This document shows positions 1-37,599 of a stretch of DNA of 37,599 nt, in pieces. Numbering within the stretch: position 1 is the stretch's first letter; every line of letters begins with the position of its first letter. The DNA is taken from the NCBI GenBank assembly GCA_013216195.1, contig JABSOQ010000018.1, positions 1-37,599 on the forward strand, written 5' to 3'. Below the pieces are notes generated by a model. That model saw nothing but the letters and a program-made list of their open reading frames with translations, had not been told where the DNA came from and made no database searches. Source of the stretch: Bdellovibrionales bacterium (GTDB lineage Bacteria; Bdellovibrionota; Bdellovibrionia; Bdellovibrionales; UBA1609). The translations under genes were made by a program, and so were the position numbers.

Positions 1-907
1 CTTGTTTACAGGCCTCTCTGTCAGATTTCGTTCTCAGTGGTGGGTTCATTTTCCAATTGGCATTGAGACTGCCATCTTCTTTTTCAGGTATATCTTCATC
101 GCAAAGCAAAAGGTGATGAGGTGACACTTCAACAGTAACCCGGTGCCCCTCCGACTTTGCTTTTCTAACGGCCTCGATCGAGCGAGCTGTTGAAACATGA
201 AGAACATGATAATGCCCACCTGTTTGGGCGCTAAAATCGCAGCCACGCTCAACATGTACGGCCTCAGAGTTTGGATCTATACCTTTAATGCCATGCCTCT
301 CTGAAACTTCGCCTTTATGAATGGCTCCTCCAGCAGACAAACTCTCATCTTCAGAGTGATCCAAAACAGGCAGATTCACTTGGCTTCCCTTTTCAAGTGC
401 AAGCTTGAAGAGCTCATCGTTTTGAACCCCTTTGCCATCATCGGTAAGAGCTATGGCTCCAGCACTTTTCAACGCTTCGAAATCTGTTATCTTCTCGCCC
501 TTGAGACCGTAGGTTACCGCACCAGTCGGGTAAACCTTGCACAATCCGACTTCTTGTGACCGTTTCCACATACTTTCAACCACCTCTGGCTGATCCGCTG
601 TCGGGGCAGTGTTCGGCATCGAGATCACCGCAGTAAAGCCACCTTTTGCTGCGGCTTTACTTCCCGACTCTATATCTTCTTTGTACTCCATGCCAGGCTC
701 GCGAAAGTGAACCTGAGGATCAACCAAACCTGGTGAAAGAAACAATCCCTTTGCGTCCAAAACACTATCTGCGCTCTCGGCAATCTCGCCTGATGCAATC
801 TTAGAAATACGACCATTCTCAATCAAAAGGTTTACAGAAACCACCCCTTCCCCAGGCTTACCTAACAGTGAATTCAGTGTCTTCGCATTTTTTATCAATG
901 TTTTCAT
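1..907 (-). CDS. pyrC: Dihydroorotase, 5' part (gene runs off the left edge)
   Basis: The frame stays open from an ATG at 907 down to base 1, giving about 302 residues of the N-terminal part of a cyclic amidohydrolase. The family closes carbamoyl-aspartate to dihydroorotate in pyrimidine synthesis in the cytoplasm. Visible landmarks are the metal-site strand near residue 60 reading DPQVHFREPG, then GGFTAVISMPNTAPT near residue 90 and a later HYHVLHVST strand. The HFREPG and MPNT signatures fit dihydroorotase class I or its allantoinase-like relatives. The usual D-x-H-x-H-x-R has Gln in place of the first His, which would remove a classical zinc ligand. From memory similar Q-containing variants exist in other bacteria, so it may be a subfamily trait rather than inactivation. 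The C-terminal metal ligands are outside the window, so activity cannot be judged. Confidence 0.9.
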   Translation of the reverse strand, partial: MKTLIKNAKTLNSLLGKPGEGVVSVNLLIENGRISKIASGEIAESADSVLDAKGLFLSPGLVDPQVHFREPGMEYKEDIESGSKAAAKGGFTAVISMPNTAPTADQPEVVESMWKRSQEVGLCKVYPTGAVTYGLKGEKITDFEALKSAGAIALTDDGKGVQNDELFKLALEKGSQVNLPVLDHSEDESLSAGGAIHKGEVSERHGIKGIDPNSEAVHVERGCDFSAQTGGHYHVLHVSTARSIEAVRKAKSEGHRVTVEVSPHHLLLCDEDIPEKEDGSLNANWKMNPPLRTKSDREACKQ

Positions 908-1067
908 CAAAACTACCTTTCGCCTCGAGTGGTGGCATATTTCAGAAGCCAGGCCGAATATGTCGGTCAGGCCAAAGAAATAGCAGAGAAGCACGACCAA
1001 ATTCAACCGCTACTCAACAATTTTGAATGCCGAATCAGCTCAAAAAGTGTATCACTCAATCAAATGC

Positions 1068-1114
1068 AACTGAGACAGTTGATAGTTTCATACTAGTTGT
1101 GAAGAGTCTCAGTT
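1068..1114. promoter_or_regulatory. Inverted repeat upstream of GNAT gene
   Basis: AACTGAGAC at 1068-1076 is repeated as its exact reverse complement GTCTCAGTT at 1106-1114, with a 29-base spacer. It ends 26 bases before the ATG at 1141, so it could be an operator or a 5'-leader hairpin. The rest of the 908-1140 gap shows no convincing promoter pair. Function is inferred only from position. Confidence 0.3.
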
Positions 1115-1140
1115 CAGTACCCAAGAGATGAGGTAGAGGC

Positions 1141-1458
1141 ATGGCTGACGCAAGTGTAGAGCATTATGAGCACCAGCGCGGTGGAGAATGGGTTATTCAT
1201 AAAAGTGAAGATGAAGGCAAGCTCGCAAGAATGACCTATGTTAGGGTAAGTACAGATAAAATTGTGATTGATCACACGTTGGTACCAGAATCTTGGTCTG
1301 GCCAAGGGCTCGCTAAGGCATTACTTGAAACTGCAATTCAATACCTAAGAGACACCAACACCTTAACGGCTCCAACCTGCCCATACGCCAGAGCTCAACT
1401 CAAAAAACACAAAGAGTGGCATGACGTTCTTAGCCCAGAGGTCCGCCCGAAACAGTGA
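1141..1458 (+). CDS. GNAT-like N-acetyltransferase of the YjdJ/COG2388 type
   Basis: This 105-residue protein has the compact single-domain form of the COG2388 acetyltransferase-like family. The core reads IDHTLVPESWSGQGLAKALL at about residues 42-61, matching the acetyl-CoA-binding loop (Q/R-x-x-G-x-G/A), in which SGQGLAK is the pyrophosphate-binding part. It is followed by the family's TCPYARAQLKKH segment, which normally reads PLCPYA. The family is thought to bind acetyl-CoA, but its substrates are largely unknown. The ATG is preceded by GATGAGGTAGAGGC, a weak ribosome-binding site. The gene is convergent with the frameshifted acetyltransferase gene, 12 bases away, and there is no hairpin terminator between them. 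Confidence 0.82.
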   Translation: MADASVEHYEHQRGGEWVIHKSEDEGKLARMTYVRVSTDKIVIDHTLVPESWSGQGLAKALLETAIQYLRDTNTLTAPTCPYARAQLKKHKEWHDVLSPEVRPKQ

Positions 1459-1470
1459 TGGCCTTTGGCC

Positions 1471-2267
1471 TCAGCCTCTCCACCAACTCAGAGAGTAATT
1501 GATTTCAGATTTTGCAAAGCCCACAGATTCGTAAATACGGGCCGCATGGTAATCGGGATCGGCCTCCATAACGAGGGTCTCGACGCCAAACTCTCTCAAG
1601 GCTTGGCAGCCAGCTAGGTACACTATCGTACCGCAGATGCCTCTTCTTTTGTGATCTGGGTGAGTTCCAACATTTTGATACCTTGCAATCTCTTGCTCAA
1701 AATAGACGCCTAGATCACCAACAAGCTTTTCACCGAGAAAGGCTCCAAACCAAGCGCCTTTACCAGCTTTAGCCATAGCTCGGTATTGAGCCACTTGCTC
1801 TCTTTTGAAAGCCTCATAATAGTCATTGAAATACTTCGGGTCAGAACACAGAGTTTGTAGCTCAATCACCTGCTCCCACTCCGAGTCAGACTCAATTTTT
1901 TGAATTCAATTTCATCATTGTAATGAGCAGGCTTCTTTAACTCTTTCGCCGTTAAAACGACAGCTGAGTCTAATTCGAAACCAGCCTCTAAGAACTCTTG
2001 ATGCTCTCCAGGGTGATTCGCCTCTGTGTCCCATGTAAAAACGTAGTGATGGGGCTCCGTATAGAAAGAGAACTCTTGGTCGAACAGTGATCGCCACCGA
2101 TTTAGATCACCTTGTTCGGGGGCCCGGTCAAACACCATGTAGTTACCCCAATGATAACCAGGGTTAGAGGGCGTCTTAATCAGGGTGTAGCCACCCTTGT
2201 CTTCGATTAGACCTGAAAAGCCGGCAAAGATAAAATCCGTTCTGCGACCAAGTGAGCGCACTTTCAT
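1471..2267 (-). pseudogene. GNAT acetyltransferase gene split by a frameshift
   Basis: Two reading frames abut here. The upstream frame (2267 to 1866) gives an N-terminal half of 133 residues ending EFKKLSLTRSGSR. The downstream frame (to 1471) gives a GNAT C-terminal half with RYQNVGTHPDHKRRGIC and AARIYESVGF, the acetyl-CoA loop and the last GNAT strand. Read without its GTG start, the downstream frame extends upstream as ESDSEWEQVIELQ, a typical inter-domain linker in this family, directly after an A6 run (1901-1906 on the plus strand as T6). Adding one A would fuse the halves into a single protein of about 266 residues: EFKKIESDSEWEQVIE. So this is one gene with a single-base deletion in a homopolymer, either real or a sequencing error. 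Two translationally coupled genes (GTGA overlap at 1866-1869) are less likely. Confidence 0.75.
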
Positions 2268-2279
2268 AAAAATGCGCCC

Positions 2280-3632
2280 CTAAAGCGTGTAGGCCATCTC
2301 ATCGACTAAAATACCAGGTACCCTAGAGCCCCCGATTGCCCTCTGCTCATATGTACCGATCACTGGTTGAGTTTCAGCAAAACTCGTTAGGTCTACCAAC
2401 TTGTCACCAAAAATATTGTAAACGGTTTCATCAAAACGCAAATCTTTGATAGGCCCTTTGATCTCACCATTCTCGACCCAGAAGCATGCAAACCTTGTCA
2501 TACCTGTAACTCGTGCCTTGGGTAGATCGCTATAGTTCAAATAGTGCAGGTTAGAAACATACAAACCTGTGCCTAAAGCCGACAGAATATCAGCCCTATC
2601 CAGGCTACCGGTACCCATTACAGCCGAGCGAAGCCCCTCGCCTGCAGAGGCTCTGTTACCCTCTAGATCTGAGTATTCCTCTGCCGTCTTTGAACTCACA
2701 AGAAGAGTTTTTAACTCACCCTGATCAATCACTGACAATTTATCATCTGCAACTTCTCCGAACGAATTGAACTTAGGGCTCAGGCCCAGAGAGAAATCTT
2801 CAGTGATATTCATTTTTTGAGAGAACTTGCGGTTACCTTCGGCCAACTCCTTTAGTGAACTTCTGCCTGTTTTAAATGCTTGCGCACTCCAACCACCCCA
2901 GTTCAACAAACCCAACAGCTCGTTAACCGCAGCAGGGGCGAGGTAAGTCTTGTAGTTGCCTCTTTTCACTTCTTGGGTTGGAAGCCTCATATGAGACAGT
3001 TGATTAGTAGCATCACTAACGTTTGCCTCAAAAGCTGCTTGATCCCACTTTGTATCAGCATAACAAGCCTTCACGGCCTTCTGTTTAGATGAGTAAAGTG
3101 AATAATCAACATAGAAGCTCTCATTTGAGAACCAGTGCTTTTGTCCCAACGAGTTTTGATTACCACGGAAAACAATTCCGTCTGCCAGCAAACCGGCGGC
3201 ATCAACACTCTGAAGGGGCTTCACCATTTCGGGCAGTAACCGCTCGCCGTTTGATTCTGCAAGCAAAACATCCTCGTCTGAGCTCGCAAGATTCTTAGGC
3301 TCTACAATAAAGGGTGTCTCAGGCAGAATTGCTGCTTCTTTTCTAGCCGACTCAACCAAAGACATCAGTTTTCTGGTATCTTTGTCAACGTCACCACTTA
3401 ACACCATAGATTTCTTCAATTCGCAGTTGTTCACTATAAAGCTCATCCCCAGTGCCACTTGATCGACCCGAGACGGCTGTCTCACTTTCGATTGACTGAA
3501 TCGGCAATAAAGAGAGTCCTCTCCGCTTACCGACAAGGTCACTTGCTCATCGGACTTAAGCGCAGAGAAGAGGTTTTCACTTAACTCGGCAAAAGCCTGC
3601 TTTTTGTTTTTAACCCACTCTTGAGACGTCAT
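2280..3632 (-). CDS. tldE: TldD/PmbA family protein, TldE-like subunit
   Basis: This 450-residue protein is the partner of the TldD homologue directly upstream. Its reading frame begins at an ATG that overlaps the TldD stop as TAATG (3630-3634), so the two are translationally coupled. In characterised systems TldD and TldE/PmbA form a heterodimeric cytoplasmic protease that degrades flexible peptides, matures microcin B17 and degrades the CcdA antitoxin. TldE lacks the HExxxH motif and no such motif is visible here. The C-terminal half carries the family's patterns, including VTGMTRFACFWVENGEIKGP and DLRFDETVYNIFGDKL. No signal peptide is present. Calling it the non-catalytic subunit rests on gene order, overall resemblance and the missing zinc motif. 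Confidence 0.85.
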   Translation of the reverse strand: MTSQEWVKNKKQAFAELSENLFSALKSDEQVTLSVSGEDSLYCRFSQSKVRQPSRVDQVALGMSFIVNNCELKKSMVLSGDVDKDTRKLMSLVESARKEAAILPETPFIVEPKNLASSDEDVLLAESNGERLLPEMVKPLQSVDAAGLLADGIVFRGNQNSLGQKHWFSNESFYVDYSLYSSKQKAVKACYADTKWDQAAFEANVSDATNQLSHMRLPTQEVKRGNYKTYLAPAAVNELLGLLNWGGWSAQAFKTGRSSLKELAEGNRKFSQKMNITEDFSLGLSPKFNSFGEVADDKLSVIDQGELKTLLVSSKTAEEYSDLEGNRASAGEGLRSAVMGTGSLDRADILSALGTGLYVSNLHYLNYSDLPKARVTGMTRFACFWVENGEIKGPIKDLRFDETVYNIFGDKLVDLTSFAETQPVIGTYEQRAIGGSRVPGILVDEMAYTL

Positions 3633-5062
3633 TAGCGCGCTCCTCCAAAAACTTCGATATCAGAAAACAAACAGTGCGGGGTCGCATGACCAACTCGAAT
3701 CACTTGGTTCGGCTCAGCTTTGCCACAGAAAAAACTGCCCCAAACTTCAAAATTGTCACCATTGCCGACCATTTTTAAGTTGCTCCAAAATGGAGTGCAT
3801 ACACCTCTATAATTTGGATTTTTGACTGTCTTTGTGATCTCACCATTCTCAATAAGCTTTGCGTACTCACAGCCAAATTGAAACTTATTGCGGTAATCGT
3901 CTATCGACCAAGATTTATTGGTGTCCATGAAAACACCTTTTTCGACAGAAGAAATCATGTCAGACATACTTGATGTGCCAGCTTCAATGTTAATGTTTGC
4001 CATACGGTCTAGAGCCGGTCGGTTCCATGAAGTTGATCTGGCACAGGCAACACCAGGCACATTCGCCCGCGACTGGCTTTCAAGGCTACCTAGCCCTCTC
4101 AATAGCTTGCCGTCTTTAATCAAATACTCTTTTTCAGCTTTAACACCAGTGTCATCGAACATATAAGAAGCAAGCTCTCCCGATACTGTAGGATCGAAAG
4201 TCACGTTCAATAAATCAGAGCCATATTGAAGCTTGCCGAAGTCTTCGAGCCCGATAAAGCTCCAGCCGGCATAGTTTCTTTCATCACCCAAAATTCGGTC
4301 TAGCTCTAATGGGTGACCAATTGATTCATGAATCTGTAAATAGAGCTGGCTTGGTGCTAGCAAGAGATCTCGTGTGTCTTCAGGGCAATTTTCGGCATCC
4401 AAAAGCTCTAAGACCTGTTCGCCAATCCGCACAGATTCGGCAGTCATATGCTCTCGATCAAAAAATTCGTAGCCCGATTGACTAACATCCATACCGTTGG
4501 TGCGGGTCTGAACATCAGAACCCCTTTGAGCCGTGGCACTCAAATGTGAAAAATTATGGCTAAAGGTTTGATCAAACTCAGAACCGTTCGAACTGACATA
4601 GGTCATGTTGGTCACAGCATTTTGTGCGTAGGCCACTCGGCTTACAATTTCATCTGAAGTCTTCATAGCTTTTGTCGAATCGACCAACAGGGCAATCAAC
4701 TCTTGCATGCCCAATTGATCGAGGGTTTGCGAAGTTTTGCTGGCATAGCTGCCTACGGCTTTGGGTCTTTGATCTAAGCTGAACTTTGCCAAAGACCAAC
4801 CTTTTGAGAACTCAGCCAAAGCCATTGCCCTATTGTGAGCTCTAGCGATTCCGTCTTTCGAAACATCCGCCGTAGCTGAATAGTGAAACTGACCATCAAC
4901 GAGAACCTCTACCATTACCCCTTCTGAGATACCTTGGTTTACGGCTTCTACTCTTTCATCTCTTACTTGAAAAGAACGAGAGTCCTCTGCTACATGCCTC
5001 AGACCAACCCACTCAGCAGGTGAGTTTAAAGAGGCTAACATTTCTTTAAGTTCTGTTTTCAC
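3632..5062 (-). CDS. tldD: Metalloprotease TldD
   Basis: This 476-residue protein has the normal TldD length. The zinc-protease helix HESIGH is at residues 245-250, followed by PLELDRILGDERNYAG, the family's hallmark HExxxH region. Further family landmarks are FDDTGVKAEKEYLIKDGKL and the GCEYAKLIENGEITK segment near the C-terminus. TldD supplies the catalytic half of the TldD/TldE peptidase in the cytoplasm. The stop codon overlaps the ATG of the tldE-like gene, so the pair forms a coupled operon. A perfect 8-bp hairpin (5098-5120) lies about 36 bases upstream of its ATG, between it and the START-like gene. The stop codon is TAA, which argues against any reassignment of TAA in this organism. 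Confidence 0.93.
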   Translation of the reverse strand: MKTELKEMLASLNSPAEWVGLRHVAEDSRSFQVRDERVEAVNQGISEGVMVEVLVDGQFHYSATADVSKDGIARAHNRAMALAEFSKGWSLAKFSLDQRPKAVGSYASKTSQTLDQLGMQELIALLVDSTKAMKTSDEIVSRVAYAQNAVTNMTYVSSNGSEFDQTFSHNFSHLSATAQRGSDVQTRTNGMDVSQSGYEFFDREHMTAESVRIGEQVLELLDAENCPEDTRDLLLAPSQLYLQIHESIGHPLELDRILGDERNYAGWSFIGLEDFGKLQYGSDLLNVTFDPTVSGELASYMFDDTGVKAEKEYLIKDGKLLRGLGSLESQSRANVPGVACARSTSWNRPALDRMANINIEAGTSSMSDMISSVEKGVFMDTNKSWSIDDYRNKFQFGCEYAKLIENGEITKTVKNPNYRGVCTPFWSNLKMVGNGDNFEVWGSFFCGKAEPNQVIRVGHATPHCLFSDIEVFGGAR

Positions 5063-5097
5063 TAATCCCCCAAATTGTAAAAGCGAACAAAATGACC

Positions 5098-5120
5098 TAT
5101 CGCAGAAAGCTACTGCGATA
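5098..5120. other. Perfect 8-bp hairpin between START-like gene and tldD
   Basis: TATCGCAG and CTGCGATA flank a 7-base loop. On the minus strand the hairpin follows the START-like gene's stop by about 90 bases and precedes the tldD ATG by about 36 bases. It lacks a following T-run, so it could be a weak terminator or a leader structure. The remaining intergenic sequence 5121-5210 shows nothing recognisable. Confidence 0.35.
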
Positions 5121-5210
5121 CGGTCTGTAAGGCAAGCAAGTGGTCTTGAGTTTAAACTAACTGAAGATATTGGATGAAAAGCCCAGGTTGGCTTTGAAAT
5201 TCATAGTTGC

Positions 5211-5684
5211 TCAAATCGAAATGTACTTTTGCCATTCAGGGCTCTCTGCGACTTGTTTGATTACGCGGTTTCGTTCAATCAAAAACGACCTCATATGGCG
5301 AGTCACAAAGGGGTCAGCAATATAGCCCGCTGGCCCAAATGGGCATTGAAAGTCGAAAATTTCTCGCATTAGGGTTTGCCCGTCTTTTTCTATAAAAATG
5401 TGATCGTGGTTAAACCACTTAAAGATACCCTTAACTTGCGAATCACGAAACGAGTTGGGCCGATCAAACTGGGTGATTTTGACCCTGAGGTTCCATTTTA
5501 ATCCAAAATGCCACGCCTCCCAAAGAACCTCATCATTAAGTTTAACCAAGCCTGAGGTCACACCATCAATGGCTTTCTCTTTAGTGCCTGTGGCTGACCT
5601 CATAAGAAGATCAATGCTTCGACTCAAATCAAAGCAAACTTCTTTAGGTTGGTTAACGAGTGTCTCTAACTCAATACGGCCCAT
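5211..5684 (-). CDS. SRPBCC/START-like ligand-binding protein
   Basis: This is a 157-residue single-domain protein. It opens with RIELETLVNQPKEVCFDLSR, the first strand and helix typical of SRPBCC (cyclase/dehydrase, START-like) folds. An alternating strand pattern follows, with LKWNLRVKITQFDRPNSFRD and then a C-terminal helix starting around FVTRHMRSFLIERNRVI. Proteins of this type hold a hydrophobic ligand in an internal cavity; the ligand cannot be predicted here. There is no signal peptide, so it is probably cytoplasmic. It lies 30 bases downstream of the sbtA-like gene on the same strand with an AGGA ribosome site close to the ATG, so the two could be co-transcribed. Confidence 0.75.
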   Translation of the reverse strand: MGRIELETLVNQPKEVCFDLSRSIDLLMRSATGTKEKAIDGVTSGLVKLNDEVLWEAWHFGLKWNLRVKITQFDRPNSFRDSQVKGIFKWFNHDHIFIEKDGQTLMREIFDFQCPFGPAGYIADPFVTRHMRSFLIERNRVIKQVAESPEWQKYISI

Positions 5685-5714
5685 AGGTTCCTATCTGTCA
5701 AAGCGGTTTCACTA

Positions 5715-6662
5715 TTAGGCAGGCAGAGTTCGAGCCAGTAAGTAAAACAGGGGTATACCCAGAGTTATGTTAAACGGAAACGTGATCGCCAATGAGGCTG
5801 TTAGAGACAGAGTCGGGTTCGCCTCAGGCACAGCAATCTTCATCGCGCTTGGAGCTGCAATATAAGAAGCACTCGCAGACAATATCGCCAGCAAGAACTT
5901 GCCGCCAAGGCTTAGCCCAATCAGATGACCAGCACATAAACCAAGAACCCCTGAAATCACAGGCATAGTGAGTGCGAAAAAGAGTAAGAACAAACCAGTC
6001 TTTTTTAAATGACCCATTTGCTGAGAGGCAATAACTCCCATCTCGAGCAAGAACAATGCGAGGAACCCTTTAAACAGGTCAACAAACAAGGGGTCTAGCG
6101 GAGCCATCTTTTCCGGGCCAGCTAAGTAGCCAATCAACAAGCCTCCACCCAGAAGAAAAATACTTTTACCAAGTAAGATGTCTCTGGCTAACTTGTTCTT
6201 GTCGCCAACCGAAGACAGCCCACCCTTGGCCAAAAAGATACCAACACATATGGCCGGTATTTCCAAGATTACCACTAATGTCATCATGTAAGGTTCATAG
6301 CTCACATCTAATGACTCGAGAAAAGCCAAAGAGGTCGCAAAAGTCACGGCACTTACTGAACCGTAGTGACCAGCAATGGAGCCAGCATCGGCTTGATTTA
6401 CTTTTTTTGAAGCGCGTAAAATAAAGTAGGCTATGACGGGTATCAGAACGCCTACAGCCAGAGTTGCAAAAAGGGCAGGCACGAACTCTCCAAAATTGGT
6501 CTTTGAAAGCTGAACACCACCCTTGAACCCAATAGCAAGCAACAGATATAGACTTACAAAATCGTAAGAACTTCTTGGCAACCTCAAGTCAGATTTGACC
6601 AAGCCGGACACAAGCCCAACTATGAAACACAAAATCGTAGGGTCTAGAAGGTTCTGAATCAT
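5715..6662 (-). CDS. sbtA: SbtA-type sodium-dependent bicarbonate transporter
   Basis: This 315-residue integral membrane protein has about ten hydrophobic segments in two halves. It matches the SbtA/DUF897 family: LDPTILCFIVGLVSGL at the N-terminus, LYLLLAIGFKGGVQLSK, then IAGHYGSVSAVTFATSLAFL in the core, and a second half with SASASYIAAPSAMKIAVPEA. The GHYGSVSAVTF and SASASYIAAPSA segments correspond to the two inverted-repeat substrate/sodium sites. In cyanobacteria SbtA imports bicarbonate with sodium and is gated by the PII-like protein SbtB. No sbtB-like gene lies next to it here; the downstream neighbour is a START-like protein. In a heterotroph it may feed carboxylation reactions, but that is inference. 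A GAAAGAG ribosome site precedes the ATG. Confidence 0.85.
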   Translation of the reverse strand: MIQNLLDPTILCFIVGLVSGLVKSDLRLPRSSYDFVSLYLLLAIGFKGGVQLSKTNFGEFVPALFATLAVGVLIPVIAYFILRASKKVNQADAGSIAGHYGSVSAVTFATSLAFLESLDVSYEPYMMTLVVILEIPAICVGIFLAKGGLSSVGDKNKLARDILLGKSIFLLGGGLLIGYLAGPEKMAPLDPLFVDLFKGFLALFLLEMGVIASQQMGHLKKTGLFLLFFALTMPVISGVLGLCAGHLIGLSLGGKFLLAILSASASYIAAPSAMKIAVPEANPTLSLTASLAITFPFNITLGIPLFYLLARTLPA

Positions 6663-6953
6663 TCTGCTCTTTCTTTTTGCAGGAGCCCAAAGTCGCGTGA
6701 CTTAGGCCTTCCTATCTCAACCTAGCTTAGAGAACCAAAAGGCCTGGGTATGTACTTTTTGTTTACGGGCCCAATTAACTATATTTCATTCAGCAATGCA
6801 CCAAGAAATAGGCCTAATTTGAAGCCACTGAGCCGATTCTCAAGTGAGACAGACATGGAATAGCCTCCGGCAATCAACGCGAAACGACAATTTTCAATCT
6901 GATAATCACGTGGCCAAAACTTTACTCTTTCATAAGTTAATTCTTGAGCCTGA

Positions 6954-7343
6954 TTAAGATTCGACCGGGGAGCAGATCTCAATCAAGAACCCATTATTGT
7001 CTGTGACATACGATATTGTTTGCCCCCAAGGCTTTTTCACAGGCTCTTTGACACCTTTAGCACCATTATCGATTGCTGTCTTAAATGCCTTCTCAACATC
7101 ATCGGTTACGAAACCGATCTCGAATGATGGTAGTTCTGAATCAGCGGTTTGCTTCTTATAATGAAAACCATGAGAGCCTGCTAGATTATGGGACACAAAG
7201 CCCAGCTTTGTATCACCAGTTTGCATCTCCCCATAGTCACCCTCTGGGTGAAGAAAGCCTTTACTCAAGCCAAATGCTTGTTCGTAAAAATTCATCGTAT
7301 CGGAAACGTTTTCAACATATAGCAAATTGTAACCAAGTTTCAC
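6954..7343 (-). CDS. VOC family protein (glyoxalase/bleomycin-resistance fold)
   Basis: This 129-residue protein shows two beta-alpha-beta-beta-beta modules. The first begins KLGYNLLYVENVSDTMNFYE and the second SFEIGFVTDDVEKAFKTAID, ending in a GQTISYVTDNNGFLIEICSP strand with the conserved D-x-x-G-x-x-x-E/H pattern. That glutamate (FLIEIC) is the usual second-half metal ligand. VOC enzymes include glyoxalases, dioxygenases and drug-binding proteins, and the substrate is not predictable. The start is GTG at 7343 with GGAGG six bases upstream. It follows the zinc-ribbon gene by 10 bases and ends the DUF4920-HAD-zinc ribbon-VOC run. The 6663-6953 stretch beyond it contains no gene I can support. 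Confidence 0.83.
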   Translation of the reverse strand: MKLGYNLLYVENVSDTMNFYEQAFGLSKGFLHPEGDYGEMQTGDTKLGFVSHNLAGSHGFHYKKQTADSELPSFEIGFVTDDVEKAFKTAIDNGAKGVKEPVKKPWGQTISYVTDNNGFLIEICSPVES

Positions 7344-7353
7344 CTACAGCCTC

Positions 7354-7545
7354 CTACTGGTCCATCAGCCAAAAAGTTGAACCTGACTCATAAGACTCTA
7401 CAAACTTACACCTCTTACAGATCATCAGCGTGAAAGTCGGAGAACTAAAGGCCAATAGTTGCTTCTTTTTCATAACAACTTCTGAGGTCGTGTACTCTTC
7501 TCCACCACACTTTACGCATGACCATTTCTTTTTACCTGAATCCAC
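7354..7545 (-). CDS. Small zinc-ribbon protein (COG3478-like)
   Basis: This 63-residue protein has two zinc knuckles: CVKC at residues 10-13 and CKRC at residues 44-47, the latter followed by KFVESYE. The arrangement matches the small nucleic-acid-binding zinc-ribbon family COG3478, in which the second knuckle is followed by a hydrophobic-aromatic Y-E/D-like tail. The start is GTG with AGGAG six bases upstream. It sits inside a co-directional minus-strand gene run, 38 bases from the HAD gene and 10 bases from the VOC gene. Its role is unknown; nucleic-acid binding is only a family-level suggestion. Confidence 0.75.
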   Translation of the reverse strand: MDSGKKKWSCVKCGGEEYTTSEVVMKKKQLLAFSSPTFTLMICKRCKFVESYESGSTFWLMDQ

Positions 7546-7583
7546 AGTGACTCCTAGGTCTGGTTAATAGAAAAACAAAGGCC

Positions 7584-8276
7584 TCAAAGTAAATTAATGA
7601 CTTGGTCGAGCCGACTTAGAGTTTGGTATTTGTCAGTCGGCGGGTTTTCGACTTTCTCGTGATCCCAGGTCGTATGAAACGGCACATGAATAGCCATGCC
7701 GCCAAGCTCGAGAACAGGTAGTATGTCTGACTTCAATGAATTACCAATCATGAGAAAGGTGGCGGGATCAACTGACAGGTGGTCCAACAGCTCTTTGTAG
7801 TTTTTAGGCAGTTTGTTACTCAACACTTCGACATGATGAAAGAACTCACTCAAGCCAGACTTCTCTAGCTTTCTTTCTTGATCTAACAAATCGCCCTTGG
7901 TGAGTAGCAAGACCCGATGCTTTTTTGAGACAGCCTCGAGGGTTTCTCTTACCCCATCAAGCAGATCTACAGGTTTGTGCAGCATCTCTTTGCCAATTTC
8001 GAGAATGCGCCTGCTCACTTCAGGGTTCAAGTTCTGGTTAGAAAGCTCTAGGGCACACTCCATCATAGACAAAACAAAACCTTTTATGCCGTAGCCGTAA
8101 ATGGCAAGGTTCTGCATCTCGTACTTGATAAGTTCTTGTCTAGCCTTGTTCTCAGTTTCATAGCCGACCATAAGTGTGCAAAACTCATCTTCTGCATCAC
8201 GAAAGAAGGTCTCGTTTACCCACAAAGTGTCGTCAGCATCAAAACCTATGACTTCAATTTTACTATAGGACCTCAT
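7584..8276 (-). CDS. HAD-superfamily hydrolase
   Basis: This 230-residue protein is a haloacid dehalogenase-type phosphatase. Motif I is GFDADDTLW, with nucleophile D13 and acid D15. Motif II is VLLLTKGD near residue 125, with Thr in the usual Ser/Thr place. Motif III is a lysine in the KLPKNYKELL region. Motif IV is MIGNSLKSDI, with the metal-binding Asp. The all-helical cap lies between motifs I and II, as in C1 phosphatases such as phosphoglycolate phosphatase or YjjG. The substrate cannot be assigned. The gene starts at ATG 8276 with GAAGG just upstream and lies 19 bases after the DUF4920 gene. Confidence 0.88.
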   Translation of the reverse strand: MRSYSKIEVIGFDADDTLWVNETFFRDAEDEFCTLMVGYETENKARQELIKYEMQNLAIYGYGIKGFVLSMMECALELSNQNLNPEVSRRILEIGKEMLHKPVDLLDGVRETLEAVSKKHRVLLLTKGDLLDQERKLEKSGLSEFFHHVEVLSNKLPKNYKELLDHLSVDPATFLMIGNSLKSDILPVLELGGMAIHVPFHTTWDHEKVENPPTDKYQTLSRLDQVINLL

Positions 8277-8295
8277 TGCGCCTTCTTTAACAGTT

Positions 8296-8751
8296 CTATT
8301 GAACGACTTTTACGCCCTTTGCGACGATAGAGTACTCAAAGCTTGGCTCAGTCACGGCAGCAATCTCTTCTTTGGTGGCTCCAGCATCTTCAAGGTAATG
8401 CTTTGTATCTTTAACTGAAATTTCTTTTCGATTCATCATACCCTCAACCCAGACCTTCTTACCAACCAGAGTCATAGGCACGAAGAAGCCATAGTCTTTG
8501 AACTTCACGCGAAAGGTTTTGTCACTCCCCTGAAGAGTCATCCAACAGCCCTTTGCGGCACAGACCTTCTCAACATTGGCCTCCATAACCAGACTCGATT
8601 TCTCGTACTTTGCGTAATCTTTTAAGACTGAGTCGAGTGAAGTGGCACTTTCTGACTTAATCTCGTCACCATAAAATGGCTTCTCTTTGACACCGTTGTC
8701 GGCACTAGCTTGAAAGCCAAGAATTAGAATCACAAAAGAAAGCAGTCTCAT
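8296..8751 (-). CDS. Exported DUF4920-domain protein
   Basis: I start this gene at the ATG at 8751, preceded by GGCGGGGTG, which gives about 151 residues. The N-terminus RLLSFVILILGFQASA is a Sec signal peptide, probably cleaved after A-S-A. The mature part has the DUF4920 signature: a VEKVCAAKGCWMTL segment with two cysteines, then RVKFKDYGFFVPMTLVGKKVWVEG. DUF4920 proteins resemble OB-fold or copper/cofactor-type periplasmic proteins, and their function is not established. The paired cysteines (VCAAKGCWM) could bind metal. The frame is open further upstream to 8850, but that extension would bury the signal peptide internally. It is the first gene of the run leading to the VOC gene. Confidence 0.82.
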   Translation of the reverse strand: MRLLSFVILILGFQASADNGVKEKPFYGDEIKSESATSLDSVLKDYAKYEKSSLVMEANVEKVCAAKGCWMTLQGSDKTFRVKFKDYGFFVPMTLVGKKVWVEGMMNRKEISVKDTKHYLEDAGATKEEIAAVTEPSFEYSIVAKGVKVVQ

Positions 8752-8943
8752 TTTCACCCCGCCTAGGTAAGATGGTTTGCTGTCAAACAGCTCAACTGAA
8801 ATTGATAACACCATAAAAATGATCTGCAATACCCTCCGTGTCGCAACCAATACTAACGCACTTTAGAGCGAAACCTTGGGCACTAGAACCTAAGATATCG
8901 TGCAAAACTTCTGTAGCTAGGCAAAACTGCTGAGGGCCTGCTG

Positions 8944-9303
8944 CTATATCCACATCATTGAGCTGATAAACGAGTAAATCACAAAGCTCAAAGAAATACT
9001 CATCACTGTGATTGTCACAGTGGCCAGAATGTTGCCCTGGCTATACAGAAACACTGCACCCAACAAACTTACAATTAGTTACGACACCGCCACAAATAGA
9101 GCTCCGGGCGTGATTCCTTGCGGCTCGCCGCTCAATGGCACTTTGTAGCCAACTAACGAGTCTGCTAGTCCCGCAAAAAAGGCAAGTGTCAAAAGACACA
9201 CTATAGGAAACACAAGGCTGAATATCGTGAATGGCAGAACATGAAACAAAAGCTGTTTGTACCAAACTAATTTAACTCCAAACACGTCAAACACCTTCAC
9301 CAA
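8944..9303 (-). pseudogene. Small membrane protein gene interrupted by an in-frame TAA
   Basis: On the minus strand a frame starting TTG/GTG at 9303/9300 encodes a hydrophobic protein that reaches a TAA after residues GALFVAVS (TAA near 9079-9081). The same frame then continues without interruption as LIVSLLGAVFLYSQGNILAT and ends SFISSMMWI at TAG 8944-8946. Reading through gives about 118 residues with three transmembrane segments. The stop falls inside the second one, which is only complete when both parts are joined. A Leu TTA to TAA change is the simplest explanation. No strong ribosome-binding site is visible upstream, and the gene lies beyond the HD gene's terminator, so expression is doubtful. 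I recognise no family. The 8752-8943 stretch beyond it shows nothing definite. Confidence 0.65.
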
Positions 9304-9324
9304 AGGTCACAAGAGACTCGCTGC

Positions 9325-9351
9325 AAAAAACTAGGGCTCGAGGGAGCCCTA
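9325..9351 (-). terminator. Intrinsic terminator of the HD-domain gene
   Basis: On the minus strand an 8-bp GC-rich stem (TAGGGCTC with GAGCCCTA, four-base loop) is followed after one base by a run of six T. The TAG stop codon of the HD gene forms the first three bases of the stem. This is a classic Rho-independent terminator and it isolates the broken membrane-protein gene downstream. Confidence 0.85.
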
Positions 9352-10272
9352 AGAAAACAGTACCGGAAGAAACCGAAAGCTCCAATGCGAAAGCTCTCTT
9401 TTAATATTCTCTACGGCTTGCTCTTGATACTTAGCTCTAAAGACCGAGGTGTGAAATACCCCCCTTGCGAGCAACCTCGTCAACACCGCCTTTCTCTTGA
9501 ACTTGAATACCCAGCTCGGCACGAGGCGATACTCTTCATAAACGCTCTGTTGATAGGCCTGGTACTCAAAAACACCCTGACCTAAGGCTGAATGATCAAT
9601 ATCAAGAAAGACCTGCTGGTCGTAGCTAAGGTCTTCATTTTTCGCATCTGCCACAATCAGAGCTTTCACATCTTGCAAGTCGATGCGACCTGGGTATTTT
9701 GAAAGATCGTTCAACATGGCCTCGGCACTTTTCTTTTCGTTGCCATACGATTTAGGGCTATAAACATAGTCGTGGTACCAAATGGCAAGCTCAAGCCTGT
9801 CTTTGTTTACAATAGTGTCTTCGAGTCTGTCTAGCTCCCACAAGCAATTCAATAAGTGCTCTAGATTGTGGTACTCACGGCCCTCTTGGCTGTACTTAGC
9901 AAACAGTTTTTCTACAATCTCAATTCTCTCAGCTGCAGGCACGCTAAACTGGCTCATCAAAAAAGCGTCAAGACGAACTCTTAACTCTTCAACCCGCCCT
10001 TCGCTCAATACCGGCTGATCTAGCCCACGGTAGAGTACAAATAGTCTGTTTTCAGTACAGGTCATGCTCTTAATGAAGTTCTCCATATTGACATGTGGAA
10101 AGGTCTTCACCCGTCTCAAGAACTCACCCGAGCCACTGAAAGGGATCTGCCAACTTTGCTCTTTCGCAAAAATCAAAAAGAAGACATCTTCAAAAAATGG
10201 CCCAGCATCTGTGTTCTTGATCACGATGTAATCGACTTCCTCAGGCTTTAGGTCTGTATATTGTTTTTTCAT
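9349..10272 (-). CDS. HD-domain predicted phosphohydrolase with extra N-terminal domain
   Basis: The ATG at 10272 has a strong AAGGAG site, giving about 307 residues; the frame opens further upstream but without a ribosome site. The C-terminal 210 residues match the COG4339 family of predicted metal-dependent HD phosphohydrolases: REYHNLEHLLNCLWEL, then ELAIWYHDYVYSP with the HD pair, then NEKKSAEAML and QVFLDIDHSALG. The first 85 residues form a separate domain I cannot name. The gene is divergent from the TetR regulator, with 57 bases between their starts containing a palindrome, so it is the likely regulatory target. It ends in its own terminator. The substrate is unknown; the family has been linked to nucleotide or phosphoester hydrolysis only by analogy. 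Confidence 0.82.
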   Translation of the reverse strand: MKKQYTDLKPEEVDYIVIKNTDAGPFFEDVFFLIFAKEQSWQIPFSGSGEFLRRVKTFPHVNMENFIKSMTCTENRLFVLYRGLDQPVLSEGRVEELRVRLDAFLMSQFSVPAAERIEIVEKLFAKYSQEGREYHNLEHLLNCLWELDRLEDTIVNKDRLELAIWYHDYVYSPKSYGNEKKSAEAMLNDLSKYPGRIDLQDVKALIVADAKNEDLSYDQQVFLDIDHSALGQGVFEYQAYQQSVYEEYRLVPSWVFKFKRKAVLTRLLARGVFHTSVFRAKYQEQAVENIKRELSHWSFRFLPVLFS

Positions 10273-10282
10273 ATCATCTCCT

Positions 10283-10310
10283 TTGTTATCTCTATTGTCG
10301 AATCTATAAA
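10283..10310 (+). promoter_or_regulatory. Promoter of the TetR gene
   Basis: TTGTTA at 10283-10288 and TATAAA at 10305-10310 are separated by 16 bases, a good sigma-70 fit. Transcription would start near 10318, about 12 bases before the ATG. That leaves almost no leader, which agrees with the absence of a ribosome-binding site and suggests a leaderless or near-leaderless message. Confidence 0.5.
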
Positions 10311-10327
10311 TTGGGTGTACAACCAAT
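10310..10327. promoter_or_regulatory. 18-bp palindromic operator for TetR
   Basis: ATTGGGTGTACAACCAAT is a near-perfect palindrome, with eight of nine pairs matching around a TGTACA centre. It overlaps the likely start of tetR transcription and ends two bases before its ATG. Its size, symmetry and position fit a TetR-family operator controlling both the regulator and the divergent HD gene. Confidence 0.6.
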
Positions 10328-10329
10328 CT

Positions 10330-10884
10330 ATGGGCAGGAAGAGCAACCGAGAACAGCGTAGAGCTGATATCACTAGAGCTTTTGCAAGAGTTCTAAGCCA
10401 ACATGGCTACACAGGGGCAACTGTGCTAGCTGTAGCCGAAGAAGCCCAGCTCTCACCGGGGCTTCTCCATCATCATTTCAAAAACAAAAGAGAAATGTTG
10501 ATTGAGTTACTTGAAAGCCTAATTGAAGAGTTCAAGATCAGGTTTAGACAAAGAGCAAAAGAGGGTGAATTCAACCTTAACACCTATATTGATAGCGCTT
10601 TAAAGCTTGATGAGAGATCTGACTCTATCGCTGCCAAGTGCTGGGTCGGCATCTTAGCAGAAGCCCTCAAAGACAAAGCCATCATGGAGAAGATCAAACG
10701 CCACCTCGACTCTGAAATCGTCTCAATCACAAAGCTCTCAGGAGACAAACTTGGCCCCACAGAGAGCAGCGCAATACTTGCATTTATAATCGGCTCACTT
10801 GTGTTCGGCGCCTACGCCCCCAAACGAACTGCTGGCTTTGCCGCAGACATGGGCAAAAAGTTTGCCTCTGCGGCTGCAGATTAG
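10330..10884 (+). CDS. TetR-family transcriptional regulator
   Basis: This protein has about 184 residues from the ATG at 10330. The N-terminal helix-turn-helix is clear: RRADITRAFARVLSQHGY, then TVLAVAEEAQLSPGLLHHHF and KNKREMLIELLE. The LLHHHFKNK recognition helix is close to BetI-type regulators, and the remaining helical C-terminal domain is typical of TetR ligand-binding domains. An upstream in-frame GTG at 10315 is possible but also lacks a ribosome-binding site. I choose the ATG because the palindrome and promoter leave room only for it. It probably represses itself and the divergent HD-domain gene. The ligand is not predictable. Confidence 0.88.
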   Translation: MGRKSNREQRRADITRAFARVLSQHGYTGATVLAVAEEAQLSPGLLHHHFKNKREMLIELLESLIEEFKIRFRQRAKEGEFNLNTYIDSALKLDERSDSIAAKCWVGILAEALKDKAIMEKIKRHLDSEIVSITKLSGDKLGPTESSAILAFIIGSLVFGAYAPKRTAGFAADMGKKFASAAAD

Positions 10885-10908
10885 ACTGATAAATTCATCA
10901 AAAAAAAT

Positions 10909-11595
10909 CTAAGGTAGGCTGGTATGAAAACCCCGTGGGCCGTAAATGAAAGTCACTTTTGAGATAAGACCTGGGTCTGCTGCCAAAATTTCAAACTCCT
11001 TAACGGTCTTACCAGGCTCTGAGAGGTCAGATGGAAGTAGAAAAAACACCTGTCTGTTACCCTGGAGCAATAGGTTGTTTAAAAAAGCTGTCACATAAGT
11101 TTCGGTTTGATCATCAAAAGCAGACATACCAATATCGAAGAAGGCAGTAAAAAAGTCTTTAACAGGACTGTTTCTAACTAATGCTTTGTAATCCTCTCCA
11201 TTAGGTCCGAGTAGGTACGAGTTGCTGTTCACCCTTCTAGATGCAGACTCAGATAAAGCCAAAAACTCATCATAACGAATGACCCCTCTCGCTTGATAGA
11301 AAACGCTTTGTGAGTATTCTCCTAATTCGACGAAATTTTGAAGCTCGTCGATACGCTCATCAAGCCCTGGCTGTACACTCTCTTTCACCACCATCTTCGC
11401 CATGAAAGAAACGCATCGATTTAGCCAGCTCGCCTCTGCAGCAGGCATAGCAAAAAACGTCAGACACACGACCAAACTATAGGCACTTAAACACCTAAAA
11501 ATACTGTATTTTTGACAACCTTTAATGCCTGACATTGTAAGCGCTAAGGTTGCGAATATCGTTCCATTTTGGCTTCGGAGCAAAAAGGCAACCAT
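10909..11595 (-). CDS. Exported protein of unknown function
   Basis: The frame covers up to 228 residues. An internal ATG at 11535 would give about 208 and place the hydrophobic segment CLSAYSLVVCLTFFAMPAAEA nearer the start; neither start has a good ribosome site. The segment looks like a Sec signal peptide with cleavage after A-E-A. The mature part has a mixed helix/strand pattern, including QARGVIRYDEFLALSESASR and an almost Cys-free body, and ends FIYGPRGFHTSLP. I recognise no family. It is convergent with the TetR gene, 24 bases apart, and its upstream region (11596-11765) is shared with the divergent truncated isomerase gene. Confidence 0.6.
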   Translation of the reverse strand: MVAFLLRSQNGTIFATLALTMSGIKGCQKYSIFRCLSAYSLVVCLTFFAMPAAEASWLNRCVSFMAKMVVKESVQPGLDERIDELQNFVELGEYSQSVFYQARGVIRYDEFLALSESASRRVNSNSYLLGPNGEDYKALVRNSPVKDFFTAFFDIGMSAFDDQTETYVTAFLNNLLLQGNRQVFFLLPSDLSEPGKTVKEFEILAADPGLISKVTFIYGPRGFHTSLP

Positions 11596-11765
11596 GTCTT
11601 TCGAGAAACCATAGTGTCATAACGCAAGATAACCCCAAATGAATTTTACCGAACAGAAATTGGCCGCTGGATGCCGTCTAGATACACAAAAGAAACATCA
11701 TCGCAGATTGTGCTTTCAAAAGCTTTATTCTAGGTTATCAATCTGACCGCGACAGGATTATTGCG

Positions 11766-11993
11766 ATGCCAAATGTAATCATAGAGCACTCAAAGAATAT
11801 TCAAGAGACACGACAACTGATGCAGATCTGCCACGACCACCTCATGGAATCAGGCTTGTTCAAGATAGAAACAATTAAAGTGCGGCACCAAAGTTTTGAA
11901 AACTACCTCGTAGGTGGTAGCTCGACTCAGCCTTTTGTCGTTTTCACTTTGAGCATCATGCCTGGCAAACGGATACCTTGTTTTCATTACTAA
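11766..11993 (+). pseudogene. 5-carboxymethyl-2-hydroxymuconate isomerase fragment
   Basis: The 75-residue product matches the N-terminal two-thirds of 5-carboxymethyl-2-hydroxymuconate delta-isomerase (HpaF-like, tautomerase fold). It starts MPNVIIEHSKNIQE with the catalytic N-terminal Pro2, and continues HDHLMESGLFKIETIKVR and FVVFTLSIMPGKR. Family members are about 115-125 residues. Here the homology breaks at IMPGKR, where other members continue into the final strand and helix, and a short unrelated tail CFHY precedes the stop. The stop lies one base from the end of the convergent DUF4442 gene, so a deletion probably fused the two 3' ends. The enzyme normally acts in homoprotocatechuate degradation, and no other gene of that pathway is present in the window. 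Confidence 0.65.
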
Positions 11994-11994
11994 G

Positions 11995-12453
11995 TTATTT
12001 AGGTTTGCGCTCTGAGATATACATGACAATTTCGGCGCGAAAGACCTTTTGGTTAGATTTGTCAAAGATGTTCACTTCGACTTTATTCTCACCTGCAGTC
12101 AGAGCTGCAGGATCAACCGTGCAAATGGCCCTCAGGTCAGTTTCTGCTTTTTTCAGATACTCGACAGCCATGCCTTTCGGGATCCACCTTAGATTCTTAG
12201 CAAGAGAAGTCTCGACGCACAGGCCTCCAACAGCCTCTGCAAGGTTGCACATTGCGATCGCATGAACAGTTCCGATATGATTCAAAACCGATCGACGCTT
12301 TTTTATCGTCGCTTCACACCTGCCCGACGTGACGGTTTGAAAAAGTGGCCGAACTGACCCGAAATAAGGTGCCTTAAGACAAAACAACTTCGAGAATATT
12401 CGCCGGCCAAAAGGCAGCCCAGACAGCTTTAGAAATAACTCACTTAAAGACAC
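11995..12453 (-). CDS. DUF4442 hotdog-fold protein
   Basis: This 152-residue protein fits the DUF4442 branch of hotdog-fold thioesterase-like proteins. Landmarks are SELFLKLSGLPFGRRIFSK at the N-terminus, YFGSVRPLFQTVTSGRCEAT, then NHIGTVHAIAMCNLAEAVGG. That last segment is the central hotdog helix where the related PaaI thioesterases carry their active residue. PaaI-type enzymes hydrolyse acyl-CoA; whether this protein does is unproven. The start is GTG with GAGGG upstream. It ends one base from the truncated isomerase gene on the other strand. Confidence 0.82.
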   Translation of the reverse strand: MSLSELFLKLSGLPFGRRIFSKLFCLKAPYFGSVRPLFQTVTSGRCEATIKKRRSVLNHIGTVHAIAMCNLAEAVGGLCVETSLAKNLRWIPKGMAVEYLKKAETDLRAICTVDPAALTAGENKVEVNIFDKSNQKVFRAEIVMYISERKPK

Positions 12454-12478
12454 TTAAAACAACCCTCGCATGAGTGAA

Positions 12479-12871
12479 TCACTTCATTGAATGCAGGCCG
12501 ATCATATTGCCGGCAGGATCTTGGCACATAGACATGAAACCGTAGTCGCCCAGAGAAAGCTTGGTTCTCATGACCTTGCCACCAAATTCAGAGACTCTGG
12601 CTTCTTCAACAGCACAGTCTTCACAAGAAAAGTAAACAAGGGTGCCCATTCCACCTGGTGTCACCCCCTCCATTTTACAAATGGCACCACTTGCGCCAAA
12701 ACCCGAAAAGTCTTGAGGAAACGACCACATCTGCAAGCCCGGAGTGGCATCTATACCAGGATTCGATAGAGCCTGTAGCTCTGTTTGAAAAACATTTTGA
12801 TAAAACTCTTTCGCCTTATCAATATCATCGACATAAATTTCAAACCAACCAACTGGGTTCTTGATCTCCAT
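12479..12871 (-). CDS. VOC family protein
   Basis: This 130-residue protein has two VOC modules. The first is VGWFEIYVDDIDKAKEFYQN, and the second begins TLVYFSCEDCAVEEARVSEF and ends YGFMSMCQDPAGNMIGLHSM. The DPAGNMIGLH ending matches the second-module DP-x-G-N-x-x-G-L-H signature of VOC proteins close to PhnB/glyoxalase-like members. The first-module C-terminal ligand is not obvious. AAGGAG sits just upstream of the ATG. The gene is co-directional with the DUF4442 gene and the P-loop kinase gene, with small gaps, so all three may be co-transcribed. Confidence 0.83.
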   Translation of the reverse strand: MEIKNPVGWFEIYVDDIDKAKEFYQNVFQTELQALSNPGIDATPGLQMWSFPQDFSGFGASGAICKMEGVTPGGMGTLVYFSCEDCAVEEARVSEFGGKVMRTKLSLGDYGFMSMCQDPAGNMIGLHSMK

Positions 12872-12931
12872 CTTCTCTCCTTAATTTTCTGGCACACTCA
12901 GCCAGGCCGACAAGCCAAAACGATTACGACC

Positions 12932-13423
12932 CTAGTTCTTCAACATCAAAAGCTTACCACTCATCTCACTGGGTTCAATAGGGTCATAGACTTGATCCAT
13001 GAAGTCGAGCATCTCTTTGGTAACTTCAAAAGAAAAGGTCTCTCCTTGCTCAGAGTTTCTTTTTTGAACTCTTTCCCAGCGAGTGGGCCTGTCGACTTCT
13101 AAAAAATGAACCTCAAATGGCACACCTGCAGCATCAAGTTTAGCATATGTCTTCTTGCGCCAATTTAAGTTTACAAACCCAATATCTAAAATCGAAGACG
13201 TCCCGATTTTATTGAGTTCAATACAGGTCTTAACCATTCTATTTTCGACCCTGCCAGTTCTCTCAAGAGCCCATTGAACATCTTCGCCAGGAGCACTGTC
13301 CATCCAGAACAGATCACTCATCCAGACATCAGTTGAGAATACAATCGCGCTATTTTCTTTGGCTAGCTTTTTCGAGTGGGTTGATTTACCTGCTCCAGGC
13401 AGCCCTCCAACAATATAGACCAC
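12932..13423 (-). CDS. P-loop kinase-like ATPase (AAA_33/zeta-toxin-like)
   Basis: This 163-residue protein starts IVGGLPGAGKSTHSKKLA, a perfect Walker A motif at residues 6-15, and continues VFSTDVWMSDLF, the typical lid and substrate Asp region (here D32). Later there are ILDIGFVNLNWRK and HFLEVDRPTRWERVQKRN, the arginine-rich lid seen in small P-loop kinases and the AAA_33/zeta-like group. No antitoxin-like gene is adjacent, so a toxin role is unlikely. The start is GTG with GGAGAGGG upstream. The (TGCG)n repeat lies 68 bases upstream of this start. Confidence 0.8.
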   Translation of the reverse strand: MVYIVGGLPGAGKSTHSKKLAKENSAIVFSTDVWMSDLFWMDSAPGEDVQWALERTGRVENRMVKTCIELNKIGTSSILDIGFVNLNWRKKTYAKLDAAGVPFEVHFLEVDRPTRWERVQKRNSEQGETFSFEVTKEMLDFMDQVYDPIEPSEMSGKLLMLKN

Positions 13424-13489
13424 AGACCCTCTCCCCTTCAGAGCTTGAAATCACAAGATAAAACAACCTCAGCACATACTTACACAGTC

Positions 13490-13536
<47 letters not shown>

Positions 13537-13630
13537 ACAGTTTAAACCTGAGTTGTTCTCAAAGTCATGGCTAGTCTGAAATTTTAAATTACCTAATGTG
13601 TCTAGAGTGTTCGTGTAAAGCTAAGCTCGT

Positions 13631-13783
13631 TTACCAACAGTCGACCATAAACTTGTCTTTTTTAGCGCTACAGTCATAAGACTTACTGCTTGAAGGAGCC
13701 CTAGATGAGCTAGTGCTTGCACAACCAGCCAATAGAAAAGAGAGGGCAATAAAGATCAGTGTTAATTGTCTCAATTTGCACAT
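13631..13783 (-). CDS. Small lipoprotein
   Basis: From the ATG at 13783, with GGAG seven bases upstream, the product is 50 residues. It has a lipoprotein signal: a basic start MCKLRQ, a hydrophobic LTLIFIALSFLLAG core and the lipobox LLAGC. The mature part is only about 28 residues, rich in Ser/Thr then Lys, with a C-terminal DKFMVDCW. The two cysteines after the lipobox (YDCSAKK and VDCW) could form a disulphide. The frame continues upstream to 13864 without a ribosome site, so the shorter form is preferred. Function unknown. The lipid-attached Cys would be held at a membrane by the Lol system. Confidence 0.65.
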   Translation of the reverse strand: MCKLRQLTLIFIALSFLLAGCASTSSSRAPSSSKSYDCSAKKDKFMVDCW

Positions 13784-13962
13784 TGGTAGGCTCCACTGTT
13801 TTATTAGGTAAGGATTATTCGGCATAATTTCGGCAAATCTGCACCATTTATGTTCACTAGCCACGCTTGTCTTATTTTGAGTCTCAAAGTATCAATGGAA
13901 CCACTGGCCTAGACCGTAGATTAAGGCTGACTTGCAAATGAACTCACAGGGAGCTACTAAAT

Positions 13963-14544
13963 TTGGCAGCACCAACAAAACTTCTCAAACAAATTAAAGA
14001 TTGTAGAATATGCGAGAACGCCTTACCGCACGAGCCTCGCCCTGTTGTGAGCTTCAGTAAGAGTTCTCGAGTTATCATCATTGGCCAGGCACCCGGCAGA
14101 AAAGTTCATGAGTCAGGCGTGCCTTGGGATGACCCCAGTGGTGATCGCCTAAGAGATTGGCTGCAGGTCTCAAAGGCCGACTTTTATAACAATCAGCTTT
14201 TTGCCATTGTACCGATGGGGTTTTGTTACCCAGGCAAAGGCAAAAGCGGAGACTTGCCACCTAGACCAGAATGCGCAAAACACTGGATGCAAGATGTACT
14301 CAACTCTATGGCAGAACCAGAACTGATCATCTTGATTGGCCAGTACGCTCAGAACTACTTTCTGGGAGAAAAACAACAGAAAACTCTAACCGAGACGGTA
14401 AAGAACTTTGAAAGTTACTTACCAAAGTACTTCGTACTTCCTCACCCCTCCCCAAGAAACAACATCTGGATGAAAAAGAACCCCTGGTTCGAAAAAAAGG
14501 TGATCCCCGCTCTGAACAGGCAAGTTAAGAAGTTGAAGATATAG
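13963..14544 (+). CDS. Uracil-DNA glycosylase family protein (4Fe-4S type)
   Basis: This 193-residue protein belongs to the COG1573-like uracil-DNA glycosylases. It has C14-x-x-C17, then GQAPG at residues 41-45 (motif I), PWDDPSGDRLRDWL, and LPHPSPRN (motif II HPS). Cys 91 and Cys 107 complete the C-x2-C ... C-x15-C pattern that binds the iron-sulphur cluster in family 4 enzymes. These enzymes excise uracil from DNA as the first step of base-excision repair. The start codon is TTG, supported by GGGAG nine bases upstream. The gene is convergent with the methyltransferase gene. Confidence 0.85.
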   Translation: MAAPTKLLKQIKDCRICENALPHEPRPVVSFSKSSRVIIIGQAPGRKVHESGVPWDDPSGDRLRDWLQVSKADFYNNQLFAIVPMGFCYPGKGKSGDLPPRPECAKHWMQDVLNSMAEPELIILIGQYAQNYFLGEKQQKTLTETVKNFESYLPKYFVLPHPSPRNNIWMKKNPWFEKKVIPALNRQVKKLKI

Positions 14545-14577
14545 ATCGGCTTGATGCTCTCTGCGAAAAGAGGCTCA

Positions 14578-15192
14578 CTACTTCTGAGCTATCAAAAACA
14601 ACTCGCCCTTCTTATAAACCCAAGCATCATAGACCTTGAAGCCAATACTCTTATGCATATCTATTAGCTCATCTGCTGTGAACTTGGTGATCTTTGGTGC
14701 CTTGCCGATTGAAGTCATTATGGGGATGATTGCTCGAATAAAAATGTTCATTTCTTTTATGCAACCCGAACTTGAAACAAGAAAACCTCCGGGCTTTAGA
14801 GCCTCATAGGCATTTTTTAGAATCTGCTCGTTGTTCTCTGTAAGGTGCAAAATGCTATGAGCCATAATCACGTCATAGGTCTCTGAGTGAAAACGAATGT
14901 CTTCAACGGCTTTAACATCAAATGTGACATTGCTGACCTTCTGCTCACTCTTTTTTTGATTGGCTATCTCAATCATGCCTGATGAGTAGTCATAGGCAAC
15001 GATCTCTTTAACATGAGGGCTATGAATCAGTGATGTGGTACCCGTGCCGCAGCCAAACTCCATCACCACCGAGTCTTTATTAAAGAGCTTTTGAGTTCTT
15101 TTTAGCTTCTCTTCATATACGCTTTGCGAAGGAACCGCCTTTTTAGCGTACTTCTGCGAAACCTCATCCCAAAATTGTGCTGCTGTCGCCAT
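14578..15192 (-). CDS. Class I SAM-dependent methyltransferase
   Basis: This 204-residue protein has motif I VVMEFGCGTGTTSL at about residues 42-55, then EIVAYDYSSGMIEIA (motif II acidic residue), YDVIMAHSILHL (motif IV) and YEALKPGGFLVSSS (motif V). This is the UbiE/MenG-like layout of small-molecule methyltransferases. The substrate is not predictable. The gene lies head-to-head with the LysR gene, with 95 bases between the starts. Their shared region contains the TGCAAATA/TATTTGCA inverted repeat, so LysR control is likely. Confidence 0.9.
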   Translation of the reverse strand: MATAAQFWDEVSQKYAKKAVPSQSVYEEKLKRTQKLFNKDSVVMEFGCGTGTTSLIHSPHVKEIVAYDYSSGMIEIANQKKSEQKVSNVTFDVKAVEDIRFHSETYDVIMAHSILHLTENNEQILKNAYEALKPGGFLVSSSGCIKEMNIFIRAIIPIMTSIGKAPKITKFTADELIDMHKSIGFKVYDAWVYKKGELFLIAQK

Positions 15193-15253
15193 GTTCAGCT
15201 CCTTGTTACATACTACTATACGGTTGCATATATGAATAATAAATGGCTAAATA

Positions 15254-15278
15254 TGCAAATAACCTATGCATATTTGCA
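15254..15278. promoter_or_regulatory. LysR-type operator between methyltransferase and LysR genes
   Basis: TGCAAATA (15254-15261) and TATTTGCA (15271-15278) are exact inverted repeats with a 9-base spacer, a T-N-A style LysR site. A further related half, TTGCATAT, lies near 15225, suggesting more than one binding half-site. The repeat ends nine bases before the LysR ATG. Confidence 0.55.
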
Positions 15279-15287
15279 AGTGTACCT

Positions 15288-16175
15288 ATGAACTCTAAGA
15301 CTTTGAATTTCGACTGGAATAAAGCCAAAGCCTTTATGGTAACGGCAGAAAAGGGAAGCTATTCAGCTGCGGCCAAAGCACTAGACCTCACCCAATCGAC
15401 CTTGGGCAGACAGGTCGCAGCTCTTGAAGATGAGCTCGGAGTGGTTCTTTTTGAACGCGCAGGTAAAGGTATTCAGATCACGCCAATAGGTTTAGATCTC
15501 ATAGAGCATGTGAAGTCCATGGCCGAAAGCGCAGGCAAATTGTCTTTTGCAGCTATGGGGCAATCTGAAGAGCTCGAAGGCACAGTTACCATTACTGCCA
15601 GTGAAGCCAACTCGGCTTTTTTACTCCCGCCTGTGATAAAGAAGATTCGAGAACTCGCCCCAGGGATCCAAATCGAGATCGTGGCAAAAAATGATTCAGC
15701 TGATCTCAGAAGAAGAGAAGCCGACATTGCGGTGAGAAACTTTCAGCCAAAACAGCCCGAGCTTATCATGAAGCAAGTGTCAGACTCACTTGGGCACTTC
15801 TATGCAACGAAAGAGTTTATCAAAAACAATGGCCCATTTAAAAAGCCTGAAGACTTATCAAAAGCCGATTTTGTAAGCTTTGGAGACCTCTCTGCCTACA
15901 TAGACGGCCTCAAAGTTTATGGCGTAAATCTCACAAAAAAGAACTTCCCACTAGTAACTGAGAGTCATTTTGTGCACTGGAACCTGGTTAAACAAGGGCT
16001 TGGGGTCGGCGTGATGCCCGACTACATTGGTGACAAGGACAAGTCTGTGGAAAGAGTGCTGAAGTCGCATGAGGGCATCAGCTTTTCAACTTGGATAGTT
16101 TGCCATAGAGAACTCAGAACCAATCGACGAATCAGGTTCGTTTTTGATCAGCTCGTAGACTATTTTTCTAAGTGA
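15288..16175 (+). CDS. LysR-family transcriptional regulator
   Basis: About 295 residues from the ATG at 15288; an earlier in-frame ATG at 15243 would put the inverted repeat inside the gene. The N-terminal winged helix reads KAFMVTAEKGSYSAAAKAL, then LTQSTLGRQVAALEDELGVV and FERAGKGIQITPIG, a textbook LysR DNA-binding domain. The effector domain (residues about 90-290) includes GTVTITASEAN and VKQGLGVGVMPDYIG, the common substrate-binding-fold motifs. It probably regulates the divergent methyltransferase gene and itself. The effector cannot be predicted. No strong ribosome-binding site is visible. It is convergent with the second LysR gene, and 16176-16345 between them is featureless. Confidence 0.9.
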   Translation: MNSKTLNFDWNKAKAFMVTAEKGSYSAAAKALDLTQSTLGRQVAALEDELGVVLFERAGKGIQITPIGLDLIEHVKSMAESAGKLSFAAMGQSEELEGTVTITASEANSAFLLPPVIKKIRELAPGIQIEIVAKNDSADLRRREADIAVRNFQPKQPELIMKQVSDSLGHFYATKEFIKNNGPFKKPEDLSKADFVSFGDLSAYIDGLKVYGVNLTKKNFPLVTESHFVHWNLVKQGLGVGVMPDYIGDKDKSVERVLKSHEGISFSTWIVCHRELRTNRRIRFVFDQLVDYFSK

Positions 16176-16345
16176 CTGACCGAATATCTTTTCAGCACTA
16201 ACACCATACAAAATTCAGAAACCCCGCTCGCCTAACCTCGGTTATTCTGCGAGATACCTGACACAACCAATGCTAAGCGCTAACTACATGACCTATCTCC
16301 TATCTCAATCGGCAAAAGTAAAACTCAAGGTAGGCCCGACGAATT

Positions 16346-17242
16346 CTACTTTTTGTCCCAGTAAGGAGTTCCTGAAAAATGACCTGCCAAATGATCAATG
16401 AAGACCCGAACCTTTGGCGCGAGCAGCCTTGAGCTGGGGTAGACGGCCCACAAAGCCACCTCGTTAACAATCGGATATTTTTTTAAGACCTGCACCAGCT
16501 CCTTTGATTTCAGCTGCTTGTAGCAACACCATGTCGACAGCATAGTAATGCCAAGACCCTGAGTCGCGGCATCCCGCGCAGCCTCACCATTGTCAGTACG
16601 AAAGCGGTTTTTGGTTTTTACTGTTTTGTTGCCCTTAAGGGTTTTGAAAGTCCAAGCTTCAAGGCCCATTAGGTTCACACATCTATGATTTAGTAAGTCT
16701 TCTGGTTTTTTAGGCGTGCCCAACTCTTTCAGGTACCTAGGAGCAGCACAAAGAACCCTATTATCTGGAGCGAGTTTACGGGCAATCATCGAAGAGTCTG
16801 TCATCTTGGCATCACGAATTGCGACATCAAACCCACCCTCAACAAGATTGACTATGGTATCACTCAAGTGAAGATCAACATCGAGATCAGGGTACTCAGA
16901 TAAAAAGTCGTCAATCACTGGTATCAGATGCATTCGGCCAAAAGAAGCAGGGGCAGTTATGCGAAGCCTGCCTTTGGGTACGACATTAGCTCCGCCAACA
17001 GCAGCCTTTGCAACTTCAATGTTCTCAAGAATGTCTGCAGCGTGGGGCAGAAAAGCCACACCGTCCTCTGTCAGAGACACCTTCCTGGTGGTGCGGTGAA
17101 GCAGCCGAGTGCCAAGGCTATCTTCGAGCTTGTTCATATGAGAGCTCGAAACTGCAGGCGAAAGCCCAAGCTCAAGACCGGCCTGGCTAATGTTTCCAAG
17201 AGCGGCAATTCTTGTAAATAACCGTAAATGCTCAACATTCAT
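16346..17242 (-). CDS. LysR-family transcriptional regulator
   Basis: About 298 residues from the ATG at 17242; a TTG six bases earlier is possible. The DNA-binding part reads EHLRLFTRIAALGNISQAGL, then LGLSPAVSSSHMNKLEDSLG and RLLHRTTRKVSLTEDG. The effector part has GRLRITAPASFGRMHLIPV and FDVAIRDAKMTDSSMIARKL, the CrgA/DsdC-like subgroup pattern with LAPDNRVLCAAPRYL. It is divergent from the broken 2OG-Fe(II) oxygenase gene and very likely its regulator. If the oxygenase is dead, this regulator may be left without its main target. Confidence 0.92.
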   Translation of the reverse strand: MNVEHLRLFTRIAALGNISQAGLELGLSPAVSSSHMNKLEDSLGTRLLHRTTRKVSLTEDGVAFLPHAADILENIEVAKAAVGGANVVPKGRLRITAPASFGRMHLIPVIDDFLSEYPDLDVDLHLSDTIVNLVEGGFDVAIRDAKMTDSSMIARKLAPDNRVLCAAPRYLKELGTPKKPEDLLNHRCVNLMGLEAWTFKTLKGNKTVKTKNRFRTDNGEAARDAATQGLGITMLSTWCCYKQLKSKELVQVLKKYPIVNEVALWAVYPSSRLLAPKVRVFIDHLAGHFSGTPYWDKK

Positions 17243-17285
17243 TATCAACCAAAAGTAAAAACTGATTACATAAATAAGCCTATTA

Positions 17286-17312
17286 TCAATATTGAGAATT
17301 GTAAATGCAATT
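17286..17312. promoter_or_regulatory. Inverted repeats between LysR and oxygenase genes
   Basis: The 93-base AT-rich gap between the divergent starts holds TCAATATTGA (17286-17295), a perfect palindrome, and AATTG-N6-CAATT (17297-17312). Both fit LysR-type binding half-sites. No additional sites are certain. Confidence 0.4.
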
Positions 17313-17335
17313 AAGGGGTAGACAAGGAGTTCGAG

Positions 17336-18151
17336 ATGAACGCACTAAAAGAAGCTCAAGGGCTGACACTACCTGAGAGAAACAAGGTCTTGGTTCGAGA
17401 CTATTCAGTTCAAAATTTTTGGGATCAAAATGGCGATCTGTTAGTAGAAGCATGGAAAGAGTGGGATGCCGACAACAACAAACTTCCTGAGCCCGGTAGT
17501 CTGATTGATACCACCCTACGGGAGAAGGTTGACCGGGCTTGGCAGAACCCAGAAACCGAGCAGCAGCTGAATGAGCTTATTCACGAGGTGAGCCCAGGGG
17601 TTTATGAGTTTCAACTTTTTGCTCCAGAAAAGATCGAAGTGCTTCGCAAGTTTCCTGATAGGGTCGGTCAGTCTCAGATACCGGTGCGCCCACCATACGG
17701 AATAGTTTTAAACCGCAAAGGCGCAATGCTTGATAAGAGGTCTGTTGGCTACTTGGCAGCCCCCTCTTTTCAAGCACTGTATCAACAGATTCTAGACCAT
17801 TACATGCGGCCGATAGCCAGAATGCTGTTCCCAGAGATCACAGGTTTTGACGGCTAAACTTTTGGTTTCTCAATTCAGCATGAACCAAACAAAGACACGT
17901 CGATAAGAATGCACACCGATGCCTCTTCAGTGACTCTCAATATTAACCTTAACTTACCGGACGAAAAGTTTAGCGGTTCTGAAGTTGATTTTCACGACGC
18001 CTCTTCTGGTGAGCTCAATCGCCTTAGCTTTAAACCAGGTATCGCCGTTCTTCACAAAGGCAGTGTGGCTCACCGAGCGCTGGCAAGTGCCAACAAGCAA
18101 GCCCGATGGCTATGCTCCCTTTTGAGTGAAGAGCTTAAAACTTTGAGTTAA
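17336..18151 (+). pseudogene. 2OG-Fe(II) oxygenase gene with an in-frame TAA stop
   Basis: From the ATG at 17336, with AAGGAG upstream, the frame runs to a TAA at 17855-17857 (173 residues). The same frame continues without any other lesion to 18151, 272 codons in all. Across the stop the protein reads MLFPEITGFDG, stop, TFGFSIQHEPNKDTSIRMHT. Homologues of this family read D-x-Q-T-F-G-F-S-I-Q-Y, which fits a C to T change of CAA (Gln) to TAA. All recognisable catalytic residues lie after the stop: HTD (the HxD iron ligands), the distal His in KGSVAHRAL and the Arg in QARWLCSLL. The first part alone would be inactive. Either this is a pseudogene or the stop is read through. The flanking LysR gene is intact. 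Confidence 0.82.
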
Positions 18152-18440
18152 AACAAGAAAACTTATCGCCATGCCTGGTCGAGCTTAACATTGATTTGGT
18201 GAACACGATTTTTCGAGCCCTACACCCTTGGCCAGCTAGGCTTCTTGTCGCCTGATAATGCGTCTTTCCAGACGTTTATGCCCCTTAAAAGCCAGCTTGA
18301 TAGCGAATCCGGTTGAACAGATTAAGATTCTTGGCTTTATTGTAACTCCTCGAATATATAAGACGCCAGTTGCTCTGCCCTGGGCAGTTGTGCATAGACT
18401 ATGAGGCCCCAGGCATTTTGAGGAGAGAGTTGAGACTAAC

Positions 18441-18734
18441 GTGAAAATCCGCTCGCTTGTGACATTGAGTGTCTTTTTTGTCTTTTGTGGCATGTCCACC
18501 ACGGGAATTCTACGTTTCTTAGATGAGTCTCCACTTATTGCAACCCTTCACATGACCTTCGCTTTCACTATGTTTTCAATTATTTTTTTTCATATTTCGA
18601 ACAATTCCCAGCAGTTGCTTAACTACATAAAGAATGACAGAAAAGAGTTGCTGCTGGCTTTGTTATTTTTAGCTGCCATCTGCCTTTTGGGCTTCTCGAT
18701 TCATTTTTTCCCAATCGGTGCCGAGGTCGTTTGA
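18441..18734 (+). CDS. DUF4405-like small membrane protein
   Basis: The 97-residue product starts at GTG 18441, with AGGAGAGAG about 12 bases upstream. It has three hydrophobic segments: LVTLSVFFVFCGMSTTGILR, then LIATLHMTFAFTMFSIIFFH and LLLALLFLAAICLLGFSIHF. The pattern TGILRFL followed by TLHMTFAF and FFHISNNSQQLLNYI resembles DUF4405/cytochrome b-like domains, in which histidines in the second and third segments can bind haem. Here H37 and H51 are candidates. The 3' end overlaps the upstream leader of the larger membrane protein gene by sharing its Shine-Dalgarno region, so the two are probably one operon. The 289-base gap before it (18152-18440) contains only a short palindrome CTGCCC-T-GGGCAG and a weak TATATA element. 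Confidence 0.6.
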   Translation: MKIRSLVTLSVFFVFCGMSTTGILRFLDESPLIATLHMTFAFTMFSIIFFHISNNSQQLLNYIKNDRKELLLALLFLAAICLLGFSIHFFPIGAEVV

Positions 18735-18747
18735 CAGGAAAGAGTTT

Positions 18748-19572
18748 ATGAAGAAACACAATTTTAAGGTAAGTATACCACTTGGAATCCTGCTAATGCT
18801 GATTTCAATAATTTATCAAAGAACAACTGGGCCGACCTACCCGAAACGAGTTACGATTCAACACGAAGGCAAGGCATACAAAGCCAAATTGTTAAGAAGC
18901 CACGGTGGCGAGTCAGACGCTCCTATAGAATTGCCAATGATTGAAGGAGCGAAGGCTACAATCACTTTCAAAAGGTATCCAACCAACGATGAATGGGCTA
19001 CAAAAGAGTTCACTCAACAGGGTGATAAACTCGTCGCAACTTTGCCTCATCAACCTCCGGCAGGAAAGCACACATACTTTGTTGTAATGAACTTAGGAGA
19101 AGAATCCAAAGTCATCGGCAGCAAAGAAGATCCTATTTATATACGATTTAAAGGCGATGTGCCCGACTACATCTTGGGGCCGCACATTTTCTTTATGTTC
19201 TTCGCTATGCTTCTATCTTCGATTGCGCTTTTTGAAGCAATTCAAAAAACAGAATCGTACTTCAAACTTACAAAACTCACACTGGGAGCCCTCTGTATTG
19301 GCGGGCTATTTCTAGGCCCCTTGGTGCAAAAATTTGCTTTTGGTGTTTACTGGGCTGGGTTTCCATATGACAACGACCTTACCGACAATAAGCTACTTGT
19401 CGGAGTTTTAGTCTGGGCAATTGCTTACCTGGTGAACCTGAAAAGAAAGACTTGGCAGGTAACAGCTTTGGCTGCGGCTGTGTTGATGGTTGTTTACTCG
19501 ATCCCCCACAGCATGCAAGGCTCACAATTCGACTACGAAAAAGGGCAAGTTATTACGACTGAAGATCACTAA
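18748..19572 (+). CDS. Membrane protein of unknown family, partner of the DUF4405-like protein
   Basis: About 274 residues from the ATG at 18748, with GGAAAGAG four bases upstream. The architecture is an N-terminal transmembrane anchor (SIPLGILLMLISIIY), a soluble beta-rich domain of about 115 residues starting YPKRVTIQHEGKAYKAKLLR, and a C-terminal block of four to five transmembrane segments. The C-terminal block includes YILGPHIFFMFFAMLLSSIALF, LVGVLVWAIAYLVNLK and AALAAAVLMVVYSIPHSMQGS. The histidines in HIFF and IPHS could bind a cofactor together with the upstream partner, but that is inference. I cannot name the family. The gene is followed by strong inverted repeats at 19594-19642. 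Confidence 0.7.
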   Translation: MKKHNFKVSIPLGILLMLISIIYQRTTGPTYPKRVTIQHEGKAYKAKLLRSHGGESDAPIELPMIEGAKATITFKRYPTNDEWATKEFTQQGDKLVATLPHQPPAGKHTYFVVMNLGEESKVIGSKEDPIYIRFKGDVPDYILGPHIFFMFFAMLLSSIALFEAIQKTESYFKLTKLTLGALCIGGLFLGPLVQKFAFGVYWAGFPYDNDLTDNKLLVGVLVWAIAYLVNLKRKTWQVTALAAAVLMVVYSIPHSMQGSQFDYEKGQVITTEDH

Positions 19573-19593
19573 TGTCGATCAGGCTCTTTCTAC

Positions 19594-19642
19594 CGGCCTT
19601 TAACATGCTAAAGGCCGACCTCTGCAGAGGTTCATAGAACCT
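19594..19642. terminator. Cluster of nested inverted repeats between convergent genes
   Basis: Three structures follow one another. CGGCCTTTA (19594-19602) pairs with TAAAGGCCG (19609-19617) as a perfect 9-bp stem with a 6-base loop. ACCTCTGCAGAGGT (19618-19631) is a perfect palindrome. AGGTTC-ATA-GAACCT (19628-19642) overlaps the palindrome, so the two are mutually exclusive. The convergent gene ends at 19572 and 19647 make a bidirectional terminator likely, although no T-run follows. Confidence 0.6.
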
Positions 19643-19646
19643 GCAA

Positions 19647-20222
19647 TCACTTCTGGTAAGTCTTTTCAAGCATAGAATAGTTGGGGTCAACGGGCTCTAA
19701 CTTCTCGAAACCAGCTTGTAGGTAATCTGATTCGTAACCACAAAAGGTGTTCCAAGTCGAAAAGGGGCTGCCTTGCCGACTGCCAGGCTCAGGATAGGCT
19801 TCGACGCGCTTAGCGCTTTGTTCGGCAAGATATAACTCTGCCTGCACTAGCATCTCTTTCTCTAAGCCCTTACCTCGATACTCGGCAATCAAGCACAAGC
19901 AATGAATAGACCATTCTGAATCCTCATAACTCTTACTACTCTGAAAGCAGTCATGCCCAATCAATGAACCTGCCTTGTCAATAGCACACCAACCAATAGG
20001 TTTTGAATCGTCATAAAATAGTAACCCATTAACCTGCCCTCTAGAGATCCCATCTTTCAAAAGCTCTTTAGCAGCATCTCCCTCAACAACTTCACCGGGA
20101 TGCATCCTGTGGTTCATACACCAACATCCGCTGTTCGTACCTTTGTACTCAAAAAAGTTCACAATGTCTGGCCAAATCGACTCCGATAAAGTCTTTGATG
20201 TGAGATCGGTAGATGCATCCAT
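19647..20222 (-). CDS. GNAT N-acetyltransferase
   Basis: About 191 residues from the ATG at 20222, which overlaps the TGA of the beta-lactamase gene by one base. A GTG three bases earlier is an alternative. The GNAT region is weaker than usual but shows WSIHCLCLIAEYRGKGLEKE, the conserved R-G-K-G acetyl-CoA loop at about residues 117-125, followed by a C-terminal part with FCGYESDYLQAGFEKLEPV. The early CWCMNHRM segment with its cysteines is characteristic of this GNAT subgroup. It is the last gene of the ABC exporter operon and ends near the inverted-repeat cluster. The substrate is unknown. Confidence 0.82.
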   Translation of the reverse strand: MDASTDLTSKTLSESIWPDIVNFFEYKGTNSGCWCMNHRMHPGEVVEGDAAKELLKDGISRGQVNGLLFYDDSKPIGWCAIDKAGSLIGHDCFQSSKSYEDSEWSIHCLCLIAEYRGKGLEKEMLVQAELYLAEQSAKRVEAYPEPGSRQGSPFSTWNTFCGYESDYLQAGFEKLEPVDPNYSMLEKTYQK

Positions 20223-20983
20223 CACAACACTCCAAATTTCTTTAAGCTATTCAACGTGAATTCAATCCGCTTAACACTTAAGTTTTTATAATCACTACCT
20301 TCTAGATAACTAGCAAAATATTTAGGTGAACCCTCGACGTCAACAAAGCCTACTAACCAGGCCCCATAATTGCCATTGCTTTGTCTGCAGGTACCTGTCT
20401 TAGCATGCACCGGGTGCTTCTGCGACTTATCCCACAAAATAATCTCTTTGATGGTCGTCACATTCTCTTTTTTTAAGGGCGAATCATCACCAAGCAACCT
20501 CGCTAAAACTTTGACTTGCTGCTTTGGTGAAATCTCAAGACTGCTACTAAGCCAGAATCTGTCGATACCACCACTGATATCTTCATTGCCGTATTCTATT
20601 TTACTCAAATAAGTCTGCATTCGCTTTGGCCCTATCTGCCTAGCAACCTCTCGAAAGTACCAAACCACACTGTTTTTAACTGCTGACTCGAGGGTGTGAT
20701 CTTTAACCCAAGCATCTGGCCAAAAACTCTTTTTGTGGTCCCTTGTTGAATCGTATTTCTGAACGAAGTCTTTGCCCTTTAAATAGCCAGCCTCCAATCC
20801 AAAAATGGCATGTGGAACTTTATAAGTGGAGCAAGGAGAACGAGGCACGACCGCCTGGCTTTTGTTTATGTATTGAAACTTATCTGCATCCAACAAAACA
20901 AAGGCTTTCAATTCAGTCGAGCTTTCTGTAGAAGCACACGATGCTAGAATTAGAGCGAATAACAGGGCCGCACTGCACGTCAT
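20222..20983 (-). CDS. Class D (OXA-type) beta-lactamase, lipoprotein
   Basis: This 253-residue protein shows every class D motif in order. S52-T-Y-K55 is the nucleophile and carbamylated lysine. S105-V-V and Y131-G-N follow, with W144 in the position that supports lysine carbamylation, and K195-T-G is the last. The long FWPDAWVKDHTLESAVKNS stretch is typical of OXA enzymes. The N-terminus LLFALILASC is a lipobox, predicting lipidation at C16, so it would be membrane-anchored in the periplasm rather than free. Loss of beta-lactam activity cannot be excluded, but no key residue is missing. It starts one base after the DJ-1 gene's stop and ends overlapping the GNAT start. Binding of a non-drug ligand is a less likely alternative. 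Confidence 0.88.
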   Translation of the reverse strand: MTCSAALLFALILASCASTESSTELKAFVLLDADKFQYINKSQAVVPRSPCSTYKVPHAIFGLEAGYLKGKDFVQKYDSTRDHKKSFWPDAWVKDHTLESAVKNSVVWYFREVARQIGPKRMQTYLSKIEYGNEDISGGIDRFWLSSSLEISPKQQVKVLARLLGDDSPLKKENVTTIKEIILWDKSQKHPVHAKTGTCRQSNGNYGAWLVGFVDVEGSPKYFASYLEGSDYKNLSVKRIEFTLNSLKKFGVL

Positions 20984-20984
20984 G

Positions 20985-21557
20985 TCACGCTAAGCCTTTG
21001 TAATAGCTTTTTATTGTATTTGAATGAGACGCTTCAACAACGCCCAATCTGGAGGCAATCTCAACTGCAAAATCAATATGTGCAGTGGGTTTTGCTGTCA
21101 CAAAATGATCATCAATCTCTATAGCATTTGAAGAGAGGTCTACTGCCTCAAAGTAATCGGCCAAAAAAGCGAGCTGTTCTTGTTGATAACCATGAGCAAT
21201 GGTTCTTCCTTTTAAAACTCCAGCCTTCGCCAAAACAAAAGGGCCTGCACATATTGCTGCCATAAGCAGCCGCCTCTCGTTAGCCTCGTTGACAATCTCG
21301 TCGATTCGTTCGTTGTCTTTGATAGAGCCCGGGTCACCACCAGGCACCAAAATCGCCTTGCAAGACTTCAACTCGACAGAGGCATAATCGACATCTGGCT
21401 GCACCTTCACACCATTGCTCGCAACAAAAGTAGTGGTTTCCGGGGCTGCGATCACAATTTGATACTTTTCGGCCAACAACTCAATGGCGAGTGCAATTTC
21501 AAAGAAGATACACCCAGGGTAGGTCAAGACGACTACACTCTCTTTTCGCTCAGCCAT
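20985..21557 (-). CDS. DJ-1/PfpI family protein
   Basis: The ATG at 21557 overlaps the end of the HIT gene by eight bases, giving about 190 residues. The nucleophile elbow is AAICAGPF with C103, the acidic partner is E20 in CIFFEIALA, and VPGGDPGSIKD is the glycine-rich loop. These fit DJ-1/YajL-type proteins, which act as protein or nucleotide deglycases or redox-sensitive chaperones. The frame opens further upstream but would overlap the HIT gene heavily. It is coupled to the HIT gene upstream and to the beta-lactamase gene downstream by a one-base gap. Confidence 0.9.
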   Translation of the reverse strand: MAERKESVVVLTYPGCIFFEIALAIELLAEKYQIVIAAPETTTFVASNGVKVQPDVDYASVELKSCKAILVPGGDPGSIKDNERIDEIVNEANERRLLMAAICAGPFVLAKAGVLKGRTIAHGYQQEQLAFLADYFEAVDLSSNAIEIDDHFVTAKPTAHIDFAVEIASRLGVVEASHSNTIKSYYKGLA

Positions 21558-21972
21558 GGTTGCTTTCTGCAATAAGACTGGCAATGTTATCCAGTTGCTC
21601 TCGACTTGTTCTGAGAGCTTGAACACCAAACGAAATGTCAACGCTGTCGTTCTGATATCTTGGTAAAATGTGTAAGTGACAATGCGGAACCTCTTGGCCA
21701 GCAAGCTCACCATCAGATAAAAACAAGTTGAAGCCAACCGGGGTCAGTTTTGACTCGCTTATCATGTTCACGATTTTTTGTGCGATAATCATTAGATGAG
21801 CCACAGTGTCTGATGGTAGGTCGGCAAACCTGGCTTGCTCTTCACGAGGCACTACAAGAACGTGCCCCTCATTGATTGGGTGAAGATCCATAACAGCAAC
21901 ACACTTGTCATCTTTAAAGACAAAAGAGGTAGGTACTTCTCCATTGATAATCTTAGTAAATATCGAACTCAC
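21550..21972 (-). CDS. HIT family nucleotide-binding protein
   Basis: The 140-residue protein carries the histidine-triad active site HCHLH at residues 97-101 followed by ILPR, with the rest of the domain fitting the HINT/Hnt branch: SIFTKIINGEVP at the N-terminus and INEGHVLVVPRE in the middle. HIT proteins hydrolyse nucleoside phosphoramidates or similar AMP conjugates in the cytoplasm. The start is GTG at 21972 with AAAGGG six bases upstream. It lies 42 bases after the START-like gene. Confidence 0.92.
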   Translation of the reverse strand: MSSIFTKIINGEVPTSFVFKDDKCVAVMDLHPINEGHVLVVPREEQARFADLPSDTVAHLMIIAQKIVNMISESKLTPVGFNLFLSDGELAGQEVPHCHLHILPRYQNDSVDISFGVQALRTSREQLDNIASLIAESNHG

Positions 21973-22014
21973 CGAGGCCCTTTCTTGGAACTTGCCACTG
22001 GCTTCAGCACCAGG

Positions 22015-22458
22015 CTAGCTACCACAGATAGCTCTTTTAATATCAGCCATGTCGGCTACAAAAGCTTTCTTGAGTGAACCTGCCATTAAGAAAAACACCG
22101 GGCTCAACAGTTTGGCGACTAGAGTTTCAGGTTGAATATTGAAAGTTATCGTTACAGAGGTTTGCCCGTCAGATTCTGTAAACCTCCAGTCAGAAGTGTA
22201 GTGGCTCCCGCCTGAGTGAGCCTCTTCTCTAATGTGAGTATGTGGCTCAAACAAGGTGATCTCCATAATCTCGCTCGACTCTTTACCAAACATCACGCGG
22301 GTTTCTTTGAACTTTGAGCCAACACCGATCTCTCCTGTTGTTAGCAGCTCTATTTTTTGAATTGCATCTACCTTGGCAGCTAAGCTCTCGAGATCAGCAA
22401 AGGCCTTGAAACACTCAGCCTGTGATGCAGGTATTTTGCATTCTGCTTCTATTTTCAT
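22015..22458 (-). CDS. SRPBCC/START-like protein (polyketide-cyclase type)
   Basis: This 147-residue protein starts KIEAECKIPASQAECFKAFA and continues with GVGSKFKETRVMFGKESSEI, HIREEAHSGGSHYTSDWRFT and a helical C-terminus beginning LLSPVFFLMAGSLKKAF. This is the helix-grip fold of polyketide cyclase/dehydrase-like SRPBCC proteins. It would hold a hydrophobic ligand whose identity cannot be predicted. It lies 18 bases from the ABC exporter gene and is part of the six-gene operon. Confidence 0.8.
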   Translation of the reverse strand: MKIEAECKIPASQAECFKAFADLESLAAKVDAIQKIELLTTGEIGVGSKFKETRVMFGKESSEIMEITLFEPHTHIREEAHSGGSHYTSDWRFTESDGQTSVTITFNIQPETLVAKLLSPVFFLMAGSLKKAFVADMADIKRAICGS

Positions 22459-22476
22459 TGCACGCTCTTTTTTGAA

Positions 22477-24321
22477 TCAGCTCTTCTCATGAACTTGGCT
22501 ATCCCACATCGCTTTGTAAACGGCGCCCTTTTGAAGAAGCTCTGTATGATTACCTCTCTCCACTATTTTGCCATCCTCTAGTACAATGATCTCATCAGCA
22601 TCAACAATTGTTGAGAGACGATGCGCGATTGTGAGCGTCGTGTAGTTTTTAGAGATCCCACGAAATGAGGCAAGAATACCCTGCTCAGTATGGGTATCGA
22701 GCGAAGATGTCGCCTCATCGAATAGCAGTATTTGAGGTTTTTTGATCAGGGCTCTCGCGATAGCCACCCTTTGCTTCTCTCCCCCCGATAACTTTAGGCC
22801 TCTCTCACCGACCTGTGTATCATAGCTATCAGGAAGGTTCTGAATAAAACTGTGAACTTGAGCGAGCTTCGCTACCCTTTCGATCTCGTCTTGCGAAGCA
22901 CCAGGAGAGCCATAGCCGATGTTGTAACCGATAGTATCGTTAAACAACACCGTGTCTTGCGGCACCACACCTATCTGTGACCTAAGAGACTTTTGTTTAA
23001 ACTTTCGAATGTCTTCGCCGCCCAATCTTACAGAACCGCTCTGAACATCATAAAAGCGAAAGATCAGTCTAGACAAAGTCGACTTACCTGCACCACTTGG
23101 CCCTACAACGGCAATGTTCTTACCCGCTGGCACACGAAAGCTAACGCCTTTTAAAATCTCACGCTTTTCGTTGTAGCCAAAGTGCACATCTGTGAACTCG
23201 ATATCATAAGAGCCCGAGCCACACTCGGTAGCATCAGGGGCATCCTGAACTGAGGCATTAACTCTTGTAAGCTCAAACATCTTCTCCATATCGACAAGGC
23301 TGTTTTTCACCTCGCGATACACAAAGCCCAAGAAGTTCAAAGGCAAAAAGAGTTGAATCAAATAAGTGTTGACGAGAACAAAGTCACCAACCGTCATCGT
23401 CTCATCGACAACGCCTTGCCCGGCACGAACCATGATCATTGCCAGGCCACCGCAAATGATTGCAGATTGCACCACATTGAGTAGAGAAAGACTCGATTGG
23501 CTTTTAATGGCGGCCCTCTCGTAGCCCGCAAGAGACTCGTCAAAGCGACGGTACTCATGCTCTTCGTTGCCAAAATACTTAACGGTTTCAAAGTTGATAA
23601 GGCTATCTATTGCGCTCGTGTTGGCTTTCGACTCTTTCGCATTCATTTTCTTTCTGAATTTTAGACGCCATTCAGTCAGAATGAGGGTGACGGCTATATA
23701 GCAAACGATGGTGAGAAAAATGATGACCGCATAGAAATAGTCAAAGTTGTAAACCAAGACTGCAGTGACAAGCCCCACCTCCAACAGCGTGGGTATGATA
23801 TTAAAAGTTAGAAACCTAAGAACAAAGCTTATGCCCCTTGTTCCTCTCTCGATAACTCTCGACAAGCCGCCTGTCTGCCGAGAGAGGTGAAAATCAAGAG
23901 ACAGGTTGTGAAGATGCTTGAAGGTCAAAAGACTAATGACTCTCTGGGCATTCTGAATGACTTTTACAAATATAAGATCTCTAAACTCTCCAAATGCTGT
24001 AACGCCTAGCCTCGCAAAGGCGTAAGCGACGATTAGGGCCACCGGCAGAGCGACGGCTCCTTCAGACAGTGTGAAACCATCAATTATGATTTTGAGAAGA
24101 AAAGGCACATAAATATTAACTGCCTTAGCTGCCGCCAAAAACACCATTGCGACAATCAAGCGAACCTTCATTTCAGGCTTATCTTTTGGCCAAAGATAAG
24201 AACCCAACTCGCGTATAGTTCTTTTGTGATTAGATTCTGAGGTGTTGGCCTCTGGGTCGTAACTGGCAGGTCTCATAGGCCCACAACTGTAACACCTCTC
24301 GATGCCAGCTGCAGTGAACAT
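22477..24321 (-). CDS. Atm1-type ABC exporter, fused permease and ATPase
   Basis: The 614-residue protein has a six-helix permease domain (about residues 50-340) and an ATPase domain. The ATPase shows GPSGAGKST (Walker A), [17 protein letters not shown] (signature) and [12 protein letters not shown] (Walker B), with the switch His in [11 protein letters not shown]. The permease sequence [22 protein letters not shown] followed by [18 protein letters not shown] is the Atm1/ABCB7 hallmark. Family members export glutathione-linked sulphur or iron-sulphur precursors, or heavy-metal conjugates. The extra N-terminus holds RCYSCG, possibly metal-binding, or is an artefact if translation begins at the ATG at 24276. 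It leads the operon with START-like, HIT, DJ-1, beta-lactamase and GNAT genes; gene-to-gene gaps are 18, 42, -8, 1 and -1 bases. Confidence 0.92.
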
Positions 24322-24439
24322 TTAGCCTGTTAACGGCTTTGACGCGGCACTGGCATGAGGGATCTCATGGCCCATTTCCCCATCTCGATCGATTTCGCGT
24401 TTTATGCACCAAAAGCTGAAGAGGAAGACATCTGGCTCC

Positions 24440-24468
24440 TTGATGTCATTGGTCGGGTTCAATATACT
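24440..24468 (+). promoter_or_regulatory. Sigma-70-type promoter of the secreted protein gene
   Basis: TTGATG (24440-24445) and TATACT (24463-24468) are separated by exactly 17 bases. Start of transcription would fall near 24475, followed by AAAGGAG at 24486-24492 and the ATG at 24499. Confidence 0.7.
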
Positions 24469-24498
24469 TAGCCCTCTAAATTTGCAAAGGAGCCTGCG

Positions 24499-24966
24499 AT
24501 GATTTCTAAAATGCTATTTTCAGTTTGTAGCCTTTTGATGCTTTCAAACTCTGTATACGCGGCTTCGATTTCATTTGTCGGACCTTGTGAAGAAGCTCCA
24601 CTGTTTGCAACCGAGATAGCCGTCGAGCGGAAAGCTTCAGTGGGTCAATTGACCATAGAAGTTTTAGACCTAAACGAGATCGATTACATTGGCTCTGAAA
24701 TAGGTATGAATTCAATCTTCAATACTCCAACTGACACCGAAGCCATAGAGATTATTAGCCGCGAGGAGCTGTATGCCTACGGGTGGTGCTACTCAGTCAA
24801 CGGAGCTGAACCTGAGGTCTACCCTAATGAGGTCTTTGTCGAGCCCCAAGGGCAAGAAGAGATCATCTGGTGGTACGGGTATGCTCACTACAAGAAAGGC
24901 AAATGGCTCTCGCAATGCCTTCCTGCGAATAAGCGTAAACCAGATTTTTTATGTGACTCGAATTGA
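24499..24966 (+). CDS. Secreted protein with DUF4430-like domain
   Basis: This 155-residue protein has a signal peptide (MISKMLFSVCSLLMLSNSVYA, likely cleaved after VYA). The mature part ends with the segments YAYGWCYSVNG, PEVYPNEVFVEP and IIWWYGYAHYKKGKW, with the cysteine pair C30/C147-type spacing typical of DUF4430-like secreted domains. The family is widely found in secreted or surface proteins and resembles ubiquitin-fold or transcobalamin-like domains. Function here is unknown. It is driven by a good promoter and followed after 13 bases by the YcaQ-like gene, so the two may share a transcript. Confidence 0.72.
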   Translation: MISKMLFSVCSLLMLSNSVYAASISFVGPCEEAPLFATEIAVERKASVGQLTIEVLDLNEIDYIGSEIGMNSIFNTPTDTEAIEIISREELYAYGWCYSVNGAEPEVYPNEVFVEPQGQEEIIWWYGYAHYKKGKWLSQCLPANKRKPDFLCDSN

Positions 24967-24979
24967 TGTGTAAATCTAT

Positions 24980-26071
24980 ATGACAGAGATCTCCCCAGTA
25001 GAGGCAAAACATCTCATTCTCAACTCTCAGCTACTTGGTGGCGGTAAGCCGTTTTCTCCACTGAAAGTGATTCAGCATTTGGGCTACATTCAGATCGACA
25101 CCATCTCTGTGGTCGAACGGGCTCATCATCATGTGTTATGGAGCAGAAACCCCAGCTACCGCATCGAGAATCTCTCAAAGCTGCTGAAGCAAAGAAAAAT
25201 TTTTGAGTACTGGTCTCATGCGGCTTCTTATTTACCCATTGAGCACTACCGCTATAGCTTGCCTAAAAAGATCGAGTACCGAAACGGCAAATCACACTTT
25301 AGATCGGTCGACAAAAGAACCCGAAGGTATGTGCTCGACAAGGTAACAGCTGAGGGCGCATTAATGAGCAAAGACTTTAAGTCTAATGTGAAAAGCTCAG
25401 GCTGGTATTCTTGGAAGCCAGCCAAGAGGGCATTAGAGCAGCGCTTTATGGAAGGTCGGCTGATGGTCTGCGAGAGACGGGGCTTTCAGAAAGTTTACGA
25501 CCTTGCTGAAAGAGTCGTGCCTGACGAGGTCGAGACTTCTCAACCAAGCCAGCAAGAGCAAGTAGAGCACCTTATTGAAACTCAACTAAAAGCCCTGGGT
25601 CTCGCAAATGCCGGAGAAATTGCCTATTTAAGGAACGGTAAGACAACGAAATTGGTCAAGCAAACCCTAGAGAGTATGGTTGAAGACAAAACAGTCGAAA
25701 GACTTCAAGTCTCGGGCGATGAGTACTTCGCTTTGCCGGGCTTTGAGAAAAAGTTGAAAGCTCCTGATCAGAAGCTGCGCCTCCTCTCCCCATTTGACAA
25801 TTTTATCATTCAAAGAGAGCGGCTACAGAAGTTCTTTGATTTTGACTACAAGATTGAGTGCTATGTGCCCCTTAAGAAAAGACAGTATGGTTACTTCACC
25901 CACCCCTTACTTTTTGGCGATCGCCTGATCGGAAGAGTAGACCTGAAGGCCCACAGAGACCGCAAAGAGCTTGAAGTGATCAACCTATTCAGTGAAAAAT
26001 CACAACTGACAAAGACCGAACAACAAAAGTTTGAATCTGAGCTAAAGAGTTTCGAAGCCTTGCATTGGTAG
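24980..26071 (+). CDS. YcaQ-type DNA glycosylase (winged-helix, HTH_42)
   Basis: This 363-residue protein matches the YcaQ/AlkX family of winged-helix DNA glycosylases that unhook interstrand crosslinks. The catalytic Q-x-D motif is QID at residues 38-40, followed by SVVERAHHHVLWSR. Other family features are FEYWSHAASYLPIEHYRY and LLSPFDNFIIQRERLQKFF, with a C-terminal domain containing KKRQYGYFTHPLLFGDRLIG and RVDLKAHR. In the bacterial YcaQ characterised so far, the enzyme removes crosslinked and alkylated bases. The ATG lacks an obvious ribosome site and the gap from the secreted protein gene is only 13 bases. It is the only complete repair enzyme in this half of the window. Confidence 0.9.
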   Translation: MTEISPVEAKHLILNSQLLGGGKPFSPLKVIQHLGYIQIDTISVVERAHHHVLWSRNPSYRIENLSKLLKQRKIFEYWSHAASYLPIEHYRYSLPKKIEYRNGKSHFRSVDKRTRRYVLDKVTAEGALMSKDFKSNVKSSGWYSWKPAKRALEQRFMEGRLMVCERRGFQKVYDLAERVVPDEVETSQPSQQEQVEHLIETQLKALGLANAGEIAYLRNGKTTKLVKQTLESMVEDKTVERLQVSGDEYFALPGFEKKLKAPDQKLRLLSPFDNFIIQRERLQKFFDFDYKIECYVPLKKRQYGYFTHPLLFGDRLIGRVDLKAHRDRKELEVINLFSEKSQLTKTEQQKFESELKSFEALHW

Positions 26072-26141
26072 CTGAATCCGAGAGGGCTCGCTATTTCGAG
26101 TGCTTTCTCAGCCCAGTCACCCTCGCTCATACTCAAAACAT

Positions 26142-26603
26142 TTAGCTTATTGCGGCGATCATAAACAGTACGGAGGCCACAAAGCTCCCAACAGTGCGCA
26201 CATGGTTCCAGCGAGTCCAAACTTTTAAGTACACTGGCCAGTAGGCCTTAGCCTCTACTGAAGCGTTATCCATTTTGTCGAGCTTCTCGTTCATCGGCAC
26301 ATTGCCAGCGATGGTGACTAAGATCACAGTCACCAGGTAGACGCCCGTCGCCAGATAGCTTAATGCACTCCCCTGGTAAAGCACAGCGGCCACAGAGATC
26401 GGCGCTAAACCTAAGAAGCTCGTTAAGAACACAGAGCGGTAAACGGTCCTGTTCAGCCCCTGCATACTGTCGATCGCACTCACATCGTCAGCCTGGGCAA
26501 AGCCTCTCATCACAAAGTCTGAAAAGCTCAAAAAAACCCCGCCAACTGCGGCGCTAGTAAAGCCTAGCGCCAAATATACAATTTGCATGATTTCGCTATC
26601 CAT
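26142..26603 (-). CDS. DUF1772 membrane protein
   Basis: The ATG at 26603 has AAAGGTGG five bases upstream, giving 153 residues. Four transmembrane segments are visible, starting IVYLALGFTSAAVGGVFLSF, with SVFLTSFLGLAPISVAAVLY, YLATGVYLVTVILVTIAGN and a C-terminal SFVASVLFMIAAIS. The NVPMNEKLDKMD loop and the WTRWNHVRTV segment are the DUF1772 (anthrone-oxygenase-like) signature. Its role is not established. It starts 11 bases after the NAD(P)-binding gene's stop, so the two are co-transcribed. Confidence 0.85.
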   Translation of the reverse strand: MDSEIMQIVYLALGFTSAAVGGVFLSFSDFVMRGFAQADDVSAIDSMQGLNRTVYRSVFLTSFLGLAPISVAAVLYQGSALSYLATGVYLVTVILVTIAGNVPMNEKLDKMDNASVEAKAYWPVYLKVWTRWNHVRTVGSFVASVLFMIAAIS

Positions 26604-26614
26604 TATGACCACCT

Positions 26615-27286
26615 TTATATGGCCGCTGTAGACAGAGCGATGGTTTTGCCAATGGTGGCCTCATCGTTAATTGCAATGGCTGTGTAGCTTCCGACAAGCT
26701 TTCTTGAAATACCCATTCTTTGAACCTTAGAGGCAAAGTCTGCTACCACCCTACCCTCTTCGAAAGCGTCTTCTTTTAAGTGCACAGGCTGAGTGATCGT
26801 CCAATCAAGACCGCTGGCCCTTACGATCTCATCTTGTTTTTCTGTGTCTACGATCTGAGGCTTTAGCAAAAGGCTAAAGAACAACCCGTCAACAAGACCA
26901 AGCTTATTCTTTGAAGGCCCAGAGCCAAAAGTGGTTTGCACAAGAAGCCGCTTTACACCGAGCTCTTTCATCACTTCAATGACGGCTCTTGTGCCCTCGC
27001 TTCGAATGTTGAGTGGTGTGCTAGCTGGGCCCAGAGTTCTCACTCTTATGGGGTTTTCGCTAATGCCCAAGGTGACGATCACGGCATCTTGGCCTTTGAT
27101 GGCTTCTCTTAGCACTTGTTTGTCGAGTGCTGAGCCATCAATGCTTCGAACATCTTTTCCAAACACCTTAGAGGCACTTCTTGAAACCGCAGTCACTTGA
27201 TGGCCTTGAGTCAAGAGGGCTTCGATTGTTTTTCTTCCAGATCCGCCAGAAGCTCCGATCACTGTGATTTTCTTGTAATTTGTCAT
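26615..27286 (-). CDS. NAD(P)-binding Rossmann-fold protein (NmrA/SDR-like)
   Basis: This 223-residue protein begins KKITVIGASGGSGRKTIEAL, the G-x-x-G-x-x-G nucleotide-binding loop, and continues VTAVSRSASKVFGKD and DAVIVTLGIS. The segment VKELGV-like KELGVKRLLVQTTFGSG and the later DWTITQPVHLKED fit the NAD(P)H-binding, atypical-SDR (NmrA/YtfG-like) family that often lacks the catalytic Tyr-Lys pair; none is evident here. It is transcribed with the DUF1772 gene and divergent from the AraC regulator, which probably controls it. The substrate is unknown. Confidence 0.87.
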   Translation of the reverse strand: MTNYKKITVIGASGGSGRKTIEALLTQGHQVTAVSRSASKVFGKDVRSIDGSALDKQVLREAIKGQDAVIVTLGISENPIRVRTLGPASTPLNIRSEGTRAVIEVMKELGVKRLLVQTTFGSGPSKNKLGLVDGLFFSLLLKPQIVDTEKQDEIVRASGLDWTITQPVHLKEDAFEEGRVVADFASKVQRMGISRKLVGSYTAIAINDEATIGKTIALSTAAI

Positions 27287-27327
27287 TTCGCATCTCCTTT
27301 GTTGTCTCTTACTTTACGGCGACACGG

Positions 27328-27375
27328 CCGGACGTTTAATGCCTACAAAGCTTACTTTTATGCGTTTTTGTCCGG
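27328..27375. promoter_or_regulatory. Inverted half-sites upstream of AraC gene
   Basis: CCGGAC at 27328-27333 and its reverse complement GTCCGG at 27370-27375 lie 36 bases apart in the 109-base gap between the divergent NAD(P)-binding and AraC genes. A TAAAAT element follows at 27383. The spacing fits two half-sites on one DNA face, but only six bases match, so confidence is low. Confidence 0.3.
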
Positions 27376-27395
27376 AATATGCTAAAATTAGGGCT

Positions 27396-28328
27396 ATGAG
27401 TGATATCCGCAACCCTTTTGAGGGCGTCGAAGTCGATAGAGTGTTCTTGAGCCGGGCTGAACTAAAGGCCCCCTGGGGTATCAATATGCCCGAGATGCCT
27501 AATATGCTTTTGTTTCATTTGGTTTTAGAGGGCGAAGCCTGGGTGCAGTTTCCAAAACAAAAAAAAGCGCACAAGATTGAACAGGGGCAGTTGTCGTTGA
27601 TCCCTAACGGGCGTGATCATTACTTCTTTGATGGCCAATGCAAAACCATGACGCCCTTGTTTGATATCGACCGAGATGAGATCACCAGCCACTATGAGAT
27701 CATAAAACATGGTGGCAAGGGGCAGGGCTCACTCACATTGTGTGGTGCCGTAAGGCTCAACCACCCTCTCTCGCAGTTACTACTTAAGGGCTTACCCAGC
27801 ATTGTGGTCGTTAAAGAATGGGAGGCGGCCGAGAAAACCTGGGCTGAGAACACTTTTGAGTTCTTGTTTATTGAGGCAAAAAAACAAGCCTTCGCAAGCC
27901 AAGAGATTATCATGCACCTAAGTGAGGTTCTTGTGTTTCAAGCCATTCGCAATTGGTTTAGCCAGAACGAAGACAAAAAAACCCTTATGAAAGCCCTATC
28001 AGATGAGAGAATGACCCGAGTGATCAATGAGGTTCAAAAACACCCTTCAAAAAAATGGACCACAAAAGAGATGGCAAACACTGCTGGGATGTCACGCTCG
28101 GCATTCACCGAGAGGTTCACAAAGTTGTTTAAAAAAAAACCAAGTGATTTTGTAAGAGGCGTAAAGCTCGACTTAGCCGAAAAGCTCTTTCGCCTTGAGA
28201 ACTTGTCAATAGGCGAAGTCTCAGACCGCCTCGGCTATGAAAGCGAAGCCGCATTCGCCAGAGCTTATAAGAGAGTAAAGGGGATTAGCCCCGGAAAGGT
28301 CAAGGGGAAGGTCAACCAAGTGATCTAG
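27396..28328 (+). CDS. AraC-family regulator with cupin sensor domain
   Basis: About 310 residues from the ATG at 27396; an upstream in-frame ATG near 27339 is also possible but reaches into the half-site region. The N-terminal half resembles the cupin (Cupin_6) sensor domain of AraC activators, with VLEGEAWVQFP and GQLSLIPNGRDHYF. The C-terminal half has the two helix-turn-helix motifs: KEMANTAGMSRSAFTERFTK, then LSIGEVSDRLGYESEAAFAR and AYKRVKGISPGK. It probably controls the divergent NAD(P)-binding/DUF1772 operon. Its stop codon is immediately next to the 3' end of tmRNA on the other strand. Confidence 0.9.
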   Translation: MSDIRNPFEGVEVDRVFLSRAELKAPWGINMPEMPNMLLFHLVLEGEAWVQFPKQKKAHKIEQGQLSLIPNGRDHYFFDGQCKTMTPLFDIDRDEITSHYEIIKHGGKGQGSLTLCGAVRLNHPLSQLLLKGLPSIVVVKEWEAAEKTWAENTFEFLFIEAKKQAFASQEIIMHLSEVLVFQAIRNWFSQNEDKKTLMKALSDERMTRVINEVQKHPSKKWTTKEMANTAGMSRSAFTERFTKLFKKKPSDFVRGVKLDLAEKLFRLENLSIGEVSDRLGYESEAAFARAYKRVKGISPGKVKGKVNQVI

Positions 28329-28689
28329 TGGTGGAGGCGGCGGGAATTGAACCCGCGTCCGTAAGTGATTCACATATAGGCGCTACATGCTTAGTCTATG
28401 TCTTAAGGTGACCAAAAGACTTCCACAGACAAAATTCTTATGGCCCCCGCTGCAAAAAGTTTAAACGTTAACGTCTGAAGCGATCCCGTTAACATCGAGG
28501 TTTCTAAAGTGACGCGTTCCCAGAGGCGAAACCAACCTCAGGTTCAGCGGCTCTATATCTGCGGATTAGGCAGCTAGAGCTGGTTCGTAACTGTTGCCAA
28601 TTACAAGATTGCCCGTTTTTAAAGAGGACCTCGGGCGCCCCTGCATGCTCCTAAAGCTTCACGACCCACGTCGAAGCCATGTCGCCCCC
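28329..28689 (-). ncRNA. ssrA: Transfer-messenger RNA (tmRNA)
   Basis: On the minus strand the 361-base RNA begins GGGGGCGACATGGCTTCGAC and ends with a T-arm-like GGGTTCAATTCCC then CGCCTCCACCA. The 5' GGGGGCG pairs with the 3' CGCCTCC, closing the acceptor stem, and CCA is encoded. The tag frame opens at GGC (28596-28598) and reads GNSYEPALAA before TAA at 28566-28568, ending with the usual ALAA proteolysis signal. A pseudoknot stem (GCCCG with CGGGC) ends 12 bases before the resume codon, as in known tmRNAs. It rescues stalled ribosomes with SmpB, and the tag targets the peptide for proteolysis. Its 3' end directly abuts the AraC stop codon, so any terminator must lie inside that gene; a short GGGG-CTAAT-CCCC hairpin followed by TTTACTC at 28281-28293 (minus strand) is a weak candidate. 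No convincing tmRNA promoter can be assigned in 28690-28776. Confidence 0.97.
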
Positions 28690-28776
28690 AATTGTCAAAG
28701 AACTAAATTGATTACTGGTTAACATATAAGCTGCCCAGATTCACCAAATTGCTGAAAGAAAGCTGCCAAAGCCGTT

Positions 28777-29415
28777 CTAAGCCAATATACCGGCGAGAAA
28801 CTTCTCTGACATGCCTGCTTTTAGCTGCTGAACATCGCCACCTGTTTGCTCTAAAACAAATCCGATGCGGCCTTCAATAATCAAAGAAGACAAGCCGTGT
28901 ACGTGTGCCCAAATCAGCATTGATTGCTCAATCGGGTCTTGGTTCTTAAAAAAACCAATGTCTTGCATCTCTTCTACCATTGAGGTCAGCTGCTGGAAGC
29001 TCTGCATCGAGTTCTGCTTCAGGCTCGGGTACAAATCATGATCTGGTATCGCATCGGTGAACATCAAGCGGTAGTGGTCTGGGTTGTTAACAGCAAAATT
29101 CAGGTAAGCTTCACCCATGGCATGAAACTTCTCGTGCGGCCCTTTATCTTTGCTGATCTCTTTCGATTCTGCGAGAGCTTCAGTGAAAATCACAAAACCT
29201 TGCTCAGCAATGGCAGCCAACAAGACCTCTTTGGTCTCAAAATGCTTATAAGGAGCCCCCGGGCTCACCTTCAATGCCCTGGCCAATTCTCTAAAAGAGA
29301 AGTCAGACCGGCCCTTTGCCAAGAACTCAAGGCCCGTTCTGATACAGGCATCAGCGAGATTGCCATGATGGTAACTATCTGATTTTTTTGCATTTTTCTT
29401 ACTAACTCTCGTCAT
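28777..29415 (-). CDS. TetR-family regulator of the efflux operon
   Basis: The 212-residue protein has an N-terminal TetR helix-turn-helix reading YHHGNLADACIRTGLEFL, FSFRELARALKVSPGAPYKH and FETKEVLLAAIAEQGF. The C-terminal part fits the TetR_C WHG-type ligand-binding domain with MGEAYLNFAVNNPDHYRLMF. AAGGA lies just upstream of the ATG. It is divergent from the efflux operon across 121 bases that contain three tandem palindromes, so it is almost certainly its repressor and its own. The ligand is probably one of the exported compounds but cannot be predicted. The 87 bases between this gene and tmRNA contain no gene. Confidence 0.92.
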   Translation of the reverse strand: MTRVSKKNAKKSDSYHHGNLADACIRTGLEFLAKGRSDFSFRELARALKVSPGAPYKHFETKEVLLAAIAEQGFVIFTEALAESKEISKDKGPHEKFHAMGEAYLNFAVNNPDHYRLMFTDAIPDHDLYPSLKQNSMQSFQQLTSMVEEMQDIGFFKNQDPIEQSMLIWAHVHGLSSLIIEGRIGFVLEQTGGDVQQLKAGMSEKFLAGILA

Positions 29416-29448
29416 GGTGTCCTTAGTTGTAGCACAGTTTCAGCAAAA

Positions 29449-29508
29449 GTAAACAATGTTCATTTTAAAGTAGACAGCGTTTACATTAAAAGTATACACT
29501 GTTTACAT
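29449..29508. promoter_or_regulatory. Three tandem TetR operators
   Basis: Three related palindromes lie at 29449, 29470 and 29492: GTAAACAATGTTCAT, GTAGACAGCGTTTACAT and GTATACACTGTTTACAT. The consensus GTAnACA-N-TGTTTAC has arms matching at 5-6 of 7 positions. Spacing is 21 and 22 bases, two helical turns, so three dimers could bind one DNA face side by side. Confidence 0.75.
29471..29498 (+). promoter_or_regulatory. Promoter of the efflux operon
   Basis: TAGACA (29471-29476) and TATACA (29493-29498) are 16 bases apart. Operators 2 and 3 overlap the -35 and -10 elements exactly, so TetR binding would block RNA polymerase. The message then carries AAAAGGATG just before the ATG at 29537. Confidence 0.55.
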
Positions 29509-29536
29509 TAAACCTCGAACCGAAAAAGGATGCGAA

Positions 29537-30145
29537 ATGAGGCAAATTCAAGAACATCTGATCATAGCCAGCGTAGCGCTAGGGCTATTGGTAGCAACCC
29601 AACAAGCTCTATCTATAGATAAAGCAACAGTGACCACAGAGCCCGCAACCGAGATCACCCTATCTGGCCCGATGACATTCTCGGCAAAAGTGCGCTCACT
29701 TGGTGGTGGGTGGTACCGAGCCGACCTTGAATTGCCAAAGTTCTTTGAGAACTCGGTACAAAACGGCCAAAAGGTAACACTTCGGCTGCCTTTCACTCAA
29801 AACCGCTCACTCGTATCGGCTTTAAAGACAGATAAAAGTCGCCAGCCTTATCTTAAGTTTCAGTTTCCGCACTCTGCCCTCGACGGCATGAGCCTCAAGG
29901 CCGACCTCATCATCTCGGCTACTAAGCTCTATAGCATTCCACTGAGTTCGGTTTTCTCACCAACAGAAGATCAGCAGTGGGTGTTTGTAGTTGAAGACCA
30001 AAAAGCCAAAAAGGTGAAAGTGCAGCCCTACAAGGTCAAAGAAGGTGCTGTTCTCGTTTTCGCATCACTAAACAAAGACTCTCTTATTATATCGTCGCGT
30101 CTGAATGAGATTTATGAAACCCAAGCTGTTGAGGTGAGAAAATAA
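29537..30145 (+). CDS. Short periplasmic adaptor (membrane-fusion protein) without hairpin
   Basis: The 202-residue protein has an N-terminal signal or anchor (HLIIASVALGLLVATQQA) and a body that matches only the beta-barrel and membrane-proximal domains of RND adaptors. The barrel-like part includes GWYRADLELPKFF and VQNGQKVTLRLPF. The membrane-proximal part has TKLYSIPLSSVFSPTEDQQW, VFVVEDQKAKKVKVQPYKV and then a strand EGAVLVFASL. Typical adaptors are 350-400 residues and include a lipoyl domain and a long coiled-coil hairpin that reaches TolC; no coiled coil or lipoyl motif is visible here. It precedes the RND-TolC fusion gene with a TAATG overlap, so the two are translationally coupled. 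It would link the pump to its fused outer-membrane part. Confidence 0.75.
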   Translation: MRQIQEHLIIASVALGLLVATQQALSIDKATVTTEPATEITLSGPMTFSAKVRSLGGGWYRADLELPKFFENSVQNGQKVTLRLPFTQNRSLVSALKTDKSRQPYLKFQFPHSALDGMSLKADLIISATKLYSIPLSSVFSPTEDQQWVFVVEDQKAKKVKVQPYKVKEGAVLVFASLNKDSLIISSRLNEIYETQAVEVRK

Positions 30146-33100
30146 TGGCTACTTTAATATTGAAATACAAAAGAATCTTCTTAAGCTTTTTCTTTCTAAT
30201 GACTCTCTCTGGCCTCGCCTCTTGGTTAACCATGCCAAAAGAAGAAGACCCACAACTCAAAGAGCGCTTTGGTTTCATTCAACTGATCTACCCCGGCGCC
30301 ACACCAAAAGAGATGGAGCGTCTTTTAGTTAACCCCTTGATCGAAGACCTCGCTGAAGTCACCGAGATCAAAAAAATTGATTCAACCATTCGGTCTGAGT
30401 TCTCGATTATTCAACTTGAGCTGACTGATGACACCAGTGACGACAACAAAATCAATGAGGCCTGGTCTGACATTCAAGACATTATGAATTCGGCGTCAAC
30501 TGACTTCCCGAGCGGAGCATTTACCCCCTCACTAGACCGAAAAGCCCTAGATCAAGACGCTATAGTCATTGCAATTGCAGGAGCTAAGCCCCTAGAGCTT
30601 AAAGCCATCGCGAAAGACCTCGAGAAAAAGATTCTCACAGTGGGCAGTGTCTCGAAGGTTCGCTTTATCGCCGACCCCGGCAGACAAGTTAGCATCACTC
30701 TTGATGAAGATAAGGTCAGACAGTTCGGGCTTGATCGCACACAAATTATCTCTCAAATCAGAAGGGCCAATGAGGTCTTGCCAGGTGGCTCTATCAAAGT
30801 TGGCTCACAGCAGCTCAACATCTCAACCAACTCGAGTTTTAAGAGCCTCGATGACTTGAGATCGCTTTCAATTGTTCAGCCCTCAGGCGTACCTCTCACT
30901 CTTGCTAGTATTGCAAGTATTGAAATGACTGAGTCACTCCCTCGCACAGAGGCCATGAGAGTCAACAGTCAAAGCTCAATTGGCCTAGGTGTCGTGCCTT
31001 CAAGAGAAATTGATCTGATAAAATTTGGCGAAGATGTGAAAGTGGCTCTTGGCGAGTTCCAGCAAACGGCTCCAGCAGATATCTCATTCGATGTGATCTC
31101 GTTTCAACCTGGCAATGTCTCAGACCGACTGAGTGACCTTGGCTTGTCTCTCTTGATCGGTATTTTAACAGTCTCTGGCATTCTCATCTTTTTGATGGGT
31201 TTTCGCATCGGCCTGATCACCTCAGCCCTAGTGCCCATCGTGAGCCTTGCTGCACTCGCCGTCTATTCATCTACAGGTGGGATGCTTCATCAAATCTCGA
31301 TTTCAGCATTTGTTCTGTCACTTGGCCTACTGGTCGACAACATCATTGTCGTCATCGAGTCGATTCAAGAGAAAATCGACTCTGGCATCAGCCCTGCTGA
31401 ATCAGCAACAGCCACTATTCAAGAGCTATCACTACCCTTGCTTGCAGCAACTGGCACAACGATCGCTTCTTTCTTGCCAATGCTTGGCTCTACTGGCTCA
31501 ACGGCCGACTTCACCAGAGCGATACCCACCATTGCTGTACTTACTCTGTCTGTGTCTTATCTGTTCAGCGTATTTGTGACACCAGCACTTGGCGGCATGC
31601 TACTTCGCAAAAGCAAAACCAAAGCAGCAGAGCCATTGGGCCGAATCGCATCTAAAATGGCCGAGTTTGTAGTCAAACGCCCTTGTACAATCATCGTAGG
31701 CTCAATGGTGGCCCTAGTGCTCTCGGGCGCAACTTCTGGCTTGGTTAAGAATAAGTTCTTTCCGAACGCAGACCGCAAACAACTGGTGCTAGAAGTTCGA
31801 TTTTCAGAGGGGACTCACTTTGAATACACAAACAAACAATTGGCTAGGCTAGAAAGAAAGGTCGAGAATCTCGAAGCGGTTAATAGGGTGTCTTCTTTTA
31901 TTGGCAGAAGCACCCCTCGCTTCTTTTACAACTTGAACCGAACTCCAAATGCTCCGTTTGTAGGCCAGCTCATCGTAGAGTATGAAAGCTTTGATGCCGC
32001 TCGCGCAGGGCTCTCTAAGCTAGAAAAGCTCGGTGAAGCCACCTTGCCTAATGCCTTTGTTATTGCCAGGCCCCTCGAGCAAGGCCCACCAACCCTGGCA
32101 CCAGTTGAGATCCAAATTGTCTCGTCTTCATATAAAGATGTGGTAGAGGAGCATGAGAAGGTGCTTCAAGCCTTGTCTGAGACTGAGGGCACTCGAAAAG
32201 TCAGATCTGACATCGGTGTAGGCTTGGCTAAGTACAACCTTATCACTAACGACTTCAACGCCAGTCAGTACTTTCTCTCAAGATCAGATCTCGCATCAAC
32301 TTCACTATCTAAAACAAGAGGCTTGCCCGTCTCAAGATATGAAGCTGAAGATGACAACGACATCAACATCGTGGTCAGAGGCGAGTCAGGTCAATACTCA
32401 TCACCTGAAGACATCAAGAGCACCTTTGTCGGTCAAACTGAGACCGCCTCGGTGAATATCGAGGACTTCGCAACACTTCAAATTGCGTTTGAACCTTCTG
32501 TAATCAGAAAAAGTAAAAATCAGTACATCATTCGGGTCTTATCAGAGATTGAGGCTGGTTACGACTTCTCTGACATTCTCGTGCCCGCGCTGGCTAAAAT
32601 TGATGACCAGGTCACAAACCCCAACGTCGAAATAAAGCTCGGCGGCGCCGCCGAAGAGAGCGACAGTGCCAACCAAGCCATCGTAAAGGTTATGCCAATT
32701 GGGATCATGCTCTTGCTGATCTCTCTGCTGGTTCAGTTCAACTCATTCAAAAAAGTAACTATTATTTTGGTGACAATACCTTTGATTTTCGCAGGGGTTT
32801 TTCCGGCTCTGTTTCTTGCAGGGCAACCTTTTAGCTTTTTCTCACTACTCGGAACCCTTGCCTTAATTGGTATTGTCGTCAACACCGGCATTTTACTGGT
32901 TGACCGAATTGACTCGAACCTGGCCTCGGGCCTTTCTTTAACTGATGCCATCGAAGAGGCAATTGTGAGAAGAATTCGGCCAATCTTACTAACGACCATT
33001 ACGACAATTGCTGGATTGATGCCACTTGCTCTCACAAGCGCCACACTCTGGCCACCTTTCGCATGGGCAATGATCGGAGGGCTTTTGTCTTCAACCCTAC

Positions 33101-34443
33101 TCGCTCTTGTTGTCGTACCGAGCTTGTACTTTGTTCTCTATAGAGAAAAGAAAGCTGCCACTAAGCCAGTTCCGGTCGTTGCACCTGCGACCGTAGCTCT
33201 ATTGTTGGGGTTGTTCATGGCCACTCCCCGTCAGTCGAGAGCCGAACAACTCGACATTTTGACTGTCGTCAAGATGGCTGAGAACCGACCACTTTATAAG
33301 TCTTCGGTAGCCGAACTCGAGTCGCTTAAGAAACAGCTATCGACCCAAAGAGGTGCTGCTTATCTGCCCAAAGTCGGAGCTCAGTTTCAGCGCTTTTACC
33401 GAGACCGCCAGTTTGATCTCGAAACCCCAGTTGGCACATTTGCTCTTACTGAGCAATGGAACACGCAAGCTAGCGTTGTCGCCACTCAACCAATTTTAGA
33501 TTTGCAAAACATGAACTACAAGATCGACGAGCTCAAATTGCAAGTGAAAGCAAAAAAGAACTCAAACGATCGCCTCAAAAAAGAAATCAAAGCCATGGCC
33601 GCCAAGGTCTATCTTGATATTCTGATCTTAGATCAAGCTTACCAAACGTCGAAAGAGCTCAATGCAAACCTCATGAACAGACGAAAAGAGATCTTGCGTC
33701 TCTATGATCTCGGAAGAGTTTCTAGCTTAGACAAACAAAAGATTGAAATCGCAATCGATGAGTCTGATCAGGGTCTTTTTGCGATCACAGAACAGCGAAA
33801 AGTGCTGTCTACCCAGCTGGGTCAATTGATCGGAAGCGATAAGCCCGTTGAAGTCACTAAAGACTCATTCAACCTTTTTAAGTCTGCGGTTTCAAACCAA
33901 CCCGTTGAAGCAAGTAGGCTTGATCTTCGAGCCCTCGAGAATACCAGGCAGGCTAGTGAAACCGCAATAAAAGGGCTTAGGTCCTCATATCTGCCAACAA
34001 TTGCTCTGCAGGGCCGATACCTTTACGACAACCCTGGGCAAGTGGTTCAAAATGAGTGGTATGAAGTTGGTATCATTGCCAAATGGGAGATATTTTCTGG
34101 GAACACAAGACATTCGCAAATCAAAGCCAATCAGGCCAATCTTCGCAAAATCACTCAACAGCAACGAGAGGCAGAGCTCAATATAGACCTCGAGCAAAAA
34201 AAGAATGAGGCCGACTTTAACACCCTCAACAGAGAAAAATCTCTGAGAGACAGATCATTTGCTAGGGCTAAGAGTGTCGTCAAAGATGAACGAAAACGGT
34301 ACCGATCTGGCAAGACGACATTGAATGACCTTATCGATGCAGAAGTTTTGTTAACCCAAACAAAAGGTCGATTGGCCACTTATGAATATGAGGTTCTAAA
34401 GTCACAAATTGAGCTCAAGATTTCAAAGGGAGGTGACATCTAA
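30145..34443 (+). CDS. RND efflux permease fused to a TolC-type outer-membrane factor
   Basis: This 1432-residue protein joins two normally separate proteins in one frame. Residues 1 to about 1005 are an RND permease: YPGATPKEMERLLVNPLIED in the first porter loop, the fourth membrane helix with LGLLVDNIIVVIES (residues 393-406, D398 in the proton relay), and the tenth with GIVVNTGILLVD (residue 909 on). Residues about 1011-1033 are hydrophobic (VVAPATVALLLGLF) and end in MATPRQSRA before EQ, an excellent signal peptidase I site after A1033. Residues 1034-1432 have the TolC fold: LPKVGAQFQRFYRDRQF, a helical repeat with KAMAAKVYLDILILDQAY, then SYLPTIALQGRYLYDNPG and the final SGKTTLNDLIDAEVLL helix. 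No in-frame start codon suited to a separate TolC gene precedes the hydrophobic segment. Either the protein is a permanent fusion or the polypeptide is cut into pump and channel. Confidence 0.93.
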   Translation: MATLILKYKRIFLSFFFLMTLSGLASWLTMPKEEDPQLKERFGFIQLIYPGATPKEMERLLVNPLIEDLAEVTEIKKIDSTIRSEFSIIQLELTDDTSDDNKINEAWSDIQDIMNSASTDFPSGAFTPSLDRKALDQDAIVIAIAGAKPLELKAIAKDLEKKILTVGSVSKVRFIADPGRQVSITLDEDKVRQFGLDRTQIISQIRRANEVLPGGSIKVGSQQLNISTNSSFKSLDDLRSLSIVQPSGVPLTLASIASIEMTESLPRTEAMRVNSQSSIGLGVVPSREIDLIKFGEDVKVALGEFQQTAPADISFDVISFQPGNVSDRLSDLGLSLLIGILTVSGILIFLMGFRIGLITSALVPIVSLAALAVYSSTGGMLHQISISAFVLSLGLLVDNIIVVIESIQEKIDSGISPAESATATIQELSLPLLAATGTTIASFLPMLGSTGSTADFTRAIPTIAVLTLSVSYLFSVFVTPALGGMLLRKSKTKAAEPLGRIASKMAEFVVKRPCTIIVGSMVALVLSGATSGLVKNKFFPNADRKQLVLEVRFSEGTHFEYTNKQLARLERKVENLEAVNRVSSFIGRSTPRFFYNLNRTPNAPFVGQLIVEYESFDAARAGLSKLEKLGEATLPNAFVIARPLEQGPPTLAPVEIQIVSSSYKDVVEEHEKVLQALSETEGTRKVRSDIGVGLAKYNLITNDFNASQYFLSRSDLASTSLSKTRGLPVSRYEAEDDNDINIVVRGESGQYSSPEDIKSTFVGQTETASVNIEDFATLQIAFEPSVIRKSKNQYIIRVLSEIEAGYDFSDILVPALAKIDDQVTNPNVEIKLGGAAEESDSANQAIVKVMPIGIMLLLISLLVQFNSFKKVTIILVTIPLIFAGVFPALFLAGQPFSFFSLLGTLALIGIVVNTGILLVDRIDSNLASGLSLTDAIEEAIVRRIRPILLTTITTIAGLMPLALTSATLWPPFAWAMIGGLLSSTLLALVVVPSLYFVLYREKKAATKPVPVVAPATVALLLGLFMATPRQSRAEQLDILTVVKMAENRPLYKSSVAELESLKKQLSTQRGAAYLPKVGAQFQRFYRDRQFDLETPVGTFALTEQWNTQASVVATQPILDLQNMNYKIDELKLQVKAKKNSNDRLKKEIKAMAAKVYLDILILDQAYQTSKELNANLMNRRKEILRLYDLGRVSSLDKQKIEIAIDESDQGLFAITEQRKVLSTQLGQLIGSDKPVEVTKDSFNLFKSAVSNQPVEASRLDLRALENTRQASETAIKGLRSSYLPTIALQGRYLYDNPGQVVQNEWYEVGIIAKWEIFSGNTRHSQIKANQANLRKITQQQREAELNIDLEQKKNEADFNTLNREKSLRDRSFARAKSVVKDERKRYRSGKTTLNDLIDAEVLLTQTKGRLATYEYEVLKSQIELKISKGGDI

Positions 34444-34613
34444 GCCAGGCAATAAACCTGAGTTTGAGTGGAAATTCTTCAGGCCAACCGAGTAAAAAAT
34501 GACTCATCAAAAACAAGTTAAAGGCCTGATTTTGTTAATTAAATGCAGAATTTTGACACGTTACATTATGCGGTGGTAGCTTTCCCCCTTATTCAGGACA
34601 AGGGAGACAATTA

Positions 34614-35312
34614 ATGTTTAGAGGAATCCTCAGCAGAGCTACCACTGCTGCTACCGTTTTAATTCTAATCAGCCCATTCGCCCATTCACAATCAGCAACG
34701 AGTGGCATGTTTGACCCCCAAGTAGAGGGGCCACAACTTCTCGCAGATAGCGGCCCGCACGAGACTCCGAGCCGGGCTCACAGCTGGCAGTCATTTGCTA
34801 GCGTTGAAGAGACAGAACTTTCAGTGTTCGCATCGTCTCACCCAAAACAACTGACCGAATCAAGCAGCCGACAGTCCGATGAAGTGTTCGCATTGGTTGT
34901 CTACCCTAGAGACCTTGAAACACTCGAAGTTGAAGACGCCTACGTGAGTTTCGACATGGGTGGAGAGCTCGACATTGATTATGACCACAAAGTCAGCTTC
35001 ACCACTTGTAGCAGAAACATCATTCGAAACTTTCAATTGTACGCTGGTCATGAAGACGACTCAGATGTGGGTCGCCACCTTTACCCAGAGTTTAGATCTT
35101 CAAACGGCAGAAACCTAGACAGCGAGCTTATTCGCTCAATAAAAGCCTGCGCGAAGATGACAGTTTCTTCAAAAATGGCAAACGGCGACGAGATTGTCGA
35201 CGAGTACAACCTCACAGGCTCATTCAATATCGTGAGCTTCACAGAGCGCGCAGTAAAAGCTGTTGGTGAAGCCTATAGAAGCAAACAAACCATTGAAATC
35301 GGTCTCGACTAG
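34614..35312 (+). CDS. Secreted protein of unknown function
   Basis: This 232-residue protein has a signal peptide (TTAATVLILISPFAHS, cleavage after A-H-S) and an AAGGGAG ribosome site. The first 75 residues of the mature part are low in order and rich in Ser, Glu and Gln. The rest is beta-rich: EVFALVVYPRDLETLEVEDA, YVSFDMGGELDIDYDHKVSF, with two cysteines (FTTCSRN and IKACAKM) that could form a disulphide. I recognise no family. It is followed after 13 bases by another secreted protein gene, so the two likely act together. The 34444-34613 gap has no certain promoter. Confidence 0.7.
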   Translation: MFRGILSRATTAATVLILISPFAHSQSATSGMFDPQVEGPQLLADSGPHETPSRAHSWQSFASVEETELSVFASSHPKQLTESSSRQSDEVFALVVYPRDLETLEVEDAYVSFDMGGELDIDYDHKVSFTTCSRNIIRNFQLYAGHEDDSDVGRHLYPEFRSSNGRNLDSELIRSIKACAKMTVSSKMANGDEIVDEYNLTGSFNIVSFTERAVKAVGEAYRSKQTIEIGLD

Positions 35313-35325
35313 AAAGGGTAGAACA

Positions 35326-37599
35326 ATGATAAAAGCAATATTAAGCACACTATTAGTATTCTGCCTGTTCGGGCATCAAGCATTTGCCGTTGCACAATTT
35401 GAAACTGAGGCCCCTGAACCAGTTGGCAGTGAGTTTCAAGATGTCGTGTTTCATCTCGATGGCTTTTTCTCAGAAGAGCTCTCAATCTTGTCTGATAAAG
35501 AAGTTCAAATTGCTGAGCTTTATGTCATCAGTGAAAGCAATGAGCAGTTTCTTATTCAAAACCACGTGACCCGCTTTGCTAACGAGCACACAGTCGATAT
35601 CGACGGTCGTGGGCTTAGCCATATAGTAGCCAAGGTTCGAGCTAGAGACTACGCGGGAGCCAACTTGAAGCTGGTCTCTAAACAGATTCATCAGCTTCCA
35701 AAGGCCAGCTTTGACTTTGCCTATACTCCTCACAGTGAGCACACCTGGAACATCAAAAGCCTAAAGCAAAATATGACCGCCGACAGGCTCACTCTCAAAA
35801 ACGTTGGGGCTCGAGGTAAAGTTTATGAGCTATACGTTAACTACGGCGGTGAGGAGCCCGGTACGATAGTCTACTTGTCTAAGGATCAAAGCTTAAACCC
35901 ACAGCTATCTCGCACAGTTTTAAGTACGGGTAAAGAGCTCGTCGTCACACTAGATGGCACCCGCCCGATTGAGTCGGTTTTCTTTAGAGGCGACTCTCAC
36001 GTCAGTGGTCAAGACACTGTTATGGAAGTTAGCTTTCAGACAGATGAAATCAAGATGCCTGGTCCAACAGCCTCTTTTGATTTTGTTAGATTTCGAGCAC
36101 CACACACAAATCACACTTGGAATCTTTCACAAGCGAAGTTCAAGTCACCTACTCTTTCTGCAACGGGATCTGTGAGCGGTCGAATCACTGTCATGGTCGT
36201 GAACTATGCAGACGGCACTAGCGACGATCTCGTCGCTCAAGCCAGAGAAGACAACAATCACATTGAACCAAAGAATGGTCGCCTTGATGTCCGACTAAAT
36301 GAAACTCAGGGTATGACGATCAATCTCAAGCTTGATCCCGAAAAGTATATCGAGTCCGTTGAAATGACCGCTGACTCTTGGAAGAGCGGCTCTTCACTTG
36401 TTCTTGATCTCGAGCTTGATCCTATTAACGAGCTTGTACACACCTATATGGTGGAGCAAGGCAATCGTGAAGTCAGTAAGTGGGAGCTCGACCCTGATGC
36501 CAATACCTCTTCTGTTAAGTCGATTTCAATTAACGCTCTTGATGCGGACGTCACTGTACAAGATTTCAAAGTGAACTTCTCAAGTGGCCGCTCTCAAAAC
36601 ATTTTAGCTGCTGGCAATGAGACCTTTCTTCGACTCGCTGGTGAGCAAAGAGTGAGAACTTATCAGATTACATCTAGAGAAGCTGTTTCCTCAGTTGAGG
36701 TTACAGCATCTACCGGGAGCCCTAGCCCAGTGCGTTTGAGAGTTAGCCTCAACCAAGGTGAGCTCGCGCCTTTAAAAGACTTCTGCAAAGACAAGCTAGG
36801 CCGAATTCACAGAAGCAATACTGGCGAATTGTGGCGTGTGCAAATCGAAGATGCCGTGAGCAATCGTTGTACCGCCGGTGGAGTAGACAACTACTACTTC
36901 AGACAATGGCAAAATCAGTTCTGTGAATCGGGCGCCGTACGAAACGCTCAGATTGATGTGGAGCAGACGCATTACAATTCAGACGGTGCCTCATGTGTAC
37001 CAACTGTGACATCACCAAACCCTGCACCAGCTGCTTGTACGGCTAACGTTCAAGGCCGCGACGCCAGAATGTTCTACTCTCAACAGTTTTGGAGTGATGA
37101 TCAAAGCCTTGATCCTGCTGGCAACCGACTACCGATAGAAGATCGCCTGGTCTCTGTCGAGAAGTCATGCCCATGGGATGAGGGCGGTCGTGACTACTAC
37201 TTCAAGACTTATCTACATGAGTGTGGCAGTGACTCTGATGGCGACGGCAAAGGAGAAATTCGCCTTGTTTCTCGGGATCAAGAACAAAGAGGCCGCAGAT
37301 ATGGTGAGCACATCGCCTGTCCAGCCCCAAGAGATTGTACCAAAGCTGATCACGGCTTCACTTGGCAAGAGCTTCTGGGCTCAATCGACACCGAAGAAGA
37401 GCCTTGCCGATTTGATGACGGAGTTATTAGAAAATCTTACGAAGAGATCATCATCCACACTTGTGAAAATGGTGACATAAAAGCTGGATCGTCTGTCGAA
37501 ACCAGAAAAGACTTTCCGAGGTCTCAGTGCTACGTCGACCCAGACGGTAGCGGCTACTGCGACCCCAATGCCTCTTGTGACCCAAGGCCTAGCGGCTTT
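35326..37599 (+). CDS. Large secreted repeat protein, 5' part (runs off the right edge)
   Basis: The frame is open from the ATG at 35326 to the window end: 758 residues with no stop. A signal peptide (IKAILSTLLVFCLFGHQAFA) precedes the mature protein. After an N-terminal region, three related beta-rich repeats of about 122 residues follow. They start near residues 139 and 263 with HTWNI and HTWNL, and near 385 with KWEL, and each holds a matching strand pair: VNYGGEEPGTIVYL, VNYADGTSDDLVAQ and VNFSSGRSQNILAA. From about residue 487 the protein becomes cysteine-rich, with modules containing DNYYFRQWQNQFC and RDYYFKTYLHEC and calcium-loop-like DSDGDGKGE and DPDGSGYCD. AAAGGG precedes the ATG. 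It is probably a surface or secreted adhesion-type protein, but no family is recognised. Confidence 0.8.
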   Translation, partial: MIKAILSTLLVFCLFGHQAFAVAQFETEAPEPVGSEFQDVVFHLDGFFSEELSILSDKEVQIAELYVISESNEQFLIQNHVTRFANEHTVDIDGRGLSHIVAKVRARDYAGANLKLVSKQIHQLPKASFDFAYTPHSEHTWNIKSLKQNMTADRLTLKNVGARGKVYELYVNYGGEEPGTIVYLSKDQSLNPQLSRTVLSTGKELVVTLDGTRPIESVFFRGDSHVSGQDTVMEVSFQTDEIKMPGPTASFDFVRFRAPHTNHTWNLSQAKFKSPTLSATGSVSGRITVMVVNYADGTSDDLVAQAREDNNHIEPKNGRLDVRLNETQGMTINLKLDPEKYIESVEMTADSWKSGSSLVLDLELDPINELVHTYMVEQGNREVSKWELDPDANTSSVKSISINALDADVTVQDFKVNFSSGRSQNILAAGNETFLRLAGEQRVRTYQITSREAVSSVEVTASTGSPSPVRLRVSLNQGELAPLKDFCKDKLGRIHRSNTGELWRVQIEDAVSNRCTAGGVDNYYFRQWQNQFCESGAVRNAQIDVEQTHYNSDGASCVPTVTSPNPAPAACTANVQGRDARMFYSQQFWSDDQSLDPAGNRLPIEDRLVSVEKSCPWDEGGRDYYFKTYLHECGSDSDGDGKGEIRLVSRDQEQRGRRYGEHIACPAPRDCTKADHGFTWQELLGSIDTEEEPCRFDDGVIRKSYEEIIIHTCENGDIKAGSSVETRKDFPRSQCYVDPDGSGYCDPNASCDPRPSGF

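Follow-up and report, generated by a model that had tools for sequence, protein, structure and literature searches.

A candidate RND efflux polyprotein with an internal signal-peptide-like junction and a reduced adaptor in a Bdellovibrionales genome

Fusions in which an RND permease is followed by an outer-membrane factor (OMF) in one protein are known from CusA/CzcA-type pumps of Bacteroidetes, with an RND part of the metal type. In the FbcH cytochrome b/c1 polyprotein of Bradyrhizobium, signal peptidase reportedly cuts an internal signal that follows an inner-membrane protein, releasing a periplasmic subunit. In the tip-to-tip model of RND pumps, the adaptor hairpin bridges pump and channel, a model with which BesA, the hairpinless adaptor of Borrelia BesABC that keeps its lipoyl domain (PMC3807786), has been flagged as incompatible (PMC3807786, PMC4446572). 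RND permeases, OMFs, signal-peptidase-cut polyproteins (FbcH) and hairpinless adaptors (BesA, PMC3807786) are each already known separately. In the open-access literature we found neither an account of a naturally occurring RND-OMF polyprotein that contains an internal signal peptide nor one of an adaptor reduced below BesA beside such a polyprotein.

The locus described here was found in a 37,599-nucleotide stretch of a Bdellovibrionales genome (contig JABSOQ010000018.1), hereafter the window. The gene at 30145-34443 on the plus strand formed a single frame of 1432 aa with no internal stop. We postulate, with odds of roughly three in four, that it encodes an RND efflux polyprotein that is internally re-exported, cut by signal peptidase I into RND and OMF subunits, and repressed by TetR. 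The features of the locus were:

28777..29415, minus strand: TetR-family regulator, divergent from the operon, probable repressor (TetR_N 3.4e-7, TetR_C_33 2.7e-15)
29449-29463, 29470-29484 and 29492-29506, tetR/adaptor intergenic region: three near-palindromic 15-mers, GTAAACAATGTTCAT, GTAGACAGCGTTTAC and GTATACACTGTTTAC
29537..30145, plus strand: reduced periplasmic adaptor, 202 aa, with signal peptide, membrane-proximal and beta-barrel domains (TIGR01730, AF2)
30145..33138, plus strand: RND permease part, residues 1-998 (Pfam ACR_tran 2e-129; TriC 6vej, MexK)
33142..33168, plus strand: basic n-region REKKAATKP, residues 1000-1008, predicted cytoplasmic (net charge +3)
33166..33228, plus strand: hydrophobic core, uncharged residues 1008-1028, signal-peptide h-region or 13th membrane segment
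33235..33243, plus strand: predicted signal peptidase I site SRA/E, between residues 1033 and 1034 ((-3,-1) rule obeyed)
33244..34440, plus strand: TolC/OprM-type outer-membrane factor, residues 1034-1432, 399 aa (OEP, TolC models; AF2)

The fusion of an RND permease with an outer-membrane factor, proposed in an earlier sequence-only reading, was borne out, as ACR_tran (residues 10-998) and TolC models (1035-1430; NCBIfam TIGR01844/TIGR01845) matched within one open frame. The ACR_tran match was full-length (profile positions 10-1020 of 1021, E 2e-129) and places the first part among RND permeases of the HAE-1/AcrB type. Its best sequence matches and nearest solved relatives were the HAE-1-type permeases TriC and MexK (PDB 6vej, 9xwg; E 5e-104 for TriC 6vej and 9e-96 for MexK), a similarity that makes organic compounds more probable substrates than metals. 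The C-terminal part was matched twice by Pfam OEP (best at 1256-1427); modelled by AF2 from the proposed cleavage site onward (399 residues), it had a pLDDT of 90 and a complete TolC topology. Its four barrel strands in two pairs and its long helices H87-155 (69 residues) and H288-354 (67 residues) identify a TolC/OprM-type factor, and the model aligned to solved channels with TM 0.83 (TolC, 1ek9) and 0.80 (OprM, 1wp1). Whereas TriC/MexK and OprM/TolC are separate proteins, and BesB and BesC are likewise described as separate components, the parts were here joined in one frame via an internal signal-like segment. This order of an inner-membrane protein and an internal signal sequence is shared with FbcH, which differs in belonging to a respiratory complex instead of an efflux pump and in that the inner membrane still anchors its part after release.

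The fusion is not private to the window genome and was found in at least five phyla. A database search for the same domain order returned fused homologues, so two separate genes are not universal among relatives. Three fused genes in the window's phylum were recovered with a junction and OMF profile. A scan of 84,980 species genomes with the resulting alignment gave 31 loci, 20 of which had RND and OMF in a single frame, counting one with the RND part broken upstream (L020) and one starting at a contig end (L038). In surveys of two phyla, fused frames occurred in 7 of 369 genomes of the window's phylum and in 9 of 296 genomes of the one to which a Leptospiraceae genome belongs, where a contig end truncated one frame. 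Across all searches, the genomes with fused genes were labelled as Bacteriovoracaceae, Oligoflexia, Bdellovibrionaceae, Leptospiraceae, Acidobacteriota, Thermoanaerobaculia, Holophagae and Myxococcales. By tblastn of plasmids, the same domain order was also found in two species of Persicobacter (Bacteroidota), one of them annotated 'efflux RND transporter permease subunit'; these fusions were retrieved as relatives of the window's TriC/AcrB-type protein. Persicobacter WP_338399011 (plasmid pPP3) matched the window's domain order over 97% of its length and had a signal-like junction, but it shared 25% identity, had a full-length adaptor and fell outside the window's clade. A strict search of 59 relatives gave the window as the sole match, and single-protein scans of genome contigs and viral contigs found nothing; it took alignment-based searches to bring out the homologues. 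The loci L036 ('Caldithrix sp.' MAG) and L037 ('Turneriella parva') were near-identical, and the L036 genome belonged to the same phylum as a Leptospiraceae genome, so that the Caldithrix label looks like a misnaming. At L020, a frame change at 7792-7999 split the RND part, possibly marking a pseudogene or a sequencing error, with the OMF and signal-like junction intact.

In the unfused relatives L031, L040 and L043, the OMF gene encoded a signal peptide of its own and overlapped or abutted the end of the RND gene, and in L031 the OMF start lay at the RND stop. Loss of a stop or a small frameshift in such a pair would give exactly the observed junction, judging from these sequences. For the same reason one indel in an assembly could join two neighbouring genes, yet such an error is a highly improbable source of the window gene, as some 25 independent genomes had fusions of similar length, two of them on Persicobacter plasmids that were deposited as complete sequences. 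An artefact was excluded for the family, in which the same frame and similar part lengths recurred in independent assemblies. In a tree of the RND parts, from which the paralogue L004 (branch length 10) was omitted, fused and separate forms were clustered without forming one clade, with 5 changes. A single origin of the sampled fusions was rejected (AU test, p 3e-42), with the long Persicobacter branches as a caveat. Subject to those branches, repeated fusion or fission appears to have happened.

RND permeases end in the cytoplasm. An OMF attached to that end must therefore cross the membrane again, and a hydrophobic segment preceded by positive charges can bring this about. The window junction read Y999-REKKAATKPVPVVAPAT-VALLLGLFMATPRQSRA1033/E1034, and the P-R-Q-S-R-A that had been noticed after the hydrophobic stretch was present at residues 1028-1033. 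Its earlier description as a canonical signal peptidase I site was too strong: although Ser at -3 and Ala at -1 fit the rule, an Arg is uncommon at -2 and at -5, the weight-matrix score was weak, and 24% of ordinary RND helices scored equally. Taken alone, the window's own site would not be convincing. We therefore compared junctions across the family.

In total, 27 fused junctions were gathered from Bdellovibrionota, Spirochaetota, Acidobacteriota, Myxococcota and the two Persicobacter plasmids. For 23 fused proteins, the hydrophobic core after TM12 was located and cleavage sites were scored in a fixed window behind it, using a weight matrix derived from 21 E. coli signal peptides. As controls, we took 203 other hydrophobic segments from these RND parts and searched them over an equal range. 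The n-region carried a positive net charge in 22 of the 23 homologues and zero in the remaining one. Uncharged runs were shorter at junctions (median 16) than in RND helices (median 20; p 1e-5, 23 versus 203). The best site obeyed the (-3,-1) rule in 18/23 junctions versus 48/203 control helices (Fisher p 4e-7), leaving five junctions in which it was broken, and cleavage-site scores were higher at junctions than in controls (Mann-Whitney p 8e-11, 23 versus 203), all of these statistics coming from homologues that are not phylogenetically independent. Typical sites were ALMA/E, PLMA/S, AYA/E, VLA/Q, PASA/Q, PAQA/S and VFA/E, though automatic scores were poor at two of four additional spirochaete junctions. 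Around TM12, mean pairwise identity was 64%, compared with 25% across the OMF and 20% at the junction; the junction has thus drifted yet kept its signal character, which argues against mere recent inheritance and suggests that it was selected for its function and is no mere remnant. By this family evidence, the segment probably behaves as a signal peptide and not as a linker helix. Conserved n-, h- and c-regions with a (-3,-1) site, as expected of a polyprotein processed by signal peptidase, were thus found in the homologues, with the window protein weak on its own. The earlier idea that the segment re-threads the TolC part into the periplasm is strongly supported by this conservation together with the topology.

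Alternatively, the segment could be translocated and left uncut, so that a 13th TM helix tethers the TolC part to the RND trimer and takes the place of the adaptor hairpin. The window's uncharged run of 21 residues, the longest of the set and long enough for a membrane anchor, would suit such an arrangement, as would its weak cleavage site and an adaptor without the parts that normally bind the channel. The AF2 model speaks for a cut. The first OMF helix began 4 residues past the proposed site, and the N-terminal helices (5-40) measured ~54 Å against ~104 Å for the long helix 87-155, so that the periplasmic tip of the channel lay ~50 Å below the OMF N-terminus. Below the tip, in turn, comes the RND periplasmic domain. 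With this offset and no spare linker, an uncut chain could not span the distance from the inner membrane to the outer-membrane channel. Together with the (-3,-1) pattern retained in homologues and the full adaptors kept in many fused relatives, this makes an uncut tether unlikely, and removal of the segment by signal peptidase I is well supported as a prediction from the site pattern and the modelled geometry. The window genome had four signal peptidase I (S26) matches, three of them adjacent (G000:C13:47177-49552) and the fourth elsewhere.

If part of the OMF were instead made separately from an internal start, the hydrophobic core would be an ordinary N-terminal signal peptide. In-frame ATG codons were present at 11 of 22 loci (for example MPKKILKV... 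in L020), but none was conserved, and a Shine-Dalgarno-like tetramer preceded an in-frame start at only 3 of 22 loci and not in the window. There the sole in-frame start that would yield a plausible signal peptide was a TTG, which lay 40 codons ahead of the site and lacked a Shine-Dalgarno tetramer, consistent with the earlier statement that no suitable OMF start exists. Even if such a start were used, the fused chain would still be produced and need processing. We regard this as less probable than the tether, and improbable overall.

Under the polyprotein reading that we favour, the re-targeting, cleavage, assembly and regulation that we infer would proceed as follows. Ribosomes would insert the RND part, whose 12 helices leave the C-terminus on the cytoplasmic side. 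The basic stretch and hydrophobic core would next serve as a second signal sequence within the chain, restarting Sec export and carrying the TolC-like part into the periplasm. A cut by signal peptidase I after Ala1033 would yield a pump of ~111 kDa and a channel of ~44 kDa in a 1:1 ratio. Known RND-OMF assemblies have a 3:3 stoichiometry, which such products would match. The channel would insert into the outer membrane, trimerise and dock with the RND trimer, aided by the reduced adaptor from the preceding overlapping gene, with the operon repressed by the divergent TetR. Provided that the internal signal works and is cleaved, pump and channel would arise from one precursor that fixes both their ratio and their place of synthesis; for efflux pumps we found no description of a ratio fixed in this way.

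The adaptor gene overlapped the start of the fused gene by a single base (TAATG). The adaptor matched RND_mfp (TIGR01730) only at positions 217-321 of 322, its C-terminal third, and its 23.2 bits fell short of the curated cut-off of 94.9 for RND periplasmic adaptors. AF2 modelled it as all-beta after the signal peptide (pLDDT 82), with neither alpha-hairpin nor lipoyl domain, and its best fold match was BesA (E 4e-9). As its fold resembles the barrel and membrane-proximal domains of adaptors, it is a reduced relative of them. The absence of an alpha-hairpin is shared with BesA, which differs by its lipoyl domain (PMC3807786); as the lipoyl domain is missing too, the window adaptor falls outside the BesA type, which the 268-aa adaptors of L036/L037 fit better.

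Twelve fused proteins formed one clade in the RND-part tree (support 96/98), within which adaptors differed. Those of L036 and L037 had 268-269 aa and a lipoyl-like stretch without a hairpin, and those of the window, L016/L019 and L018/L022 had 197-208 aa and neither. At L023, L030, L035, L026, L029 and L032, no adaptor lay beside the fused gene; L038, whose upstream region ends with the contig, was left out of the count. Adaptor-less fused genes at L023 (6100-10497), L030 (6106-10395), L026, L029, L032 and L069 were mostly TetR-adjacent, and L035 appeared similar. Two additional spirochaete loci had seemingly reduced adaptors of 226 and 260 aa (with a weak RND_mfp match in the second only), and one had no adaptor. 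As other adaptor-like genes occurred elsewhere in all genomes tested, an adaptor acting in trans is possible at adaptor-less loci.

Outside the clade, fused relatives whose upstream region was present had adaptors of 343-398 aa; with full adaptors in many fused relatives, fusion does not require loss of the hairpin. In the window's own family, L074 of genome G009 (94-5726) had unfused, overlapping genes in the order TetR-OMF-adaptor-RND, with a short, hairpinless adaptor of 234 aa. The pairing of the fusion with a hairpinless adaptor, put forward in the sequence-only reading, thus stands as far as the hairpin loss is concerned, but this loss is neither required by the fusion nor confined to it. 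Hairpin loss as a strict consequence of fusion was rejected, given the unfused hairpinless adaptor of G009 and BesA in an unfused pump; fusion and adaptor loss are associated, but without a strict link. Tentatively, adaptors may have been pared stepwise within the one clade, from BesA-like to barrel plus membrane-proximal part to none, with RND and OMF trimers docking directly in what would be nearly a one-gene pump, though we hold this as a possibility rather than an expectation. This range of adaptors, from reduced to missing, is relevant to the open question of adaptor bridging in the tip-to-tip model, and the loci without hairpin, lipoyl domain or neighbouring adaptor are candidate pumps in which to test direct docking of pump and channel.

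The three near-palindromic 15-mers between the tetR and adaptor genes spanned 29449..29506 with a spacing of 21-22 bp and form a probable TetR operator array. Together with the divergent TetR gene, they suggest that the operon is under substrate-controlled repression. TetR-like genes flanked the fused gene in most of the related loci read, among them L016, L018, L017, L023 and L030, with further cases at L026, L032, L070 and L071.

Follow-up and report, generated by a model that had tools for sequence, protein, structure and literature searches.

How does an RND efflux pump reach its outer-membrane channel when its adaptor appears too small to form a bridge? In established structures, the membrane-proximal, β-barrel, and lipoyl domains of the adaptor contact the RND protein, and the α-helical hairpin contacts TolC (PMC3807786, PMC4446572). 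The locus described here, from a Bdellovibrionales bacterium, encodes an adaptor of 202 residues directly before a single open reading frame (ORF) in which an RND transporter is followed by a channel. The initial annotation of this DNA considered the adaptor to consist of the barrel and membrane-proximal parts only, lacking the lipoyl and hairpin domains. It proposed that a physical joint between channel and pump, or their supply in a fixed ratio, may make the bridge dispensable.

Organization of the locus

The window, i.e., the whole 37,599-nucleotide stretch that was analyzed, is one entire contig of a 4.1-Mb assembly that is 97.6% complete. The adaptor ORF is intact, with an ATG at 29537, 202 codons, and a TAA at 30143–30145. 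The last base of this TAA is the first base of the next ATG, at 30145 (TAATG), confirming the overlap by which the two genes had been proposed to be coupled; the adaptor gene also overlaps the RND–channel gene in loci L060, L061, L070, and L062. The downstream ORF comprises 1,432 codons and encodes an RND transporter and then a TolC-family channel, as assigned by Pfam and NCBIfam. The three components of a tripartite RND efflux pump are present in one operon (Table 1).

Only 121 bp separate the divergent TetR-family gene from the adaptor start. A divergent ORF, recognized by its position, occupies the same place beside the pump in L059, L060, L061, L062, L063, and L070. GTNNAC-like palindromes similar to those of the window precede the adaptor gene, or the pump gene where there is no adaptor, in L056, L058, L059, L060, L062, L070, and L075; none of this type was seen in L057, L063, and L076. 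As putative operators, the palindromes of the window and its relatives suggest one regulon retained through adaptor loss.

The possibility that a missed frameshift hides a hairpin domain, raised in the initial annotation, was rejected. No frameshift was found, the upstream space is occupied by the TetR gene and the operator-like repeats, and the missing domains are beside the short adaptor in none of the three other short-adaptor loci.

Table 1. Features of the adaptor and pump genes, in window coordinates
Feature	Positions	Strand	Basis
TetR-family regulator, divergent from the adaptor–pump pair	28777..29415	-	Pfam TetR_N (3.4e-7), TetR_C_33 (2.7e-15)
Putative operator in the TetR–adaptor intergenic region: operator-like repeats with GTNNAC half-sites	29449..29513	.	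Sequence inspection
Minimal periplasmic adaptor (202 aa) lacking the lipoyl and hairpin domains	29537..30145	+	ORF, RND_mfp, ten-adaptor HMM, predicted fold
Adaptor aa 1–27: anchor helix at the N-terminus or signal peptide, lacking a lipobox Cys	29537..29617	+	Model helix 2–25; sequence
Adaptor aa 28–42: retained N-terminal strand of the membrane-proximal domain	29618..29662	+	Alignment, model, structure comparison
Adaptor aa 43–126: β-barrel with a single short helix (68–73)	29663..29914	+	Model, structure comparison
Adaptor aa 127–202: C-terminal part of the membrane-proximal domain	29915..30142	+	HMM, model, structure comparison
Fused ORF aa 1–1000: RND transporter	30145..33144	+	Pfam ACR_tran aa 10–998, 2e-129
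Junction, aa 1001–1033: basic stretch, hydrophobic segment, SRA/EQ; signal-peptide-like	33145..33243	+	Predicted cleavage after aa 1033
Fused ORF aa 1034–1432 and stop: OEP/TolC-family outer-membrane channel	33244..34443	+	Pfam OEP 7.6e-37; TIGR01844 aa 1035–1425

Identity and predicted fold of the adaptor

The NCBIfam RND_mfp profile matches only the C-terminal half of the adaptor (aa 100–200 to positions 217–321 of 322, E = 2.9e-5), with a score of 23.2 bits that lies below the curated cut-off of 94.9 bits. A Pfam search of the protein gave no significant match and no lipoyl or HlyD match. A hidden Markov model (HMM) built from ten full-length adaptors encoded beside relatives of the window pump aligns aa 61–180 with model positions 220–348 of 373 (E = 3.2e-10 when 5 sequences were searched and 5.4e-8 when the search covered 655 ORFs). 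An HMM built without the window adaptor recovers it at E = 3.8e-19, and leave-one-out profiles recover each of five short adaptors in turn (2.4e-17 to 7.4e-22).

AlphaFold yielded a pLDDT of 53.7 from the single sequence. With 13 relatives, the pLDDT rose to 88.3 (pTM 0.68), and the structure prediction called for in the initial annotation returned a barrel and membrane-proximal fold. Nine of the ten full-length adaptors entered the folding alignment (L069 was left out), each trimmed to the barrel start, so that the N-terminal strand of the model is supported by four alignment rows. The only helices in the model span residues 2–25 and 68–73, leaving no channel-contacting hairpin, and a short turn near residues 57–60 occupies the expected place of the lipoyl–hairpin insertion. 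Neither the alignment nor the model has residues for a lipoyl (barrel-sandwich) domain. The seven best Foldseek matches are BesA chains (E = 2.5e-8). VIA-align superimposes residues 28–202 on residues 36–377 of an AcrA model with 174 aligned positions (Z = 13.3), and gives Z-scores of 13.0 to ZneB and 12.8 to BesA (169 residues). The segment of aa 43–126 fits a MacA barrel at 2.1 Å over 84 residues.

These profile and model comparisons identify the gene product as a true RND periplasmic adaptor, with predicted membrane-proximal and β-barrel domains homologous to those of AcrA and MexA. The HMM, the alignment, and the predicted fold all agree with the domain content originally proposed. Since both ends of the adaptor fold are present, the loss is internal: approximately 140–170 residues, corresponding to lipoyl, hairpin, and lipoyl segments, are gone from the middle.

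Two further readings were discarded. A truncated protein is incompatible with the presence of the N-terminal membrane-proximal and barrel strands around a missing internal segment, and a chance ORF is rejected by the conservation and fold of the adaptor.

A graded series of adaptors among related pumps

Relatives were sought by a scan with the N-terminal RND part of the fused protein, which yielded 79 loci; a contig scan with a single fusion protein as the query had found no relatives among 32 candidates. Loci L056–L078 were analyzed in full, L079 and L081 were only looked at, and the others, at 24–28% identity and mostly titled as Campylobacterota, were excluded. The 23 close loci belong to Bdellovibrionota, Acidobacteriota, Myxococcota, Spirochaetota, and Calditrichota, some being titled only Proteobacteria or bacterium, and two of them are contigs of genomes G123 (L056) and G094 (L059).

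Full-length adaptors of 363–424 residues precede the pump in ten close loci, and full-length adaptors also do so in L065, L073, and L074; Pfam HlyD_3 and HlyD_D23 were detected in all five of the ten that were scanned. The same adaptor of about 200 residues, overlapping the same fused gene, occurs in L060 (208 aa), L061 (197 aa), and L070 (204 aa). The lipobox-bearing adaptor of L062, from a Caldithrix MAG, has 269 residues and no Pfam score; by alignment, it retains a lipoyl-like stretch, has no room for a hairpin, and looks BesA-like. No adaptor was found beside the fused pump in the fetched DNA of L056, L057, L058, L059, L068, and L075.

In a midpoint-rooted RND tree of 29 rows (L017 and L024 were left out), the 11 reduced-adaptor rows form one clade (support 100/98), comprising four with short adaptors, one with the 269-residue form, and six in which none was found. 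The short-adaptor rows constitute a sub-clade (99/98), and all full-adaptor rows lie outside the 11-row clade. The tree thus establishes a graded series of adaptors; it does not resolve the order of losses inside the clade. Pump and channel are fused in all 11 reduced rows (G094 being judged from two contig pieces), while the 13 full-adaptor rows include nine fused, three unfused, and one cut. G186 and G247, unfused outgroup pumps with a weaker family match, also have full-length adaptors. Because full-length adaptors accompany fused, unfused, and outgroup pumps, full length looks ancestral.

The comparison of adaptor length with and without fusion, suggested in the initial annotation, therefore places every reduced adaptor in a fused pump and full-length adaptors in the three unfused relatives and both outgroups. 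It supports the proposed cause only in part and does not bear out the idea that a bridge becomes dispensable through fusion as such: full-length adaptors remain in nine of the fused relatives as well as in two fusions from Bacteroidota, so the hairpin was not removed by fusion alone. These two Bacteroidota fusions are a 1467-aa RND–OEP protein beside a 343-aa adaptor on Persicobacter plasmid pPP3 and a 1439-aa CusA/CzcA–OEP protein beside a 416-aa adaptor in Bernardetia. Both resemble the window fusion in having ACR_tran and then OEP in one ORF with a signal-peptide-like junction, but differ in that their neighboring adaptors are full-length, with HlyD_D23 and HlyD_3 matches.

Within the window's family, L047 (genome G017, 6098–10624) carries an apparently separate RND–channel ORF of 1508 aa, whose junction is also signal-peptide-like. 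No adaptor ORF lies beside it; upstream are a MarR-like gene, identified by eye, and two small ORFs of 143 and 140 aa.

A profile of the short adaptors matched 6 of 368 genomes of the phylum at E = 1e-6, in three of them along its entire length and in the other three only over the C-terminal portion of longer frames. The short form, present in 3 of these 368 genomes, is rare. The pump relatives without any adaptor would fit a decaying remnant that has no function and is en route to the complete loss seen in them. This reading is very improbable, considering the intact frame, the confident fold, and the preservation of the barrel and membrane-proximal core in four loci, where the short adaptors are at 17–22% identity to the window protein and the gene overlap is kept in all.

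The junction between pump and channel

In the fusions, a hydrophobic stretch after the last RND membrane segment is followed by small residues and then by the start of the channel domain, and a net positive charge precedes this stretch in 18 of 20 cases. The window junction reads ...LLLGLFMATPRQSRA/EQLDI, where the slash marks the predicted site, and there is almost no linker, with only a few residues lying between this site and the beginning of the channel domain. A strict rule (A at −1, a small or aliphatic residue at −3, and Q, E, or D at +1), written after the junctions had been inspected, fits 13 of 20 junctions and, among the remaining membrane segments of these proteins, 23 of 171 (Fisher p = 1.5e-6); the 13 include L062, where the hit is positioned too far downstream for an actual cleavage site. 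With a looser rule, junctions and other segments are not told apart (20/20 versus 169/171). Three cut loci (L072, L059, and L078) and three unfused ones (L073, L074, and L077) were left out of the test. By this post hoc rule, the fusions carry at the domain junction the hydrophobic segment and A-x-A-like site of a polyprotein cut by signal peptidase I. In the unfused L073, a separate gene 11 bp 3′ of the RND gene starts with an ordinary-looking signal peptide. The fusion may accordingly be read as a lost stop codon, with signal peptidase still releasing the channel. Given the resemblance of the junction to a signal peptide, the fused product probably matures into separate pump and channel proteins, and a fixed expression ratio between the two is possible. 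A comparable layout is known from FbcH of the cytochrome b-c1 complex, in which a multi-span membrane protein is followed by an internal signal peptide and a signal peptidase cut yields two subunits of one complex. FbcH shares this polyprotein arrangement with the window fusion, but it is a respiratory enzyme of unrelated sequence.

In a model that follows the initial annotation in joining the two, the fusion stays uncut, and a thirteenth membrane segment holds the channel to the pump as a tether that takes the place of the bridge. The single stop-free frame of the complete fused relatives is consistent with this idea, as is the fusion of all 11 reduced rows (G094 in two contig pieces). The N-terminus of a TolC-type channel is mid-periplasmic, however, and the few residues between site and channel in the window would be too short to reach it from the inner membrane. 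Together with the signal-peptide-like junctions and the full-length adaptors retained by fused relatives, this geometry makes a lasting joint improbable.

No compensating extension was found in either the RND or the channel part. The channel part has a median of 470.5 residues in ten reduced rows versus 508 in eight full rows (p = 3e-4, the rows being related and not independent), and the RND part has the same length in both (medians of the six reduced and eight full rows in which the start motif was found). L056 was dropped from this comparison owing to an N run in its channel part, and L046, a piece of G094, replaced L059.

In G123, the channel part of the adaptor-less fusion is interrupted by N runs at about 4300–4500 of L044, and its C-terminus lies in another frame; this is probably an assembly gap, and the length of the G123 copy is unreliable. 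The fused protein of the window has the motif V/I-D-N in TM4 (aa 398–399) and N at the TM10 lysine position (aa 913), as do most of L056–L078. The AcrB counterparts are D-D and lysine, and proton coupling may differ from that of AcrB.

Search for a second adaptor

The short adaptor could also be half a bridge, with the contact to the channel supplied from another locus by a hairpin protein of unrelated or highly divergent sequence. In the window genome, RND_mfp matches the gene described here, a 682-aa HlyD-like protein, and two short fragments, and neither HlyD_D23 nor the ten-adaptor profile finds anything at E = 0.001. With RND_mfp, HlyD_3, HlyD_D23, and the ten-adaptor profile, no full-length RND adaptor was recognized in this 97.6% complete genome, the 682-aa protein being the only full-length find. 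The second full-length adaptor that the initial annotation had considered damaging to its reading thus did not appear in recognizable form, but a HlyD-like candidate did. In G193, the 100% complete genome of L060, RND_mfp and HlyD_D23 likewise reveal no full-length RND adaptor, only the short adaptor and two fragments, and at none of the four loci with a short adaptor does a hairpin gene adjoin the pump gene. These results make a separate hairpin protein unlikely. In its favor are the position of the 682-aa protein, which adjoins an OEP gene, and other adaptor-like genes in G123 and G094 (both with adaptor-less fusions), G254 (the L061 genome), G306, and G347. A divergent adaptor could act in trans, and for BesA as well, the authors could not exclude an unknown factor (PMC3807786).

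The 682-aa protein is encoded in L052 (4732–8189, contig C269 of the window genome) by a gene overlapping the OEP gene; some 400 residues without a Pfam match precede its HlyD/lipoyl part (about 403–585). In L156 (6453–8771, G186), a 772-aa channel protein has its best OEP match C-terminally, behind a long N-terminal stretch, and adjoins an unfused RND gene and a full-length adaptor.

Other RND operons of the window genome are found in L048 (4072–8684), L049 (5246–9913), L050 (5314–10028), L051 (5489–9831), and L055 (452–3153), and one from the same genus in L158 (3991–8674, G002). No adaptor is recognizable beside the channel and RND genes in these six loci. The window lineage may use adaptor-less RND–channel pairs generally.

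Relation to known adaptors

The acrAB operon has its adaptor gene directly before the RND gene. The window adaptor shares this arrangement and the barrel and membrane-proximal fold with the AcrA/MexA type (AcrAB–TolC and MexAB–OprM). Of the 342 residues of AcrA (36–377), only 174 have a counterpart in the window protein, which differs from AcrA and MexA in lacking the lipoyl domain and the hairpin, and hence any known channel-contacting tip.

The closest precedent is BesA of the Borrelia burgdorferi BesABC system (PDB 4KKS, 4KKT, and 4KKU), which is described as an RND adaptor without the α-hairpin, whose partners have no compensating domains and whose genes, besC, besA, and besB, are separate and co-transcribed (PMC3807786). 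The window adaptor resembles BesA in the absence of the hairpin, in its barrel and membrane-proximal domains, and in partners that show no compensating domains. BesA, in which a short loop replaces the hairpin, keeps its lipoyl domain and lipid anchor, whereas the window adaptor has neither lipoyl domain nor lipobox; the BesABC genes are separate, whereas the pump and channel of the window form one ORF. In the open-licence PMC literature, no matching description was found of RND–TolC fusions, adaptor-less RND operons, Bdellovibrio RND adaptors, or lipoyl-less adaptors. Hairpin loss was already known from BesA; in that literature, we found no report of the combined loss of hairpin and lipoyl domains, of a graded series, or of confinement to fused pumps.

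A proposed mechanism

The best explanation, which we consider reasonably probable, is a collar adaptor on the pump with direct docking of the channel, both pump and channel arising from a cleaved polyprotein. Signal peptidase would cleave at the internal signal sequence and release the pump and the channel as individual proteins in equal amounts. The adaptor lacks the lipoyl–hairpin–lipoyl insertion and retains the barrel and membrane-proximal domains, whose place in known pumps is on the RND transporter; it would form a collar that aids the conformational cycle or steadies the assembly. The channel trimer would dock directly on the RND funnel, with no hairpins in between. Since the remainder of the adaptor can bind the pump but has no known grip on the channel, and neither the RND nor the channel part has grown, collar and direct docking are the simplest reading. 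Within the clade, the collar would have become optional, since no adaptor was found next to the fused pump gene of some relatives. More tentatively, and somewhat short of probable, the family may represent a two-part RND machine in which the channel docks directly and the adaptor is cut to a collar or lost, passing from full to hairpin-less to barrel-only to none within one clade with a self-splitting polyprotein; the window organism may then rely on adaptor-less RND–channel pairs throughout.

In a few genomes, the bridge between pump and channel is shortened to what may be a collar or is lost, always where the two are encoded as one long protein, so that the need for a bridge can itself be asked. 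The relatives include some with full adaptors and some with none, and together with an adaptor that lacks even the lipoyl ring they constitute a natural deletion series within one pump family. Such a series allows the role of each adaptor domain to be addressed, as well as whether an RND pump by itself can form a seal with its channel.
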